Source: Bradyrhizobium sp. ISRA430 (GTDB lineage Bacteria; Pseudomonadota; Alphaproteobacteria; Rhizobiales; Xanthobacteraceae). Taken from it: 64,000 nt of DNA. Each line of letters begins with the position of its first letter. The first letter of the stretch is position 1. Under the pieces are notes generated by a model. It ran no database searches. It saw only the letters and a program-made list of their open reading frames with translations, and was not told where the DNA came from. The translations under genes and the position numbers were made by a program. Of this stretch, positions 1 through 64,000 are shown in pieces. The DNA is taken from contig NZ_CP094516.1 of the NCBI RefSeq assembly GCF_029909975.1, forward strand, positions 4,588,001 to 4,652,000. Direction: 5' to 3'.

Positions 1-789
1 AAGACGGCCTTCGATCTCGCCACCAGCCGCGCCCAGGCCGGCGATCCCAAGGCGATGACCATGCTGGGCGAGCTCTATGCCAATGCTATGGGCATCAAGC
101 GCGACTACGCCAAGGCGGTGGAATGGTACAAACGCGCCTCGGATGCCGGCGACCGCGAGGCGATGTTCGCACTGGCGATGATGCGCATTGCCGGTCGTGG
201 CGGACCGGTCGACAAGAGCGAGGCGGTCAAGCTGATGGCGTCCGCCGCCAAGCTCGGCGAGCCGAAGGCCGCCTACAATCTCGCGCTGCTTTATCTCGAC
301 GGGCAGACGCTGCCGCAGGACGTCAAGCGCTCCGCCGAGCTGCTCCGCCAGGCGGCCGATGCCGGCCTGCCCGAGGCGCAATACGCGCTCGCGACCTTCT
401 ACAAGGAAGGCACCGGCGTACCGAAGGACCCCGACAAGGCGGTGCGGCTCTTACAGGCGGCCTCGCTCGCCGACAATGTCGATGCCGAGGTCGAATACGC
501 GATTGCCATGTTCAACGGCACCGGCACGCCGAAGAACCAGCCGGCCGCCGTCGCGTTGCTCCGCAAGGCGGCGCGCCAGAACAGCGCCATCGCGCAGAAC
601 CGGCTGGCCTGGGTGCTGATCAACGGCATGGGCACGCCGGTGGACAAGGTCGAGGGGTTCAAATGGCACATCGTCGCCAAGACCGCCGGCAAGGGCGATC
701 CGGAGCTCGACAAGCAATTGGCCGATTTACCGGCCGACGACCGGGCCAAGGCCGAGGCCGCCGCCAAGAAATGGCTCGGGACCAAATGA
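1..789 (+). CDS. Sel1-repeat (TPR-like) protein, 5' end cut by window
   Basis: The frame is open from base 1, so the gene starts outside the window; at least 262 residues are visible. The protein is a run of about six Sel1-like repeats, each a helix pair with small residues at fixed places and a loop such as GTGVPKDPDKA or GMGTPVDKVEG. The C-terminus is a charged, Ala/Lys-rich tail. Sel1 proteins are scaffolds for protein-protein contacts and in alphaproteobacteria often act in the envelope or in signalling, but nothing here names a partner. The N-terminus, and thus any signal peptide, is not visible. About 100 bases separate it from the next gene on the same strand. Confidence 0.9.
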   Translation, partial: KTAFDLATSRAQAGDPKAMTMLGELYANAMGIKRDYAKAVEWYKRASDAGDREAMFALAMMRIAGRGGPVDKSEAVKLMASAAKLGEPKAAYNLALLYLDGQTLPQDVKRSAELLRQAADAGLPEAQYALATFYKEGTGVPKDPDKAVRLLQAASLADNVDAEVEYAIAMFNGTGTPKNQPAAVALLRKAARQNSAIAQNRLAWVLINGMGTPVDKVEGFKWHIVAKTAGKGDPELDKQLADLPADDRAKAEAAAKKWLGTK

Positions 790-889
790 CTTGACGCAAT
801 GACTTGACGCAAAGCCCCTCGCAGGGCACCCAATCCCCTCAAATGGGCGCGGTTCCGCGCCGTCTCTCCCCCGATCAAGACCAGAGCTC

Positions 890-1681
890 ATGCTGTATTC
901 CGCCACTATCAATGTCATGGTCAAGGCAGCGCGTCGCGCCGGCCGCAGCCTCAAGCGCGATCTCGGCGAGATCGAGCATCTCCAGGTCTCGCTGAAGGGT
1001 CCCGCGAATTTCGTCTCGCTCGCCGACAAGCGCGCGGAAGAGATCCTCTACCAGGACCTCGCCAAGGCCCGGCCCGGCTACGGCTTCATCGGCGAAGAGG
1101 GCGGCACCCGTGAGGGCACCGACAAGAGCCACACCTGGATCGTCGATCCCCTGGACGGCACCACCAACTTCCTGCACGGCATCCCGCAATTCGCCATCTC
1201 GATCGGGCTCGCGCGCGAAGGTACTGTCATCGCGGGCGTGATCTACAATCCCGCCAACGACGAGCTCTACATCGCCGAGCGCGGCAAGGGCGCCTTCCTC
1301 AACGACCAGCGCCTGCGCGTCGCCGGCCGCCGCCAGCTCAACGAATGCGTGGTGGCCTGCGGCCTGCCCCATATCGGCCGCGGCGACCACGAGGAATTCC
1401 GCCGCGAGATGACCGCGATCCAGAACCGCGTCGCAGGCCTGCGTCGCTTCGGCGCCGCCTCGCTCGACCTCGCCTTCGTCGCCGCCGGCCGCCTCGACGG
1501 CTACTGGGAGCGCAACCTCTCCCCGTGGGACATCGCCGCCGGCCAGATCATGGTCAAGGAAGCAGGCGGCACCGTGAGCGACATCGAAACGCCGGGCGAT
1601 GCGCTGACAACCGGCCACGTCGTGTGCGGCAACGAGTTCGTGCACGGCGAGCTGGTGAAGATCTTGCGGAAGGCGGCTTAG
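890..1681 (+). CDS. suhB: Inositol monophosphatase family protein (SuhB-like)
   Basis: A 263-residue Mg-dependent sugar phosphatase fold protein, the usual length for the family. The metal-binding signature is complete: GEEGG (Glu69-Glu70), DPLDGTTNF (Asp86, Asp89) and the late SPWD motif (Asp214). The family hydrolyses myo-inositol-1-phosphate and related phosphomonoesters; SuhB members also contact the transcription antitermination machinery. The substrate cannot be chosen from sequence alone. The start used is the ATG at 890, which gives the N-terminal helix expected of alphaproteobacterial members. It is followed by an intergenic palindromic repeat, not by a gene in the same operon. Confidence 0.88.
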   Translation: MLYSATINVMVKAARRAGRSLKRDLGEIEHLQVSLKGPANFVSLADKRAEEILYQDLAKARPGYGFIGEEGGTREGTDKSHTWIVDPLDGTTNFLHGIPQFAISIGLAREGTVIAGVIYNPANDELYIAERGKGAFLNDQRLRVAGRRQLNECVVACGLPHIGRGDHEEFRREMTAIQNRVAGLRRFGAASLDLAFVAAGRLDGYWERNLSPWDIAAGQIMVKEAGGTVSDIETPGDALTTGHVVCGNEFVHGELVKILRKAA

Positions 1682-1701
1682 GGCGAAGGCCGCGCCGCGT
1701 A

Positions 1702-1807
1702 CTGTCATCACCCGCGAAAGCGGGTGATCCAGTATTCCAGAGACGGCGCAGCTAGGATCGAGAAGCCGCGGCGTACTGGATGCCCCGCCTTCGCGGGGCA
1801 CGACAGT
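1702..1807. repeat. Mosaic palindromic intergenic repeat, family A
   Basis: Two small hairpins face each other across a core: TCACCCGC-gaaa-GCGGGTGA on the left and GCCCCGC-cttc-GCGGGGC on the right, with ATCCAGTATTCCAGAGAC and CGCGGCGTACTGGATGC between them. The same modules recur at 9306-9405 (inverted), 27141-27307 and 31612-31780. It lies between convergent genes, as dispersed REP/RPE-type elements usually do. Confidence 0.8.
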
Positions 1808-1812
1808 ATGCG

Positions 1813-4800
1813 TTATGGCTTCACCGGTGCCGGCGGTCCATACACTTCCGCCTTCGCCGCTTTCGGCTCCCGGTCCCCTGCGAGCACGCGCTGCACGGAG
1901 ACGAAGAACACCGGCACCATCAAGAGCGCGAGGATGACCACCGCGATCATGCCGCCCATCACGACGGTGCCGAGCGATTGCTGGCTGGCACCGCCGGCGC
2001 CGTGGGCGATCGCCATCGGCAGCACGCCGCAGATGAAGGCAAGGCCGGTCATCAGGATCGGGCGGAAGCGCAGGCGGCAGGCCTCGATGGTGGCTTCCAG
2101 CAGCGGCTTGCCTTCCTTGCGCAGGTCCTTGGCGAACTCGATGATCAGGATCGCGTCCTTGGCGGCAAGGCCGATGATGGTGATCAGGCCGACGGTGAAA
2201 TAGACGTCGTTCGGCAGGCCGCGCAGCATCGCCGCGATCACCGCGCCGGTGACACCGAGCGGCACGGTGAGCAGCACCGCGAGCGGAATGGTCCAGCTCT
2301 CGTAGAGCGCGGCCAGACACAGGAACACCACGAACACCGACAGCGCCAGCAGGAACGGCGCCTGCGAGCCCGACAGCTTCTCCTGCAGCGACTGTCCGGT
2401 CCATTCATAGCCGAAGCCGCGCGGCAGCCTGCCCGCAAGCTTCTCCATCTCGGCGATCGCATCGCCCGAGGTGAAGCCGGGCTTCGCCTCGCCGGAGATG
2501 CGCACGGCCGGATAGTAGTTGAAGCCGGCGATCTGGGTCGGACCGCGCGCCCATTCGACGGTTGCGAAGGACGAGAACGGCACGAGCTGGCCGCGGCTGT
2601 TCTTGACGTTGTAGTTGAGGATGTCCTCGGTCCTCATGCGGTCGCGGCTGTCGGCCTGGACCACGACGCGCTGCATGCGGCCGCGGTTCGGGAAGTCGTT
2701 GATGTAGTTCGAGCCGAGATTGGTCGAGATCGTGTTGTTGATGTCCTCGAACGTCACGCCGAAGGCGCCGGCCTTCTCGCGGTCGATCACGAGATTGACG
2801 ACGCCCGCCTCGGGCAGGCCCTCGATATAGACCTTCTGCAGCACCGGGCTCGCATTGGCGTCCGCGATGAGCTGGTCGGCGGCGCGCATCAGGGCCGAAT
2901 AGCCCTTCTGGCCGCGGTCCTGAAGGCGGAACGAGAAGCCCGAGGAGTTGCCGAGATTGTCGATCGGCGGCGGCTGCAGCGCCGAGATTTTTGCATCGCG
3001 GATCGAGGACAGGTCGCGGTTGATGTCCGAGACGATCGCGGCTGCCGAATCCTTCGGCCCGCGCTCCGACCAGTCCTTCAGCGTGATGAAGGCCTGCGCC
3101 GTGTTCATGCCCTGGCCGGAGAAGCTGAAGCCGGTGAGGAAGGTGACATCCTTCACGCCTGGCCGCTGCGCCAGATATTTCTCGACCTTCTCGATCACGG
3201 CCTCGGTGCGGGCATAGGACGAATCCGACGGCGTCTGCACGTCGGTGGTGACAAAGCCCTGGTCGTCGACGGGCAGGAAGCCGCCGGGCAGGTTGATGAA
3301 GGCCCAGGATAGGCCGACCAGTAGTGCCGCATAGACCAGCATCAGCCGGCCCGTGCGCTTGAGCGAGAAGGCGACGGTGCGGGAATAGCCCTCCTTGCCG
3401 CCTTCGAGCATGCGGTTGAACCAGCCGAACACGCCCTTCCGCGCGTGGCCATGGCCGGCCGCAACGGGCTTGAGCAACGTCGCGCACAGCGCCGGCGTCA
3501 GCGACAGCGCGAGGAAGGCGGAGAAGCCGATCGCGGCGACCATGGTGACGGAGAACTGGCGGTAGATGATGCCGACCGAGCCCGGGAAGAACGCCATCGG
3601 CACGAACACCGCCATCAGCACCAGCGTGATGCCGATGATGGCGCCGGTGATCTGCGACATCGCCTTGCGTGTCGCCTCCTTCGGCGGCAGGCCTTCCTCG
3701 GCCATGATACGCTCGACGTTCTCTACGACGACGATGGCGTCGTCGACGAGGATGCCGACCGCGAGCACCATGCCGAACATCGAGAGCATGTTGATGGAGT
3801 AGCCGGCAAGCAGCAGCGTGGTACAGGCGCCCAGGAGCGCCACCGGCACCACGATAGTCGGGATGATGGTGTAGCGGATGTTCTGGAGAAACAGGAACAT
3901 CACCACGAACACCAGCACCACGGCTTCGACCAGCGTCGTCAGCACCTTCTTGATCGAGGCCTCGACCACGGGCGTGATGTTGTAGGGGATCTCGTAGCTG
4001 ATATTGGCCGGGAAGAAGCGCGACAGCTCCTTCATCTTCTCTTCGACCGCGCTCGCGGTCGCGAGCGCATTGCCGGTCGGCGACAGCAGCACCGAAAGAC
4101 CCGCGGTCGGCTTGCCGTTCAGCCGCGTATTGAACTGGTAGCTGAGGCCGCCGACCTCGACGCGCGCGACGTCGCGCAGGCGCACGGTCGAGCCATCGGG
4201 ATTGGCGCGCAAGATGATGGCGCCGAATTCATCGGGCGAGGAGAGCTGGCCCTTGACCAGCACCAGCGAGGACGTGCGCTGGTTCGCGGTCGACGGCTCG
4301 GCGCCGATGCTGCCCGAGGCGACCTGCGCGTTCTGCGCCGCGATCGCCTTGTTGACGTCGTCGGCCGTCAGCCCATAGCCGACGAGCTTGGCCGGATCGA
4401 CCCAGACGCGAAGCGACCGCTCCGTCGAATAAAGCGTGGCGCGGCCGACGCCGGGGATGCGGCGGATCTCGCCGAGCACGTTGCGGATCATGAAGTCGCC
4501 GAGCCCGACTTCATCCAGGCTGCCGTCGGTCGAGTTCAGCGTGATGATCTGAAGCACTGCGCTCGAGGCTTCCTCGATCAGAATGCCTTGCTGGATCACC
4601 GCACGCGGCAGGCGCGCCTCGACGCGCTTGATGCGGTTCTGCACCTCGACCGAGGCCGCGCCGGTGTCGGTGCCCGGCACGAAATTGGCAATGATCTCGA
4701 CCTGGCCGAGCGAGTCGCTGGTGGATTCGAAATTGAGGATGCCGGAGGCGCCGTTGAGCTCCTCCTCGATCAGGCGCGTAACGCTGTTGTAGAGGTTTTC

Positions 4801-4962
4801 CGGCGAGGCGCCCGGGTAGCTCGTCGAGATCGAGATCGAGGGCGGCGCGATGATCGGATATTGCGCGATCGGCAGCAGCGGGATCGCGATCGCGCCGATC
4901 AGACAGATGAATAGCGCGACGACCCAGGCGAAGATCGGCCTGTCGATGAAGAAGCTCGGCAT
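1813..4962 (-). CDS. RND (HAE1-type) multidrug efflux permease
   Basis: A 1049-residue inner-membrane pump subunit, the standard AcrB/MexB size. It starts with the family signature MPSFFIDRPIFAWV. The proton-relay residues are present: the Asp pair in GILVDDAIVVVENVERI (near residue 405) and the Lys in GLAAKDAILIIEFAKDL (near 940). Twelve membrane segments and two large periplasmic loops are expected and fit the hydrophobic blocks. It is co-transcribed with the adaptor gene, whose stop lies 6 bases upstream of this start. No outer-membrane channel gene and no TetR/AcrR regulator is adjacent, so the pump must borrow a TolC-type channel from elsewhere. Substrates cannot be inferred. Confidence 0.95.
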   Translation of the reverse strand: MPSFFIDRPIFAWVVALFICLIGAIAIPLLPIAQYPIIAPPSISISTSYPGASPENLYNSVTRLIEEELNGASGILNFESTSDSLGQVEIIANFVPGTDTGAASVEVQNRIKRVEARLPRAVIQQGILIEEASSAVLQIITLNSTDGSLDEVGLGDFMIRNVLGEIRRIPGVGRATLYSTERSLRVWVDPAKLVGYGLTADDVNKAIAAQNAQVASGSIGAEPSTANQRTSSLVLVKGQLSSPDEFGAIILRANPDGSTVRLRDVARVEVGGLSYQFNTRLNGKPTAGLSVLLSPTGNALATASAVEEKMKELSRFFPANISYEIPYNITPVVEASIKKVLTTLVEAVVLVFVVMFLFLQNIRYTIIPTIVVPVALLGACTTLLLAGYSINMLSMFGMVLAVGILVDDAIVVVENVERIMAEEGLPPKEATRKAMSQITGAIIGITLVLMAVFVPMAFFPGSVGIIYRQFSVTMVAAIGFSAFLALSLTPALCATLLKPVAAGHGHARKGVFGWFNRMLEGGKEGYSRTVAFSLKRTGRLMLVYAALLVGLSWAFINLPGGFLPVDDQGFVTTDVQTPSDSSYARTEAVIEKVEKYLAQRPGVKDVTFLTGFSFSGQGMNTAQAFITLKDWSERGPKDSAAAIVSDINRDLSSIRDAKISALQPPPIDNLGNSSGFSFRLQDRGQKGYSALMRAADQLIADANASPVLQKVYIEGLPEAGVVNLVIDREKAGAFGVTFEDINNTISTNLGSNYINDFPNRGRMQRVVVQADSRDRMRTEDILNYNVKNSRGQLVPFSSFATVEWARGPTQIAGFNYYPAVRISGEAKPGFTSGDAIAEMEKLAGRLPRGFGYEWTGQSLQEKLSGSQAPFLLALSVFVVFLCLAALYESWTIPLAVLLTVPLGVTGAVIAAMLRGLPNDVYFTVGLITIIGLAAKDAILIIEFAKDLRKEGKPLLEATIEACRLRFRPILMTGLAFICGVLPMAIAHGAGGASQQSLGTVVMGGMIAVVILALLMVPVFFVSVQRVLAGDREPKAAKAEVYGPPAPVKP

Positions 4963-4968
4963 GGCGCG

Positions 4969-6165
4969 TTACCGCGTGACCTGCTGCGCGTGCCGGTTGT
5001 CCGCGGTCGCATCCGCTTCCGACCAGGATTGCGGCTTGACCTTGTCGCCGGCCGCGAACTTCTGGAAACCTTCGACCACGACCTTGTCGCCGGCCTTCAG
5101 CCCGTCGGTGACGAACCAGATGCCGTCCTGCACCGAACCGGTGCGCACCGCCTGCACCGCGATGCGATTGTCGTCCTTGACGACGAACACCTCGCTGCCG
5201 CCGCCGCCATTGCGCTGAATCGCCTGCTGCGGCACCGCGATCGCGTCGGAGTCGAGACCCTGGTCGATGCGCACGCGGACATACATGCCCGGCAAGAGCT
5301 CGCGCTTGGGATTGCGGAACTCGCCGCGCAGGGTCACCTGCCCGGTATGGGCGTCGACCTTGGCATCGGAGAAAAGCAGCTTGCCGTCGAGCGAATAAAG
5401 GGTGTTGTCGTCGAGCACGAGGCGCACCTTGGCGGCATCGGCGGCGATGCGCTCGAGGTCGCCGCTCTCGAAGGCGCGGCGGAGCTGGTTGAGCTCGGTC
5501 ACCGACTGGGTGAAGTCGGCATAGATCGGATCAAGCTGCTGGATGGTGGCGAGATTGGTCTCGTTCTGGACCGCGAGCGCGCCCTCGCTGACCAGGGCCG
5601 CGCCGACCACGCCGTCGATCGGCGCGCGCACGGTGGCGTAGTCCAGATTGAGTTTTGCGCGCGCGAGCTCGGCCTTGCGGCCCTCGACCTCGGCATGGGC
5701 CTGGCGCTCGGCCGCAACCGCCTTCTCATTCTCGGCTTCGGGGGCAGCGCGCTGGCTCGTGAGCGTGGCAATGCGGCGCGCCTGCTGCTGCGCCTGCATC
5801 AAGGCCGCCTCGGCCTTGGCGAGCGCCGCTTCGTTGGCCATCACCTCGACCTCGAACGGGCGCGGATCGATCCGGTAGAGCGGATCACCCGCCTTCACCT
5901 CGCTGCCCTGACGGAACAGGCGCTCGACCACGATGCCGGAGACGCGAGGCCGCACTTCGGAGACGCGCGTCGGCGCGATGCGGCCGGGCAGTTCGCGCAC
6001 CACGGCGCGCGGCTGCGGCTTGACGACGACGATGCTGACATCGGGGTCGGCGGGCTGGGTGGCGGAGGAGATGGCTGAGCTGGATTCGTCGCAACCTGCA
6101 AGCAGCGGCGCGAGGGCCGCGAGCATCAATGCAACGCATGCCGATCGCGCACGAAGTCCTGACAT
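4969..6165 (-). CDS. RND efflux periplasmic adaptor lipoprotein (HlyD/AcrA family)
   Basis: A 398-residue membrane-fusion protein with an N-terminal lipoprotein signal ending LAPLLAGC, so lipidation at Cys24 or nearby is predicted. It then shows the barrel-sandwich/lipoyl half motifs (PRVSGIVVERLFRQGSEV and later TVRAPIDGVVG), an Ala/Gln-rich alpha-helical hairpin around residues 95-170, and the C-terminal beta-barrel and membrane-proximal domains. It bridges the inner-membrane RND pump encoded immediately downstream to an outer-membrane channel. The gene is first in a two-gene operon reading leftward. No operator-like palindrome was recognised upstream. Confidence 0.94.
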   Translation of the reverse strand: MSGLRARSACVALMLAALAPLLAGCDESSSAISSATQPADPDVSIVVVKPQPRAVVRELPGRIAPTRVSEVRPRVSGIVVERLFRQGSEVKAGDPLYRIDPRPFEVEVMANEAALAKAEAALMQAQQQARRIATLTSQRAAPEAENEKAVAAERQAHAEVEGRKAELARAKLNLDYATVRAPIDGVVGAALVSEGALAVQNETNLATIQQLDPIYADFTQSVTELNQLRRAFESGDLERIAADAAKVRLVLDDNTLYSLDGKLLFSDAKVDAHTGQVTLRGEFRNPKRELLPGMYVRVRIDQGLDSDAIAVPQQAIQRNGGGGSEVFVVKDDNRIAVQAVRTGSVQDGIWFVTDGLKAGDKVVVEGFQKFAAGDKVKPQSWSEADATADNRHAQQVTR

Positions 6166-6565
6166 GGAGAGAAGTGCCCCGAAGTTGTTGATACTGAATC
6201 ACGCTCCGCGCGAGCCCGTTCTGGGCAATTCCGCGCGGTTGATGCCGTCAAAATAGAATGGACGTGCTGCGACGCAACGCATGATCCGGGCGGCTCAATG
6301 TCACACGGCCTATCGTGCTGAGTTCAGGCCGCTTTTCTGGATTCACCGGATTGTGAGTCGGGTTCCATCGCTGCGCGCTGCGACAGAACATCGCAATAAT
6401 TCGGCTGCCATCGTCCGATCGTGGCCGACGCGCCGCTGAGGAAATGCTGCGCGATCGAAGTGCGGTTTCGGCCTTGGGTTCCCTGCCTGCCCGAATTCGG
6501 CGATCGGGCGCTTTTTTTGGGCTCGCGCTGTGCCATAGTGCGGGCCGCTCAGGCTTTCGTAACGG
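6166..6565. other. 400-base divergent intergenic region
   Basis: It separates the leftward efflux operon from the rightward MotA-like gene. It holds no recognised repeat, RNA gene or clear operator. A short leftward reading frame at 6324-6536 is the only coding candidate and is listed separately at low confidence. It may carry the promoters of both flanking operons. Confidence 0.5.
6324..6536 (-). CDS. Possible small hypothetical protein
   Basis: A 70-residue reading frame beginning ATG at 6536 in a region with no gene on the other strand. The predicted protein is basic and polar (starts MAQREPKKSARSPNSG, ends SGESRKAA), lacks membrane segments and has one Cys. No convincing Shine-Dalgarno sequence precedes it, and I do not recognise the family. 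It could be a chance frame; it is recorded because it is not the shadow of another gene. Confidence 0.25.
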   Translation of the reverse strand: MAQREPKKSARSPNSGRQGTQGRNRTSIAQHFLSGASATIGRWQPNYCDVLSQRAAMEPDSQSGESRKAA

Positions 6566-7594
6566 ATGACATCGGCTATGCGCACGCCGTCAGGCACCTC
6601 GCCTCACATGGACATCGAACTCACCAAACTGTCGTCGCCCAGCGTGTTTCTCGTGCGGATGCTCGTCTTCCTGGTGCTCTGCACTCTGATCTCCGTGGTG
6701 CTCTACAAGCAGATAGCGAATGCCTTTTTCTTCAATCCGGGCCTCAACGCGCTGATCGGGGCGGTCCTTGTCATCGGCATCATTCTCTCCTTCCGGCAGG
6801 TCATCCGGCTCTATCCAGAAGTGAGGTGGGTCAACAGCTTCCGGATTGCCGACCCGGGGCTGGTGCCGAGCGGCCACCCGCGGTTGCTGGCGCCGATGGC
6901 GGCGATCCTCGGCGGCGAGCGGACCGGACGCATGACGATCACGCAGCAGACCATGCGCCATCTGCTCGACTCGATCGCGACGCGCCTCGACGAAGCCCGG
7001 GATATCTCCCGCTACCTGACCGGACTCTTGGTCTTCCTCGGCCTGCTTGGCACCTTCTGGGGCCTGATCGAGACGGTCGGCTCGGTTGGCGCGATTATTG
7101 GCGGCCTGAAGGTCGGCGGCGATGCCGGCGCGCTGTTCGACACGCTGAAAGAGGGCCTCGCCGCCCCGCTCGGCGGCATGGGCATCTCGTTCTCGAGCTC
7201 GTTGTTCGGCCTCGCCGGCTCGCTGATCCTCGGCTTTCTCGACCTGCAATCGAGCCAGGCCCAGAACCGCTTCTACACCGACCTCGAAGACTGGCTCGCC
7301 ACCACCGTGCGCGAATATGGCCGCGGCGAGGTGACCGTCGCAGCCGGCGGCGGCGTCGCCGGCGGCGAGCTGCAGGCCGCGGTCGAGCGGCTGCGTTCGG
7401 TGCTGGAAGAGGGCAGCGCGAGCCGCGGCACCACGGCCGCGATGGCAAGCCTTGCCGAAGCCATCCAGGCGCTGGTCTCGCACATGCGCACCGAGCAGCA
7501 GATGATCCGCGAATGGGCCGACGGCCAGGGCGAGCAGAACCGCGAGATCCGGCGCCTTCTGGAACGCATCGCGCGCCAGCCGGAGAAGAGTTGA
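6566..7594 (+). CDS. MotA/TolQ/ExbB-family proton channel protein
   Basis: A 342-residue membrane protein from the ATG at 6566; in-frame ATGs at 6578 and 6608 are alternatives, the last giving 328 residues and starting MDIELTKLSS. Two membrane segments lie near the N-terminus (MLVFLVLCTLISVVLY and LIGAVLVIGIILSF). A further pair sits around LTGLLVFLGLLGTFWGLIETV and GGMGISFSSSLFGLAGSLIL, which is the MotA/TolQ/ExbB core. A cytoplasmic helical tail follows. It is paired with the downstream OmpA-domain gene, which resembles MotB, so the two probably form an ion-driven stator. There are no flagellar genes nearby, so a cell-envelope role is more likely than motility. The start is uncertain because no good ribosome binding site precedes any of the three ATGs. 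Confidence 0.85.
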   Translation: MTSAMRTPSGTSPHMDIELTKLSSPSVFLVRMLVFLVLCTLISVVLYKQIANAFFFNPGLNALIGAVLVIGIILSFRQVIRLYPEVRWVNSFRIADPGLVPSGHPRLLAPMAAILGGERTGRMTITQQTMRHLLDSIATRLDEARDISRYLTGLLVFLGLLGTFWGLIETVGSVGAIIGGLKVGGDAGALFDTLKEGLAAPLGGMGISFSSSLFGLAGSLILGFLDLQSSQAQNRFYTDLEDWLATTVREYGRGEVTVAAGGGVAGGELQAAVERLRSVLEEGSASRGTTAAMASLAEAIQALVSHMRTEQQMIREWADGQGEQNREIRRLLERIARQPEKS

Positions 7595-7623
7595 GGATTC
7601 GCTGAGCCCAGCGCGTTACTTAA

Positions 7624-7678
7624 GATGTGGGTCCCGGCTCTGCGGAGCAGCGTTGCACGCTGCGCCGCGTCCGGGACT
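7624..7678. repeat. Fragment of a mosaic intergenic repeat (family B, second type)
   Basis: The stretch GGGTCCCGGCTCTGCGGAG through GCGCCGCGTCCGGGAC is an inverted-repeat fragment of the same kind as the element at 23896-24060. It is translatable in frame with the following gene, which extends that reading frame upstream artificially. Confidence 0.65.
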
Positions 7679-7698
7679 CGGAAGTGGAGATAAACGAA

Positions 7699-8727
7699 AT
7701 GGCTCTAGCCCGCGCCCGCCGCAGCGACGGCCCCTTCAATTACTGGCCCGGATTCGTCGACGCGCTGTCGACGCTGGTGCTGTCGATCGTGTTCCTGTTG
7801 TCGGTGTTCCTGGTCGTGCAGTTCTTCCTGTCGCAGGAGGTGACCGGCAAGGACAAGGCGCTGGAACAGCTCAACGCCAAGATCGCGCAGCTCAACGAAC
7901 TCTTGTCGCTGGAGAAGCTGGGCAAGCTCAGCCTCGACGACCAGGTGGCACAGCTCAAGGCCGGCCTCGCTTCCGCCGAATCCGAGCGCGACCGCATGAA
8001 GGGCCTCTATGAGGGGCTCGCCAGTGCCGGCAACGACGCGCAAGGCAAGACCACCGAGCTCAACAAGGCGCTGGACTCGGAGAAGGCCGTCTCGGCCCGG
8101 GCGCTCGCCCAGATCGAGGTGCTGAACCAGCAGATCAGCGCGCTGCGGCGGCAGCTCGCGGCGCTCGAGGAAGCGCTCGATGCCTCCGAGAAGCGCGACA
8201 AGGAATCGCAGAGCCGGATCGCCGATCTCGGCGCGCGCCTCAACGTGGCGCTGGCGCAGCGCGTGCAGGAATTGTCGCGCTATCGCTCCGAATTCTTCGG
8301 CCGCCTGCGCGCCATTCTCGGCAATCGTCCCGACATCCGCGTCGTCGGCGACCGCTTCGTGTTCCAGTCGGAAGTGTTCTTCGACACCGGACAGGCGACC
8401 CTGTTGCCCGAGGGCCGCGCCGAGCTCGATACCGTGGCGAACGCGCTGATCGAGCTCGACAAGAAGATCCCGACGGAAATCGCCTGGGTGCTGCGTGTCG
8501 ATGGTCATACCGACATGCGGCCGGTCAACGGCCCGAACTTCAAGTCCAACTGGGACCTGTCCGCGGCCCGCGCCATCTCGGTGGTGCAATATCTGATCTC
8601 GCTCGGTGTGCCGGCCCAGCGCCTGGTCGCCGCCGGCTTCGGCGAATTCCAGCCCCTCGACCCCGGCAACACCGAAGAGGCCTACAAGCGCAACCGCCGC
8701 ATCGAGCTGAAGCTGACGGAGCGGTAG
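7699..8727 (+). CDS. Peptidoglycan-binding OmpA-family protein, MotB-like stator partner
   Basis: A 342-residue protein. The start is set at 7699 because GGAGATAAACGAA places a good ribosome binding site just before it; an in-frame ATG further upstream lies inside a repeat fragment. A single N-terminal membrane segment carries an Asp at its start (GFVDALSTLVLSIVF, Asp21), the position of the proton-carrying Asp in MotB/ExbD-type stators. A coiled-coil of about 150 residues follows. The C-terminus is an OmpA/MotB peptidoglycan-binding domain with RVDGHTDMRPV, NWDLSAARAISVVQYL and YKRNRRIELKL. Together with the MotA-like gene upstream it should form an inner-membrane motor anchored to the wall. 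Its stop codon overlaps the next gene's start by one base. Confidence 0.9.
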   Translation: MALARARRSDGPFNYWPGFVDALSTLVLSIVFLLSVFLVVQFFLSQEVTGKDKALEQLNAKIAQLNELLSLEKLGKLSLDDQVAQLKAGLASAESERDRMKGLYEGLASAGNDAQGKTTELNKALDSEKAVSARALAQIEVLNQQISALRRQLAALEEALDASEKRDKESQSRIADLGARLNVALAQRVQELSRYRSEFFGRLRAILGNRPDIRVVGDRFVFQSEVFFDTGQATLLPEGRAELDTVANALIELDKKIPTEIAWVLRVDGHTDMRPVNGPNFKSNWDLSAARAISVVQYLISLGVPAQRLVAAGFGEFQPLDPGNTEEAYKRNRRIELKLTER

Positions 8728-9173
8728 TGAGCGCCCTCCGCCTCCGCCCCTACCGCGCAGAGGACGAGGCCGCGTCCATCGACCTCTGGCATCGCACCTG
8801 GCAACAGGCTTATCCGCAGATCGACTTCGCGGCGCGCCTCGAATGGTGGCGCGAACGCTGGCGCAAGGACCTGGTGCCGAAGGCCTCAATCGTGGTCGCC
8901 GAACAGGACGCCGCGCTGATCGGCTTCGTCACCATCGACGGCGAAGGCTATCTCGACCAGCTCGTGGTCGATCCCGACCACTGGGGCTCGGATGCAGCGC
9001 GGCTGCTGGTGGATGAGGCCAAGCGCCTGTCACCGACCGGCGTCACCCTGCTCGTCAACAAGGACAACGCCCGCGCCATCCGCTTCTACGAGCGCAACGG
9101 CTTTGCGCATGCGGGCGACGACGTGAACCCAACCTCAGGACGGCCGGTGCTGCGGATGGCGTGGAAGCCGTAA
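8727..9173 (+). CDS. GNAT-family N-acetyltransferase
   Basis: A 148-residue protein starting with GTG at 8727, overlapping the preceding TAG stop by one base, which implies translational coupling. The GNAT fold is shown by the N-terminal LRPYRAEDEAASIDLWHRTW, the acetyl-CoA-binding strand YLDQLVVDPDHWGSDAARLL (motif A, though without a full QxxGxG/A) and the closing VNKDNARAIRFYERNGF. It probably transfers an acetyl group from acetyl-CoA to an amine; the substrate is unknown. Coupling to the stator pair suggests co-expression but not a defined shared function. Confidence 0.85.
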   Translation: MSALRLRPYRAEDEAASIDLWHRTWQQAYPQIDFAARLEWWRERWRKDLVPKASIVVAEQDAALIGFVTIDGEGYLDQLVVDPDHWGSDAARLLVDEAKRLSPTGVTLLVNKDNARAIRFYERNGFAHAGDDVNPTSGRPVLRMAWKP

Positions 9174-9305
9174 CGCGCCGCGTCCCAACTAAAATCTCGA
9201 AAACAACCCCATGCAAAGTAGAACCGCAGTCGCCGGCGGCGGGACGTAAGTGCATCAAGCCCAATCATTTACGGGCGCAATGGAGCAATCCAGGTCCTCT
9301 CCGCA

Positions 9306-9405
9306 GTCATGCCCCGCGCAGGCGGGGCATCCAGTAAGCCGCGGCTTCCCCGTATCCTCGCACTGCCTCTGGGATACTGGATCACCCGCTTTCGCGGGTG
9401 ATGAC
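9306..9405. repeat. Mosaic palindromic intergenic repeat, family A (inverted copy)
   Basis: It carries the same modules as 1702-1807 in reverse order: GTCATGCCCCGCGCAGGCGG hairpin first, then ATACTGGATCACCCGC and the GCGGGTGATGAC end. It lies between convergent genes. Confidence 0.8.
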
Positions 9406-9449
9406 ACCGTGAGTGGGGTGGCGGTCAGAACGCCTTACGCGCTCTCGAA

Positions 9450-11297
9450 CTACGCGCCCTCGAACTGCAACCTTGCCAGCCTGGCATAAAGCCCGTTCGC
9501 CGCGACCAGCTCTGCATGCGTGCCCTGCTCGACGATCCTGCCCTGGTCCATCACCAGGATGCGGTCGCAGGAGAGCACGGTTGCGAGCCGGTGTGCGATC
9601 ACCAGCGTGGTGCGGTGGCTCATCAGCTCTTCGAGCGCGGTCTGCACCAGCGTCTCGCTTTCGGCATCGAGCGCCGAGGTCGCCTCGTCGAGCAGCAAGA
9701 GCGGCGCATCACGCAGGATCGCGCGCGCGATCGCGATGCGCTGGCGCTGGCCGCCGGACAATGTCACGCCGCGCTCGCCGAGCGGAGTCTCGAAACCGTC
9801 GGGCAGGCGGCGAATGAACTCGGCGGCGTGGGCGAGCTCGGCGGCGCGCTCGACCTCGGCATCGGTCGCATCGGGTCGCCCGAAGCGGATGTTCTCGCGG
9901 GCGCTGGCGGCAAACACAGTCGACTCCTGCGGCACCAGCGCGATGCGTGCGCGGAAATCGCGCGGGTCGGCCGCCATGACCGGCACGCCGTCGAGCGAGA
10001 TCGCGCCGCCCCGCGGATCGTAGAAGCGCAGCAACAGATGAAAGATCGTGCTCTTGCCGGCGCCGGACGGGCCGACGATCGCGACCTTCTCGCCGGGGCG
10101 CACCGTGAACGAGACGGCGTCCAGCACATTGACGTCGGGCCGCGCCGGATAGGCGAAGCTGACATGATCGAAGCCGACCTCGCCGCACGCCGGCGTCGGC
10201 AGCGCCCGCGGAGAAGCGGGCGCGGTGATCTCCGGCTGCACATGCAAAATCTCGAACAGGCGCTCGGCGGCGCCCGAGGCGGCCGAGACCTCACCCCAGA
10301 CCTCGCTGAGCTGGCCGAGACCGGCGGCCGCGAACGCGGCATAGAGCACGAACTGGCCGAGCCGGCCCGGCGTGATGGCGCCGGTCAGCACGTCGTGCGA
10401 GCCGATCCAGAGAATCGCGACCACGCTGGCGAACACGATGAAGATGATGATGGCGGTGAGCACCGCACGCGCCTGGGTCGAGGTGCGCGCGGCCTCGTAG
10501 GCCTGCTCGACCTCGCCGCCGAACCGCTTCTCCGCCAGCCCCTCGCTGGTATAGGCCTGCACGGTGCGGATCGCGCCGACCAGCTCGCCGGCATAGGCCG
10601 AGGCATCGGCGAGCGTATCCTGCGCGTTGCGCGACAGCCGCCGCACCCAGCGTCCGAACGCGACCAGCGGCAGCACGATCAGGGGGATCGCCAGCAGCAC
10701 GAAGCCGGACAGGCGCGGACTCGTGATCACCATCATCGCCGCGGCGCCGAGGAACATCATGAGGTTGCGCAGCGCGATTGAGACGGACGCGCCGACCGCG
10801 GATTTGATCTGGGTGGTGTCGGCGGTGAGGCGCGACACCAGCTCGCCGCTGCGCGCAGAGTCGAAGAAGGCCGGCGACAGCGAGAGCAGATGGGCGAAGA
10901 CGTCGCGCCGGAGGTCAGCGACGATGCGCTCGCCGATCGTCATCACGAGGTAGTAGCGCGAGGCACTTGCGAGCGCGAGCACGGCGACCACCGCGATCAT
11001 CACGGCAAAGTAGCTGTTGATCAGCGCGATGCCTTCCGGCGTGAGGCCGAAATCGATCATCCGCCTTACCGCGACAGGCACCAGCAGCGTCGTCAGCGCC
11101 GCGATCGTCAGCGCGACGAAAGCGAGCGCCGCCCGGCCGCGATAGCGGCTGACATAGGGCGCGAGCGCGAGCAGCGGACGCAGTCGCGCCCGGCCCTTCG
11201 CCGGCTGCTCGATCAGCTCCGCCTCGATCGACGGGGTCTCGGCAGGCCCGGCTTCGCCCTCATGGTACCGATGGTCAAGCCGTTCCACTGCGCTCAT
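9450..11297 (-). CDS. ABC exporter, fused permease and ATPase
   Basis: A 615-residue half-transporter of the MsbA/LmrA/HlyB class. The start chosen is the ATG at 11297 ([11 protein letters not shown]), because the upstream frame extension has no recognisable protein. The first half is a six-helix membrane domain. The second half is the nucleotide-binding domain with Walker [10 protein letters not shown], the signature [14 protein letters not shown], Walker [13 protein letters not shown], and the switch His in VIAHRLATV. It would act as a homodimer exporting a lipid, peptide or drug. It lies alone, convergent with nothing functional nearby and divergent from rpmE. Confidence 0.93.
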
Positions 11298-11408
11298 GAC
11301 ATCCCGACCCGATAGACAACTCCGCTCCACATAGGCCGGTTGCCGGGGGAGTGGCAAATCCGGGATGTCCCTTAAGTGACAGCCCGGTTCTGCTTGTCCG
11401 GCAGTGGC

Positions 11409-11437
11409 TTGTTTTAGGGGTTTCCGTGCGGTATAGA
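11409..11437 (+). promoter_or_regulatory. Putative housekeeping promoter of rpmE
   Basis: TTGTTT (11409-11414) and TATAGA (11432-11437) are separated by 17 bases and lie 63 bases before the rpmE start. The fit to the sigma-70 consensus is moderate and unproven. Confidence 0.45.
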
Positions 11438-11499
11438 GCCGGCCAAATCCGTCATCGATAGTCACTCAAGTGAGAGGCGCCGGGCGCCGGCGAATTGCC

Positions 11500-11727
11500 A
11501 TGAAAGCCGAAATTCATCCGAATTATCATACGATTACGGTCGTGATGACCGACGGAACCGAGTACCAGACCCGCTCCACCTGGGGCAAGGAAGGCGACAA
11601 GCTGCACCTCGACATCGACCCGAAGTCGCATCCGGCCTGGACCGGCGGCGCCCAGCAGATCATGGATCGCGGCGGCCGCGTCTCGCGCTTCCAGAAGAAA
11701 TTTTCCGGTTTTCTCAAAAAGGATTGA
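11500..11727 (+). CDS. rpmE: 50S ribosomal protein L31, zinc-free form
   Basis: A 75-residue protein, typical L31 length, beginning [19 protein letters not shown]. The upstream in-frame start at 11470 is rejected because the conserved N-terminus begins at 11500. It has no Cys at all, so it lacks the zinc ribbon (CxxC) of the C+ L31 form; this cysteine-free type is common in alphaproteobacteria. The L31 body motifs SHPAWTGG and [10 protein letters not shown] are present. It bridges the ribosomal subunits. A strong terminator follows 25 bases after the stop. Confidence 0.95.
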
Positions 11728-11751
11728 TCCGGCCACTTCGGCCGCGAACGC

Positions 11752-11786
11752 AAAACGCCCCTGGGAGACCAGGGGCGTTTTTGTTT
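11752..11786 (+). terminator. Rho-independent terminator after rpmE, probably bidirectional
   Basis: An inverted repeat, AACGCCCCTGG-gaga-CCAGGGGCGTT, is followed on the plus strand by TTTGTTTT and flanked on the minus side by CAAAA. It can serve both rpmE and the leftward rcdA gene that ends 57 bases further on. Confidence 0.9.
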
Positions 11787-11794
11787 TCCGGGTT

Positions 11795-11831
11795 GTCATT
11801 CCGGGTTCGCGCTTCGCGCGCCCGGAATGAC
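11795..11831. repeat. Short palindromic repeat, family C
   Basis: GTCATTCCGGG and CCCGGAATGAC flank a GCGCTTCGCGC loop. The same end sequences bound the longer elements at 12711-12846 and 34425-34551. Confidence 0.75.
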
Positions 11832-11842
11832 GGTGAATGGAC

Positions 11843-12352
11843 TTACCGCTCGAACGCGGCCTTGAGCGCGTTCAGGTGCGGCACCAGCGGGTTGCCGATC
11901 GCGGCGTGATCGGTCGGCGGGGTGTGGATGGTGGTGTCGAGACGGCGCACACGCGCCTGCAGGCTCATCGAGCGGTGGATCAGATCCTGCAACTGCGCCG
12001 GCAGCTTCTCGATGGTATCGGCGGGACCGGGATCGGCGGCGGTGAGCTTGACCTTGGTCTTCTCGCGGTTGGCCTGGACGAGCGTCATCTCACCTTCCTT
12101 GACCGCGCGATGCAACAGCAGCCACGAGGCGAGCTGCATCAGGCGCGTGGTGAGACGCATGCTCTCGGTCGCGTAGGTGAGGCTGACGGCACGATCGAGC
12201 GCCTTGGCCTCAGTGCGGCCGGCGCCGTCGAGATAGGCGGCGGTTTCTTCGACGAGGTCCATCCCCTCACGGAACAGGGCGCCGAACGCCGCAGAATTGG
12301 TGAACCGCTCGCTGAGTTGAACGAGAGCGCCGTCGGCTTGCAAACGTTCCAT
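11843..12352 (-). CDS. rcdA: RcdA-like protease adaptor (DUF1465 family)
   Basis: A 169-residue helical protein with the RcdA signature FREGMDLVEETAAYLDG and LTYATESMRLTTRLMQLASWLLLHRAV. In Caulobacter, RcdA works with CpdR and PopA to deliver the cell-cycle regulator CtrA to ClpXP. The C-terminus is less conserved and ends HLNALKAAFER. The assignment rests on strong motif resemblance recalled from the family; no other cell-cycle gene lies next to it. It reads leftward towards the rpmE terminator, which it probably shares. Confidence 0.85.
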   Translation of the reverse strand: MERLQADGALVQLSERFTNSAAFGALFREGMDLVEETAAYLDGAGRTEAKALDRAVSLTYATESMRLTTRLMQLASWLLLHRAVKEGEMTLVQANREKTKVKLTAADPGPADTIEKLPAQLQDLIHRSMSLQARVRRLDTTIHTPPTDHAAIGNPLVPHLNALKAAFER

Positions 12353-12499
12353 GGTTAACGCCCCTTACGCAACTGTTACCGTCCGGCTTTGGCGCCGGCT
12401 TATGATGAACAAATCATTGCGCGGGCGGGAGGCGGAGTCCAGCGGCAAGCGCGGATATGGTTTCCGCGGGTCTTTCCTCGGAATACAACCGACGCGAGA

Positions 12500-12530
12500 C
12501 AAAAAAGAGCCGCCGGAGACCGGCGGCTTT
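12500..12530 (-). terminator. Orphan Rho-independent terminator
   Basis: The nine-pair GC stem AGCCGCCGG/CCGGCGGCT (12508-12516 with 12520-12528) has a three-base loop and, on the minus strand, a run of six T after C. It sits 150 bases upstream of rcdA and would end a leftward transcript. Confidence 0.8.
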
Positions 12531-12640
12531 GAAAGTTGATAACAGGGAGGCGTCAAACAGAGTGGACAGGAGCCACTCGGTGTCCAAACGAGGACGGTTC
12601 CAGTCATAAACCCGAAAGCTTAATCGACCGTAAACGAGCA
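12500..12640 (-). ncRNA. Candidate small RNA ending in an orphan terminator
   Basis: On the minus strand, about 110 bases of sequence with internal complementary segments (AGTGG...CCACT and TGGACA...TGTCCA) lead directly into the stem AGCCGCCGG-tct-CCGGCGGCT followed by CTTTTTTG. The nearest upstream minus-strand gene stops about 250 bases earlier, beyond a palindromic repeat, so the terminator has no obvious mRNA of its own. The 5' end is a guess because no clear promoter was found. The family is not recognised. Confidence 0.4.
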
Positions 12641-12710
12641 AATATTTTGAGAGTTCGTTAGCCATGTCGGTCATTGGCCGAGCGGGGTCCGCGCGTTTCT
12701 CTGTCCCGCC

Positions 12711-12846
12711 GTCATTCCGGGACGCGACGAAGTCGCGAGCCCGGAATCCATAGCCACGAGCGGACGGAATGGCCCGGCCCTATCAGCCTGCCTGTTTCAA
12801 AGGCCTGGATTCCGTGCTCGGCGCTGGCGCGCCGCCCCGGAATGAC
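12711..12846. repeat. Palindromic intergenic repeat, family C
   Basis: It is bounded by GTCATTCCGGGACGCG at the left and GCCGCCCCGGAATGAC at the right, with inner matching arms GCCCGGAATCCATA and GGCCTGGATTCCGTGC. It is related to 11795-11831 and 34425-34551. Confidence 0.8.
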
Positions 12847-12888
12847 GCAGGGATGTTCGACGCCGCGCGTCGCAAAATGCGCGCGTTG

Positions 12889-13080
12889 CTACGACTTGAA
12901 GAAATTATTCGCCGCATCGCGCGAGGCGCGCTTCTTGGTGGCGGCTTCCTCTAACCTTGCGATTTCCGCCTTCAGCAGCGCGACGCGCTCGGTCAGCTCC
13001 TCCACCGACAATAGTGAGAGATCCTGTCCGATCTCGTGGCTGATCTTCTTGCGAGGCCGGTCGTCGTCTTCCATCGGCAT
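12889..13080 (-). CDS. DUF1192 family small protein
   Basis: A 63-residue acidic-then-basic protein with the family core LSLLSVEELTERVALLKAEI, which predicts a short coiled-coil between residues 24 and 45. The start MPMEDDDRPRKK has an alternative at the second Met. The function of DUF1192 is unknown; it is widespread in rhizobia. It is divergent from the downstream oxidoreductase gene, sharing a 114-base spacer. Confidence 0.85.
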   Translation of the reverse strand: MPMEDDDRPRKKISHEIGQDLSLLSVEELTERVALLKAEIARLEEAATKKRASRDAANNFFKS

Positions 13081-13194
13081 CGTCGTTCCTCCTGCGTTCG
13101 CGCGGCCAAACGAGGCTGAGACGGTTGCCAGCGTGAAGCGCGCTGGCTAATCAATGGCCCACATTTCCATCTCGCACCCTTGCAAGGACAAATC

Positions 13195-14193
13195 ATGGAA
13201 AAGCTGCCCGCGCAAATGACCGTGGTCGCCATCTCCAAGCCCGGCGGACCCGAGGTGCTGGTGCCGGAACAGCGGGCGCTGCCGCAGCCTGGCCCCGACG
13301 AGATCCTGATCAAGGTGCAGGCCGCGGGCGTCAACCGGCCCGACGTGGCGCAGCGCTCCGGGTCTTACCCGCCGCCGCCCGGCGCCAGCGACCTGCCGGG
13401 ACTCGAGGTCGCCGGTGAGGTGGTGGCTGTCGGCAGCAACGCCAAGCGGCACAAGATCGGCGACAAGGTGATGTCACTCGTCGCCGGCGGTGGCTATGCG
13501 CAGTATTGCATCGCTCAGGACGGCCAGGCCATGAAGGTGCCCCCGGCGTTGTCGATCAAGGAAGCCGGCGCGCTGCCGGAGACCTTGATGACGGTCTGGC
13601 ACAACGTGTTTGAACGCGGCGGGCTGAAGGCCGGCGAAACGCTGCTGATCCATGGCGGCTCCTCGGGCATCGGCACCATGGCGATCCAGCTTGCGAAAGC
13701 GTTCGGCGCGAAGGTGATCGTCACCGTCGGCTCGCAGGACAAGATCGATGCCTGCCTGAAGCTCGGCGCGGACCGCGCCATCAACTACAAGACCGAGGAC
13801 TTCGTCGCTGTGGTCAAGGCGGAGACCAACAATGCCGGCGCCAACCTGATCCTCGACATGGTCGCCGGCGAGTATGTCGATCGCAACTATGATGCCGCAG
13901 CGGTCGACGGCCGCATCGTGCAAATCGCGACCCTCAACGGCCCCAAGGTCAACGTCAACATCGCCAAGGTGATGGTCAAGCGCCTGACGCATACCGGCTC
14001 GACGCTGCGCCCCCGTAGTAATGCGGACAAGGCGGCGATGGTGGCCGCGATCGAGGCGAAAGTGATGCCGCTTCTGAGCGAGGGCCGCGTCAAGCCACTG
14101 ATGGACAGCAGTTTCCCGCTGGAAAAGGCCGCAGACGCGCACCGGCGGATGGAGACCAGCGCACATATTGGCAAAATTGTGTTGGAGGTCTAG
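13195..14193 (+). CDS. NAD(P)H-quinone oxidoreductase, zinc-independent MDR family (PIG3-like)
   Basis: A 332-residue medium-chain dehydrogenase/reductase. The start at 13195 follows an AAGGA ribosome binding site; a TTG at 13180 lies upstream but is less likely. The N-terminal GroES-like domain carries AAGVNRPDVAQRSGSYPPPPG and GLEVAGEVVAVG. The Rossmann domain has the nucleotide-binding IHGGSSGIGTMAIQLAKAFG. Cys ligands for structural or catalytic zinc are absent, as in quinone oxidoreductases. It probably reduces quinones or enones with NADPH. It is a single-gene unit. Confidence 0.9.
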   Translation: MEKLPAQMTVVAISKPGGPEVLVPEQRALPQPGPDEILIKVQAAGVNRPDVAQRSGSYPPPPGASDLPGLEVAGEVVAVGSNAKRHKIGDKVMSLVAGGGYAQYCIAQDGQAMKVPPALSIKEAGALPETLMTVWHNVFERGGLKAGETLLIHGGSSGIGTMAIQLAKAFGAKVIVTVGSQDKIDACLKLGADRAINYKTEDFVAVVKAETNNAGANLILDMVAGEYVDRNYDAAAVDGRIVQIATLNGPKVNVNIAKVMVKRLTHTGSTLRPRSNADKAAMVAAIEAKVMPLLSEGRVKPLMDSSFPLEKAADAHRRMETSAHIGKIVLEV

Positions 14194-14334
14194 GCCAACG
14201 GCCCACAGGGGATAAGCGGAAACCCTTTGATTTTCCTCGCTTTCGTGGCATCTATCGCAGAGCGCCGAACCGTCTCGTTCGTTCGGACAAACGCCTTGCA
14301 CTGAAGAGTTTGCGTCGAACGCGGAGAACTGGCC

Positions 14335-17211
14335 TTGCGTCTGATCAGGTGCCTCGCGCCCATAGCGCTGGGCCTCATGATTCTTGTCGGCGCGTGCCCG
14401 GCGCGCGCGCTTGACGCCGTCAGCGTCCGCAGCGACGCGCCCGCGATCGACCTTACCGGCGTTCTCGAACATCAACGCAGCGACACCGACCGCATCCAGG
14501 TCTCCACCGCGCCCGGCACCGATGGCATCGTCCGCCGCATCGAGGTACGCGCCCGCGAAGGCGGCCAGAACTGGGTGGTGTTCGCGCTCGCCAACAATAC
14601 CGACGACCAGCTCGACCGCCTGATCGTCGCCCCGCATTATCGCATCGTGTCATCGGGCCTGCTGTGGCCCGACCTCGGGCTGTCGCGCATCGCGACCATC
14701 ACGCCCTCGGTCGGCGACCGACCGGAGCGTCAGGAAAGCGCGACCGCAGACGTGTTCCGCATCACGCTCGACCCCGGCGCCGTCGTCACCTTCGTCGCGG
14801 AATTGCGCACCGACAAGCTGCCGCAGCTCTATCTGTGGGAGCCGGAGGCCTATAAGGACAAGGTCAACTCCTTCACGCTCTACCAGGGCATCGTGATCGG
14901 CATCTCCGGCCTGCTTGCACTGGTGCTGACCATCCTGTTCGTGGTGAAGGGCAGCATCATGTTCCCGGCGGCCGCGGCGCTGGCCTGGGCGGTGCTGGTC
15001 TATATCGGCGTCGATTTCGGCTTCTGGGGCAAGGTGCTCGACATGTCGAACAACGCCGAGCGCATCTGGCGCGCGGCGGGCGAGGCGATCCTCGCGGCGA
15101 CGCTGCTGGTGTTCCTGTTCGCCTATCTCAACTTGAGCCGCTGGCATGTGCGCTATTCGCACATCACCGTGGGCTGGCTCGCGTTCCTGGGCTCGCTGGT
15201 CGCGCTCGCTTTGTTCGATCCGGCCGTGGCCTCCGGCATCGCGCGCATGTCGCTGGTGCTGATTGCCTTCGCCGGCTTTGCGCTGATCGTCTATCTCTCC
15301 ACCCACGGCTTCGACCGCGCCGTGCTGCTGATCCCGACCTGGTTCCTGCTGGTGGTCTGGGTGGTCGCGGCCGGTATGACGGTCGCCGGCTCGGTCACCA
15401 ACGACATCGTCGGTCCGGCGCTGCTCGGCGGCCTCGTACTGATCGTGATGCTGATCGGATTCACGGTGATGCAGCACGCCTTCGCCGGCGGTGGCGCCAC
15501 CACCGGCGTCGTCTCCGACATCGAGCGGCGGGCGCTGGCGCTGGCCGGCTCCGGCGACCTGATCTGGGACTGGGACGTGTCGGCCGACAAGGTTTTCACC
15601 AGCCCCGAGACAGAGGCCCTGCTCGGCCTGAAGCGCGGCACGCTGGAAGGTCCGGCCGCGTCGTGGCTCGAGGTGCTGCATCCGCTCGACCAGGATCGCT
15701 TCCGCGCCGCGCTCGACAGCGTGCTCGACCAGCGCCGCGGCCGCCTGGTGCAGGACTTCCGCCTGCGCACGCCGGACGGTCACTTCATGTGGTTCGCGCT
15801 GAAGGCGCGTCCCGTGGTCGGCTCGGACGGCGAGGTTTCGCGCGTGGTCGGCACCCTCACCGACGTCACCGAGCTGCGCAACGCGGAAGAGCGCCTGCTG
15901 CACGACTCCGTGCACGACAACCTCACCGGCCTGCCCAACCGCAAACTGTTCATGGACCGGCTCGGCGCGGTCGCGCATTTCGCCAAGACCATGCCGACGC
16001 TACGGCCGACGCTGATGGTGATCGACCTCGACCGCTTCAAGCAGGTCAACGATTCCGTCGGTATCGCGGTCGGCGATTCCATCCTCTTAACGCTCGCCCG
16101 CCGCCTCACCCGCATCCTGAAGCCGCAGGATACGCTGGCGCGGCTTGCCGGCGACCAGTTCGGCCTGATCCTGCTGTCGGAGCAGGATCCCGCCCGCATC
16201 ACCGCCTTCGCCGAGACCATCCGCAAGACGATCCGCGCGCCGATCGCCTTCAACGACCGCGAGATCTTCCTGACCGCCTCGATCGGCCTCGCTTTGTCCG
16301 ATCCGCAAGTGCAGCTCACCGACGAGATCATCAAGGATGCTGAGCTTGCGATGTATCATTCCAAGCGCATCGGCGGCGACCGCATCGACGTCTACAAGCC
16401 GGTGATGCGCGCCCGCAAGACCGACCGGCTGACGCTGGAAAGCGAGCTGCGCCGCGCCATCGAGCGCCAGGAGATCACGATCTTGTACCAGCCGATCGTG
16501 CGGCTGGAGGATCGTTCGATCGCCGGCTTCGAGGCGCTGTCGCGTTGGGATCATCCCAAGCTCGGGCGCATGTCGCCGTCGGAGTTCATCAGCATCGCGG
16601 AAGAAACCGGCCTGATCGTCGATCTCGGCATGTTCGTGCTCGACCAGACCGCAAAGCAGCTCGCGATCTGGCAGCGCGCGATGCGCTCGCGCGATCCGAT
16701 CTTCGCCTCCGTCAACGTCTCCTCGCGGCAGTTGCTGCGCCACGATCTCATCCACGACATCCGCACCGTGCTGTCGCGCTCCTCGGTCGCGCGCGGCACG
16801 CTGAAACTGGAGCTGACGGAATCGCTGGTGATGGAGAATCCCGAGCATGCGGCGCAGATGCTGACGCGGATTCGCGAGCTCGGCACCGGGCTCTCGCTCG
16901 ACGATTTCGGCACCGGCCACTCCTCGCTCGCCTATCTGCAGCGATTCCCGTTCGACACAATCAAGATCGACCAGTCCTTCGTCCGCACCACCAGCCGCGG
17001 CACGCGGCCGGTGATCCTGAAGTCGATCATCGCGCTTGCGCACGATCTCGGCATGGATGTTGTCGCCGAAGGCGCCGAGACCGATTCCGACGCGGTCGAG
17101 CTGTACCAGATGGGCTGCGAATACGCGCAAGGCTTTGCCTTCGGCGAGCCGATGGATGCCGACGCCGCGATGCGGCTGCTCACCGAAGTGCGGCTGGAAG
17201 CGGCGAGCTGA
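14335..17211 (+). CDS. Membrane GGDEF-EAL protein, predicted cyclic-di-GMP phosphodiesterase
   Basis: A 958-residue protein starting with TTG at 14335, which gives a clean signal peptide ending near PARALDA. A periplasmic sensory region (to about residue 175) is followed by a bundle of about seven membrane segments (roughly 180-385), a PAS domain (about 400-515), a GGDEF domain and an EAL domain. The GGDEF signature is degenerate, LAGDQF near residue 604, so cyclase activity is doubtful. The EAL site looks complete: GFEALSRWDHP (near 732), NVSSRQL, ELTESLV, DDFGTGHSSLAYL (near 856), KIDQSFV and VAEGAETD. The protein therefore probably degrades cyclic di-GMP, with the GGDEF part as a GTP-sensing module. 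A second cyclic-di-GMP gene lies 600 bases downstream. Confidence 0.92.
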   Translation: MRLIRCLAPIALGLMILVGACPARALDAVSVRSDAPAIDLTGVLEHQRSDTDRIQVSTAPGTDGIVRRIEVRAREGGQNWVVFALANNTDDQLDRLIVAPHYRIVSSGLLWPDLGLSRIATITPSVGDRPERQESATADVFRITLDPGAVVTFVAELRTDKLPQLYLWEPEAYKDKVNSFTLYQGIVIGISGLLALVLTILFVVKGSIMFPAAAALAWAVLVYIGVDFGFWGKVLDMSNNAERIWRAAGEAILAATLLVFLFAYLNLSRWHVRYSHITVGWLAFLGSLVALALFDPAVASGIARMSLVLIAFAGFALIVYLSTHGFDRAVLLIPTWFLLVVWVVAAGMTVAGSVTNDIVGPALLGGLVLIVMLIGFTVMQHAFAGGGATTGVVSDIERRALALAGSGDLIWDWDVSADKVFTSPETEALLGLKRGTLEGPAASWLEVLHPLDQDRFRAALDSVLDQRRGRLVQDFRLRTPDGHFMWFALKARPVVGSDGEVSRVVGTLTDVTELRNAEERLLHDSVHDNLTGLPNRKLFMDRLGAVAHFAKTMPTLRPTLMVIDLDRFKQVNDSVGIAVGDSILLTLARRLTRILKPQDTLARLAGDQFGLILLSEQDPARITAFAETIRKTIRAPIAFNDREIFLTASIGLALSDPQVQLTDEIIKDAELAMYHSKRIGGDRIDVYKPVMRARKTDRLTLESELRRAIERQEITILYQPIVRLEDRSIAGFEALSRWDHPKLGRMSPSEFISIAEETGLIVDLGMFVLDQTAKQLAIWQRAMRSRDPIFASVNVSSRQLLRHDLIHDIRTVLSRSSVARGTLKLELTESLVMENPEHAAQMLTRIRELGTGLSLDDFGTGHSSLAYLQRFPFDTIKIDQSFVRTTSRGTRPVILKSIIALAHDLGMDVVAEGAETDSDAVELYQMGCEYAQGFAFGEPMDADAAMRLLTEVRLEAAS

Positions 17212-17235
17212 TCTCGACGCAGGCGGGCTCTTCTG

Positions 17236-17387
17236 CCTTCTCCCCTTGTGGGAGAAGGTGGCGCGAAGCGCCGGATGAGGGGTCTGTCTCCGCAAACTCA
17301 ACTCGACGAATTGACGCGCGGAGAGAGACCCCTCACCCGTCTCGCCGCTACGCGGCGAGCCACCCTCTCCCACAAGGGGAGAGGGAA
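17236..17387. repeat. Palindromic intergenic repeat, family D
   Basis: The left arm CCTTCTCCCCTTGTGGGAG and the right arm CCCTCTCCCACAAGGGGAG are inverted copies; between them lie GGCGCGAAGCGCC and a mirrored GAGGGGTCT/AGACCCCTC pair. Relatives are found at 46179-46326 and 59143-59266. Confidence 0.8.
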
Positions 17388-17400
17388 AGACAGCGCGCCC

Positions 17401-17673
17401 TCACCTCTGCGCCGATTTCTGCTTCCTGAACCGCACGCTCTGGCCGTCCGGCATCCGCGTCGCGACGAAGCCGGCGGCAAGGCAGGCTTCGCGCTGCGGC
17501 ATCCGGATGTCGGGGCTGCGCAGGCTATCCCACCATGAGGCGCGCTGCGCTGCGCGCGGCAGCGCGGCACCGATGATCTCCTCGATCTGCTCAAAGCTCA
17601 GCACGAACTCCGTCTGCTTCTGTCGCATCAGGTAATCGCGTAGCGCGTCGTAGTCGTTCACCGCCGTCCTCAT
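17401..17673 (-). CDS. Small hypothetical protein
   Basis: A 90-residue protein from the ATG at 17673; a TTG ten codons upstream would lengthen it. It begins MRTAVNDYDALRDYLMRQ and contains VLSFEQIEEIIGAALPRAA and WWDSLRSP, a pattern I recall from small uncharacterised proteins with a YDxLxxYL start (possibly DUF7662). It has no membrane segment. It sits between a repeat and a divergent diguanylate cyclase gene. The function is unknown. Confidence 0.7.
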   Translation of the reverse strand: MRTAVNDYDALRDYLMRQKQTEFVLSFEQIEEIIGAALPRAAQRASWWDSLRSPDIRMPQREACLAAGFVATRMPDGQSVRFRKQKSAQR

Positions 17674-17808
17674 CTCGCTGGTCCGAAGCTCTGCTTTGCG
17701 CAAAAGCGTGAGCTTCGGAAACCAATTCTTAACTCATTGCACCACCGCCGTCCCGACTTAAACACTACGCAATCATTCGGGCGCATCCACTAATGTCGGG
17801 AGCAAGCG

Positions 17809-19305
17809 ATGCTGTCTGGATGGCGCGAAGCCATGGCCCGCCGGCCGTGGCGGATTTCGGCGAAGCTGCTGATCATCTCGTCGGTCGTGACGGTGATCGG
17901 CTTTTCCGCCATTTGCGTCAACGTCATGCTGGACATGCGGCGCGGCGAGGAGGCGCTCGCGCGCCAGACGCTGGAAAACCTGGCCACCACCATCGAGGCC
18001 GACATCAGCCGCAATATCGAGATCTATGACCTGTCGCTGAAGGCGGTCGCGAGCAGCATGCTGCTGCCCGAGATCGGGACCGTTTCGAAGCCGATCCGCC
18101 AGCTCATCCTGTTCGATCATGCCACTACGGCTAGGCACTTCGGCGCCATCCAGGTGTTCGATGCCGAAGGCAAGCTGACCATCGACGCCTCCACGCTCGA
18201 TCCGCTGCCGGAGAGCCGCGGCGACGAGGACTATTTCAGGGTTCACCGCGACAATCCCGGCGCCGGACTGTTCATCAGCCGTCCGATGTTGTTCCGCGGC
18301 GCCTATTCGATCGTGCTGAGCCGACGCATCAGCGACACCGATGGCGGCTTCATGGGGGTCGTCGCCGGCTCGATCCGCTTCAGCTATTTCCACGAGCTGT
18401 TCGAGCGGTTGAACCTCGGGCCCGAGGACACCATCACCGTGCTCAAGCGCGACCGCACCATCATGATGCGGCGGCCGTTCGACCTCGACGTGATCGGCAA
18501 GAACCTGTCCGAGCGCCAGAACTGGAAGGCCGACAATCTGAAGGCCGGCGGCTCGTTCGCAGGACAGGGACCGATCGACGAAACGCCACGCCTCTACGTC
18601 CGCAGCAGCGGGGCCAGTCCGCTGTTCGTGGTGGCCGGCAAGCCGCTCTACGTGGTCTTTGCGCTGTGGCAGACGGAGGCCCTGCGCATCGGCGTCGTGG
18701 TGCTGGTGCTCGCACTTTTCATGCTGGGCTCGACGGTCGTGCTCGCCCGCGAGATCGGCCGGCGCGCCGAGGCCGAGCGCAAGCTCGAGGAGATGGCGAC
18801 GACGGACGCGCTGACGGGCCTGCGCAACCGGCGCAAGTTCGATTCCGTCATCGACCAGGAATGGCGCCGCGCCATGCGCCAGCAGACGCCCGTCGCGCTT
18901 CTGATGATCGATGCCGATCACTTCAAGGCCTACAACGACACGTTCGGCCATCAGGCCGGAGACCAGGTGCTGATCGGCATCGCCATCTGCATTTCCGATT
19001 CGGTGCGTCGCGCCGGCGATTGCGCCGCGCGTTATGGCGGCGAGGAATTCGCCGTGCTGCTGCCGAACACCTCGGCGACCGACGCGTTCAAGATCGCCGA
19101 GATGATCCGCGCCAAGGTGCAAGGCTGGTCCGATGACCAGACGATGTCGACCGTGTCCTGCGGTGTTGCGAGCATCGTTCCCACTGCCGGCCTGGACTGG
19201 TCGATCCTGGTGAACGCCGCCGACAAGGCGCTCTACGCCGCCAAGGCCGGCGGCCGCAACCAGTCCGTGGTCGCGAGCCTGCCGAAGCTGTCGCTGGTGG
19301 CGTGA
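17809..19305 (+). CDS. Membrane sensor diguanylate cyclase (dCache-GGDEF)
   Basis: A 498-residue protein. One membrane segment near residues 18-40 and another near 285-308 enclose a periplasmic sensor of about 240 residues with the look of a double Cache domain (YFRVHRDNPGAGLFISRP, GSIRFSYFHELF). The cytoplasmic GGDEF domain begins at TTDALTGLRNRRKFD and has an intact YGGEEF active site near residue 410, so it should make cyclic di-GMP from two GTP. An RxxD inhibitory site (RAGD) lies five residues before GGEEF, which predicts product inhibition. It is oriented like the EAL gene upstream and may oppose it. Confidence 0.93.
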   Translation: MLSGWREAMARRPWRISAKLLIISSVVTVIGFSAICVNVMLDMRRGEEALARQTLENLATTIEADISRNIEIYDLSLKAVASSMLLPEIGTVSKPIRQLILFDHATTARHFGAIQVFDAEGKLTIDASTLDPLPESRGDEDYFRVHRDNPGAGLFISRPMLFRGAYSIVLSRRISDTDGGFMGVVAGSIRFSYFHELFERLNLGPEDTITVLKRDRTIMMRRPFDLDVIGKNLSERQNWKADNLKAGGSFAGQGPIDETPRLYVRSSGASPLFVVAGKPLYVVFALWQTEALRIGVVVLVLALFMLGSTVVLAREIGRRAEAERKLEEMATTDALTGLRNRRKFDSVIDQEWRRAMRQQTPVALLMIDADHFKAYNDTFGHQAGDQVLIGIAICISDSVRRAGDCAARYGGEEFAVLLPNTSATDAFKIAEMIRAKVQGWSDDQTMSTVSCGVASIVPTAGLDWSILVNAADKALYAAKAGGRNQSVVASLPKLSLVA

Positions 19306-19359
19306 GTCTCCGGCGCAACGCAGTCATTTTGAGTGCGAAGCAATCCCCGCATCTTCGGT

Positions 19360-19480
19360 GTCGCCCCGGCGAAGGCCCATACCGGGGAGTCCATCGATTG
19401 CGCACGGTCGTCCTACCGAACAACGAGTCTTCGCCAAACTACTCCCTGTGGTTATGGGTCCCGACCTTCGCCGGGACGAC
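19360..19480. repeat. Palindromic intergenic repeat, family B
   Basis: It is bounded by GTCGCCCCGGCGAAGGCCC and GGGTCCCGACCTTCGCCGGG followed by ACGAC, imperfect inverted arms about 120 bases apart. It lies between two convergent genes. Confidence 0.75.
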
Positions 19481-19535
19481 GCCAGGAGAGATTGGCGAGT
19501 TGGATTCGAAATAACGCGTGGCGAGATACCTCCCG

Positions 19536-20411
19536 CTACTGCCCCAGATACTTCTTCATCTCCGCGATCAGGCCGTCGCGCAGGTCGGGGCGCTTCAGGC
19601 CGTAGGCGATGTTGGCGCGCAGGAAGCCGGCCTTGGAGCCGCAATCATGGCGCTCGCCCTCGAACTCGACGCCGTAGAACTTCTGCGACTTGGCGAGCCC
19701 GATCATGGCGTCGGTGAGCTGGATCTCGCCGCCGGCGCCGCGCTCCTGGGTCTCCAGGATCTTGAAGATCTCGGGCTGGAGAATGTAGCGGCCGGTGATC
19801 GACAGATTGGAGGGCGCAGTGCCCTTCGGCGGCTTCTCGACCATGCCGTCGACCTCGAACATCTTGCCGTTGCGCTTGCCGACGCCGCAGATGCCGTATT
19901 GATGGGTCAGATGATCCGGCACCGCCTCGACCGCGAGCAGGTTGGATTTTTCACCGAGCGTCGCTGCCGTGTCGATCATCTGCTTCAGGCAGCCGGGCGC
20001 ATTGAGCACGAGTTCGTCGGGCAGCACGACCGCGAACGGCTCGTTGCCGACGATGTCGCGCGCGCACCAGACCGCATGGCCGAGGCCGAGCGGTGCCTGC
20101 TGGCGGGTGAAGCTGACGGCGCCCGCATCCGGCTGGTTCTGCGTCAGAATCTCCTGCTCGGCCTTCTTGCCGCGCGCGGCGAGCGTGGTGTCGAGCTCGA
20201 ACATCCGGTCGAAATGATCTTCGATGACGTTCTTGTTGCGGCCGGTGACGAAAATGAAATGCTCGATGCCCGCTTCCTTGGCCTCGTCATAGACGTACTG
20301 GATCAGCGGCTTGTCGACGATGGTCAGCATCTCCTTGGGCATCGCCTTGGTGGCGGGCAGGACACGGGTGCCGAGGCCGGCGACCGGGAATACAGCTTTG
20401 CGGATTTTCAT
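19536..20411 (-). CDS. galU: UTP-glucose-1-phosphate uridylyltransferase
   Basis: A 291-residue nucleotidyltransferase making UDP-glucose from UTP and glucose-1-phosphate for polysaccharide, glucan and lipid A-core synthesis. The start at 20411 gives the conserved MKIRKAVFPVAGLGTRVLPATKAMPKEM (nucleotide-binding loop, residues 1-28). Further family blocks are IVDKPLIQYVYDEAKEAG, GLGHAVWCARD, LPDELVLNAPG and KPPKGTAPSNLSITGRYIL. A 199-base spacer separates it from the divergent transglycosylase gene. It appears monocistronic. Confidence 0.96.
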   Translation of the reverse strand: MKIRKAVFPVAGLGTRVLPATKAMPKEMLTIVDKPLIQYVYDEAKEAGIEHFIFVTGRNKNVIEDHFDRMFELDTTLAARGKKAEQEILTQNQPDAGAVSFTRQQAPLGLGHAVWCARDIVGNEPFAVVLPDELVLNAPGCLKQMIDTAATLGEKSNLLAVEAVPDHLTHQYGICGVGKRNGKMFEVDGMVEKPPKGTAPSNLSITGRYILQPEIFKILETQERGAGGEIQLTDAMIGLAKSQKFYGVEFEGERHDCGSKAGFLRANIAYGLKRPDLRDGLIAEMKKYLGQ

Positions 20412-20610
20412 GGGATTGATCGAATACCTCGAGAGACGCGTGAGCAATGACGGCTTGCTAGACGGTTTGCAGCCGCTAACAAAGGCGGATGTAGGGCCCT
20501 TGCCCGGCGGATTTGATAACAAGGCCGCCTACAAAACTTCACCTTTGTTAAGATATTGGCAACCGTAACGAGGCCTCCTGAAGGCGGATTTTCGGCCGGA
20601 CGGGTGGGAC

Positions 20611-21990
20611 ATGAGGCAATCAGTGGCAGGAATGGCGAAATTCGCGAGGCCTTTGACCGGCGCAACAATGCTCGGCGCCGCACTGCTGTTCCCGTTGCCC
20701 ACACATGCGCAGGCCCAGAACGGCCTGTCGAATCTGTTCGGCGGCATTTTTTCCGGCTCGAACCCGGCGCCTTCGCAAGGAGCGCCCGGCGGTGCCCAGC
20801 CCTGGAGCGGCGAAGACGGTGCCTCCGGCCATCCGCTGATGACGGCGGCGGCAATCCGCGAGGCGGCGGGCAATTTCAACAATTGCGTTGCCGGGATGTG
20901 GCCCGATGCCGCACGGCGCGGCATCACGCAGGAGAATTTCCAGCGCTTCACCGCGGGCCTGTCGCCCGACCTGCGCATCATGGATCTCCTGGATTCACAG
21001 CCGGAGTTCACCAAGTCGATCTGGGATTATCTCGACATCCTCGTGAGCGACAACCGCCTGGCCAGGGGCCGCGAGATCCTCACCAAGTACAAGGCGCAGT
21101 TCGACGCCACCGAAAAGGCCTATGGCGTCGACCGCTACATCGTCGCCTCGATCTGGGGCATCGAATCCAACTACTCGACGCAGATGGGCGACCGCAGCGT
21201 GCTGCAATCGACGGCGACGCTTGCCTGCATCGGCCGCCGCCAGGCCTATTTCAAGGATGAATTCCTCTCCGCGCTGGAGATCCTCAACCGCGGCGATCTC
21301 AGTCCGGAGCAGATGCGTGGCTCCTGGGCCGGCGCGTTCGGCCCGACGCAGTTCATGCCGACCGCGTTCAAGCGCTATGCCGTCGATGCCGATGGCGACG
21401 GACGGCGCGACGTGGTCGACGATCCCTCGGACCTGATCGCCTCCACCGCCAACAATCTGAAGAAGGACGGCTGGCAGGCCGGCCAGACCTGGGGCTTCGA
21501 GGTCGTCGTGCCCAGGGACTTCAACTACATGCTGGCCGATCGCGCCAAGGCGATGACGATCGCGCAGTGGGAGAAGCTCGGGATCACCCGTCCGACCCGG
21601 CAGCCGTTCCCGCATCCGGCCGAGAAGGCCTATCTGCTGGCGCCCGCCGGCGCCGAGGGGCCGGGCTTCCTGATGCTGCAGAACTACCGGGTCATCATGA
21701 AATACAATCCGGCCGAGGCCTACGCGTTGGCGATCGGCCATTTCGCCGACCGCCTGCGCGGCGGCCAGCCCTTCACCCAGTCCTGGCCGCGGCAGGAACG
21801 GGAACTGTCCCGCGCCGAACGGCTCGAGCTGCAGCAGCTTCTCGCCCAGCGTGGCTTCTACAAGGGCACCCCGGACGGCCAGTTCGGCGGCCAGACCCGG
21901 GAGGCGCTGCGCAACTTCCAGGCCTCGATCGGGGCGCCTGCGGACGGATTTGCCTCCTCCGACATGCTGGAACGGCTGCGGGGACGCTGA
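20611..21990 (+). CDS. Lytic murein transglycosylase with peptidoglycan-binding domain
   Basis: A 459-residue exported MltB-type enzyme. The signal peptide ends near PLPTHAQA. The SLT_2 catalytic domain contains the proposed catalytic Glu in IWGIESNYSTQMGDRS and GSWAGAFGPTQFMPTAFKRYAVDADGD. The C-terminal PG_binding_1 domain is RLELQQLLAQRGFYKGTPDG through REALRNFQASIG. It cleaves the glycan MurNAc-GlcNAc bond forming 1,6-anhydro ends. It is followed 171 bases later by an exported SGNH-fold protein. Confidence 0.93.
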   Translation: MRQSVAGMAKFARPLTGATMLGAALLFPLPTHAQAQNGLSNLFGGIFSGSNPAPSQGAPGGAQPWSGEDGASGHPLMTAAAIREAAGNFNNCVAGMWPDAARRGITQENFQRFTAGLSPDLRIMDLLDSQPEFTKSIWDYLDILVSDNRLARGREILTKYKAQFDATEKAYGVDRYIVASIWGIESNYSTQMGDRSVLQSTATLACIGRRQAYFKDEFLSALEILNRGDLSPEQMRGSWAGAFGPTQFMPTAFKRYAVDADGDGRRDVVDDPSDLIASTANNLKKDGWQAGQTWGFEVVVPRDFNYMLADRAKAMTIAQWEKLGITRPTRQPFPHPAEKAYLLAPAGAEGPGFLMLQNYRVIMKYNPAEAYALAIGHFADRLRGGQPFTQSWPRQERELSRAERLELQQLLAQRGFYKGTPDGQFGGQTREALRNFQASIGAPADGFASSDMLERLRGR

Positions 21991-22161
21991 AACCGAGGCG
22001 AAAGTAACCCTGAACGGGAATTTTGACGGCCGGCCTTGACGGGGACGGCCGATCCCCGTGTATGGCCCAAAGAATCTGCAAGAGAATCTGCCCGTTTGCG
22101 GCCCGATTCCGTTATTATATTCGAGCCTATTCCAACAGCCGTTGCTGCGGCCCGAGATCGC

Positions 22162-23880
22162 ATGTCGAAGCCAAAGTCCCTGTTCAAGGCGCTGACCGAG
22201 ACCGGCCCGTTGATCGCGCTGGGGACGGCGCTTGCGATCCTGGTCTCGGTTGCAGGACCCGCCTCGGCGCAGTTCTTCAACTTCCCAGGTTTCGGCGGCT
22301 TCGGCGGCGGCCCTCCGCAGCGCTCGGCCCCGCCACCGCGCCATGGCGGCGGCTGGTTCGGCGGCGACTTCTTCGCGCCGTTCCAGCAGCCACAGCAGCA
22401 ACAGCAGGCACCGCGTCAGGATTTTTCGCGCGCCCCCGCGCCGGCCAAGCGCGACACGACGCCAGAGAAGAACGTGCTGGTGATCGGCGATGCCATGGCG
22501 GACTGGCTCGCCTATGGCCTCGAAGACGCCTACACCGAACAGCCCGACATGGGCGTTATCCGCAAGCACAAGACCACGTCCGGCCTGATCAAGTATCAGC
22601 CGCGCGGCGAGCCCTCCGACTGGGCAGCCGCGGCCAAAGGCATTCTCGAGACCGAAAAGCCCGACGTCATCGTCGTGATGCTCGGCCTCAACGACCGCAT
22701 CCAGATCCGCGAGCCTGCATCCGACAAAACGGAGAAGGCATCGGACAAGAAGAACGACAAGGGCGCACGCGTCAAGGGAAAGCCCGGCGAGACCAAACCG
22801 AGCGGCCCCGACACCGCCGCCAAGCCGGAGGACAAGCCGGCCGACAGTGACCTGCCGCAAGACGACGCCGATAGCGCCGATGCGCCGCAAACCCCGGCAC
22901 CTGAGAAGGCCGCGCGCTCGCCCAACGGCGTCTATGAATTCCGCGACGACCGCTGGGTCGAACTCTACAGCAAGAAGATCGAGGAGCTGGCCGCCGTCCT
23001 CAAAGCCAAGGGCGTGCCGGTGCTCTGGGTCGGCCTGCCAGCGATCCGCGGCCAGAAGGGAACGGCGGACATGCTGTTCCTGGATTCGCTCTATCGCGAG
23101 GGCGCGGGCAAGGCCGGCATCACCTATGTCGACGTCTGGGACGGTTTTGTCGACGAAGCCGGCCGCTTCCTGCAGAAGGGCCCCGACTTCGAAGGCCAGA
23201 TCCGTCAGCTCCGCAGCTATGACGGCGTCTATTTCACCAAGGCCGGCGCACGCAAGCTCGCGCACTATGTCGAGCGCGAGATCACGCGCCTGCTCGCAGG
23301 ACGTTCCGGTCCGATTGCGTTGCCGAGCGAGCCGGCGACTCCCGACACCAGCGCCGAGCCCGGCAAACCTGCGCCGCGGCCACTGGCGGGCCCGATCGTG
23401 CCGCTGGTTGCCGCCTCGATCTCGACCGATCAATTGCTGGGCGGGCCGGGCTCGCGTCCCGCCGCCGTCGATGCGCTCGCTGCGAGGACGCTGGTGAAGG
23501 GCGAACCGCTGACGGCGCCTGCGGGCCGTGCCGACGACTATTCCTGGCCGCGCCGCGAAGTTGGCCGCGAGCAGGCCAAGGGCGATACCCCGATGGCGAC
23601 GACGACACCTGGGGGCAGCGGCGCCACGCCCGGTTCCTCGGGCTCGCCGGGCGCAGCCGCGGCGATCGCGCCGCCGAAGCCCGCGCCGAAGAAGCCTCCG
23701 GCACCACCGCAGCAACAGCAGCAGCCGGCGCAGGCAACGCCCTCATTCCGCGATTTCTTCGGCTTCGGGTCTCCGTCACCGCCCCGTCAGTTCACGCCCG
23801 CACCGCGCAATCCGAATCTGAACCCGGCGATCCCGCGTCCGCCGGCGAACGTGGGACGAGCGGCGGAAGTGATCCGGTGA
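22162..23880 (+). CDS. Exported SGNH-fold protein (DUF459 type) with substituted catalytic residues
   Basis: A 572-residue protein; the start at 22162 gives MSKPKSLFKALTETG and a signal anchor ending near GPASAQFF. A Gln/Pro-rich linker leads to an SGNH/GDSL hydrolase-like domain (about residues 105-375). The nucleophile block reads VLVIGDAMADW, with Ala111 where Ser is expected; the block III Asn is present (MLGLNDR, Asn177); and the usual DGxHF reads DGVYF (Tyr357 for His). Both catalytic residues therefore appear replaced. A charged Lys-rich insert lies around residues 185-245, and the long C-terminus is Pro/Ala-rich with poly-Gln. It could be a carbohydrate-binding or scaffold protein of the cell surface. 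It follows the transglycosylase on the same strand. Confidence 0.85.
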   Translation: MSKPKSLFKALTETGPLIALGTALAILVSVAGPASAQFFNFPGFGGFGGGPPQRSAPPPRHGGGWFGGDFFAPFQQPQQQQQAPRQDFSRAPAPAKRDTTPEKNVLVIGDAMADWLAYGLEDAYTEQPDMGVIRKHKTTSGLIKYQPRGEPSDWAAAAKGILETEKPDVIVVMLGLNDRIQIREPASDKTEKASDKKNDKGARVKGKPGETKPSGPDTAAKPEDKPADSDLPQDDADSADAPQTPAPEKAARSPNGVYEFRDDRWVELYSKKIEELAAVLKAKGVPVLWVGLPAIRGQKGTADMLFLDSLYREGAGKAGITYVDVWDGFVDEAGRFLQKGPDFEGQIRQLRSYDGVYFTKAGARKLAHYVEREITRLLAGRSGPIALPSEPATPDTSAEPGKPAPRPLAGPIVPLVAASISTDQLLGGPGSRPAAVDALAARTLVKGEPLTAPAGRADDYSWPRREVGREQAKGDTPMATTTPGGSGATPGSSGSPGAAAAIAPPKPAPKKPPAPPQQQQQPAQATPSFRDFFGFGSPSPPRQFTPAPRNPNLNPAIPRPPANVGRAAEVIR

Positions 23881-23895
23881 TTTTTCGCTGAGACC

Positions 23896-24060
23896 TGTCC
23901 CGGACGCGGCGCAGCGCCATCAGCGCGTTTGCGCGCGTCTTCAACACGCTATGGGTGATGCGCCGCAGAGCCGGACCCAGTTTCGTGCGACATCAACAAA
24001 GGAATGGGCTCGGCTCAGCAGCGCCGCGTTTCACGCCGCACTGCGTCCGGGGCACGAGAC
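23896..24060. repeat. Mosaic intergenic repeat, family B (second type)
   Basis: It has outer arms CTGTCCCGGACGCGGCGCAG and CACTGCGTCCGGGGCACGAG, with inner CCGCAGAGCCGGACCCAG and a further GGGCTCGGCTCAGCAGCGCC. It fills most of the spacer between convergent genes. Confidence 0.65.
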
Positions 24061-24076
24061 ACGACGTGATGGGCTC

Positions 24077-24454
24077 TCAGCCGTAGTAGCGCCAGCGCGA
24101 CGGCGGCGGGCGGCGCGCAGGACGCGAGATCAGCAAGGCGAGCGCAAAGCCGATGCCGCCGGCGATCAAGAGCGCGCCGAGCGGATTGTCCTGCACCCTC
24201 TTGGCGATGGCCTGCGTGCCGTCGCGGAACGTGTCGCCGCTCGCCTCATAGGCATCTTTTGCGTAGCTGGTGGCGGTGTTCGCTGCTTCGCGCGCCGTGT
24301 CCTTTGCCTGGCCGTACAGGTTCTGCACCGTGCCGGCAGCCTCGCGTGCCCGGCCTGACGCTTGCGTCTTTGCATCTCCCGCCATCTCACCCACGGTACC
24401 TTCCACGCCGCCCGCCATTTCCTTGGCCGATCCGATAATCCGATCCGGGTCCAT
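24077..24454 (-). CDS. CsbD-family stress protein with C-terminal membrane segment
   Basis: A 125-residue protein. The start at 24454 is preceded by a strong GGAGGA ribosome binding site. The N-terminal CsbD-like part reads MDPDRIIGSAKEMAGGVEG; a helical Ala/Thr-rich stretch follows (AKDTAREAANTATSYAKD), then one membrane segment (GALLIAGGIGFALALLI) and a basic tail. It resembles a CsbD-YqjD hybrid. CsbD proteins are general stress proteins of unknown biochemical role. A near-consensus sigma-EcfG promoter lies 29 bases upstream (24484-24508), so general stress control is likely. Confidence 0.85.
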   Translation of the reverse strand: MDPDRIIGSAKEMAGGVEGTVGEMAGDAKTQASGRAREAAGTVQNLYGQAKDTAREAANTATSYAKDAYEASGDTFRDGTQAIAKRVQDNPLGALLIAGGIGFALALLISRPARRPPPSRWRYYG

Positions 24455-24483
24455 GATATTCCTCCTCGGTGATCCGCCGAAGT

Positions 24484-24508
24484 AACCGATCAGGCTGAGC
24501 GCGGTTCC
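24484..24508 (-). promoter_or_regulatory. Sigma-EcfG-type promoter of the CsbD gene
   Basis: On the minus strand GGAAC is followed after 16 bases by GGTT; the consensus is GGAAC-N16/17-CGTT, so one base of the -10 element differs. The -10 element is 29 bases from the start codon. Confidence 0.65.
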
Positions 24509-24518
24509 TTGTATTCGC

Positions 24519-25256
24519 CTACAGAATGAGCCCGCCATCGACGACGATGGTCTGGCCGACGACGTAGGATGACAAGGGCGATGCCAGAAACAGCGCCGCA
24601 CCTGCCATATCGGCCGGCGTGCCCAATCGGCGCAGCGGAATGCGCGCCAGCGCGCCTTCGAGCCGCTTGGGATTGTCGGTCGTCACCTTCGTCATCTTGG
24701 TGTCGACCAGTCCGGGTGCGATGCCGTTGACGCGGATACCATCCTCGGCCCAGGCCTCGCCCAGCGTCCGCGTCAATCCGACCGCGCCGGTCTTCGACGC
24801 GTTGTAGGCGGGATTGCCCATGGTGGAGTGATAGGCTGCGGTCGACGAGACGATGATCAGCGATCCCTTGGCTTCCCGCAGCATGGAATGAAATCGGCTC
24901 GCGCAGGCCATCAGGCTCATCAGGTTGACCTCGACGACCTTGCGAAAGCCCGCCATCTCGAATTCGCCGCGGCGGTAGAGCACCGCGCCCTGCGCGAGCA
25001 CGAGCACGTCGAGCCGCTCGAAGGACGGCTTGAAGGTCTCGATCGCACCGGCACTGCTGACATCGAGCTGCGCGTAAGCGAGACCCGTGAGGTCGGAGCC
25101 TTCCTCCGCCGAATAATCCGTGGCGTGGGTGCGGGTGCCGCAAACCGCGACATGCGCACCCCTGGCGCGAAAGGCCTGCGCGATTCCGTTGCCGATGCCG
25201 CTGGAACCGCCGACGACCAGCACCTGCTTGCCTGTAAAATCGAGCTCGTTCGTCAT
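24519..25256 (-). CDS. SDR-family oxidoreductase
   Basis: A 245-residue classical short-chain dehydrogenase. The start at 25256 follows a GGGAGAG ribosome binding site. It shows the cofactor motif VVGGSSGIGNGIA (residues 14-26), an active-site YNASK with the upstream Ser in VSSTAAYHS, and the late PG motif in NGIAPGLVDTKM. The NNAG motif of the family is replaced by LAQGA. The substrate is unknown. It is divergent from a second SDR gene, with a 101-base spacer. Confidence 0.88.
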   Translation of the reverse strand: MTNELDFTGKQVLVVGGSSGIGNGIAQAFRARGAHVAVCGTRTHATDYSAEEGSDLTGLAYAQLDVSSAGAIETFKPSFERLDVLVLAQGAVLYRRGEFEMAGFRKVVEVNLMSLMACASRFHSMLREAKGSLIIVSSTAAYHSTMGNPAYNASKTGAVGLTRTLGEAWAEDGIRVNGIAPGLVDTKMTKVTTDNPKRLEGALARIPLRRLGTPADMAGAALFLASPLSSYVVGQTIVVDGGLIL

Positions 25257-25357
25257 CGCGCCGCTCTCCCTTTGCTTTTGCTTGTTTGACCTGTCTGCGG
25301 ATCGATGCAAGCCTTGTCAATCTCGCAACAAGAAGCAAGCAGGTCCGAGGAAACAGC

Positions 25358-26137
25358 ATGTCCGACTTCAAGCAGCTCAGCCGGTCCGTGAACGGCCTGA
25401 GCGTTCTCGTCACCGGTGCCGCGAGCGGCATGGGGCGCGCGACGGCGCGCGTGTTCGCCGCCGAAGGCGCGAACGTCGCCGTCACCGACTTTGACGAGCA
25501 AGGCGCGCAGGCGGTTGCGACGGAGATCGTCGCGAGCGGCGGCGCGGCGCGGGCCTGGAAGCTCGACGTGGCCAATGCCGGTGAGATCAAGCGTGTGGTC
25601 GGCGATGTCGCGGCGCATTTCGGCGGGCTCGACATCATCGTCAACAATGCCGGCATCTCCGTGCGCGTCGCGATCGACGATGAAGTTTACGAGGACGCTT
25701 GGGCCAAGGGCATCGCCGTGATGCTGACGGCGCATCCGCGCATCATCCGCGCGGCGCTTCCACATTTGCGCAAATCGAAGAGCCCGCGCATCGTCAACAT
25801 CGCCTCCACCGAGGCGCTCGGCGCCACCGCACTGCACAGCCCCTATTCGGCGGCGAAGGGCGGGGTGGCGAGCCTCACCCGCTCGCTCGCGGTGGAGCTC
25901 GGCCGCGAAGGCATCACCGTCAACTGCATCTGCCCGGGCCCGATCCGTACCGCGATCACCGATCGCATCCCGGAGGAGCACAAGACCATCTATGCCAAGC
26001 GCCGCACCGCACTCGGCCGCTACGGCGATCCCGAGGAAGTCGCGCACATGACGCTGAGCCTGTGCCTGCCGGCCGCATCGTTCCTGACCGGCGCAGTGAT
26101 CCCGGTCGACGGCGGCCTGATGGCGCGCAACGCGTAA
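25358..26137 (+). CDS. SDR-family oxidoreductase
   Basis: A 259-residue short-chain dehydrogenase/reductase starting at 25358 after a GAGGAAA ribosome binding site. Motifs are VTGAASGMGRATA (cofactor), IIVNNAGISV (structural NNAG), NIASTEA and YSAAK (catalytic Ser, Tyr, Lys), and CPGPIRTAITD. It is similar in type to FabG/glucose dehydrogenase-like SDRs; the natural substrate is not evident. The TfdA-like dioxygenase follows 98 bases later on the same strand, so the two may form a small catabolic unit. Confidence 0.88.
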   Translation: MSDFKQLSRSVNGLSVLVTGAASGMGRATARVFAAEGANVAVTDFDEQGAQAVATEIVASGGAARAWKLDVANAGEIKRVVGDVAAHFGGLDIIVNNAGISVRVAIDDEVYEDAWAKGIAVMLTAHPRIIRAALPHLRKSKSPRIVNIASTEALGATALHSPYSAAKGGVASLTRSLAVELGREGITVNCICPGPIRTAITDRIPEEHKTIYAKRRTALGRYGDPEEVAHMTLSLCLPAASFLTGAVIPVDGGLMARNA

Positions 26138-26235
26138 GAGCCATGCAGGCCTGGCGTTGACATCGGCGGGTGCGTGAGTAGCCTTTTTCGATAGCAGAGC
26201 GGGACCAACCGCTCGCGGTCCGCGGGAGAAACGCC

Positions 26236-27123
26236 ATGACGATCGCCATCCGGCAGCTTCAAAAGCATTTTGTCGGCGAGGTTTCGGGCCTCGACCTGCG
26301 TCAGCCACTTAACCCGGAGCAGGCGCGCGAGATCGAGGCCGCGATGGACAAGTACGCCGTGCTCGTCTTCCACGACCAGGACATCACCGACGAGCAGCAG
26401 ATGGCGTTTGCGCTGAATTTCGGCCAGCGCGAGGACGCGCGCGGCGGCACCGTGACCAAGGAAAAGGACTACCGGCTCAACTCGGGCCTGAACGACGTCA
26501 GCAATCTCGGCAAGGACGGCAAGCCGTTGGCGAAGGACAGCCGCACGCACCTGTTCAATCTCGGCAACTGCCTCTGGCACTCCGACAGCTCGTTCCGCCC
26601 GATCCCGGCAAAATTCTCGCTGCTGTCGGCGCGCGTGGTGAACCCGAAGGGCGGCAACACCGAATTCGCGGACATGCGGGCGGCCTATGACGCGCTCGAC
26701 GACGAGACCAAGGCGGAGATCGAGGATCTCGTCTGCGAGCACTCGCTGATGTATTCGCGCGGCTCGCTCGGCTTCACCGAATACAGCGACGAGGAGAAGC
26801 AAATGTTCAAGCCGGTGCTGCAGCGGCTGGTGCGCACGCATCCCGTCCATCGCCGCAAGTCGCTCTATCTCTCATCGCATGCCGGCAAGGTCGCGGGCAT
26901 GAGCGTGCCCGAAGGCCGGCTGCTGCTGCGCGACCTCAATGAGCACGCGACGCAAGCAGAGTTCGTCTACGTCCACAAATGGAAGCTGCATGATCTCGTG
27001 ATGTGGGACAATCGCCAGACCATGCACCGCGTCCGCCGCTACGACCAGTCGCAGCCCCGCGACATGCGCCGCGCAACGGTGGCCGGCACCGAGCCGACGG
27101 TGCAACAGCAGGCGGCGGAGTAG
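26236..27123 (+). CDS. TauD/TfdA-family 2-oxoglutarate-dependent dioxygenase (TfdA-alpha-like)
   Basis: A 295-residue non-haem iron dioxygenase. The iron ligands are visible as the HxD of LWHSDSSF (near residue 115) and the distal His in NRQTMHRVRRYD (near 262), with the 2-oxoglutarate-binding Arg nearby. The start (MTIAIRQLQKHFVGEVSGLD) and the end (RRATVAGTEPTV) are those I associate with the TfdA-alpha group of Bradyrhizobium, which cleaves 2,4-D and related aryloxyacetates. The cad genes that accompany degradation operons are absent here, so the physiological substrate may be a natural aryloxyalkanoate. Assignment to TauD/TfdA is firm; the alpha group is inferred. Confidence 0.85.
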   Translation: MTIAIRQLQKHFVGEVSGLDLRQPLNPEQAREIEAAMDKYAVLVFHDQDITDEQQMAFALNFGQREDARGGTVTKEKDYRLNSGLNDVSNLGKDGKPLAKDSRTHLFNLGNCLWHSDSSFRPIPAKFSLLSARVVNPKGGNTEFADMRAAYDALDDETKAEIEDLVCEHSLMYSRGSLGFTEYSDEEKQMFKPVLQRLVRTHPVHRRKSLYLSSHAGKVAGMSVPEGRLLLRDLNEHATQAEFVYVHKWKLHDLVMWDNRQTMHRVRRYDQSQPRDMRRATVAGTEPTVQQQAAE

Positions 27124-27140
27124 GGTTCAGTCAGCAGACG

Positions 27141-27307
27141 TGGTGATCGCCCGGCTTGACCGGGCGATCCAGTATTCCAGAGACAGTCGTCGTCAAACAG
27201 CCGCGGCGTACTGGATGCCCCGGTCCCGGCTTCGCCAAGGCTACGCCGGGCCACAAGGGTGCTCGGCCGCCGAAGCTTCAGCGAAGGCGGCAAGCCGGGG
27301 CATGACA
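27141..27307. repeat. Long mosaic repeat, family A with extra module
   Basis: It starts with a GATCGCCCGG hairpin and ATCCAGTATTCCAGAGACAG, then CGGCGTACTGGATGC. An additional module of about 85 bases follows, from CCCCGGTCCCGGCTTCGCCA to GGCAAGCCGGGGCATGACA. The same extra module occurs at 31612-31780. Confidence 0.8.
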
Positions 27308-27317
27308 GCTCGCGCTT

Positions 27318-27962
27318 TTACGCGTGCCCCGCCTCGTTCGAGAGCATGCCGGGATCGATGCCGATCTTGCGCAGGGCGCGCGCATATTTGTCGTCGACGT
27401 CGTCGCCGAAGATCAGATCCGTATCGGCATCGCAGTGCAGCCAGCCGTTGCTCTGGATCTCGGTCTCGAGCTGGCCGGGCGCCCAGCCGGCATAGCCAAG
27501 CGCGAGGATGGCGTGCTTCGGCCCGGAGCCGTTGGCGATCGCTCGCAATATGTCCACGGTTGCGGTGAGGCAAACGCCGTCGTCGATCCTGAGCGTCGCG
27601 TTCTCGATAAAGAAGTCGCTGGAATGCAGCACGAAGCCGCGCCCGGTGTCGACCGGGCCGCCGCGCAGCACTTTCATGCTTTCGGCATTCTCCGGCAACT
27701 TGATCTGCTCGCCCTTCTTGATGATGCCGAGCTGCACCAGAAGTTCGGGGAAATCGATGCTGCCGGCAGGATGATTGACGATGATGCCCATCGCGCCTTC
27801 CGCCGAATGGGCGCAGAGATAGATCACCGAGCGTTCGAAGCGGGGATCGCCCATGACGGGCATCGCGATCAGAAGGCGGCCGTCGAGATAGCCGGCCGAA
27901 TTATGCGGCGCGGAGCCCGCAGTCTGGGTGCTCTCGCCAGTCCTTTTGCCTTCAGGAGCCAT
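27318..27962 (-). CDS. YqgE/AlgH family protein (UPF0301)
   Basis: A 214-residue protein from the ATG at 27962; the remainder of the open frame upstream is not conserved. Family motifs are [26 protein letters not shown] (start of the fold), [22 protein letters not shown] and [16 protein letters not shown]. The biochemical role is uncertain; in Pseudomonas AlgH affects alginate and other outputs. It is convergent with the dioxygenase gene and separated from it by a repeat. Confidence 0.92.
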
Positions 27963-28102
27963 GGGAAGCACTCCGGTTTCAATTCCTATCCTGATGTCGG
28001 GCCCGGCGGCTGTCAAATCAAGGCTTGAAGAGACCCGATTCAAGTGCATCCATCACAAGCAATTCAATGGTTTGCCCCGGGGTGACCCTGTAAAGACGTG
28101 CT

Positions 28103-28945
28103 ATGCTCACAAGAGTTCCCATGCGTGCGGCGATTGGCGTCGCAACAACCCTGCTTGCGTCGTCGCTGGCGTTTGCGGCCCACGCCGACGACGCTTCGCC
28201 TTGGCAGCGCGACGCACATTCCGCGGTGCGGCTGCTGGCGGGATCGCGCAGCGGCTCGGTCCTGCTCGGCGGCATTGCTTTTCAGATCCAGCCGGGATGG
28301 AAGACCTACTGGCGCACGCCCGGCGATTCCGGTGTTCCGCCGCGGTTCGACTTCTCGAAGTCGGACAATGTCGAGGCGGTGACGGTCATGTGGCCGGCGC
28401 CGCAGAAATTCGACGACGGTGCCGGCGGCCATTCGATCGGCTACCACGACCAGGTCGTGCTGCCCCTGCGCATCGTGGCCAAGGCGGCCGACAAGCCGGT
28501 GACGCTGCGCGCCGAGATCAATTACGCGGTGTGCGAGAAGCTCTGCATTCCCGTCGAGGCCAGCGCCGAGCTCGGTTTCAACAGCGTCGCCTCGACCGAG
28601 GACGCCAATCTGCGTGCAGCGTTGGACACGGTACCCAAGCCCGGCAATATCGGCGATCCCAATCCGCTCACCATCCGCGACGTCAAGCGCGACGGCGCCA
28701 CCAAGGTGATCGTCGACGTGGTCGCGCCGGCGGATGCGCGCAACGTCAACCTGTTCGTGGAAGGACCGACGCCCGACTGGGCGCTGCCGATTCCGGCCCT
28801 GGTCGAGCACAGCCCCTCCGGCGTCAAGCGCTTTTCTTTCGAACTCGATGGACTGCCTCCAGGCGCCAAGGCTGATGGCGCCGCGCTGAAGTTCACGCTG
28901 GTCGGGCCGGAGAAGTCGTACGAGTTCAACGTCAATCTGCAGTAA
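28103..28945 (+). CDS. Stand-alone DsbD N-terminal-domain-like exported protein
   Basis: A 280-residue exported protein. The signal peptide ends near AFAAHADD. The body resembles the periplasmic alpha domain of DsbD: GIAFQIQPGWKTYWRTPGDSG, then INYAVCEKLCIPVEA with the redox Cys pair, and the closing KFTLVGPEKSYEFNV. The membrane and thioredoxin domains of DsbD are missing, so electrons must come from a separate CcdA/ScsB-type protein. It probably accepts electrons for periplasmic thiol or c-type cytochrome maturation. This is inferred from the fold; partners are not in the window. Confidence 0.82.
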   Translation: MLTRVPMRAAIGVATTLLASSLAFAAHADDASPWQRDAHSAVRLLAGSRSGSVLLGGIAFQIQPGWKTYWRTPGDSGVPPRFDFSKSDNVEAVTVMWPAPQKFDDGAGGHSIGYHDQVVLPLRIVAKAADKPVTLRAEINYAVCEKLCIPVEASAELGFNSVASTEDANLRAALDTVPKPGNIGDPNPLTIRDVKRDGATKVIVDVVAPADARNVNLFVEGPTPDWALPIPALVEHSPSGVKRFSFELDGLPPGAKADGAALKFTLVGPEKSYEFNVNLQ

Positions 28946-28948
28946 GAT

Positions 28949-29109
28949 CGTCCTGGACAAGCGAGCGCTTGGCAACGCGCAGCGTTGTCCAATAGCGAGC
29001 GCTGATCCAGGACCCATGACCACCGGCGGCGGTTTGGCGGCGCGGCGTCTATTATCTCGTTCAAACGACATCTCCCCGGGGTAATGGTCCTGGCTTTCGC
29101 CAGGACGAC
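28949..29109. repeat. Long intergenic repeat, family B
   Basis: It begins TCGTCCTGGACAAGCGAGCG, continues CTTGGCAACGCGCAGCGTTG and TCCAATAGCGAGCG, and ends TCCTGGCTTTCGCCAGGACG. The copy at 49069-49234 is nearly identical over the first 75 bases. Here it overlaps the beginning of a reading frame that continues into the flippase gene. Confidence 0.85.
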
Positions 29110-29206
29110 GTTGGGGCTGCAGCATGCCCGCACCCAACCGAATCTTAACGAATGGTTGCTAGGTCGAAGGCTGCTGCAGCATGCGGCTCGCCCAGGGATT
29201 TTCGAC

Positions 29207-30610
29207 GTGGCCGTGACGGACACCCAACCCGCAACGACCGGACCGGCCGGCCTGATCGCGCGGCTGCGCGGCAAACTGGTGGGCGGCTCGAGCGAAGCGT
29301 CGCTGACGCGGCGGCTTGCAGGCACCATCTTCGTCATCCGCGTGATCAGCGCGGGCCTCGCCTATTTCTCGCAGGTGCTGCTCGCGCGCTGGATGGGCAC
29401 ATCCGACTACGGCATCTACGTCTACGTCTGGACCTGGGTCCTGCTGCTCGGCAGCATGATGGATTTCGGCATCTCGGCCTCCGCGCAGAAGATCATTCCG
29501 GAGTATCGTACCAGCGGCGAGCATGCGCTGCTGCGCGGCTTTCTCTCCGGCGGCCGCTGGCTGACCTTCGCCGTCTCCACGCTGGCCTCGCTCGGACTTG
29601 CCGGTATCGTAAAACTGCTTTCGCCGTGGATCGATCCCGCCGAGGAGCTTCCGCTCTACATCGGCTGCATGACGCTGCCTGCCTTCGTCGTTGCCAATAC
29701 CCAGGATGGCATCGCCCGCTCGCACGACTGGATGCAGCTCGGCCTGATGCCGCAATTCATCATCCGCCAGGCGCTCGTCATCGGCATCACGGCCTGCGCC
29801 TTCCTGCTCGGCTATCATCTGGGCGCCGTTGCCGCCATGGTCGCGAGCGCCGGCGCTGTGTGGATCGCGATGACAGGCCAGATGGTGGCGCTGAACCGCA
29901 AGCTCGCCGACCACGTCGAGCCCGGCCCCAAGGCCTATGACGTCACCGGCTGGCTCGCCGTCTCGCTGCCGATCCTGCTGGTCGAGAGTTTCTACCTGCT
30001 GCTCTCCTACACCGACGTGCTGGTCCTTCAGCAGTTCCGTCCCTCCAACGAAGTCGGCGTCTATTTCGCGGTGGTGAAGACGCTGGCGCTGGTCTCCTTC
30101 ATTCACTATGCGATGTCGGCGACGACGGCGCATCGCTTCGCCGAATACAACGCACTCGGCGACAAGGCGCGCCTGTCGGCTTACGTCGCGCACGCCATCA
30201 ATTGGACTTTCTGGCCTTCGCTGGCGGCGACCATCGTGCTGCTCGCGCTCGGCAGGCCGCTGCTCTGGCTGTTCGGCCGGCAATTCGTGGGCGGCTACGA
30301 CATCATGTTCGTCGCCGCGATCGGGCTCGTGGTGCGCGCCGCGATCGGCCCGGTCGAGCGTCTGCTCAACATGCTCGGCCAGCAGAGGATCTGTGCGCTA
30401 GCCTATGCGCTGGCCTTCGTGATGAACTTGGTGCTCTGCGTGACCCTGGTGCCGCGCTTCGGCGGCCATGGCGCCGCGGCCGCGACCTCGATCTCGCTCA
30501 CCTTCGAGACGGTGCTGCTGTTCTGGATCGTCAGGCAGCGGCTGGGGCTGCATGTGCTGGCGTTCGGCAAACAGGCTGTGGGGGCTGCCCTGCCCCATAG
30601 GGAACAGTGA
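29207..30610 (+). CDS. Lipopolysaccharide/oligosaccharide flippase (MOP superfamily)
   Basis: A protein of about 467 residues with 12 to 14 membrane segments of the polysaccharide-synthesis (Wzx/RfbX) type. The start chosen is the GTG at 29207, nine bases after AGGGA, because longer versions translate part of a repeat element. The first helices (TIFVIRVISAGLAYFSQVLLARWMG and YGIYVYVWTWVLLLGSMMDFG) carry the family pattern, including the MG-Y-G loop. It would flip lipid-linked sugars across the inner membrane. No glycosyltransferase genes lie near it, so the glycan is unknown. The start remains uncertain by a few codons. Confidence 0.85.
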   Translation: MAVTDTQPATTGPAGLIARLRGKLVGGSSEASLTRRLAGTIFVIRVISAGLAYFSQVLLARWMGTSDYGIYVYVWTWVLLLGSMMDFGISASAQKIIPEYRTSGEHALLRGFLSGGRWLTFAVSTLASLGLAGIVKLLSPWIDPAEELPLYIGCMTLPAFVVANTQDGIARSHDWMQLGLMPQFIIRQALVIGITACAFLLGYHLGAVAAMVASAGAVWIAMTGQMVALNRKLADHVEPGPKAYDVTGWLAVSLPILLVESFYLLLSYTDVLVLQQFRPSNEVGVYFAVVKTLALVSFIHYAMSATTAHRFAEYNALGDKARLSAYVAHAINWTFWPSLAATIVLLALGRPLLWLFGRQFVGGYDIMFVAAIGLVVRAAIGPVERLLNMLGQQRICALAYALAFVMNLVLCVTLVPRFGGHGAAAATSISLTFETVLLFWIVRQRLGLHVLAFGKQAVGAALPHREQ

Positions 30611-30762
30611 TTTCGCCGGACGCACGCGAACAGGGCAAAATGGCTGCCCATCTCCGACCCGCAGCATGATTTTTCTTATTTGATCCAAGCGGTTGCGCCG
30701 CAGGGAAAGTTTATTCTACGTCATATTGCCCAAATGACGAGATAAACCTAAGATTCCCTCGC

Positions 30763-31587
30763 ATGATCGATCCACTCTACGTCGCGTCCGGATTCGGTGT
30801 CGGCCTGCTTGTCGGCATGACCGGCGTGGGGGGCGGCTCGCTGATGACGCCGCTCCTGATCCTGTTGTTCGGCGTCCATCCATCGACCGCGGTCGGGACC
30901 GATCTGCTCTATGCCGCCGGCACCAAGACAGGCGGCAGCGTGGTGCATGGCTGGTCGCGCAGCGTGCATTGGCCGGCGGTGCTGCGGCTCGCCAGCGGCA
31001 GCATTCCAGCGAGCGCGCTGACGCTGTTCGTGCTGTGGGAGCTCGATCTCAAGAGCGATGCCGAGCGCAATCTGGTCAATCTGGTGCTGTGCTTTGCGCT
31101 GATGCTGACCGCGATTTCACTGATCTTCCGCAAGTCGATCATGGAGCGTTATCGCCGGCGCCTGGAACGGCTCGATGACCGCGCCACGGCGATTGCGACT
31201 GTCGTCACCGGCGTCGTGCTCGGCGTGCTCGTGTCGATTTCCTCGGTCGGGGCCGGCGCGGTCGGGGTGACCGTGCTGCTGCTGCTCTACCCGCGCCTAC
31301 CGATGGCGACCATCGTCGGCTCCGACATCGCGCATGCGGTGCCGCTGACGCTGGTGGCCGGCACCGGGCACTGGATCCTCGGCTCGGTCGACTGGCACCT
31401 GATGGGCGTGCTGCTGATGGGCTCGCTGCCCGGCATCATCGTCGGCAGCTACAGCGCGACCCGCATGCCGGAAACGGTGCTGCGCCTCGCACTGGCCTGC
31501 GTACTCGTCGTGGTCGCCAGCAAGATCATGTTCACGGAACTGAACCTGTCATCCGCCATCGTGACGGCTCTGGCCTGGAGCCATTAA
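30763..31587 (+). CDS. TauE/SafE-family sulfite/sulfonate exporter
   Basis: A 274-residue protein with about eight membrane segments. The two internally related halves are marked by GLLVGMTGVGGGSLMTPLLIL near the start and GVLVSISSVGAGAVGVTVLLLL in the middle, each a GxxxGxxGGGSxxxP-like signature. TauE/SafE proteins export sulfite, sulfoacetate or similar small organosulfur anions. A sulfate assimilation block begins 3 kb downstream, so export of excess sulfite is a reasonable idea, but no operon link exists. It is flanked by a repeat on its 3' side. Confidence 0.88.
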   Translation: MIDPLYVASGFGVGLLVGMTGVGGGSLMTPLLILLFGVHPSTAVGTDLLYAAGTKTGGSVVHGWSRSVHWPAVLRLASGSIPASALTLFVLWELDLKSDAERNLVNLVLCFALMLTAISLIFRKSIMERYRRRLERLDDRATAIATVVTGVVLGVLVSISSVGAGAVGVTVLLLLYPRLPMATIVGSDIAHAVPLTLVAGTGHWILGSVDWHLMGVLLMGSLPGIIVGSYSATRMPETVLRLALACVLVVVASKIMFTELNLSSAIVTALAWSH

Positions 31588-31611
31588 ACGAACGGCGCGC
31601 CTCACTCTCAC

Positions 31612-31780
31612 TGTCATCGCCCGCGCAGGCGGGCGATGACAGTATTCCAGAGACAGCACGAGGACACGGAGAAGCCGCGGCGTACTGGATGCATCGGTCC
31701 CGGCTCCGCCAAGGCTACGCCGGGCCACGAGGGTGCTCGGCCGCCGAAGCTTTGGCGAAGGCGGCGAGCCGGGGCATGAC
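31612..31780. repeat. Long mosaic repeat, family A with extra module
   Basis: It carries the GTCATCGCCCGCGCAGGCGG hairpin, AGTATTCCAGAGACAG, CGGCGTACTGGATGC and then the same 85-base module as at 27141-27307, ending GCGAGCCGGGGCATGAC. It lies between convergent genes. Confidence 0.8.
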
Positions 31781-31794
31781 GAGGAGCCAGTCCG

Positions 31795-32583
31795 TTACTC
31801 CGCCGTCCAGCCGCCGTCGATCGAGAGGTTGGTGCCGGTAATCTGCGCGGCATCGTCGCTGCACAGGAACAGCGCCAGCGCCGCGACCTGCTCGGAGGTG
31901 ACGAATTCCTTGGTCGGCTGCGCGTCGAGCAGCACATCGTTGATGACCTGCTCGCGCGTGAGATTGCGCGCCTTCATCGTGTCGGGGATCTGCTTCTCCA
32001 CCAGCGGTGTCCAGACATAGCCCGGGCTGATGCAGTTGCAGGTGATCTTGTTCGTCGCAACCTCCAGCGCCACTGTCTTGGTCAGGCCGGCGATGCCGTG
32101 CTTGGCCGACACGTAAGCCGACTTGAAGGGCGAGGCGACCAGCGAGTGCGCCGACGCCGTGTTGATGATGCGGCCCCAGCCGCGCTTCTTCATGCCTGGC
32201 ACCGCGGCGCGGATGGCATGGAAGGCCGAAGACAGGTTGATCGCGATGATCTGGTCCCACTTCTCGATCGGGAATTCCTCGATCGGCGAGACGAACTGGA
32301 TGCCGGCATTGTTGACGAGGATGTCGACCGAGCCGAATGTCTTTTCGCCGAGCGCTATCATCTCCGCGATCTCTGCCGGCTTGCTCATATCGGCGGGCGA
32401 ATAGATCGCCTTCACCTTGAAGTCGGACTCGATCTTCGCGCGCTCTTTCTCGATGTCTTCGGGCGAGCCGAAGCCGTTGATGACGACGTTGGCGCCGGCG
32501 CTGGCGAAGGCGCGTGCATAAGCGAGCCCGATGCCGCTGGTTGATCCGGTCACGACGGCGTTCTTGCCTGACAGACTACCCAT
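31795..32583 (-). CDS. bdhA: 3-hydroxybutyrate dehydrogenase
   Basis: A 262-residue SDR with the D-3-hydroxybutyrate dehydrogenase pattern: VTGSTSGIGLAYARAFA, LVNNAGIQFVSPIEEFP, ASAHSLVASPFKSAYVSAK (catalytic Ser, Tyr, Lys), CNCISPGYVWTPLVEKQI and the closing LSIDGGWTAE. It interconverts 3-hydroxybutyrate and acetoacetate with NAD and belongs to PHB turnover. Its start overlaps the end of the patatin gene by 8 bases, so the two are co-translated. The 3' end faces a repeat. Confidence 0.92.
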   Translation of the reverse strand: MGSLSGKNAVVTGSTSGIGLAYARAFASAGANVVINGFGSPEDIEKERAKIESDFKVKAIYSPADMSKPAEIAEMIALGEKTFGSVDILVNNAGIQFVSPIEEFPIEKWDQIIAINLSSAFHAIRAAVPGMKKRGWGRIINTASAHSLVASPFKSAYVSAKHGIAGLTKTVALEVATNKITCNCISPGYVWTPLVEKQIPDTMKARNLTREQVINDVLLDAQPTKEFVTSEQVAALALFLCSDDAAQITGTNLSIDGGWTAE

Positions 32584-33760
32584 TTTGTTCGCTCCTTTTG
32601 GCCGGGGGCGCGGAGACGTCCCCTGTGAGATCGTAGGTCACCATGGTCTCGCCGGACTGCGGCCGCTCGAGCCAATCCTTGTGGCGCATCGACAGATGGA
32701 CGTCGCGCACCCCGGCTTCCCAATGCTCGACCATGGCGACGTGCGAGAAGTCGTAATCCTTGGATGAGGATTCGTAGTTCTTGCTGCGATAGATCAGGTG
32801 CACGACGGTCACGGTGCTTTCGCACGCCGCCTTGGAAAGGAATTCGACGGACGGATCGTTCTTCAGATAGTCCGGCAGCTTGCCGATCAGGTCGCGCACG
32901 GCCCGGCGGGCATTGTGGAGCTGCTTGTTCTTGTCGGTGTTCATCCGCGTCCGGCTGGAATAGCGGATGTCCTTCTCGCGCTCGGCTGCCTCGAGCAGCG
33001 AGGTCGGCAAATCCCCGCGCGCGCTGAACAGGTCGACCTGGAAGATCAGCATGTCGCGCTGGGATTCGGCATCGAGCACGTAGTCGAGCGGCGTGTTGGA
33101 GGCGATGCCGCCGTCCCAATAATGCTCGCCATCGATCATGACGGAGGGAAAGCCCGGTGGCAGCGCGCCGGAGGCCATGATGTGCTCGGGGCCGATCTTC
33201 TTGCCGAGCTTCTTGAACTCGTAATTGTCGAAATATTTGAAGTTGCCCGAGGTGACGCCGACCGCGCCGACCGACAGGCGCGTCTTCAGGTCGTTGATGC
33301 GGTCGAAATCGACCAGCCGTTCCAGCGTCTTCTTCAGCGGCGCGGTGTCGTAATAGCTCTCCGCTTCGGGATGGCCCGGCGGCCAGAGCGGCGCGGGCGG
33401 GACGCGCGGGACGAAGAAGCCGGGCACGCCGAAGGTCGCGATCAGTGCGGCGCTGGTGGAGTTGAACAGTTCGCGGCTGTGATCGCTCTTGCCGATCGGC
33501 TTCCAGGGCACCGGCGCCGAGACCATCTCCCAGAATTCCTTCAGCCGCTTGACGCGGGTGAGGCCCTCATTGCCGGCGATGATGGCCGCGTTGATGGCGC
33601 CGATCGAGATGCCGGCAACCCATTCCGGCTCGAAGCCGTAGCCGCACAGCGCCTGATAGGAACCGGCCTGATAGGAGCCGAGCGCGCCACCGCCCTGCAA
33701 GACCAGGACACGTTGCGCATTTGCGGGGACACTGGCGACTTCCGGGCTATGATCGGTCAT
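32576..33760 (-). CDS. Patatin-like phospholipase family protein
   Basis: A 394-residue protein with the patatin fold: oxyanion loop LQGGGALGSYQAG (residues 22-34), nucleophile elbow GISIGAIN (Gly-x-Ser-x-Gly) and catalytic Asp in HYWDGGIASNTPLDY. The C-terminus ends in a DUF3734-like region. It should be a serine acyl hydrolase acting on lipids or possibly polyester. The overlap with the 3-hydroxybutyrate dehydrogenase gene suggests a shared route, perhaps granule or PHB-oligomer hydrolysis, but this is inference. It has no signal peptide. Confidence 0.9.
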   Translation of the reverse strand: MTDHSPEVASVPANAQRVLVLQGGGALGSYQAGSYQALCGYGFEPEWVAGISIGAINAAIIAGNEGLTRVKRLKEFWEMVSAPVPWKPIGKSDHSRELFNSTSAALIATFGVPGFFVPRVPPAPLWPPGHPEAESYYDTAPLKKTLERLVDFDRINDLKTRLSVGAVGVTSGNFKYFDNYEFKKLGKKIGPEHIMASGALPPGFPSVMIDGEHYWDGGIASNTPLDYVLDAESQRDMLIFQVDLFSARGDLPTSLLEAAEREKDIRYSSRTRMNTDKNKQLHNARRAVRDLIGKLPDYLKNDPSVEFLSKAACESTVTVVHLIYRSKNYESSSKDYDFSHVAMVEHWEAGVRDVHLSMRHKDWLERPQSGETMVTYDLTGDVSAPPAKRSEQNG

Positions 33761-33838
33761 GCGGGAACAATAGCAAAAGGCGAGCCACCGTGGCGACAGT
33801 CCGCCGCGGCGTCAATGCATCCCGGGATCAAGTCTGGC

Positions 33839-34342
33839 TTATCGGGGGTCGGTCGAGGCCAGGATCATGGTCCAGAACACCTTGTATTTGGTGCCCGGAG
33901 CGTAGCTCGCCGCTATGCCCAATTTTGTGACACCGCTCTTGAGCATGTTGGCCCGGTGCGGAGGCGAGTCGCGCCAGCCGGAAAACGCTTCTGCCAGCGT
34001 ATGATAGCCGGCCGAGATGTTCTCGACCGCGACGGTGGCCGGATAGCCGCCTGCATTGAGGCGCTTGCCCAGGGGTGCGCGGACGTCATGGTCCATCTTG
34101 TTCGCCGCCGCCATGGCGTTGGACTGGGATTCGGCGAGCATCGTCAGGTCGGGGTCGATGATGACGGTGCCGAGCCCGTTGTTCTGCCGGTACTGCGAGA
34201 TCATCACTGCGGCCGCCTGCGCATCGAGCTTCGCGCCCGGGACCGCCATGTCCGCATACATGGACGGTTGCTGGATCGGCGCTTCGTTGCCCGCACAGCC
34301 GGAGAGCAGCAAAAGAATGAGAATTGCGGCCGCGGCGCGCAT
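33839..34342 (-). CDS. CAP-domain (SCP/PR1-like) lipoprotein
   Basis: A 167-residue protein from the ATG at 34342, chosen because it yields the lipoprotein signal MRAAAAILILLLLSGCAG with a clear lipobox. The CAP domain follows, with LAESQSNAMAAANKMDHD and ENISAGYHTLAEAFSGWRDSPPHRANML, the latter being the bacterial CAP signature. Function of bacterial CAP lipoproteins is not established. A short gap separates it from the patatin gene, but it appears to be its own unit. Confidence 0.9.
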   Translation of the reverse strand: MRAAAAILILLLLSGCAGNEAPIQQPSMYADMAVPGAKLDAQAAAVMISQYRQNNGLGTVIIDPDLTMLAESQSNAMAAANKMDHDVRAPLGKRLNAGGYPATVAVENISAGYHTLAEAFSGWRDSPPHRANMLKSGVTKLGIAASYAPGTKYKVFWTMILASTDPR

Positions 34343-34424
34343 GAGTAAGGCCCCCAAATGAGGGGGCCGTTGTTGCATACCAACCGTGGCTGAAAGGTGA
34401 ATTTTGAAGAAAATTGCACCCGAC

Positions 34425-34551
34425 GTCATTCCAGGCTGCGCGACGCGCAGACCGGGAATCTCGCGCCACAAACTCGGGATTCCGGGTTCGATGCAGAGCC
34501 TGTCATCGGACCGGCCGAACGCCGGACCCGGCGGCATCGCCCCGGAATGAC
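34425..34551. repeat. Palindromic intergenic repeat, family C
   Basis: It is bounded by GTCATTCCAGGCTGCGCGAC and GCCCCGGAATGAC, with GGGAATC arms inside. It lies between the CAP lipoprotein and cysA and may separate their transcripts. Confidence 0.75.
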
Positions 34552-34557
34552 CGGAGG

Positions 34558-35581
<1,024 letters not shown>

Positions 35582-35592
<11 letters not shown>

Positions 35593-36493
35593 GGTCGTCG
35601 TGTCCTTCGCGCAGATGACGTTCGAGAACGGTCTTGGCGATCAGCGTGATCAGCGCCAGCATCGCGAGCAGCGAGGCGATCGCAAAGGCGGCAACGAACT
35701 GGTACTCGTTGTAGAGAATCTCGACCAGCAGCGGCATGGTGTTGGTCTCGCCGCGGATGTGGCCGGAGACGACCGACACCGCGCCGAACTCGCCCATGGC
35801 GCGCGCGTTGCAGAGCAGGACGCCGTAGAGCACGCCCCATTTGATGTTGGGCAGCGTGACGCGGAAGAAGGTCTGCAGGCCCGAGGCGCCGAGCGAGATC
35901 GCGGCCTCCTCCTCCTGCGTGCCCTGCTCCTGCATCAGCGGGATCAGCGCGCGCGCGACGAACGGGAAGGTCACGAAGGTGGTCGCCAGCGCAATGCCGG
36001 GCACCGCGAACAGGATCTGGATATTGTGCTCGCGCAAGGCACCGCCGAAGTAGCCTTGCGCGCCGAACAACAGCACGAAGACGAGGCCCGAGATCACCGG
36101 GCTCACCGAGAACGGCAGGTCGATCAGCGTGATCAGGAAGGTCTTGCCCTTGAAGTCGAATTTGGCGATCGCCCAGGCCGCGACCAGGCCGAATACGAGA
36201 TTGAGGCCGACCGAGATCAAGGCAACCAGCAGCGTCAGCTTGATCGCAGCCAGCGCCTCGGGCTCGGAGAGCGCAGCAAGATAGGCCAGGATGCCCTTCG
36301 AGAACGCCTGCGTGAATACCACCACCAGCGGCAGCACGACGAAGACGGTAAGGAAGAGGACTGCAAGCGTGATGATGGCGATGCGCACCGCCTTCGGTTC
36401 GGTGCGGAGGTTGTCCTGCGCGGCCGCCGCGTGCGCACGCGCCTTCGCTTGCGACGACGAGAGCGAGACGATATCTGCGATCTGCATGGTCAT
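35582..36493 (-). CDS. cysW: Sulfate ABC transporter permease CysW
   Basis: A 303-residue inner-membrane permease with six main membrane segments and the EAA-type cytoplasmic loop [24 protein letters not shown], which contacts CysA. The [17 protein letters not shown] stretch is characteristic of CysW. It forms the sulfate channel with CysT. Ten bases separate it from cysT upstream, and it overlaps cysA downstream. Confidence 0.95.
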
Positions 36494-36503
36494 CGCATCC
36501 GCC

Positions 36504-37340
36504 TCAACGTGCCGGAATCCGGGTATGCGCCCAGCGTTGCAACCGGTTCACCGCGAAGATGACCACGAATGACACGACGAGCATGACGGCCGCGATCGCG
36601 GTCGCATCGGCATAGCGGAATTCGGAGAGCCGGATCACGATCAGGAGCGGCGCGATCTCGGAGACGTTGGGCAGATTGCCGGCAATGAAGATCACCGAGC
36701 CATATTCGCCAACGGCGCGCGCAAAGGCGAGCGCAAGTCCAGTCAGCAGCGCGGGCGCGAGCGAGGGCAGGATCACGCGGACGATGGTCTGCCAGCGGCT
36801 CGCCCCTAAACTACCTGCGGCCTCCTCGATCTCGGGATCGAGATCCTGGAGCACCGGCTGCACGGTGCGGACCACAAAGGGAATGCCGATGAAGATCATG
36901 GCAACGAAGATGCCGAGCGGCGTGAACGCCACCTTGATGCCGAGGGCAGCGAGCGGTGCGCCCAGCCAACCCTTCTCGGCGAACAGCGAGGTCAGCGCGA
37001 CACCGGCAACCGCCGTCGGCAGCGCGAACGGCACGTCGACAATGGCATCGAACAGCCGCCGGCCGGGGAAGCGGTAGCGCACCAGCGCCCAGACGATGAT
37101 GCTGCCCATGACCAGATTGACGCAGGCCGCCGCGAAGGCGAGTCCGAACGAGACCCGTAATGCGTTCAGGGTGCGGCGGCTGGAGAGAATGTTCCAGAAC
37201 TGCTCGGGGCTAAGCTCGAGCGACTTCAGGAACAGCCCGGCGAGCGGAATCAGGACGATGATCGACAGCCAGGACAGCGTCAGTCCCATCGTGAGACCGA
37301 AGCCCGGCAACGTCCGGCGTCGTGTTGCGATTGCGCTCAC
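36504..37340 (-). CDS. cysT: Sulfate ABC transporter permease CysT
   Basis: A 278-residue permease (also called CysU). Membrane segments flank [19 protein letters not shown], and the EAA loop reads [23 protein letters not shown]. It pairs with CysW to form the sulfate/thiosulfate channel. It is located between sbp (38 bases upstream) and cysW (10 bases downstream) in the same leftward operon. Confidence 0.95.
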
Positions 37341-37378
37341 CAGAACCCCTGTGACAGCCGTCGTTGCGCAATGCCCGA

Positions 37379-38368
37379 TCAGTTCTTGTATATCTGATCG
37401 AAGACGCCGCCATCGGCGAAATGTTCCCGCTGCGCCTTGGTCCAGCCGCCGAACACGTCATCGATCGTGAATAGCTCGACCTTGGCGAACGAGCTTTCGT
37501 ACTTCTTGGCGATCTCCGGATCGCGCGGACGGTAGAAATTGCGCGCGGCGATCTCCTGGCCTTCCCTCGTGTACCAGTACTGGAGATAGGCATCGGCGGC
37601 GTTGCGGGTGCCCTTCTTGTCGGCAACCTTGTCGACGATCGCGACCGGCGGTTCGGCGAGGATCGACTGCGGCGGCGCCACGATCTCGAACTTCTCCGCG
37701 CCGAACTCCTTCAGGGCGAGGAACGCCTCGTTCTCCCAGGCGAGCAAGACGTCGCCGACGCCGCGCTCGACGAAGGTCACGGTCGCGCCGCGCGCACCGG
37801 TATCGAGCACCGGAACCTGCTGGTAGAGTTTTCCGATGAAGTCCTTGGCTTTGTCGGCCGAACCATACTTCTTCTGCGCAAAACCCCAGGCCGCCAGATA
37901 ATTCCAGCGCGCGCCGCCCGAGGTCTTCGGGTTCGGCGTGATCACGGCAACGCCGGGCTTGAGCAGATCGTCCCAGTCCTTGATGCCCTTGGGATTGCCC
38001 TTGCGCACCAGGAAGACGATGGTCGAGGTGTAGGGTGATGAATTCTGCGGCAACCGCTTCTGCCAGTCGGCGGCAGTGAGCCCCTTGGCGGCAATGGCGT
38101 CGATGTCGTAGGCGAGCGCGAGCGTCACGACATCGGCCTGCAATCCGTCGATCACCGCGCGCGCCTGTGAACCGCTGCCGCCGTGCGACTGTTTGATCTC
38201 GACGCTCTTGCCGGTCTCCTTCTGATAGACGCGTGAAAACGCCTTGTTGAATTCGACGTAGAGCTCGCGCGTCGGATCGTACGACACGTTCAACAGATTG
38301 ATGTCAGCGGCGAGAGCCGAGCTTGCCCAGAGCAGTCCTGCAGCGAGCGGAACGATACGACGCATCAT
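37379..38368 (-). CDS. sbp: Periplasmic sulfate-binding protein
   Basis: A protein of about 329 residues. The start at 38368 ([20 protein letters not shown]) is preferred because GGAGATGGAT forms a ribosome binding site in front of it; an ATG four codons upstream overlaps that site. The signal peptide is cleaved after SSALA. The family body shows [11 protein letters not shown], the anion-binding [15 protein letters not shown] and [12 protein letters not shown]. It delivers sulfate to CysTWA. It lies 124 bases after cysH and may be read through from it. Confidence 0.93.
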
Positions 38369-38492
38369 ATCCATCTCCATTCACTTCGGTGACGTCAGTG
38401 TCAGCGAAGGCGTGCAGACATAACTCGGGGCGAAATGCGCTTAAGTCAACGGAACCGGATTTCCTTGTTCGCAGCGTGGCAGCCCGACTGTG

Positions 38493-39224
38493 CTACGAAA
38501 TCTTCATCGTGTGAATGCCGCATTCTGTCTTGGTCCGGCCGCGCCACCGGCCGGCGCGGGAATCCTCGCCTTCGGCCGTCCGGCTGGTGCAAGGCATGCA
38601 GCCAACGGACAGGAATCCTGACGCGACCAAAGGGTGCCGCGGCAATTTGGCGCGGATGAAAATCGCTTCCAACTCCTCGCGCGAGACATTCGCGAAGGGA
38701 TTGAACTTCAACCGCGCGCCATCGTCCTCGACCACTGGAATGTCGGCGCGCGCGTTGCCCTGGAAGCGCTTGCGGCCATTGATCCAGGCCGAGAACGGCT
38801 TTAGCGCACGCGCCAGCGGCTCGACCTTGCGGATGCGGCAGCAGGCGTCCGGATCGGAGAACCAGAGCTCGCGGTCCGGATCCTCGCGCGACAGTGTCTC
38901 CTCCGCCGGCTTGATCGAACGGACGTCCTGCAGCCCGAGCGTCGCAATCAGCGTGTCGCGGTAGGCCAGCGTCTCCTCGAACAACCAGCCGGTATCGAGG
39001 AAGATCACGGGGATGGCGGCATCGACGTCCGCCATCACCTTGAGCAGCGTTGCCGATTCCGTGCCGAAGGACGAGACGAGTGCGAGCTTGTCGCGGCCAA
39101 CCGCCTTCAGCGCCGCGGCGATGATCTCCGCGGGTGACGCATCGCGCAGGCTGCGGGCGAGTTCTTCCGCCGAGGGCAATGCGGATACCGGCGTGGACGA
39201 AACCTGAGGCGCGATCGCGTTCAC
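38493..39224 (-). CDS. cysH: Assimilatory adenylyl-sulfate (APS-type) reductase
   Basis: A 243-residue reductase. It has a P-loop-like LVSSFGTESATLL, and the catalytic ECGIH near the C-terminus that receives electrons from thioredoxin. The Cys pairs DACCRIRK and GCMPCTSR mark the 4Fe-4S cluster-containing APS reductases rather than the cluster-free PAPS enzymes. It makes sulfite from APS. Its start overlaps the end of the DUF934 gene by 4 bases (translational coupling), and it precedes the sulfate transporter operon. Confidence 0.94.
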   Translation of the reverse strand: MNAIAPQVSSTPVSALPSAEELARSLRDASPAEIIAAALKAVGRDKLALVSSFGTESATLLKVMADVDAAIPVIFLDTGWLFEETLAYRDTLIATLGLQDVRSIKPAEETLSREDPDRELWFSDPDACCRIRKVEPLARALKPFSAWINGRKRFQGNARADIPVVEDDGARLKFNPFANVSREELEAIFIRAKLPRHPLVASGFLSVGCMPCTSRTAEGEDSRAGRWRGRTKTECGIHTMKIS

Positions 39225-39742
39225 GTGCCAACACCCTCGGAATGGCGGAGCTGCATGCGCCGGTGCAGCGCCGTGATGCGGCCATCTCCGGTCGGCTGAT
39301 AGAACACCGAATAGCGCTTGGCGGTCTGCATGAAGGCTTCCGCGTCGGCCTGCTTCTTGACGTCGAAGGCATCGAAGCCCGCGCGCAGCATGAACACGAA
39401 CTGGTCGCGCAGCACCTGTCCGGTTGCGCGCAGCTCGCCGCGATAGTCGAAGCGCTCGCGCAAGAGCCGCGCCTGGCTGTAGGCGCGTCCATCACGGAAG
39501 GTCGGAAACACCAGCGCCACCGCCGCAAGCCTGCCGAGATAGGGCACGAGCTCGTCGACGTCGCGGTTGTTCGGCCAGATCACGCCGACCTTGCCGGCGC
39601 GCGCGAGGAAGGCCTCCGCATCGCTGAGGAAGCGCTCAGCCGGCACCAGGATGTCGCCGCTTTCGGGCAGCGGCGTGTCGACGGCGAGCTTGGTGAAGCT
39701 GTCGTCGACGATCTTTCCGCCGTTAACGAGTGGCATAGACAC
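39221..39742 (-). CDS. DUF934 family protein linked to sulfite reduction
   Basis: A 173-residue protein with the DUF934 pattern VGVIWPNNRDVDELVPYLGRL, FPTFRDGRAYSQARLLRERF and GYRGELRATGQVLRDQ-like core (here DYRGELRATGQVLRDQFVF). It has no Cys motif and no signal. Members sit beside cysI and cysH across proteobacteria and are annotated as putative sulfite-reduction accessory or oxidoreductase, but no biochemical function is established to my knowledge. It overlaps cysI by 20 bases upstream and cysH by 4 bases downstream, so the stoichiometry is probably fixed. Confidence 0.92.
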   Translation of the reverse strand: MSMPLVNGGKIVDDSFTKLAVDTPLPESGDILVPAERFLSDAEAFLARAGKVGVIWPNNRDVDELVPYLGRLAAVALVFPTFRDGRAYSQARLLRERFDYRGELRATGQVLRDQFVFMLRAGFDAFDVKKQADAEAFMQTAKRYSVFYQPTGDGRITALHRRMQLRHSEGVGT

Positions 39743-41378
39743 GCTCCTTGAAGGGCTCGACGCCGAGACGTTTCACCGTGTCGATGAACAGCTCTTCCGG
39801 ACGTTCGCGCAACGCGAGATAGGCTTCCACGACGTCCTCGACGACGTCGGCGACCTCGTCGAATTTCACGCCGGGGCCGATCAGATTGCCGAGCGCGGCA
39901 TTCTCGTCGGCGCGGCCACCGATGGTGATCTGATAGACCTCCTCGCCGTTCTTCTCGACGCCGAGAATGCCGATATGGCCGACATGGTGATGGCCGCAGG
40001 CATTGATGCAGCCCGAGATGTTGATGTGCAGCCGCCCGATCAGGTTGGCGAGCTCGTGATTGGCGAACCGCCGCGTCAACTCCTGCGCGATCGGGATCGA
40101 GCGCGCATTCGCCAGCGAGCAATAGTCGAGCCCGGGGCAGGCGATGATGTCGGTGATCAGGTTGACGTTCGGCGTAGCCAGCCCGAGCTTGTCGAGCGCC
40201 TTCCACAGCGCCGGCAGGTCGCGCTTGGCGACGTGCGGCAACGCCAGGTTCTGCTCGTGGCCGACGCGGATTTCGCCGAAGGAATATTTGTCGGCGAGAT
40301 CGGCGAGTGCATCCATCTGCTCGGCAGTGGCATCGCCCGGAGGCTTGCCGGTCGGCTTCAGCGAGATCGTGACGATGGAATAGCCCTGGACCTTGTGCGC
40401 GGCGACCGAGTTCTTGCGCCACGCCTCGAAGTCCGGATCGGCCGCGGCCTGGCGCAGCTCGTCCGGCATGTGCGGGAGCTTCTCATAGGCCGGATAGGTG
40501 AAGCGCGAGCGGATGTCCTCGATCACCTCATCGTCGATCTGGAGCGAGGAGTTGCGAATGTGCTGCCACTCGTCCTCGACCTCGCGGGAGAATTTCTCGA
40601 TGCCGAGCTCGTGCACCAGGATCTTGATGCGCGCCTTGTAGATGTTGTCGCGGCGGCCGTACTGGTTGTAGACGCGTAAGATCGCCTCGATATAGCTCAG
40701 GATATCGCGGCCATGCACGAAATGCTTGATGGTCTTGGCGATGAACGGCGTGCGGCCGAGACCGCCGCCAACCAGCACTTCGAAACCGGTCTCGCCCTTC
40801 TCGTTCCTGACCAGCCTGAGGCCGATGTCGTGAATCTTGATCGCGGCGCGGTCATGGTCCGACGCGGTGATCGCGATCTTGAACTTTCGCGGCAGGAACG
40901 AGAACTCGGGATGCAGCGTGGTGTGCTGGCGGATCAGCTCCGACCAGATGCGGGGATCCTCGATCTCGCCCGGGGCGACGCCGGCCCATTGGTCCGAGGT
41001 GACATTGCGCATGTTGTTGCCGGAAGTCTGCATCGCATGGATGCCGACCTCGGCGAGATCGGCCAGCGCATCCGGCAGCTCGGCGAGCTTGATCCAGTTG
41101 AACTGGATGTTCTGCCGCGTGGTGAAATGGCCGTAGCCGCGATCGTAGGTCCGCGCGACATGCGCCAGTCGTCGCAACTGCTTCGACGCCAACGTGCCAT
41201 AGGGAATCGCGACGCGGAACATATAGGCGTGCAGTTGCAGATAGACGCCGTTCTGAAGCCGCAGGAGCTTGAATTCGTCCTCGGTGAGCTCGCCGGAAAG
41301 GCGCCGCTTCACCTGGTCGCGAAATTCCGAGACACGCTCGTTGACCAGCGTGCGGTCGATTTCATCGTAAGCGTACAT
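39723..41378 (-). CDS. cysI: Sulfite (nitrite/sulfite) reductase haemoprotein
   Basis: A 551-residue sirohaem and 4Fe-4S reductase. Two ferredoxin-like halves are present; the C-terminal cluster/sirohaem ligands are IIACPGLDYCSLA and ISGCINACGHHHVGHIG. The N-terminal half has YMFRVAIPYGTLASKQLR and GYGHFTTRQNIQFNW. It reduces sulfite to sulfide with six electrons. No cysJ flavoprotein gene is next to it; the electron donor may be ferredoxin or another partner. It lies 10 bases after DUF2849 and overlaps DUF934. Confidence 0.94.
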   Translation of the reverse strand: MYAYDEIDRTLVNERVSEFRDQVKRRLSGELTEDEFKLLRLQNGVYLQLHAYMFRVAIPYGTLASKQLRRLAHVARTYDRGYGHFTTRQNIQFNWIKLAELPDALADLAEVGIHAMQTSGNNMRNVTSDQWAGVAPGEIEDPRIWSELIRQHTTLHPEFSFLPRKFKIAITASDHDRAAIKIHDIGLRLVRNEKGETGFEVLVGGGLGRTPFIAKTIKHFVHGRDILSYIEAILRVYNQYGRRDNIYKARIKILVHELGIEKFSREVEDEWQHIRNSSLQIDDEVIEDIRSRFTYPAYEKLPHMPDELRQAAADPDFEAWRKNSVAAHKVQGYSIVTISLKPTGKPPGDATAEQMDALADLADKYSFGEIRVGHEQNLALPHVAKRDLPALWKALDKLGLATPNVNLITDIIACPGLDYCSLANARSIPIAQELTRRFANHELANLIGRLHINISGCINACGHHHVGHIGILGVEKNGEEVYQITIGGRADENAALGNLIGPGVKFDEVADVVEDVVEAYLALRERPEELFIDTVKRLGVEPFKERVYATR

Positions 41379-41388
41379 AAAAAGTGCC

Positions 41389-41706
41389 TTAAGCCTGGAC
41401 CGGCTGCCCGATGGTCACACCGGTGCGGCGGATCTGTTCGCGCAGATTGCCGGGTTCGATCTTGCCGTCGTCGCCGACCTGCACCGGGGCGATATAGGCG
41501 CCCACGGCGCCGACGTCATCAGCAACGGACTCCGCGAGCAACGCTTTCGCGTCATCGGAGTTGCACACGATCGCGGCCTGCGAGAGGTCGGCGGACCAGT
41601 CCTTGGCGGCGGTGCGATAGACCACCGCACCATCCCAGGTGCGGTTGGCAGTGACGACCGAGGGGCCGGCGATGCGGATCTTCTTCTGTTCAAGTGGGGA
41701 GGTCAT
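41389..41706 (-). CDS. DUF2849 family protein
   Basis: A 105-residue protein with motifs GPSVVTANRTWDGAVVY and TAAKDWSADLSQAAI, then EIEPGNLREQIRRTGVTI-like end (here KIEPGNLREQIR). It is a small soluble protein fixed between cysG and cysI in alphaproteobacteria. No function is established. Its start overlaps the cysG stop by 4 bases (ATGA), and cysI follows after 10 bases, so it is an integral member of the sulfite-reduction operon. Confidence 0.92.
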   Translation of the reverse strand: MTSPLEQKKIRIAGPSVVTANRTWDGAVVYRTAAKDWSADLSQAAIVCNSDDAKALLAESVADDVGAVGAYIAPVQVGDDGKIEPGNLREQIRRTGVTIGQPVQA

Positions 41707-43130
41707 TCGGCTGCATCCAACAGGTCTGAGATGATTTGCTTGGGGGTTTCACGGCGAAGGGAACCGGCATGCCGGACCACCTCGCCGATGATGAGAATGG
41801 CAGGACCGCCATTGGTCCGCCTGACGAGCTCGGGCAGGTCACGCAGCGTGCCGATCGCGGCTTGTGCATCGGGCCGGGTGACGCGGGCAAACACGCCGAC
41901 CGGCGTCTCTGGTGAACGTCCCGCGGCGAACAAGCCTGCGCGCACGGCGGGCGCTGCAGTCATGCCCATGTAGACGACGACGGTCATCCTGGTGTCGGTC
42001 AGCGTCGACCAGTCGACGGTCTCGGCGTCGCGCGCCTTGTGCGCGGTAAGGAAGGTGACGCGGGTCGCTTCATGGCGGTAGGTGAGCGGCACCTCGAAAT
42101 CGGCGGCGCCGCCGATGCCAGCGGTGATGCCGGGAATGATCGAATAGGCAACGCCAGCCGCTCGCAGCGCTTCGATCTCTTCACCCCCGCGGCCGAACAC
42201 GAAGGGATCGCCGCCCTTCAGCCGCACCACGCGCTGTCCGGCCTGTGCGGCCTCGATCATCCGCCTGTTGATGGCGTCCTGTCCGATGCCGGGCTTGCCG
42301 ACACGGCGGCCGACGGCAACGCGGGTGGTGTCGCGGCGGATGCGGTCGAGAATTTCCACCGAGACCAGCTCGTCATGAAAGACGATATCGGCATCCTGCA
42401 ACGCGCGCAGCGCCTTGATGGTGAGCAGATCAGGATCGCCGGGGCCGGCGCCAACCAGCGTCACGGAGCCCTCCGGCTTGCCAGCGCGTGCGAAGGCGGA
42501 CGGATCGGAAATTTGCGCAAGCGCAGCTTCCGCCTCGCCCTTGCGGCCGGCGAGCACGGAGGCGCCGATCGGACCATCGATCACGCGCTCCCAGAAGCGG
42601 CGGCGCAGCGGAAACTCGGCGATGCGCTCGTTGATGGATTTGCGGAAGCCGCCGATGAACTCGGCGAGCTCGCCGATGCGGGCCGGCAGCAGTGCCTCGA
42701 TCTTCTCGCGGACGCGCCGCGCGACCACCGGCGAGGTGCCGCCGGTGCCGACTGCGACCACGACATCGCCGCGATCGACGATTGCCGGGAAGATGAAGCT
42801 GGAATGCTCGAGGTCGTCCATCACGTTGACGGGCAGGCCGAGCGCCTTGGCGCGAACCGACATCGCCACCCCAATGTCGCCCGCCCCGGCGCAGACGATG
42901 GCGATGACGCCAGCAAGGTCGGCAGTCAACGGATCGCCGACAGCGAATTCGATGCGCGCCACGTCGTCGGGAGCAAGCCCGCCGAGGTCATGATTGCCGT
43001 CGATCGCATGCACGCGGATGCGCGCACCGGCTGCGGCGAGCACGCGCAGCTTGGCGCGCAAAAGCTCGCCCGCGCCGATGAGAACCACCGGACCGGCCTT
43101 GAGATCGAGGAACACCGGCAAGAACCGCAT
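41703..43130 (-). CDS. cysG: Sirohaem synthase (trifunctional CysG)
   Basis: A 475-residue fusion starting at 43130 (MRFLPVFLDLKAG). The N-terminal precorrin-2 dehydrogenase/ferrochelatase part has VVLIGAGELLRAKLR and ATGTGGTSPVVARRVREKIE-like residues (here AVGTGGTSPVVARRVR). The C-terminal uroporphyrinogen III methyltransferase has VTLVGAGPGDPDLLTIKALR, LKGGDPFVFGRGGEE and ITAGIGGAADF. It makes the sirohaem used by CysI, encoded in the same operon. It is the first gene of the leftward sulfur run and is divergent from cysD. Confidence 0.94.
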   Translation of the reverse strand: MRFLPVFLDLKAGPVVLIGAGELLRAKLRVLAAAGARIRVHAIDGNHDLGGLAPDDVARIEFAVGDPLTADLAGVIAIVCAGAGDIGVAMSVRAKALGLPVNVMDDLEHSSFIFPAIVDRGDVVVAVGTGGTSPVVARRVREKIEALLPARIGELAEFIGGFRKSINERIAEFPLRRRFWERVIDGPIGASVLAGRKGEAEAALAQISDPSAFARAGKPEGSVTLVGAGPGDPDLLTIKALRALQDADIVFHDELVSVEILDRIRRDTTRVAVGRRVGKPGIGQDAINRRMIEAAQAGQRVVRLKGGDPFVFGRGGEEIEALRAAGVAYSIIPGITAGIGGAADFEVPLTYRHEATRVTFLTAHKARDAETVDWSTLTDTRMTVVVYMGMTAAPAVRAGLFAAGRSPETPVGVFARVTRPDAQAAIGTLRDLPELVRRTNGGPAILIIGEVVRHAGSLRRETPKQIISDLLDAAE

Positions 43131-43272
43131 GCGATACTCGCTTCCCCCAATTCGGGGTTGACTGGAATTATTTTCTATATATGTGTCGTTTCTAGCGCGC
43201 AAAGAGAAAATTTTTTCTTCTCTTCTGCACTGCAACTATAGAATTTTCGCCTCCAAACGCAAAGTGACAGAG
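43131..43272. promoter_or_regulatory. Divergent cysG/cysD control region
   Basis: A 142-base spacer that is strikingly AT-rich for this genome. It holds TTGACT at 43158-43163 followed by TTTTCTATATATG, two TTTCTA elements, and an imperfect palindrome AGAGAAAA-TTTTTT-cTTCTCT at 43203-43223. It must contain the promoters and presumably the sulfur-responsive operator for both directions. The regulator cannot be named. Confidence 0.55.
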
Positions 43273-44169
43273 ATGCATCTTCTCAAGGACGATTCCGCAG
43301 CCGACGGACTGAGCAGCCCAGCGCTCGCCGAGCGCGTGCGCGCGCAAGAATTTTCTGCCGACCTTGCCCCGAGCATGGACCACCTCGATCAGCTCGAGGC
43401 GCAGAGCATCTACATCTTCCGGGAAGCCTTCGCCCGGCTGAAGAAGATCGCCCTGCTGTGGTCGCTCGGCAAGGATTCCAACGTCATGATCTGGCTGGCG
43501 CGCAAGGCGTTCTTCGGCCGCATGCCGTTCCCGGCCCTTCACGTCGATACCGGCAAGAAGTTTCCGGAGATGTATCGCTTCCGCGATCACTACGGGAAAG
43601 AGTGGGAGCTCGACCTCCGCGTCGATCCCTGCCCGCCGATCGATGCCGTCGATCCGACCTTGCCGCCGGCGGCGCGGTCGGCCGCGCGCAAGACCGAAGG
43701 TCTGAAGATGGCGCTCGCCAAATACGGCTTCGACGGCCTGATCGCCGGCATCCGTCGCGACGAGGAGGCGACGCGCGCCAAGGAGCGCGTGTTCTCGCCG
43801 CGCGGGCTCGAAGGCAATTGGGACGTGCGCGACCAGCCGCCGGAATTCTGGGACCAGTTCAACGCCTCGCCGCCCCCGGGCGCGCATCTGCGCATCCATC
43901 CGATCCTGCATTGGACCGAGGCCGACATCTGGGCCTACACCAAGCGCGAGAACATTCCGATCATCCCGCTCTATCTGTCGCAGAACGGCAAGCGCTACCG
44001 CTCATTGGGCGATGCCGACATCACCTTCCCGGTGAATTCGACGGCGGCGAACATCGACGAGATCCTGATCGAGCTCGAACAGACCAAGGTGCCGGAGCGC
44101 GCCGGCCGCGCGCTCGACCACGAGACCGAGGACGCCTTCGAGCGCCTGCGCGTCGCCGGCTATCTCTGA
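43273..44169 (+). CDS. cysD: Sulfate adenylyltransferase subunit 2
   Basis: A 298-residue PP-loop ATP sulfurylase subunit. The start at 43273 gives MHLLKDDSAADG; upstream in-frame codons fall in the control region. Motifs are the PP-loop LLWSLGKDSNVMIWL, FPALHVDTGKKFPEMY, IRRDEEATRAKERVFS and HPILHWTEADIWAY. With CysN it forms APS from ATP and sulfate. The cysNC start lies 20 bases downstream. Confidence 0.95.
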   Translation: MHLLKDDSAADGLSSPALAERVRAQEFSADLAPSMDHLDQLEAQSIYIFREAFARLKKIALLWSLGKDSNVMIWLARKAFFGRMPFPALHVDTGKKFPEMYRFRDHYGKEWELDLRVDPCPPIDAVDPTLPPAARSAARKTEGLKMALAKYGFDGLIAGIRRDEEATRAKERVFSPRGLEGNWDVRDQPPEFWDQFNASPPPGAHLRIHPILHWTEADIWAYTKRENIPIIPLYLSQNGKRYRSLGDADITFPVNSTAANIDEILIELEQTKVPERAGRALDHETEDAFERLRVAGYL

Positions 44170-44189
44170 CCTCAGGACGTAACGCGGCT

Positions 44190-46127
44190 ATGAACATGAT
44201 CGTCACCACGGCTTCGCCCGCCACTCCGAACGGCACCACGTCGATGCCAAATGGCACGACGCGACCGCAAGTCCGCATCGTCATCGTCGGCCATGTCGAC
44301 CATGGCAAGTCGACGTTGGTCGGCCGTCTCCTGCACGAGACCGGCAGCCTGCCCGAAGGCAAGCTCGAGATGCTCAAAGCCGTCAGCGCGCGGCGCGGCA
44401 TGCCGTTCGAATGGTCGTTCCTGCTCGATGCGCTGCAGACCGAGCGCGACCAGGGCATCACCATCGACACCACGCAGATCCGATTCCGCACCAATTCGCG
44501 CGACATCGTGCTGATCGACGCGCCCGGCCACGCCGAATTCCTGCGCAACATGATCACCGGTGCCTCGCAGGCCGACGGCGCGGTGCTGATCATCGACGCG
44601 CTCGAAGGCGTGCGCGACCAGACCCGGCGGCACGGCTATCTCTTGCATCTGCTTGGCGTGAAGCAGGTCGCGATCGTCGTCAACAAGATGGATCGCGTCG
44701 ACTTCGCCGCCGACCGCTTCAAGGCGATCAGCGACGAGATCTCCACACATCTCGAGGGCCTCGGCGTGACGCCGACCGCGATCATCCCGATCTCCGCCCG
44801 TGACGGCGACGGCGTCGCCGAACGTACCGACCGCATCGGCTGGTACAAAGGTCCGACCGTGGTCGAGGCGCTCGACCGGCTCGAGCCTGCGCGCCCGCTC
44901 GAAACGCTGGCACTGCGCCTGCCCGTTCAGGCGATCTACAAGTTCGACGACCGCCGCATCGTCGCGGGCCGCATCGAATCCGGCAGCCTCAAAGCGGGCG
45001 ACGAGATCGTGATCATGCCCGCCGGCAAGATCGCGAAGATCAAGACGGTCGAGAGCTGGCCGGTGACGCCGGTCGCGACGCGGCAGGGCGCGGGACGATC
45101 GGTCGGCATCACGCTCGACCGCGAACTGTTCGTCGAACGCGGCGACATCGTCGCGCATGCTGGCACCGCGCCGCGCGACACGCGACGGCTGCGCGCGCGT
45201 ATCTTCTGGCTGCACGACAAGCCGCTTGCCAAGGGCGACCAGCTCCTGGTGCGCTGTGGACCGAAGGAGAGCCGCGCCACGGTTGTCGCGATCGAGAAGG
45301 CGGTCGATCCCGGCGAATTGTCGAGCACCGAGAACAAGGCGATCGGCCGCAACCATGTCGGCGAGATCGACATCTCTCTTTCCAATCCGATCGCAACCGA
45401 TCCCTACACCGAGAATCCGCGCACCGGGCGCCTCGTGATCGAGGTGTCGGGACGCATCGCCGGCGGCGGCCTGGTGCTGTCCGTCGATGCCGGCCAGCGC
45501 GCCGTGCCCGTCGACATCGTGCCGGTGGAATCGGCGCTGCGGCCCGACGAGCGCTCCGCGCGCTACCGTCACAACGGCGCGGTGATCTGGCTCACCGGCC
45601 TGCCCGCATCCGGCAAGTCGACGCTGGCGAAGGCGCTGGAGCGGCGGCTGTTTACGAATGGCGGCTCTCCCATCCTGCTCGACGGCGACACGCTGCGCGC
45701 CGGACTCAACGGCGATCTCGGCTTCTCCACCGCCGATCGCAGCGAGAATATCCGCCGCCTCGCCGAAGTCGCCACGCATCTGGCGCGCAACGGCCATATC
45801 GCGATCGTCGCCGCCGTCTCGCCGGCCCGCGAGGACCGCGCCGCCGCGCGCCGCATCGCCGACACCGCGTTTCGCGAGATCCATGTCGCAACGCCGGCAG
45901 CCGTGTGCGAGGAGCGTGACCCCAAAGGCCACTACAAGAAGGCTAGAGCCGGCGCGCTTGCCGCCTTCACCGGCATCGGCAACGACTACGAGACGCCCAA
46001 GGCCGCCGAGCTCGTGATCGACACCTCGGCGCGGACGGTCGCGGATGCGACGGATGAGATCGAGCGCATGCTCAAGGCGACCGGCGTGCTGTTCGACGAG
46101 ATGGTCGACCTCGCGGCGAATATTTGA
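44190..46127 (+). CDS. cysN: Bifunctional sulfate adenylyltransferase subunit 1 / APS kinase (CysNC)
   Basis: A 645-residue fusion. The N-terminal GTPase (CysN) has G1 GHVDHGKSTLVGRLL (near residue 34), G3 DAPGHAEFLRNM and G4 NKMDRVD, followed by two EF-Tu-like beta-barrels. The C-terminal APS kinase (CysC) has P-loop GLPASGKSTLAKALE near residue 470, DGDTLRAGLNGDLGFS, and the lid KARAGALAAFTGIG. It hydrolyses GTP to drive APS synthesis and then phosphorylates APS to PAPS. This NodQ-like fusion is common in rhizobia. The start follows AGGACG by about 10 bases. Confidence 0.95.
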   Translation: MNMIVTTASPATPNGTTSMPNGTTRPQVRIVIVGHVDHGKSTLVGRLLHETGSLPEGKLEMLKAVSARRGMPFEWSFLLDALQTERDQGITIDTTQIRFRTNSRDIVLIDAPGHAEFLRNMITGASQADGAVLIIDALEGVRDQTRRHGYLLHLLGVKQVAIVVNKMDRVDFAADRFKAISDEISTHLEGLGVTPTAIIPISARDGDGVAERTDRIGWYKGPTVVEALDRLEPARPLETLALRLPVQAIYKFDDRRIVAGRIESGSLKAGDEIVIMPAGKIAKIKTVESWPVTPVATRQGAGRSVGITLDRELFVERGDIVAHAGTAPRDTRRLRARIFWLHDKPLAKGDQLLVRCGPKESRATVVAIEKAVDPGELSSTENKAIGRNHVGEIDISLSNPIATDPYTENPRTGRLVIEVSGRIAGGGLVLSVDAGQRAVPVDIVPVESALRPDERSARYRHNGAVIWLTGLPASGKSTLAKALERRLFTNGGSPILLDGDTLRAGLNGDLGFSTADRSENIRRLAEVATHLARNGHIAIVAAVSPAREDRAAARRIADTAFREIHVATPAAVCEERDPKGHYKKARAGALAAFTGIGNDYETPKAAELVIDTSARTVADATDEIERMLKATGVLFDEMVDLAANI

Positions 46128-46178
46128 GGCGGCTCTTTCGCGAGAGGCGTCGCGCTTGATCCGCACAAGCGACCGCGT

Positions 46179-46326
46179 CCCCTCCCCCCTTGCGGGGGAG
46201 GGCTAGGGAGGGGTGCCACACGGCATACTCTCTCAATCATTAAGCGAAGCGCTCGCTCCGTCGATTTCGGACACACCTTTTCTTGGGCTACCCCCTCCCC
46301 CGCCCTCCCCTGCAAGGGGGAGGGAG
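46179..46326. repeat. Palindromic intergenic repeat, family D
   Basis: It has GTCCCCTCCCCCCTTGCGGG at the left and CCTGCAAGGGGGAGGGAG at the right, with GGGAGGGGTG and its mirror ACCCCCTCCC inside. Confidence 0.75.
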
Positions 46327-46419
46327 CGCACTGTGCCTGCTTCGCGATCGAGGCTCCCTTCTGAGCAAGAGCTCAGCACGCTAAGCCGCACCACTTCTTG
46401 ACATTTTGACAAGCGTTTA

Positions 46420-46510
46420 GGGGCCTTCTCACGGCCCCGGTTTTGGGGCTAATAGGGCCCCGAAGCCGTCCTTTGCGGGCGCATTTTGCTGCTGTCGGGT
46501 CAAAAGCAGC
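46420..46510 (+). promoter_or_regulatory. Structured glcB leader with mutually exclusive stems
   Basis: Four segments alternate in complementarity: A 46420-46425 (GGGGCC), B 46433-46438 (GGCCCC), C 46445-46449 (GGGGC) and D 46457-46461 (GCCCC). A can pair with B, B with C, and C with D. A further stem joins 46488-46493 with 46505-46510. The glcB start is at 46544. An attenuator or RNA switch is possible but unproven. Confidence 0.35.
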
Positions 46511-46543
46511 CCAAAACAGCCAATTCCAACAAGAAAGCCCATC

Positions 46544-48709
46544 ATGAAACGCGTCGACGCCCATGGATTGAAGATCGCCCCGGTCCTGTTTGATTTCATC
46601 GCCAAGGAAGCGGCCCCGAAGACAGGCATCGCGCCGGACGCGTTCTGGGCCGGGCTGGCCGCCATCCTTGGGGATCTTGGGCCGAAAAACCGGTCGCTGC
46701 TTGCGGTTCGCGACACGCTCCAGGCCAAGATCGACGACTGGCACCGCGCCAACAAGGGCAAGCCGTTCGACATCGATGCCTACACCGCGTTCCTGAAGGA
46801 GATCGGTTATCTCCTGCCCGAGCCGGCGACGCAGAAGGTCGAGACAGCCAATGTCGACGAGGAGATCGGCAATATCTGCGGCCCTCAGCTCGTCGTGCCC
46901 CTCACCAATGCGCGCTACGCGCTGAACGCGGCGAACGCGCGTTGGGGCTCGCTCTATGACGCCTTCTACGGCACCGACGCGATCCCGCATGATCCTTCCA
47001 ATACGGCTAAGGGTTACAACAAGGCGCGCGGCGACAAGGTGATCGCCAAGGCCAAGGCGTTCCTCGATGCTGCCGTGCCGCTGGCGACCGGCAGCCACAC
47101 CGACGTCACCGCCTACAGCGTCGTCGCCGGCCAGCTCGCGGTGAAGCTGAAGAGCGGCAATGCCACCGCGCTGAAGAACGCAGGCCAGTTCGCGGGCTTC
47201 CAGGGCGATACGGCGGCACCTTCCGCGGTGCTGCTCGTCAACAACGGCCTGCACGTCGAGGTCAAGATCGACCGCAATAACCCGATCGGCAAGGACGATC
47301 CGGCCGGCGTCGCCGACATGATCATGGAGGCCGCGGTCTCCACCATCCTCGACATGGAGGACTCGGTCGCCGCGGTCGATGCCGAGGACAAGGTGCTGGT
47401 CTATCGCAACACGCTCGGCCTGATGGACGGCACGCTGTCGGCAGATTTCGAAAAGGGCGGCAAGACGCTGACGCGTGCGCTCAACGCCGACCGCAGCTAC
47501 AAGACGCCGGACGGCAAGGGCGAAGTCAAGCTGCATGGCCGCAGCCTGCTCCTGATCCGCAACTGCGGTCACCACATGTTCACCGACGCGGTACTGGACG
47601 AGACGGGCGAGGAGATTCCGGAAGGCATCCTCGATGCCGCCGTCACCGGCCTTCTCGCTATCCACGACCTCAAGGGCCTGTCCAAGGTCAAGAACAGTCG
47701 CACCGGCTCGGTCTATATCGTCAAGCCGAAGATGCACGGCCCCGACGAGGTGGCGCTGACCTGCGAGATCTTCGGGCGCGTCGAGAAGATGCTGTCGCTG
47801 CCGGAGAACACGCTCAAGGTCGGCATCATGGACGAGGAGCGGCGCACCACCGTCAACCTCAAGGCCTGCATCCAGCAGGCCTTGAAGCGCATCGTCTTCA
47901 TCAACACCGGCTTCCTCGACCGCACCGGCGACGAGATCCACACCTCGATGGAAGCGGGTCCGATGATCCGCAAGAACGAGATGAAGGCGCAAGCGTGGAT
48001 CAAGGCCTATGAGGACTGGAACGTCGACATGGGCCTGATCGACGGGCTGCCCGGCCATGCCCAGATCGGCAAGGGCATGTGGGCCGCGCCCGACAAGATG
48101 GCGGACATGCTGGCCCAGAAGCTCGCACATCCGCAGGCCGGCGCCACCACCGCCTGGGTGCCCTCGCCGACCGCAGCCACGCTGCATGCGCTGCACTATC
48201 ACCAGGTCAACGTGATCGCGCGCCAGCAGGAGCTCGCCAAGGGCGGTCCGCGCGCGAAACTTTCCGACATCCTCACCATTCCGGTGTCGAAGTCGAACTG
48301 GGCGCCCGACGACGTCAAGCAGGAGATCGACAACAACTGCCAGGGCATTCTGGGCTATGTCGTGCGCTGGATCGACCAGGGCGTCGGATGCTCCAAGGTG
48401 CCCGACATTCACGACGTCGGCCTGATGGAAGACCGTGCGACCTTGCGCATCTCCAGCCAGCATCTCGCCAACTGGCTGCATCAGGGCGTCATCACCGAGC
48501 CACAGGTGATGGAATCGCTGAAGCGCATGGCCGTCGTCGTCGACAAGCAGAACGCAGGCGACGCGCTCTACAAGCCGATGGCGCCGTCCTTCGACGGCGT
48601 CGCCTTCAAGGCCGCGTGCGACCTCGTCTTCAAGGGCCGTACGCAGCCGAACGGCTACACCGAATACATCCTCACCGCCCGCCGCCGCGAGGCCAAGGCC
48701 CTGGGCTGA
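46544..48709 (+). CDS. glcB: Malate synthase G
   Basis: A 721-residue enzyme, the normal length of the G isoform. It condenses glyoxylate and acetyl-CoA to malate in the glyoxylate shunt and glycolate use. Family blocks include [87 protein letters not shown] and [21 protein letters not shown]. The long leader has unusual secondary structure. No other glc genes are adjacent. Confidence 0.96.
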
Positions 48710-48735
48710 TCAGGCGAAACGTCGCGGCGCGCAGC

Positions 48736-48760
48736 GGAACGGCGGCGCGCCGGTCGCGTT
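48736..48760 (+). promoter_or_regulatory. Sigma-EcfG promoter of the second CsbD gene
   Basis: An exact GGAAC (48736-48740), 16-base spacer and CGTT (48757-48760) lie 29 bases before the CsbD start. Confidence 0.85.
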
Positions 48761-48789
48761 GTCCGGCCATCAACCGATTGGAGATGGTC

Positions 48790-48990
48790 ATGGACTGGAA
48801 TCGGATCGAAGGAAACTGGAAGCAGTTCAAGGGCTCGGCCAAGGAGAAGTGGGGCAAGCTCACTGACGATGACCTCAGGCTGATCGAGGGCCGTCGCGAA
48901 CAACTCGAAGGCCGGCTCCAGGAACGCTACGGCAGAGCCAAGGACCAGGTTCGTCAGGACGTCGACGACTGGCTCAAGTCGCTGCACTAG
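48790..48990 (+). CDS. CsbD-family general stress protein
   Basis: A 66-residue protein. The ATG at 48790 is used because GGAG lies seven bases before it; an ATG two codons upstream overlaps that site. The sequence MDWNRIEGNWKQFKGSAKEK then WGKLTDDDLRLIEGRREQLE is the textbook CsbD pattern. It is short, charged and probably helical, without membrane segments. CsbD proteins are induced by general stress. An exact sigma-EcfG promoter precedes it and a strong terminator follows 14 bases after the stop. Confidence 0.95.
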   Translation: MDWNRIEGNWKQFKGSAKEKWGKLTDDDLRLIEGRREQLEGRLQERYGRAKDQVRQDVDDWLKSLH

Positions 48991-49004
48991 AGCGGCATGC
49001 AACC

Positions 49005-49032
49005 AGCCCCGGCGCACGCCGGGGCTTTTTTG
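49005..49032 (+). terminator. Rho-independent terminator after CsbD
   Basis: The stem AGCCCCGGCG-cac-GCCGGGGCT (wobble-free ten pairs or close) is followed by TTTTTGTT, 14 bases after the CsbD stop. Confidence 0.93.
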
Positions 49033-49068
49033 TTGGAAGGCTCGTAGCTGCGCCGATGAATCCATCAT

Positions 49069-49234
49069 CGTCGTCCTGGGCAAGCGAGCGCTTGGCAACG
49101 CGCAGCGTTGTCCAATAGCGAGCGCCGATCCAGGACCCATTACCACCGCTCTGCGTGCTAGCACACTTGCTGCTCGCAGTGCCGCGCCGCAACTGAATCC
49201 TGGGGTAATGGGTCCTGGCTTTCGCCAGGACGAC
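49069..49234. repeat. Long intergenic repeat, family B
   Basis: It begins CGTCGTCCTGGGCAAGCGAG and ends GGTCCTGGCTTTCGCCAGGA followed by CGAC. Its first 75 bases nearly match the element at 28949-29109, including CTTGGCAACGCGCAGCGTTG. Confidence 0.85.
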
Positions 49235-49267
49235 ATCGAACAAATTGAGCTTGGATTCGCTGCTCCG

Positions 49268-49423
49268 CTAGAACACCGTGAGATATTTCAGCAGCGACAC
49301 GACACCGATAATGATGACGATGATGCGCGCAATCTGCTTGGCGCGGCCATCCATCGGCAGCATGTTGATGAGATAAAGAACGAGAATAACGACGAGAAAG
49401 GTGACAAGTACGCCGATCAGCAT
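49268..49423 (-). CDS. Small membrane protein, Thivi_2564-like family
   Basis: A 51-residue protein read leftward from the ATG at 49423, preceded by GAAGGGGG eight bases away. The sequence has one hydrophobic segment, MLIGVLVTFLVVILVLYLIN, then a conserved-looking loop MLPMDGRAKQIAR and a second hydrophobic segment IIVIIIGVVSLLKYL. The pattern (two helices joined by LPxDGRAKQI) matches the family named Thivi_2564, of unknown function. A sigma-EcfG promoter with a 17-base spacer lies 37 bases upstream, which predicts stress induction. Confidence 0.88.
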   Translation of the reverse strand: MLIGVLVTFLVVILVLYLINMLPMDGRAKQIARIIVIIIGVVSLLKYLTVF

Positions 49424-49460
49424 TGCAAAGCCCCCTTCAGGCGATTCCTAACGATGTCCT

Positions 49461-49486
49461 AACGCGAGCCACGCATTCCCGGTTCC
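49461..49486 (-). promoter_or_regulatory. Sigma-EcfG promoter of the 51-residue membrane protein
   Basis: On the minus strand, an exact GGAAC (49482-49486), a 17-base spacer and CGTT (49461-49464) end 37 bases before the start at 49423. Confidence 0.85.
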
Positions 49487-49690
49487 ACGTCGGCAAGTCA
49501 CTGCAATTTCCGGTTGCCAAGCCGGCGTCGGGCGGAGCGCTCGCAGAATTCACCGGTAACGATCTGTTAAGCCCGCGACTTGTCCGCTCTCCGCGCACAA
49601 GTCGCAGGCTTCGTCGAGCACGTAACGTGCGCGTTACAGGTCTATTTATCCCTTTTTGCGAAAAAATGCGGGGTTCGGGGGGATTCCATC

Positions 49691-51787
49691 ATGCTTCGAC
49701 GTCTGACTGTTTCGGCGCTGCTCCAGTCCGTCATCGCACTTCTCGCCGCTTGCGTGGTGGCGCTGCTGGTAACGACCGCCTGGCAATCCTGGGAGCGGCT
49801 GCGCGCGACCGGCCACATCGCGGCCGTCGCCGAGGCCTCCGCAAATGCCTTCAAGGCGATGCACAATCTGCGCACCGACCGCTCGTCGACGCCCCGGGTG
49901 CTGAACGGCGAGGCGCCGGTGTCACCCGAGATCGAAAAATTCCTCCGTGGCATTCACGACGCCGAGGTGCCGGCGATCCGCGCCACCGCTGCGCTGCTGC
50001 CGTCGATCCCGTTCGCCGAGGAGGCGACGCTGCTGGATCAGTTGAACCGGCAACTCGACAAGCTGGGGGCGCTCCAGACCGAAGCCTGGGACGAGATGCG
50101 TAAGCCGAAGAAGGCGCGGCGGGCGGCGCTGTCGAAGGAGTACACGGACCAGACCGGCGCACTGCTCGGAACGCTCGAGACGATCTCGGCGCGACTGACC
50201 GCAGTCGTCAATCACAACGATCCGCTGATCGACCAGCTCCTGTCGATCAAGCAGGCCGCCTGGCTCTTGCGCAATACCGCTGGCGAGGCCTCGGACCTCG
50301 TCGCCAGCGGGTTGGTCGCGACCGGGAGCCTGCCGCTGGAAGCGCAGCAGACCTACACCAAATCCGTCGGCGCGATCGAGAACGCATGGAGCGGGCTGGA
50401 ATCCTCGACCTTGGGCATGAAGCTGTCTCCGGAGCTCGCCAGCGCGATGGGCGCGGCCAAGGCCGCCTATTTCAATCCGGACTATCTCGCGCTACGCGAC
50501 CGGCTGATCGACCAGATCATGGTCGGCTCGAAAACCGACATGAGCGCCGATCAGTGGACGCCGCTGACCTCGCAGCGCATGGGCACCGCGGTCGCGGTGG
50601 CCGAGCGCGCGCTCGACGAGGCCCGCGACGATTCTGCCGTCCAGTACGCGGCGGCGGGTCGTGCGCTCGCGGTGCAGCTCGCGATGCTGCTGTTCGCAAT
50701 ACTGCTGACGGCCGGCGCGATGATCACGGTCACCCGCCGCGTCATCCGCCCCCTGCACAATATCCGTGACGCCGTGCTCAAGGTCGCTGGCGGCGACCTG
50801 ACGGTCGACAGCGGCTATCTCGACCGCCAGGACGAGATCGGCGCGCTCGCCGGCGCGCTGGAGACATTCAAGCAGCAGGCGGCCGACAAGCTGAGAATCG
50901 AGGCGCAGGAGCGCGAGCACAATTCGGTCGCGGCAGCGCGTCAACGGGCAATCGAGCTTCATGTCGGCGAGTTCGAGGGCATGGTGCGCAACACCCTCGA
51001 CCGGCTAAACCAGGCCTCGGGCGAGATGCGCAAGACCTCTTCAGAACTCTCCGCGGTCTCGCGTCAGACCAACGAACGGGTACAGATGGCCGGCAAGGCC
51101 TCAGGCGACGCCTCCATGAGCGTCGACAGCGTCGCTTCGGCGGCCGAGGAGCTCAGCGCCTCGATCAACGATATCAGCCAGCAGGCCGCGCATGCCGCAG
51201 GGATCGCCGGCCGCGCCGTCAGCCAGGCGCGCGAGACCGACGGCACCGTGCAGGGCCTGGCGAAGTCTGCCGGGCGTATCGGCGAGGTCGTCGGCCTGAT
51301 CAACACCATCGCGGCCCAAACCAACCTGCTGGCGCTCAACGCCACGATCGAGGCGGCGCGCGCCGGCGAGGCAGGCCGCGGCTTTGCGGTGGTTGCATCC
51401 GAGGTGAAGTCGCTGGCGAGCCAGACGGCGAAAGCGACCGAGGAGATCTCCGAGCAGATCGCCGACATCCAGAGGGTCGCGGGCGACGCCATCAACGCGA
51501 TCCAGGCAATCGGCGGTATCATCGGCGAGGTCAACGAGGTTGCCACCGCCATCGCCGCCGCCGTGCAGGAACAAGGTGCGGCAACGCAGGAGATCACCCG
51601 CAGCACGCAATATGCGGCGCAGGGCACCAAGAACGTCTCGGACAACATCACCGGCGTCAAAGCCGACGCCGACACCGCGGCCGGCGCGGCGGAGAACGTG
51701 AGACAGGCTTCGGAGATGCTGGAAACCCAGAGCCATCAGCTCGACCAGCAGGTCAGCGACTTCCTCGGCAAGATCCGGGCGGCGTAG
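49691..51787 (+). CDS. Methyl-accepting chemotaxis protein
   Basis: A 698-residue chemoreceptor; the start at 49691 follows GGGGGATTCC. It has a membrane segment at residues 10-32 and another near 325-345 enclosing a large helical periplasmic domain (possibly 4HB/long type). A HAMP domain follows ([24 protein letters not shown]), then the MCP signalling helix pair with the hairpin tip [20 protein letters not shown] and [20 protein letters not shown]. There is no C-terminal CheR-binding pentapeptide. The ligand is unknown. No che genes are nearby. Confidence 0.94.
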
Positions 51788-51812
51788 GGCGCGGCGGCGT
51801 CACACCCTCAGT

Positions 51813-51890
51813 GTCGTCCCGGCGAAGGCGGAGATTGAGGCGGGAGTGTCGCAACTCACGCGACGTCGTCCTGGCGAAAGCCAGGACGAC
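51813..51890. repeat. Short intergenic repeat, family B
   Basis: GTCGTCCCGGCGAAGGCGG and CGTCGTCCTGGCGAAAGCCA followed by GGACGAC are a compact version of the family B ends. It lies between convergent genes. Confidence 0.7.
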
Positions 51891-51927
51891 GGTGGAGCGA
51901 TGACCCGACCGCCCTACCCCACCGTCC

Positions 51928-52584
51928 CTACTCCTTCGCGACCACCGGCAGATGGCGGAATTTGGCGCGGACCTTCGCCGGCAGCGGGGAGAAGTTCATC
52001 GCGCCGCCACCGCGATCGTCGGCGTTGCGATTGGCGACGACCAGGCCGTTCCGGCCGGCGACGATGTCGCCCTTGCGCAACGTCGGGTCGTCCTCGACCT
52101 TGACCGGCGCGAGTCCGACCGTGTCCTTGCCGTTACAGGTGCAGCCCGTCACGATCTCGTTGCGATAGCGGAATGCGTTCGGCAGGTCGGAATAGGATTG
52201 TCCGCTGTCGGTCGTGGCGTCGTCGATGTTGCTGCCATAGACCAGCGAAGTTTCCGCGGCCGGGCAAAAGCTCTTGCAGGATTGCGCCTTGCTCTCGGCG
52301 TCATTCCCTTGCGCCGGGAAGTAGCGTCCGTCGCAACCGCGCACGCAATAGGCCGCGCCGCCGCCGTAGACCGCCCGCGAGCGTGGTGTGTCGTAACGCG
52401 GCATGTCGTCGGTCGGGAACGGCAACTGGATCTGTGGCGGCGGCCGCAGGCGGAAACCGCCGAACAGCGCCGAGAAGAAATCCTCCGCATACGCTGGCGG
52501 CGTCGTCAGCGCGAGGCTGAGGGAGGCGGCGGCAAATAGCGCCGCCGCGGTCAGGGCCGGTTTGCTGATCGAACGTCTCGTCAT
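51928..52584 (-). CDS. DUF2865 family exported protein
   Basis: A 218-residue protein with a signal peptide ending near PPAYAEDF. The Cys-rich centre is characteristic: AAYCVRGCDGRYFPAQG, SKAQSCKSFCPAAETSLVYG and VTGCTCNGKDT, which fits DUF2865. The Cys probably form periplasmic disulfides. The function is unknown. It follows the L,D-transpeptidase gene by 22 bases on the same strand, so both are probably transcribed from the same sigma-EcfG promoter, and a cell-wall role is plausible. Confidence 0.88.
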   Translation of the reverse strand: MTRRSISKPALTAAALFAAASLSLALTTPPAYAEDFFSALFGGFRLRPPPQIQLPFPTDDMPRYDTPRSRAVYGGGAAYCVRGCDGRYFPAQGNDAESKAQSCKSFCPAAETSLVYGSNIDDATTDSGQSYSDLPNAFRYRNEIVTGCTCNGKDTVGLAPVKVEDDPTLRKGDIVAGRNGLVVANRNADDRGGGAMNFSPLPAKVRAKFRHLPVVAKE

Positions 52585-52606
52585 GCGACCTCATGTACTC
52601 TTCAGT

Positions 52607-53389
52607 TCACGACGACGCCGAGATGTTCAGGGCCTGGCGGCCGGAAGGCTGCGTCGTCACCGCCGGGCGCTTGCGCACGGGATCGCCGCTCCTGTCGCCC
52701 CCGCTTCCCTTGGCCATCAGCGGCGCGTTCTTCGGCAGCACCACGACCCTGGCGCCGAGATTGACGCGGCCGAACAGGTCGATGACGTCCTCGTTGGTCA
52801 TGCGGATGCAGCCGGAGGAGACGAACTTGCCGATCGTGGTGGGATCGTTGGTGCCGTGGATCCGGTATTCGCTCGAGCCGAGATATATCGCGCGTGCGCC
52901 GAGCGGATTGCCCGGGCCACCGGCGACGAAACGCGGCAGATAGGGCTGGCGCGCGATCATCTGGGCCGGCGGATGCCAGTCCGGCCATTCCGCCTTGCGC
53001 GCGACGTTCTGCACGCCCGACCAGGTGAAGCCCTCGCGGCCGACACCGACGCCATAGCGAATGGCGCGGCCGTTGCCGAGCACATAATAGAGATAGGTGT
53101 TGCCGGTATCGATGACGATGGTACCGGCCGGCTCGCTGCGGTCGAAGCTGACGATCTGCCGGCGAAGGCGCTCGGGCAGCGCGGTATCGTCGGAGGTTTG
53201 CGGCTCCTCGCTCAGGGTGGCCTGCGGAGCAGCCTGGCCGTGCGAATACGCCAGCGGCTGCATCGGCGCATAACCGAACATCTGGGCGTGCGCGGCGCCG
53301 AACGGCGCGGTCAACAATGCGGTCGCGAAGGCAAGCGCGGTGGCGGCGCGCGGCGAGAAGCGGCGGCGGACTGCAGATAACTTTGTCAT
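52607..53389 (-). CDS. L,D-transpeptidase (YkuD family)
   Basis: A 260-residue exported enzyme. The start at 53389 is preceded by GGGG six bases away; an ATG four codons upstream has no ribosome binding site. The signal peptide ends near GAAHAQMF. The YkuD domain has the catalytic HGTNDPTTIGKFVSSGCIRM with Cys in SSGCIRM. It forms 3-3 cross-links in peptidoglycan or attaches proteins to it. A sigma-EcfG promoter is located 51 bases upstream, so wall remodelling under stress is expected. DUF2865 follows 22 bases on. Confidence 0.94.
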   Translation of the reverse strand: MTKLSAVRRRFSPRAATALAFATALLTAPFGAAHAQMFGYAPMQPLAYSHGQAAPQATLSEEPQTSDDTALPERLRRQIVSFDRSEPAGTIVIDTGNTYLYYVLGNGRAIRYGVGVGREGFTWSGVQNVARKAEWPDWHPPAQMIARQPYLPRFVAGGPGNPLGARAIYLGSSEYRIHGTNDPTTIGKFVSSGCIRMTNEDVIDLFGRVNLGARVVVLPKNAPLMAKGSGGDRSGDPVRKRPAVTTQPSGRQALNISASS

Positions 53390-53440
53390 GTGCTGCCCCA
53401 TGGGATGTGTGCATCTGGGTGATGACGCACTGCCCCAACA

Positions 53441-53466
53441 AACGCCGCGGGACCGACTCAGGTTCC
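53441..53466 (-). promoter_or_regulatory. Sigma-EcfG promoter of the L,D-transpeptidase gene
   Basis: On the minus strand, GGAAC (53462-53466), a 17-base spacer and CGTT (53441-53444) are exact and lie 51 bases before the start at 53389. Confidence 0.87.
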
Positions 53467-53525
53467 GAGGCCCTTTGCGGCAGCGACGTCACAGTCAAGC
53501 GAGTGCTTCTTCGCGAAGGCGCGAC

Positions 53526-53550
53526 GGAACCCACATACGCCTGGCGCGTT
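53526..53550 (+). promoter_or_regulatory. Sigma-EcfG promoter of the AI-2E-family permease gene
   Basis: GGAAC (53526-53530), a 16-base spacer and CGTT (53547-53550) are exact and lie 52 bases before the GTG start at 53603. It points away from the L,D-transpeptidase promoter 60 bases to the left. Confidence 0.87.
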
Positions 53551-53602
53551 GTGGCTTCATCAATGGGCGCGCGGAGCAGATTTTCCGTGCGGGAGAGGTA
53601 TT

Positions 53603-54718
53603 GTGCGCGTCCTTCCCAGTGAACGTCTCATTCCCGGCAACGGCGAGGGCGCACCACTTTCCGACAGCCACCGCGAGCTGCCGCCCATCATCCGTCGTAC
53701 CGAGTTCGTCGCGTTTGCGCTGGCGGGGCTGCTGGTGATTGCGATCGCCGCCGTGCTGTATGTCGGCAAGGCGTTCTTCCTGCCCGTCGTGATGGCCTTC
53801 GTCACCGGCACGATGCTGTCGCCGGCGGCGAGCTTCCTGGAGCGGCGGAAGGTACCGCGCGCGCTCGGCGCGGTGCTGATCGTGATCGCGGTGACCACCG
53901 TCGTCGCCTTCGTCGTCGCGCTGATCGCCTCGCCGGCGATGGAGTGGCGCTCGCGCCTGCCGGAATTGGGTGCGGAGCTGAAGGAGAAGCTGCACGTCTT
54001 CGATCGGCCGCTCGCGTTCTGGCAGGAGCTGCAGACGATGGTCGGCGGCAGCCCGGATGGGCTGCCGAGCTTCCAGATGCCGAAATTTGAATGGGTGCAG
54101 CCGACGCTGGAATTCCTGTCACCGACCTTCACCGAATTCCTGTTGTTCTTCGCCACCCTGATCCTGTTCATCGCGAGCTGGCGCGACCTGCGGCGGGCGC
54201 TGATCATGACTTTCAGCGACCACGACGCGCGACTGCGCACGCTTCGGATCCTCAACGAGATCGAGATTCATCTCGGCAATTACCTCTTGACCGTGACCGT
54301 CATCAATATCGGCGTCGGCATCGCCACCGGGATCGTCTGCGCGCTCACCGGCATGCCCAATCCCGCCGGGCTCGGCGCACTCGCCGCGACGCTGAACTTC
54401 ATCCCGATCATCGGGCCGATCGCGATGTTCGCGGTGCTGGTGGTGGTGGGGCTTGTCGCCTTCCCGACCATCGGCGGCGGCCTCGCCGCCGCGCTCGCCT
54501 TCGGCGGCATCACCTTCATGGAAGGGCACTTCGTCACGCCGACGATCATCGGCCGGCACCTGGCGCTGAACGCACTGGCCGTCCTGCTCGCGCTGGCGTT
54601 CTGGACTTGGATGTGGGGACCGGTTGGCGCCTTCCTGTCGTCGCCGCTGCTGATCGTCGCCCTGATCGTGAAGGAGCATCTTTTGCCGGCGGATTCGCCG
54701 CAGCTTCCGCAGGACTGA
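53603..54718 (+). CDS. AI-2E transporter family permease
   Basis: A protein of about 371 residues with eight predicted membrane segments of the AI-2E (PerM/YdiK) family. The GTG at 53603 follows GGGAGAGG; the longer frame starting at 53549 is impossible as an mRNA start because it lies inside the sigma-EcfG -10 element. Membrane stretches include FVAFALAGLLVIAIAAVLY near the start and FLLFFATLILFIASW in the middle; the C-terminal TPTIIGRHLALNALAVLLAL is typical. Members export AI-2 or act as Na/H antiporters, so the substrate is open. The YqjD-like gene follows. Confidence 0.88.
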   Translation: MRVLPSERLIPGNGEGAPLSDSHRELPPIIRRTEFVAFALAGLLVIAIAAVLYVGKAFFLPVVMAFVTGTMLSPAASFLERRKVPRALGAVLIVIAVTTVVAFVVALIASPAMEWRSRLPELGAELKEKLHVFDRPLAFWQELQTMVGGSPDGLPSFQMPKFEWVQPTLEFLSPTFTEFLLFFATLILFIASWRDLRRALIMTFSDHDARLRTLRILNEIEIHLGNYLLTVTVINIGVGIATGIVCALTGMPNPAGLGALAATLNFIPIIGPIAMFAVLVVVGLVAFPTIGGGLAAALAFGGITFMEGHFVTPTIIGRHLALNALAVLLALAFWTWMWGPVGAFLSSPLLIVALIVKEHLLPADSPQLPQD

Positions 54719-54733
54719 CCGGTTTCCGGTAAC

Positions 54734-54758
54734 GGAACTTACGCGATGGCGAAACGTT
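54734..54758 (+). promoter_or_regulatory. Sigma-EcfG promoter of the YqjD/YqjE-like operon
   Basis: GGAAC (54734-54738), a 16-base spacer and CGTT (54755-54758) are exact and lie 38 bases before the start at 54797. An in-frame ATG at 54746 falls inside the spacer and cannot be the start of the main transcript. Confidence 0.87.
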
Positions 54759-54796
54759 TCCCGGTCATCTCAGCCGCCAACAATTCGGAGCTCGTG

Positions 54797-55168
54797 ATGT
54801 CGACGACCAATGGCGAAACCGGGATGAGCGACTGGACCGACAAAGCCACCAGAGAACGCCTCGAGAAGGATGTAGCAGCCGTGAAAAGCGATATCGCAAC
54901 CCTCACAGAACAGATCACCGATGCGCTCAACACCTTCGCCAATTCCGCCGGCAAGCAGGCGCGGCGCGGCTATCGCCAGGCGCGCCAGAACATGGATTCG
55001 ACGATGGAGGACATGTCGGACCGCGGCAGCGCGATGATGGACGCTGCACAGGACGCCTACGGCTCGATCGAGGAGACGCTGGAGGACGCGATCACGCAGC
55101 GCCCGCTCGCGACCGTCGGGCTCGCACTCGGCATCGGCTTCCTGATCGGCATCGCCTGGCGTCGCTGA
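54797..55168 (+). CDS. DUF883/YqjD-like membrane-anchored stress protein
   Basis: A 123-residue protein from the ATG at 54797, which has GGAG six bases before it; the longer start at 54746 lies within the promoter. The N-terminal half is a predicted coiled-coil (RLEKDVAAVKSDIATLTEQI), a basic middle follows (KQARRGYRQARQN), and a C-terminal membrane anchor ends LALGIGFLIGIAWRR. This is the ElaB/YqjD architecture; in E. coli those proteins tie ribosomes to the membrane in stationary phase. The YqjE-like gene lies 79 bases downstream. Confidence 0.85.
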   Translation: MSTTNGETGMSDWTDKATRERLEKDVAAVKSDIATLTEQITDALNTFANSAGKQARRGYRQARQNMDSTMEDMSDRGSAMMDAAQDAYGSIEETLEDAITQRPLATVGLALGIGFLIGIAWRR

Positions 55169-55247
55169 CGATGCGGAACGACCGTTCATTGAATTGATGG
55201 CGGCGCTCCGCGCCGCCGCCGGCGTGTGGGGGTTGAGGAGCAAGGCC

Positions 55248-55703
55248 ATGTTTCAGCGCATCATCGACAGCATCAGCGCCTCGACCGGCACGACGCTGCG
55301 GCTGACCTCGCTTGCTGCAGGCGCCGCCCTCGCGCTCTTCATCACGACAAGCTTCCTGTGCGCGGCAGCGTTCATCGCGGTCCTGGAGAAATATGGTCCG
55401 GTGCAGGCGTGCCTCACCGGCGCCGGGGTCTTCTTCCTGCTCACGCTCGCAGCGGCCGGCACGTATTTGGGCTACAAGCGGGCCGTGGAGAATCGCGCCC
55501 GCATCGCCGCCGAGCGCGCAGCGAAGTCGGCGGCGCACAGCATGCTGGCCGATCCCATGCTGCTCGCAACCGGGCTTCAGATCGTCCGTGCCATCGGCGT
55601 CAAGCGCCTGCTGCCGATCCTGGCCATCGGCGGCGTCGCGCTCGGAATCTTGGCGAGCCGCGCTGGCGCGCCTGAAGACGCCTCGGCCGAGCCGGCCGAA
55701 TGA
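55248..55703 (+). CDS. YqjE-like membrane protein (holin-superfamily-like fold)
   Basis: A 151-residue protein starting at 55248 after GAGGAG. Two strong membrane segments, SLAAGAALALFITTSFLCAA and CLTGAGVFFLLTLAAAGTYL, are joined by a short loop; a third hydrophobic stretch near the end is LLPILAIGGVALGILASR. The arrangement and its place after a YqjD-type gene suggest a YqjE/Phage_holin_3_6-like protein. The holin name reflects family resemblance only; no phage genes are present. The role is unknown. Confidence 0.75.
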   Translation: MFQRIIDSISASTGTTLRLTSLAAGAALALFITTSFLCAAAFIAVLEKYGPVQACLTGAGVFFLLTLAAAGTYLGYKRAVENRARIAAERAAKSAAHSMLADPMLLATGLQIVRAIGVKRLLPILAIGGVALGILASRAGAPEDASAEPAE

Positions 55704-55794
55704 ACGCCAGAGCAAATTGAATACGACCTATTGCTCAGGTACCTCTCCCGAGCGGGAAAAGGTGAACCGCGTTCTTGGCTCGCAACGAGCGGTA

Positions 55795-56187
55795 TCAGGT
55801 CACGCAGCGACCAGGCTGAAGCAGCTTTGCGACCTCGGTGAGCGAACTCACCATCGGCTCGCAGGCGACCGTCGGCTTGCTGCGACCCTGCTTCTGCAGC
55901 AGAAGCGAAGGCTTGGCGTTGCCGGTCTCGATTACCGCAGGAACCCGCAGCAGGATCGACGTGTCGGCGAGATCGTTGAGCCGCATCGAGACGGTCCGGG
56001 TGGAAACCGCCGCCGGCTTCGGCTCGGCGAGCCGATCCGCCTTGCCGGCACGATTGACGAGGTGGCCTGGCTTGTCGGAAATCGCCTGCCAGCGGTCGGC
56101 GAGATCATGGCCGGAGGCCAACTGCACTGCACCAAGCGTCGCGGCAATTGCGACGGCGCTCAAAAATACCTTTTGAATCTGTGACAT
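55795..56187 (-). CDS. Hypothetical exported protein
   Basis: A 130-residue protein from the ATG at 56187, with GAGGGA about ten bases before it. A signal peptide MSQIQKVFLSAVAIAATLGAV is visible, cleaved perhaps after LASG. The mature part has TVSMRLNDLADTSILLRVP and ends in a Cys-containing VACEPMVSSLTEVAKLLQPG plus RCVT. The Cys pair may form a disulfide. I do not recognise the family. It is convergent with the YqjE-like gene, with a 91-base gap. Confidence 0.75.
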   Translation of the reverse strand: MSQIQKVFLSAVAIAATLGAVQLASGHDLADRWQAISDKPGHLVNRAGKADRLAEPKPAAVSTRTVSMRLNDLADTSILLRVPAVIETGNAKPSLLLQKQGRSKPTVACEPMVSSLTEVAKLLQPGRCVT

Positions 56188-56387
56188 GAGTGTTCGTCCC
56201 TCGCCCCATGGCGATCGACGGAACAACGCTGCCGGAATGTCCGAAGTTCTTGGCTGTTACGATCACTTAACCGTGTGCGAAAAAATCGCGGGGTGCAAAA
56301 AATCTTGGAATGGCTTGGAACGACTTTCGCGCCTGGGAGTCGTCTCAGCAGCCGGTTATTCCCCCCTGCCCCATAAACCGGCGACGT

Positions 56388-56426
56388 AGGGCGCGACTGT
56401 GGTGATGCCAGTCGCGCCTTACTTTT
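56388..56426 (+). terminator. Hairpin, possible terminator
   Basis: AGGGCGCGACTG and CAGTCGCGCCTT form a stem of at least ten pairs with a nine-base loop, followed on the plus strand by ACTTTTATC. On the minus strand it lies just after the NTF2-like gene but has no T-run there. The direction is therefore uncertain. Confidence 0.4.
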
Positions 56427-56441
56427 ATCTGCGGCTGACTT

Positions 56442-57062
56442 TCATGTGCGGCCTACGTGGCCTTCCTTGGCCTTCGCGACAAGCCACTCGCGTCCCTCGG
56501 CATAAAGCTTCTCGACCTCGGCGCCGGTCAGGCCCGGCATGTCGCGCTTGACCTTGTAGCCGATCAGCTCCTGCATGTAGGCGAGGTGGCGGTAGCCCTC
56601 GGGCAGTGCCGCCAGAGCGTGCGCATCGAGGCGGAGCGTCGCCGACGGATCGACCGGATCGATCCGGTCTTTCTCGTAGATCGGCTGGCGGCGGACGATG
56701 CCCCATTTGCCTTGCCGCTTCTCCAGGAAATCATAGAAGCGCCCGGTGCAGACGACGTCGCAGAGCACGTCATGCACGGCCGCGCGCTGCGAGATGGTCA
56801 TCTTGGTCTGCGCGACGGCGCGCTCACCGGAGAGATCGATGCTGGTGCCGCCGAGGAAATGCAGGATGCGTACGCCCTTCGCAAAGCCTTCCTGGCTGAC
56901 GCGGATGAAATCCCTCGCCGGCCCCTGAAACCAGGTGGCGGACATCCAGCCTTCCTCATGCCAGACGGTGGCAAAGCGCTCCCAGTCGCCGGCATCGCGC
57001 CACACCGCCCAGTTCTCGACGAGGTCGCGGATGGCGAGGCGATCGAGCTGCGGCTGGTCCAT
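56442..57062 (-). CDS. Nuclear transport factor 2-like (SnoaL-type) protein
   Basis: A 206-residue protein from the ATG at 57062, preceded by GGAG eight bases away; a GTG two codons upstream has worse spacing. The NTF2-like cone is indicated by the start QLDRLAIRDLVENWAVWRDA, then WERFATVWHEEGWMSATWFQ and QTKMTISQRAAVHDVLCDVV plus TGRFYDFLEKRQGKWGIVRR. The C-terminal 60 residues are an extra helical part. Family members are dehydratases, isomerases or binding proteins, so the reaction is open. It reads towards the hairpin at 56388. Confidence 0.83.
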   Translation of the reverse strand: MDQPQLDRLAIRDLVENWAVWRDAGDWERFATVWHEEGWMSATWFQGPARDFIRVSQEGFAKGVRILHFLGGTSIDLSGERAVAQTKMTISQRAAVHDVLCDVVCTGRFYDFLEKRQGKWGIVRRQPIYEKDRIDPVDPSATLRLDAHALAALPEGYRHLAYMQELIGYKVKRDMPGLTGAEVEKLYAEGREWLVAKAKEGHVGRT

Positions 57063-57239
57063 GAACACGTCTCCGGTTGCCTAGCGGCCGCAACGCGGCT
57101 GCTCCACGAGGTATGAGCGATGCATTCGGTGGCCGTCAAGCGCGGTAAGCCGGCAACAAAAATCCGGCGCACCTTCGGCACGCCGGATCTGATCGTCATC
57201 AAGCGCCGAGGCGCCTTCCTTACGCTGCAGGCGCCTTCT

Positions 57240-58046
57240 CTACGCCGCCGGCGCCTTGGGCGTGCGGTTGCGCGAGTTGCGCTGGAAGAACAGCGCCTGG
57301 CTCGCCACTGCCGACACCATCGCTGGCTGGAACGGCTTTGAGATCAGGAACGCCGGCTCGGGGCGCTCGCCGGTGAGGAAGCGCTCCGGATAGGCGGTGA
57401 TGAACACCACCGGCACTTCGAAAGTGCGCAGGAGCTCGTTGACCGCATCGAGGCCCGAGGAGCCATCGGCGAGCTGGATGTCGGCGAGGATCAGGCCGGG
57501 CCGCTTGTTCTTGGCGAGCGCCACCGCATCCGAATGGGTGCGGGCGACACCGACGACGTTGTGGCCGAGATTCTTCACCAGACTCTCGAGGTCCATGGCG
57601 ATGAAGGTCTCGTCCTCGATGATCAGCACATCCGTAGCGATCTCGGCCGCCATCTCGCGTCCCGCGGCGTCGGCGAGCCGGCGTGTCTCCGCAACATCGG
57701 TATTGAGGATGTAGGCGACCTCCTCTTCGGAGAATCCTTCGAGCGACAGCAGCAGGAATGCCTGCCGCGGCAGCGGCGTGATGTTCGACAGCCGCCGCTC
57801 GGGCGGCATCGGCAAGGGCGTGACCTCGGCGTCGTCGTTGACGGAGACCGAATTCCATATCTGGGTGAACAGCCGGAACAGGCCGGCCCGTGGTCCGTGG
57901 CTCTCGTCGAGCACCGACGGATCCCCGAGCATGGCTTCCAACATGGCTGCGACGTAGGCGTCACCGGACGGCTGGCTGCCCGTCAGGGCACGTGCATACC
58001 GCCGCAATAACGGCAAGTGCTCAGCAACAAGCTGTGAACGGGACAT
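57240..58046 (-). CDS. phyR: General stress response anti-anti-sigma regulator PhyR
   Basis: A 268-residue response regulator. The start at 58046 follows GGAGTGGGG. The N-terminal half is a sigma-like domain (EHLPLLRRYARALTGSQPSG, ITPLPRQAFLLLSLEGFSEE, EVAYILNTDVAETRRLA); the C-terminal half is a receiver with acidic IIEDE and the phospho-acceptor Asp189 in ILADIQLADGSSG. When phosphorylated, PhyR binds NepR and releases sigma-EcfG. It is divergent from nepR-ecfG, and a near-consensus sigma-EcfG promoter (GGAAC-N16-CGTA) lies 78 bases upstream, so it should be autoregulated. Confidence 0.97.
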   Translation of the reverse strand: MSRSQLVAEHLPLLRRYARALTGSQPSGDAYVAAMLEAMLGDPSVLDESHGPRAGLFRLFTQIWNSVSVNDDAEVTPLPMPPERRLSNITPLPRQAFLLLSLEGFSEEEVAYILNTDVAETRRLADAAGREMAAEIATDVLIIEDETFIAMDLESLVKNLGHNVVGVARTHSDAVALAKNKRPGLILADIQLADGSSGLDAVNELLRTFEVPVVFITAYPERFLTGERPEPAFLISKPFQPAMVSAVASQALFFQRNSRNRTPKAPAA

Positions 58047-58124
58047 CCCCACTCCATTCATCTTCGGGCCAATCCGCACGAGACCCACACAAGGGCGGCC
58101 CGGACCTCCCCTGCTCGCCCAGTC

Positions 58125-58149
58125 TACGCCCGAACTCAAGAAAAGTTCC
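58125..58149 (-). promoter_or_regulatory. Sigma-EcfG-type promoter of phyR
   Basis: On the minus strand GGAAC (58145-58149) is followed by a 16-base spacer and CGTA (58125-58128). It differs from the consensus -10 by one base and ends 78 bases before phyR. Confidence 0.75.
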
Positions 58150-58158
58150 GGGACGGCT

Positions 58159-58183
58159 GGAACTTTTCCTCCGCCCTTGCATT
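58159..58183 (+). promoter_or_regulatory. Sigma-EcfG-type promoter of nepR-ecfG
   Basis: GGAAC (58159-58163), a 16-base spacer and CATT (58180-58183), again one base off consensus, lie 99 bases before nepR. Its -35 box is the mirror of the phyR -35 box, the pair forming GTTCC-gggacggct-GGAAC. Confidence 0.7.
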
Positions 58184-58260
58184 AGGCCTATCCAGGGAAC
58201 GGCTCCCGGTTGAGAAAAAGCCTCTGTTTTGCAGTCACTTAACTCGGGGAAACGTGGAAC

Positions 58261-58294
58261 AGGTCATGAAAGATCTCAGGTCATGAAAGATCTA
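58261..58294 (+). repeat. Tandem 17-base duplication across the nepR start
   Basis: AGGTCATGAAAGATCTC (58261-58277) is followed immediately by AGGTCATGAAAGATCTA (58278-58294). Both copies contain an ATG with the same ribosome-binding context. The second ATG starts nepR; the first opens a six-codon frame. Confidence 0.9.
58266..58286 (+). CDS. Six-codon leader peptide upstream of nepR (possible)
   Basis: The ATG at 58266 reads MKDLRS and stops at TGA 58284-58286, which overlaps the nepR ATG at 58283 as ATGA. It arises from the 17-base tandem duplication. Ribosomes starting at the first ATG would terminate exactly at the nepR start, which could couple or limit nepR translation. Whether it is translated is unknown. 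Confidence 0.35.
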   Translation: MKDLRS

Positions 58295-58513
58295 AAGTCT
58301 CAAGCAAGCAAGAACACGACCCCCGGCAAGGGTGGCCTCACGCCGGAGATTCAATCTCGGATTGGGCACCAGTTGCGCGCCATGTACGACGATGTCGTGC
58401 GGCAGGGCGTTCCCGACCGGTTCGCGGAGCTTATCAAAAAGCTTGATGCGCCGGGAGCGACACCCCAGGTGGAAAACGATGGGGGAACCAATGACAACAA
58501 TGGGAGGGACTAA
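58283..58513 (+). CDS. nepR: Anti-sigma factor NepR
   Basis: A 76-residue protein that holds sigma-EcfG inactive and is itself titrated by phosphorylated PhyR. The NepR core is clear: GGLTPEIQSRIGHQLRAMYD followed by DVVRQGVPDRFAELIKKLDA, two helices that wrap around the sigma factor. The N-terminus is Lys-rich and flexible. The start at 58283 gives MKDLKSQASKN and is the second copy of a duplicated start region. Its stop overlaps the ecfG start (TAATG), so the anti-sigma and sigma factors are translationally coupled. Confidence 0.95.
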   Translation: MKDLKSQASKNTTPGKGGLTPEIQSRIGHQLRAMYDDVVRQGVPDRFAELIKKLDAPGATPQVENDGGTNDNNGRD

Positions 58514-59061
58514 TGCCCCTCACGGAATCCCTGCGCGACGACATCCTGGCGGCCGTGCCGAGCCTGCGCGCCTTCGCCATCTCACTCAGCGGCAACGCTG
58601 ATCGCGCCGACGACCTGGTGCAGGAAACGCTGCTGCGGGCGCTCGCCAACATCGACTCGTTCCAACCCGGCTCCAACCTGCCGGCGTGGCTGTTTACGAT
58701 CCTGCGCAACCTGTTCCGCTCCGACTATCGCAAGCGGCGGCGGGAGGTGGAGGATGCGGAAGGCAACTACGCCAAGACACTGAAGACGCAGCCGTCGCAG
58801 AACGCGCATCTCGAGTTCGAGGAGTTTCGCGCGGCGCTCGACAAGCTTCCGCAGGACCAGCGCGAAGCACTGATCCTGGTCGGCGCCTCCGGCTTCTCCT
58901 ATGAGGACGCGGCCTCGATCTGCGGCTGCGCGGTCGGCACGATCAAGAGCCGTGTCAACCGCGCCCGCTCGAAGCTCGCGGCCCTGCTCTATGTCGACGG
59001 CGCCGAGGATTTCGGCCCGGACGAGACCGTGCGCGCCGTGATCGGCGGCAGCGGCGGCTAG
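58513..59061 (+). CDS. ecfG: General stress response sigma factor EcfG
   Basis: A 182-residue extracytoplasmic-function-type sigma factor. Region 2 has RAFAISLSGNADRADDLVQE (with the DDLVQETLLRALANI helix) and FTILRNLFRSDYRKRRREVE. Region 4 has LPQDQREALILVGASGFSYE and DAASICGCAVGTIKSRVNRA. It directs RNA polymerase to GGAAC-N16/17-CGTT promoters, several of which lie in this window. The ATG at 58513 overlaps the nepR stop. A perfect 14-pair hairpin lies 30 bases after the stop. Confidence 0.95.
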   Translation: MPLTESLRDDILAAVPSLRAFAISLSGNADRADDLVQETLLRALANIDSFQPGSNLPAWLFTILRNLFRSDYRKRRREVEDAEGNYAKTLKTQPSQNAHLEFEEFRAALDKLPQDQREALILVGASGFSYEDAASICGCAVGTIKSRVNRARSKLAALLYVDGAEDFGPDETVRAVIGGSGG

Positions 59062-59090
59062 AGGCCGGCAGTCAGAACAAGCGCACGAAG

Positions 59091-59122
59091 GTAGAGGCGG
59101 CCGCTTGAGCGGCCGCCTCTAC
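59091..59122 (+). terminator. Perfect 14-pair hairpin after ecfG
   Basis: GTAGAGGCGGCCGC (59091-59104), loop TTGA, GCGGCCGCCTCTAC (59109-59122). The stem is perfect but no T-run follows on either strand, so it may stabilise the ecfG mRNA 3' end rather than act as a classical terminator. Confidence 0.6.
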
Positions 59123-59142
59123 GCGCGTGTCTTCCCTTCTCG

Positions 59143-59266
59143 CCTTCTTGTGGGAGAAGGTGTCGCGCTAAGCGCGACGGATGAGGGGTCTCGCTCCGCG
59201 CATCAATCTCTCGATTTGAACTCGCGGATAAAGCCCCTCATCCGGCGCTTCGCGCCACCTTTTTTC
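59143..59266. repeat. Palindromic intergenic repeat, family D
   Basis: CCTTCTTGTGGGAGAAGGTG followed by GTCGCGCTAAGCGCGACGGA is matched on the right by CCCCTCATCCGGCGCTTCGC and GCCACCTTTTTT. The right part could also give T-rich 3' ends for ecfG transcripts. Confidence 0.75.
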
Positions 59267-59299
59267 GGAAAACCGCTCCACGCTTTTCCGGATCATGCT

Positions 59300-60991
59300 C
59301 TAGCGCACCGGCCGCACCGGTGCCGAAAATTTCTCGGTGCGATCGCGCTCCGTCATGTCGACGACCGTCTCCATCGGCGCGGTCAGCTCGTAGATGTAGG
59401 AGGCGTCGGTGAAGTAGCGCTTGGCGGTGCCGCCGAGTGCTTCAGGGGCGACTCGATCGAGCAGGATCAAACCGAAATCGGAATCGGGGCGGCGCGTCGC
59501 TTCGCTGGTGTTGAGCTCCTCCCAGCGGAAATGGAACATCTCCTCGCCCTCTTCGCCCGTCACCGTCCAGTTCGCCGTGATGTGCGGATGCTTGCCGACC
59601 AGCGACAGCCCCTCGTCGGAATGCGAAGCGAGCTCGAAGAACAGCAGCGAGAGGCTTTGCGCTGCGCGCGCACTCACCGCGATGTCGGGCCCGCTGACGG
59701 CAATGCGATCGGCATGCGGGATGGCGCGCGCCTCGAACAGGCCCTTCAGCTTGACACCCTGCCACTGGCTCTCGCTCAGCAGCGAGACGACGTTGGACAT
59801 GGCGTGAATGCGGCCGATCAGCAGCTCGCGCGCGACGTCGATATCGGAGCCGTGGCGCAGCGTGCGCGTCACGATCGACTGGATCACAGCCAGGATGTTC
59901 TTGACGCGATGGTTCAGCTCGTCGATCACCGCCGTCAGCCGACGCTCGAAGCCGATCCGCACCTGGATTTCCCGGCTGAGCCGCAAATTGTTGTAGGCGA
60001 CATATCCGAACAGGCCGCACACCATCGCCGTGATGGCGAAACCGATCGCCGCGACGATGATGGCTGTCTGCTCGGCGCGCCGTGCCGAATTGGTCTTCGC
60101 GTAATAGCTGAGCTGCCAATCGCGGCCGCCGAAGCTCAGCGTGCGCGTTGCCGACCGCGCCGGTCCGTCGGCTGAGGCCATGCGTGTGGAGACCACGCCC
60201 TGGTCATTGGCCACGAGCTCGCCGCCATCCTTGCGCGGATCCTTCAGCGCGACGGAGAACAACGACATGTCGTCGTTGGTCAGCATCAGCGAGGCGAGCT
60301 CGTAGGAAAACGTGATGAAGCCCGCCGGCTCGGTCGCGCCTTCGGGAATCACGGGCGCGGCCACGATGACTCCGACTGGCCCGTTGCCGCGCAGCAGCGG
60401 GACCGGGTCGGAGGCAACCGACCTCTTCTCGACCCTGGCACGTGCCAGCATGGCGCTGAGAACCGGATCCTGGTCGTAGCTGCGGCCAGGCAGCGCCTTG
60501 GTCTCGTCGCTCCGCGGCTCGAGGTCCAACAGCACGTCAATCGGCTGGGTGACGGTGGCCGGATCGATCGGCTTGTCATCGTAGGTGCGGATCTTCGCAT
60601 TTGGAAAGCCCGCGCCCGCGATCGCCGCCTGCGCCGCGGCCAGCTCGTTCGGCTTGAGGCGGGCGATCCAGCCGGCCACCACGAAATCGGTCTTGAAGGC
60701 GTAAATGGCCGAGCGCAGCGGCTCCAGCATGTTGGGCTTGATCACGGACGGCGCGCGGAACAGGCCCGAGGCGACACGCGCAAGCAGCTCACGCTCGGTC
60801 AGCCGGTCCTGGACCAGGCTCGCGTGAACGTCGATTGCGCGCGCCAGCGCGATGCGGTCGAGCGCCAGCTCCTGGTCGTGAACGCGATAGGCCGCGAGCC
60901 CGGAGAGCAGGACTCCGAGCAGAGCGATGAAGCCGATGATGAAACCCAGCCGGACCACGCGACTACTCAGGAGAAGGTGGGAAGTCGGCAA
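59300..60991 (-). CDS. CHASE-domain HWE-type kinase homologue with degenerate ATP site (PhyP-like)
   Basis: A 563-residue membrane sensor. Membrane segments are near residues 13-35 and 306-330; between them lies a CHASE-type periplasmic sensor. The dimerisation/phospho-acceptor region has the HWE/HisKA_2 motif DELNHRVKNILAVIQSIVTR with His361. In the ATPase domain the N-box, normally HELATNAxKYG, reads FFELASHSDEG (449-461): both the His and the Mg-binding Asn are lost, and the G-box reads DFGLILLDR. ATP binding is therefore doubtful. In Sphingomonas, the similar PhyP next to phyR is a phosphatase of PhyR. The gene's place beside phyR-nepR-ecfG supports the same role here. Confidence 0.88.
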   Translation of the reverse strand: MPTSHLLLSSRVVRLGFIIGFIALLGVLLSGLAAYRVHDQELALDRIALARAIDVHASLVQDRLTERELLARVASGLFRAPSVIKPNMLEPLRSAIYAFKTDFVVAGWIARLKPNELAAAQAAIAGAGFPNAKIRTYDDKPIDPATVTQPIDVLLDLEPRSDETKALPGRSYDQDPVLSAMLARARVEKRSVASDPVPLLRGNGPVGVIVAAPVIPEGATEPAGFITFSYELASLMLTNDDMSLFSVALKDPRKDGGELVANDQGVVSTRMASADGPARSATRTLSFGGRDWQLSYYAKTNSARRAEQTAIIVAAIGFAITAMVCGLFGYVAYNNLRLSREIQVRIGFERRLTAVIDELNHRVKNILAVIQSIVTRTLRHGSDIDVARELLIGRIHAMSNVVSLLSESQWQGVKLKGLFEARAIPHADRIAVSGPDIAVSARAAQSLSLLFFELASHSDEGLSLVGKHPHITANWTVTGEEGEEMFHFRWEELNTSEATRRPDSDFGLILLDRVAPEALGGTAKRYFTDASYIYELTAPMETVVDMTERDRTEKFSAPVRPVR

Positions 60992-61236
60992 TAAACACGA
61001 AGCATATGAACGCCGCTCGAACGGCCAAGTGCCGAAACAGAGTGGACCTCAGTAGGGGAGATAATGAAGGAGGAGGCATCAGTACGCAACTTGGGTCGCC
61101 CGAAAAGCTTAATTCGCCCGGCCGATCGTCCGGCCAAAGAGGTTTGCTCCGGACACCAAGTGCGTTAATCGCTGTGCCGCAAATTTGTTCCGCGGATACA
61201 GTTTGGCCGCAGGTGTTAACGGCCATAAAGACTGCG
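60992..61236. other. 245-base intergenic region
   Basis: It separates the leftward kinase homologue from the end of ureG. No repeat was recognised. One 34-codon rightward frame with a good ribosome binding site is listed at low confidence. Confidence 0.5.
61064..61168 (+). CDS. Possible 34-residue peptide
   Basis: The ATG at 61064 is preceded by GGGGAGATA, a good ribosome binding site, and reads MKEEASVRNLGRPKSLIRPA onward to a TAA at 61166-61168. It is basic, without a membrane segment, and matches no family I know. It could be chance. Confidence 0.22.
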   Translation: MKEEASVRNLGRPKSLIRPADRPAKEVCSGHQVR

Positions 61237-61887
61237 CTATGTCGTCGCGCTCCGCAAGCCGTCCTTCAAGCCGCGCTCCAAGCCGCCCTTGGCCTCGATG
61301 AAGCCGACGATGCGGTCGAGCCCCTCGCTCTTCTTCAGGTTGGTCATCACAAACGGACGCTCGCCGCGCATCCGCTTGGCGTCCGTCTGCATCTTCTCGA
61401 GGGAGGCGCCGACATGGGGGGCAAGGTCGATCTTGTTGATGACCAGGAGGTCGGACCGGGTGATGCCGGGACCGCCCTTGGACGGAATCTTGTCGCCAGC
61501 GGCCACGTCGATGACGTAGATCGTAATGTCGGCGAGCTCCGGGGAAAAAGTGGCAGCGAGGTTGTCACCGCCGGACTCGATCAGCACCAAGTCGAGATCG
61601 GGAAACTTCGCACGCATGTCCGCAACCGCCGCAAGGTTCATCGAGGCGTCCTCGCGGATCGCGGTGTGTGGACAGCCGCCGGTCTCGACGCCGGCGATAC
61701 GATCCGGCGTCAGCGAGCCCGAGCGCACCAGGAATTCCGCATCCCACTTGGTGTAGATGTCGTTGGTGATCGCAGCGATGTCGTAGCGCTCGCGCATGGT
61801 CTTGCAGAGCAGGTCCATCAGCGCTGTCTTGCCCGATCCGACGGGGCCGCCGACACCGACACGCAGGGGGCCATGAGATTTAGCCAT
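61237..61887 (-). CDS. ureG: Urease accessory GTPase UreG
   Basis: A 216-residue SIMIBI-class GTPase that delivers nickel to urease. The start at 61887 gives [23 protein letters not shown] with the P-loop at residues 14-21; the longer open frame upstream translates a repeat ([10 protein letters not shown]) and is artefactual. Other motifs are [28 protein letters not shown] (the nickel-binding CPH), [15 protein letters not shown] and [12 protein letters not shown]. It is the last gene of the leftward urease operon; a repeat separates it from ureF. Confidence 0.97.
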
Positions 61888-61907
61888 TGTAGCTTGCTCT
61901 TTCCTAT

Positions 61908-62030
61908 CGTCGTCCCGGCGAAAGCCAGGACCCATTACCACCGAACTTTGTTGTCGCGGCAGGCTGAGGCCATACGGACGCATAACCACGGGCATTTGTG
62001 GCTATGGGTCCTGGCTTTCGCCTGGACGAC
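61908..62030. repeat. Intergenic repeat, family B, inside the urease operon
   Basis: It has outer arms CGTCGTCCCGGCGAAAGCCA and GGGTCCTGGCTTTCGCCTGG, and internal ACCCATTACCACC. It lies within the urease operon between ureF and ureG, and so would be transcribed as a hairpin in the polycistronic mRNA. Confidence 0.82.
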
Positions 62031-62052
62031 GGCGGAGTGCGCGGCGCAGCCC

Positions 62053-62775
62053 TCACGACCTGAACAGCCGCGTATATTGCGTCTCGTGTCGCATGCTGGC
62101 GAGATCGGCGCGAAACGTCGCGCTGCCGAGATCGTCCAGTAGCGCATGCAGCGCACGATTGGCAGTCGCGGCGACCGCAGCTTCCAGCATCACCAGCACG
62201 CGCTGGCAGTCGGTCTGGCCGAGCGGAATGAGCCGGCTTGCCGCGGAGATCCAGTTCGAGACCAGCGCGTGCAGGAAGGCGTGCAGCGTCGGCGGCAGCG
62301 GCACGCCATGGGCGGCCGCAACGACACCGACCGCGACGGGATAGACCAATGGCGTACGGCATGCCGCGACCATGGCATCCAACCCGTCGGCATCCCACGC
62401 CGCTCGCGCGATGTCGATGAAGGCGCGCCCCTGCGAGGTCGTCTCGAGCTGCCGCTCGCGCGAAGGCACGAAGGCCGCAGCGAGCTCCGCGATCTCGCAT
62501 AGCGAGGCGCCCTCGACCGCCTCGGCGGCGCGGTAAGCATGGACCAGAAAGATCGCGTCGCAAATGCCCGCGCCGTCGCCGAGCATCGCACCGAGCCAGT
62601 CGGCGAGCGTCACGGTGTCGGTGATGTCGCCCGCCTCGACTGCCCATTCAATGCCGCTGGAATAGGAGAAGCCGCCGACTGGAAACGCCGGCGACAGCCA
62701 GGTCATCAACCGGTACAGCGCCGCCGCCTCCCGCTCGGTCAAGCAGCCGGACTCGACCGGCTCATTTGTGGTCAT
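62053..62775 (-). CDS. ureF: Urease accessory protein UreF
   Basis: A 240-residue all-helical activator that with UreD and UreG inserts nickel into urease. The start at 62775 gives [10 protein letters not shown], overlapping ureE by 14 bases; the longer frame upstream is out-of-frame translation of the ureE His tail and is rejected. The family core [20 protein letters not shown] appears here as [20 protein letters not shown], followed by [20 protein letters not shown]. Confidence 0.95.
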
Positions 62776-63379
62776 GAGCATGGCTATGGCCATGGTGATG
62801 ATCGGGGTGGTCGCAATGCTCGTCGTGGCGATGGTGATGATCGTGGCCATCATGATCGTGGTGATGGTCGCCGTGATCGTGATGGTGATGTCCGTGATCG
62901 TGATGCGCATGGGCGTCATGTCCATGCGCGTGGTCATGTGCATGAGCTGCATCGGCATAGGCGCCGCCCTCGGGATCGAATGGCGCCTCGATCTCGATCA
63001 CGCGCGCGCCTAACCCCTTCACCATCGTCTCGATGACATGGTCGCGGCGGATGCGCAGGCTCTTGGCCATGATCTGCGTCGGCAAATGGCGATTGCCGAG
63101 ATGCCAGGCGACGCGGATGAGATGGTGCGGATCGCGGCCGCGGATTTCCAGCAGCGGCTCGGGCTCCGCGACCACCTCGATCAGCCGGCCGTCCTCCAGT
63201 TCCAGGGCATCGCCGCCGCGAAGCGCGACGGCGTTTTCGAGGTCGAGCAGGAATTCGAGCCCGCGCGTGCCCGTCATCGCCATGCGGCGCCGGTGCCGGT
63301 CGTCGAAATCGAGCACGACCGTATCCGCCGGCGCCTCCGTGAAGCGGTGCTGTCCCCGTACCTGCGTCGCCCGGATCAT
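62762..63379 (-). CDS. ureE: Urease accessory nickel-binding protein UreE with long His tail
   Basis: A 205-residue nickel metallochaperone. The N-terminal domain (to residue 75) and the metal-binding domain ([20 protein letters not shown]) are normal. The C-terminal 60 residues contain more than thirty His in Asp/His/Gly repeats (from [16 protein letters not shown] to HAHDHK), which should bind several Ni ions. It precedes ureF with overlapping coding sequence. The codons of the tail are repetitive, so the length may vary among strains. Confidence 0.96.
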
Positions 63380-63392
63380 GCGCTTTACCCTA

Positions 63393-63692
63393 TTACCTGG
63401 TCTCGACCTTTTCCGGCGTGATCACCTCGATCTTCGGCGGTGCCGTGAAGCACTTCACCGCCACGCGGCCGAACGTCTTCATATGCTCCATGGCACGATG
63501 CGGAACCAGCGCCTCGGCATTCTCCCACTGCTCGACGAACACCATCTTGGTGGGATCGGTGACGCTCTCGTGCAGATCATAGGCGATGTTGCCGGGCTCC
63601 TTCCGCGTCTCCTTGATGCAGGCGGTGGCGGCTGCGATGAATTCGGCGCGCGTTTCGGGCTTGATGGTCAAGGTGGCAACAACGTAGATCAC
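63393..63692 (-). CDS. Small monooxygenase-like protein (YgiN/ABM family) in the urease operon
   Basis: A 99-residue protein starting with GTG at 63692, preceded by GGGAGGA. The ferredoxin-like ABM fold is indicated by [40 protein letters not shown] and [13 protein letters not shown]. Such proteins act as quinol monooxygenases or bind small ligands. It lies between ureC and ureE, which appears to be a Bradyrhizobium-type arrangement. Its relation to urease is unknown. Confidence 0.9.
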
Positions 63693-63832
63693 GAGAAATC
63701 CTCCCGGCTTTTCTTTCTAAGGTAAGATACCGGGCGCGACATTAGACCAGGCGGGATCGAACGCAAAACCGGAAAAACTGCCCCCGGACATCGCTCGGGA
63801 CCTATTCTTGGGACATGTGTCGAGGCGCTATT

Positions 63833-64000
63833 TCAGTACATGAAATATCGCTGTGCCATCGGCAGTACCTCGGCCGGCGCGCAGGTCAAAAGTTCGCCGT
63901 CGGCGCGGACCTCGTAGGTCTCCGGATCGACCTCGATATTGGGCGTCGCGTCGTTGTGGATCATGCTCTTCTTGGAGATCTTTCCGCGGGTGTTCTGAAC
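63833..64000 (-). CDS. ureC: Urease alpha subunit UreC, C-terminal end only
   Basis: The last 55 residues of UreC are visible, cut by the window edge. They read through [20 protein letters not shown], then [20 protein letters not shown], and end PMAQRYFMY, which is the conserved terminus of urease alpha. UreC holds the dinuclear nickel site that hydrolyses urea; those residues lie outside the window. The monooxygenase-like gene starts 140 bases downstream. Confidence 0.95.

Follow-up and report, generated by a model that had tools for sequence, protein, structure and literature searches.

The window analysed here, a stretch of 64,000 nucleotides from Bradyrhizobium sp. ISRA430, contains the canonical core of the alphaproteobacterial general stress response, consisting of PhyR with its sigma-like and receiver domains, NepR and an ECF sigma factor, with nepR-ecfG transcribed divergently from phyR (Table 1). 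A gene for a CHASE-HWE histidine kinase follows ecfG on the opposite strand, and a block of genes, mostly of membrane or envelope families, adjoins phyR. CsbD is not among the known envelope proteins. The DUF2865 gene carries a site of its own in only 2/29 genus upstream regions and is probably the second gene of an ldt operon. Likewise, the gene which the original prediction named YqjE-like has its own site in none of 29 genus upstream regions and is probably the second gene of a DUF883 operon. A second csbD gene lies apart from the block, and the glycine-zipper tail of its product matches DUF883_C at 1.2e-5, slightly below the family cut-off.

Table 1. Genes and putative sigma-EcfG sites in the window (fractions: upstream regions with the exact motif unless indicated otherwise)
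Feature	Position	Strand	Evidence
Site of second csbD, GGAAC-N16-GGTT	24484..24508	-	GGTT form kept in 15/16 relatives
Second csbD, CsbD domain and DUF883-type glycine-zipper tail	24077..24454	-	Pfam CsbD 7.8e-14
Site of csbD, exact	48736..48760	+	12/13 genus, 4/4 near family
csbD	48784..48990	+	Pfam CsbD 1.4e-23
Site of 51-aa membrane protein gene, exact	49461..49486	-	25/25 genus, 6/9 near family
51-aa membrane protein, Thivi_2564 family	49268..49423	-	NCBIfam NF041949 4.5e-17; Pfam: no match
Site of ldt, exact	53441..53466	-	24/27 genus, 7/9 near family
L,D-transpeptidase (ldt)	52607..53401	-	Pfam YkuD 8.7e-23
DUF2865 protein gene	51928..52584	-	Pfam DUF2865 1.8e-34; 22-bp gap to ldt
Site of AI-2E permease gene, exact	53526..53550	+	21/31 genus, 0/9 near family
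AI-2E family transporter, GTG start inferred	53603..54718	+	Pfam AI-2E_transport 1.3e-38
Site of DUF883 gene, exact	54734..54758	+	29/29 genus, 6/6 near family
DUF883 (YqjD/ElaB type) protein	54797..55168	+	Pfam DUF883 1.7e-7
169-aa 'YqjE-like' protein	55194..55703	+	Pfam/NCBIfam: nothing above cut-off
Site of small-protein gene, AGAAC-N17-CGTT	56225..56250	-	Motif match and conservation
Small protein, exported-looking by eye	55795..56187	-	Pfam/NCBIfam: no match; orthologues in genus and near family
phyR	57240..58061	-	PhyR_sigma2, PhyR_sigma-like and receiver domains
phyR promoter site, GGAACTTTT...CGTA	58125..58149	-	GGAACTTTT invariant, 32 aligned rows
nepR-ecfG promoter site, GGAACTTTT...CATT	58159..58183	+	GGAAC invariant, 32 aligned rows
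nepR	58283..58513	+	Pfam NepR 9.1e-16
ecfG	58513..59061	+	Sigma70_r2, Sigma70_r4_2
CHASE-HWE histidine kinase	59300..60991	-	Pfam HWE_HK 1.4e-23, CHASE 3.8e-9

The exact motif GGAAC-N16/17-CGTT occurs five times in the window against 0.85 expected (sd 0.86), and none of 100 dinucleotide shuffles of the window yielded five or more exact sites. All five exact sites of the original prediction were found at their positions and strands. The predicted distance of 29-99 bp between site and gene start holds if csbD begins at its second ATG, while use of the first ATG would place the csbD site 23 bp from the start. Allowing up to one mismatch, the window holds 28 N16 and 9 N17 sites with 12.9 expected for each spacing, and therefore a one-mismatch site was accepted only with support from conservation. 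The three that had been predicted, upstream of the second csbD, phyR and nepR, exist and are each backed by conservation; the AGAAC site of the small exported-looking gene had been overlooked. Nowhere else in the 8.56-Mb genome are exact sites grouped as tightly as in the window, where the five span 6.0 kb; no other span of this size holds five (P ~0.0014 under uniform scatter). The genome total of 185 exact sites, or 181 once palindromic pairs are merged, shows no excess over the 175 of a reversed-pattern control. Conservation is therefore the deciding evidence.

Elsewhere in the same genome, a 60-kb region (4.264-4.324 Mb) contains 11 exact sites. Its GC content is 0.595-0.616 compared with 0.632 in 60 genome samples. 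Ten of 12 exact sites in loci L161-L164 of this region lie inside ORFs of at least 100 aa, a location which is weak evidence in DNA of this kind.

Conservation was followed in loci selected manually on the basis of long contigs and PhyR identity, a non-random sample that initially covered 20/60 genus, 20/61 family, 20/81 order and 20/143 class genomes and was later extended by further genus loci; at the cut-offs used, only 46/81 order and 29/143 class genomes gave a PhyR match. Gene starts in relatives were taken from tblastn alignments, and orthologues below 40% (genus) or 36% (near family) identity, upstream regions shorter than 200 bases and duplicates were dropped from the counts. The exact motif was present in 111/125 genus upstream regions of the five block promoters as opposed to 5/150 for six comparison genes (malate synthase, MCP, SnoaL, ecfG, kinase and ureG), and in the near family in 23/37 versus 3/43 regions. 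The reversed control was 0 in every target and comparison set of both ranks. Moreover, the motif is kept although the spacers diverge, with median identities to the window of 0.31-0.62 among exact sites. Conservation upstream of the AI-2E gene is confined to the genus, ldt has an exact site in 1/4 far-family loci (L067), and malate synthase, which is no candidate target, has one in 3/15 genus loci. For the small exported-looking gene, GAAC-N16/17-(C/G)GTT is kept in 23/34 genus (control 0) and 8/10 near-family loci (control 1). Individual promoters also keep their own variants across the genus, namely GGTT at the second csbD, CGTA at phyR, CATT or AATT at nepR and AGAAC at the small exported-looking gene. 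The block adjoins phyR in 10/20 genus loci, and at least four of its genes are present in 8/11 near-family loci. The contrast between 111/125 and 5/150 regions, together with the conserved one-mismatch sites, argues strongly that the local sigma-EcfG regulon beside phyR-nepR-ecfG is real; as predicted, it comprises mostly membrane and envelope gene families, and its footprint extends across the genus and nearby genera.

Within one mismatch, the phyR site was found in 16/20 genus and 20/20 family loci, one family match (L058) lying within the gene itself, and the nepR site in 14/20 and 16/20 (control 3 and 3), with two matches (L039, L052) located elsewhere. In 32 aligned rows the -35 element GGAAC is invariant at both promoters, neither of which has the consensus -10 in this genus. 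The kinase gene was not accepted as an EcfG target. The window and 12 near relatives share a GGCAC...CGTT sequence 17 bp ahead of the aligned kinase start, but the spacer of this sequence is conserved as well and an exact site occurs in 0/28 genus loci (2/10 in the near family); the sequence is absent from L035, L122, L128, L139, L181, L195, L197 and the genus outgroups. MCP and SnoaL were also rejected, with exact sites in 0/22 and 0/25 genus regions, respectively.

The clustering had been considered unusual, which did not hold. In each of the five groups of Alphaproteobacteria tested, the 20 kb around phyR contain the motif at 5.1- to 12.4-fold its whole-genome density. These groups reach other orders of the class, the enrichment is individually significant in only 29 of 63 genomes, and it fades by 8-10 kb. 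The count includes 63 of 66 genomes, omitting G002, G005 and G021 with split cores; 7/70 corresponding phyR loci have no genome count. A mechanical rule was used to select ORFs at 122 sites (118 first and 28 second choices, some sites giving two ORFs), and 142 were carried forward, omitting L069:6894-9170, L069:7286-9106, L070:8724-9179 and L071:9637-10782. We found no description of this class-wide enrichment in listings and excerpts of open-licence papers, and one may be in print. The phyR core might even be the centre of a local sigma-EcfG regulon of about 8 kb radius across Alphaproteobacteria, with a changing membership (CsbD, DUF883, AI-2E, DUF1328 and PRC-barrel, among others) and with promoter responses altered by proximity to the sigma gene, a generalization we regard as unlikely.

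The original prediction further took the proximity of core and block as the sign of a coherent programme, which was not supported. We searched 17 genomes of the same genus, picked mostly because the block was missing from their phyR locus, and in 15 of them phyR-nepR-ecfG lies far from the block. In these split genomes most block promoters still carry the motif, and therefore the sites can be retained without clustering. In three FastTree trees (block, core and kinase-ureG) the split genomes G047 and G017 form successive branches below the clade of the window and the other split genomes, although the core tree supports the G047 branch with no more than 0.38 and the kinase-ureG tree with 0.77. 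The linked state of the window may be simply ancestral or may have been regained. Alternatively, insertion may have occurred repeatedly at one site, because a 28-bp sequence is found at the break in G047 and G017 and an integrase adjoins the break in G017.

We therefore favour, with a probability of roughly 88%, a canonical general-stress-response core within a local sigma-EcfG regulon of nine sites, whose clustered arrangement was inherited, is found again around phyR elsewhere in the class and is dispensable for site retention. The regulon comprises nine promoters and probably 12 genes. Upon stress, a kinase would phosphorylate PhyR, PhyR-P would remove NepR from sigma-EcfG, and the free sigma factor would then direct transcription at the nine sites. 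The proposed targets are csbD, the 51-aa gene, ldt-DUF2865, the AI-2E permease gene, DUF883-yqjE-like, the small exported-looking gene, phyR, nepR-ecfG and the second csbD. We infer from the motif and its conservation that sigma-EcfG uses these sites, and the family names make wall reinforcement by the block products a plausible candidate role.

Selection could also have kept the block in position if closeness to the sigma gene made promoters quicker or stronger in their response. The enrichment in all five groups and its decay with distance from phyR would fit such a function, but core and block are apart in the 15 split genomes with most sites kept, exact sites around phyR at ten split loci equal the control (3 vs 3), and inheritance or shuffling of an old cluster accounts for the pattern equally well, so that we consider this quite unlikely. 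An alternative in which genuine promoters are recognized by a different ECF sigma factor, or by an EcfG paralogue encoded elsewhere, and in which the ecfG neighbourhood is incidental, is very unlikely. ECF sigma factors have the -35 AAC triplet in common, and the same promoter can serve more than one EcfG paralogue (PMC7083833, PMC8103513); the full motif, however, matches the published sigma-EcfG consensus, given for Methylobacterium extorquens as GAAC-N16,17-C/GGTT (PMC4814048), and it recurs around phyR across the class. Finally, a chance origin of the matches in a GC-rich genome, with the cluster as a statistical accident, would agree with the genome total, the chance-level number of one-mismatch N17 sites and the second region rich in exact sites, but it is rejected for the sites as a group by their conservation despite diverging spacers and by the uniqueness of five sites in 6 kb, is refuted by conservation for csbD, the 51-aa gene, ldt and DUF883 individually, and has hardly any probability left.

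Footprinting thus yields a set of genes that are probably direct sigma-EcfG targets, among them those for an L,D-transpeptidase and small membrane proteins, and shows that individual promoters retain their own motif variants. Since close relatives exist with and without linkage, the role of proximity to a stress sigma gene is testable, the split genomes of the genus being a ready natural experiment.

The canonical phyR / nepR-ecfG locus of the ECF15 general stress response (PMC8103513) resembles the window in its three regulators, their divergent arrangement, the nearby HWE kinase and the sigma-EcfG-type boxes in between. In contrast, the autoregulatory -10 elements in the genus of the window are non-consensus (mostly CGTA, and CATT or AATT); at order level, 11/20 loci have an exact CGTT site at phyR and 10/14 have one at nepR. 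Similar to the window, the EcfG regulon of Sphingopyxis granuli TFA includes csbD and envelope-related genes as direct targets and combines GGAAC at -35 with a flexible -10 (PMC7083833). A kinase gene adjoining phyR2 is an EcfG target there, and going by its locus tag, csbD (SGRAN_3063) lies away from the core genes (SGRAN_1161-1165), unlike in the window (PMC7083833). A local EcfG target is already known from Rhizobium etli, where the conserved ecfG1-phyR region contains the small RNA gene ReC64 with an EcfG1 motif; ReC64 is a non-coding RNA, whereas the window holds a block of membrane-protein genes (PMC3892343). The PhyR-EcfG cascade of Bradyrhizobium japonicum, probably of the same genus as the window, controls a regulon of more than 100 genes (Gourion 2009, cited in PMC8092242).

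The local sigma-EcfG regulon of the original prediction proved to be real and conserved. In the window the five exact matches to GGAAC-N16/17-CGTT all lie where they had been placed (0.85 expected; none of 100 shuffles reached five), and the three sites with one mismatch were confirmed as well (Table). The relaxed form GAAC-N16/17-(C/G)GTT gave 12 matches against 5.7 expected, a number reached by 2 of 100 shuffles. Genome-wide, the exact motif matched 185 times and the reversed pattern used as control 175 times, so that a lone match carries little weight. The grouping was borne out at this scale: among 181 distinct sites, five within 6 kb were found only here (uniform-scatter P about 0.0014). 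A region at 4.264-4.324 Mb of the same genome holds 11 exact sites in 60 kb, denser per 60 kb than the window, with a GC content of 0.595-0.616 versus 0.632 in 60 genome samples. Four stretches sampled at 4.255-4.340 Mb (L161-L164: 4.255-4.275 Mb and three 20-kb stretches from 4.28 Mb) contain 12 exact sites, ten of them inside ORFs of at least 100 aa. One matched motif sequence of this region was found again at 6.736 Mb, which suggests repeated elements.

Table. Sites and features, with exact sites per gene in the genus and in genomes where the core lies far from the block (window positions unless a locus is named)
Feature	Position	Gene or description	Genus	Split genomes
Exact site	48736-48760	csbD	12/13	6/6 found
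Exact site	49461-49486	51-aa gene	25/25	14/14 found
Exact site	53441-53466	ldt	24/27	13/15
Exact site	53526-53550	AI-2E	21/31	11/15
Exact site	54734-54758	DUF883	29/29	15/15
One-mismatch site	24484-24508	second csbD		
One-mismatch site	58125-58149	phyR		
One-mismatch site	58159-58183	nepR-ecfG		
Additional site	56225-56250	small exported-looking gene		
Gene	24077-24454	second csbD; 125 aa, CsbD domain and DUF883-type glycine-zipper tail		
Gene	49694-51787	MCP-type chemoreceptor		
Small protein	55795-56187	product of the small exported-looking gene; no Pfam/NCBIfam family above cut-off		
28-bp sequence	56399-56434	between small exported-looking gene and SnoaL		
Tyrosine integrase	L035:6829-8166	adjoins the 28-bp repeat in genome G017		

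For footprinting we compared the 20 kb around phyR in genomes of the same genus (n=20), the same family (n=20, two loci shorter) and the same order (n=20), further same-genus loci covering block or core, and 20 loci elsewhere in the class (three shorter); the main count covered 200 bases upstream of each gene with duplicates removed. Pooled over the genus, the five target genes carried an exact site in 111/125 upstream regions compared with 5/150 for malate synthase (3/15), ureG (2/27), MCP, SnoaL, ecfG and the kinase. In the near family the ratio was 23/37 versus 3/43. AI-2E was the weakest target (0/9 exact in the near family), and ldt had an exact site in one of four far-family loci. The reversed exact motif was never found in these upstream regions, and its relaxed form reached at most 4/31 (at AI-2E). 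At exact sites, the spacers shared a median of 0.31 to 0.62 identity with those of the window, depending on the gene; thus, the motif is kept while the sequence around its boxes diverges. DUF2865 (2/29) and the YqjE-like gene (0/29) mostly or entirely lacked their own exact site in the genus, as would be expected for second genes of operons.

Pfam and NCBIfam assigned the block products to CsbD, the Thivi_2564 family (51-aa protein), DUF2865, YkuD (L,D-transpeptidase), AI-2E transporter and DUF883, and the other products to PhyR, NepR, ECF sigma factor and CHASE-HWE kinase; the 169-aa YqjE-like protein had no family above cut-off. Judged from these families, the block products may act in the envelope. 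The MCP and SnoaL-like genes lie within the cluster without sites. For the MCP-type gene, no site was seen in 22 genus loci, and the gene is absent in several relatives.

Among the off-consensus promoters, the phyR-nepR intergenic region contains two back-to-back GGAAC boxes in all 32 aligned rows (the window and L031-L061), and the phyR-side GGAACTTTT is invariant. The -10 boxes are non-consensus, mostly CGTA for phyR and CATT or AATT for nepR. When up to one mismatch was allowed, the phyR site was found in 16/20 genus and 20/20 family loci (control 0; the L058 family match lies inside the gene) and the nepR site in 14/20 and 16/20 (control 3 and 3; the nepR matches of L039 and L052 lie elsewhere). 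Over 58125-58183, the -35 boxes are retained and the -10 boxes mostly off-consensus in genus and near family, and many loci of the order-level set have CGTT (exact sites: phyR 11/20, nepR 10/14). A search of 20 relatives gave an orthologue of the second csbD in 16 and none in four; 15 of these 16 retain the GGTT form. The small exported-looking gene carries the relaxed form in 23/34 genus and 8/10 near-family loci. The same relaxed form is described as the consensus of Methylobacterium extorquens (PMC4814048), and a flexible -10 with a nearly invariant AAC at -35 is described for Sphingopyxis granuli (PMC7083833).

Linkage to phyR is not needed for the sites to be kept. Of 20 genomes searched, picked mostly for a phyR locus without the block, 17 were of the same genus, and 15 of these 17 had the block far from phyR: about 0.95 to 2.2 Mb, worked out by hand, on one contig (n=12) and on different contigs in three drafts. 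The exact sites persisted (Table); the csbD gene was not found in the searched stretch in nine split genomes. Ten phyR loci without the block held 3 exact sites in 200 kb altogether, equal to the control; one, L044, lies about 30 kb from the block. The linked state is probably ancestral, since the block adjoins phyR in 10/20 genus loci and at least four block genes do so in 8/11 near-family loci. The break in most split genomes left the kinase with the block, and SnoaL and the small exported-looking gene went along with phyR-nepR-ecfG. G017 and G047 have a different break, which separates the latter gene from SnoaL at a short repeat: the 28-bp sequence occurs at both ends, exact in G017, and in G047 exact at one end and 31/32 over a longer match at the other. 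This sequence is probably an attachment site of an integrative element. By eye it is hairpin-like; a terminator scan made no call.

The clustering had been called unusual, and this did not hold. We counted exact sites in 20 kb around phyR, leaving out those of phyR, nepR and ecfG, against each genome's own rate, and found an excess in all five groups: 47 versus 3.8 expected in linked genus loci (n=10), 26 versus 3.0 in the near family (n=8), 23 versus 3.5 in the far family (n=8), 66 versus 6.5 in the order (n=20) and 25 versus 4.9 in the class (n=17). Of 63 genomes tested singly, 29 were significant at P<0.01, 34 were not and six had no local site; therefore, the enrichment is common, not universal. 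Across 49 far-family, order and class loci, density per 10 kb in successive 2-kb rings from phyR was 1.75, 1.91, 1.49, 1.12 and 0.12 (sites versus control: 34 and 0, 37 and 5, 28 and 4, 21 and 1, 2 and 2). Behind these sites, 142 candidate ORFs (some sites contribute two) included DUF1328 (10), CsbD, DUF883_C and HWE kinase (6 each), PRC-barrel and Crp-type regulators (4 each) and AI-2E (3). An old, shuffled cluster and repeated assembly would both fit this enrichment. Of more interest are the class-wide local enrichment and the natural split of block and core.

The regulon is of a kind already known. The partner switch, putative in the window, is established for the family (PMC8103513), and csbD is reported with experimental support as a direct EcfG target in S. 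granuli (PMC7083833).
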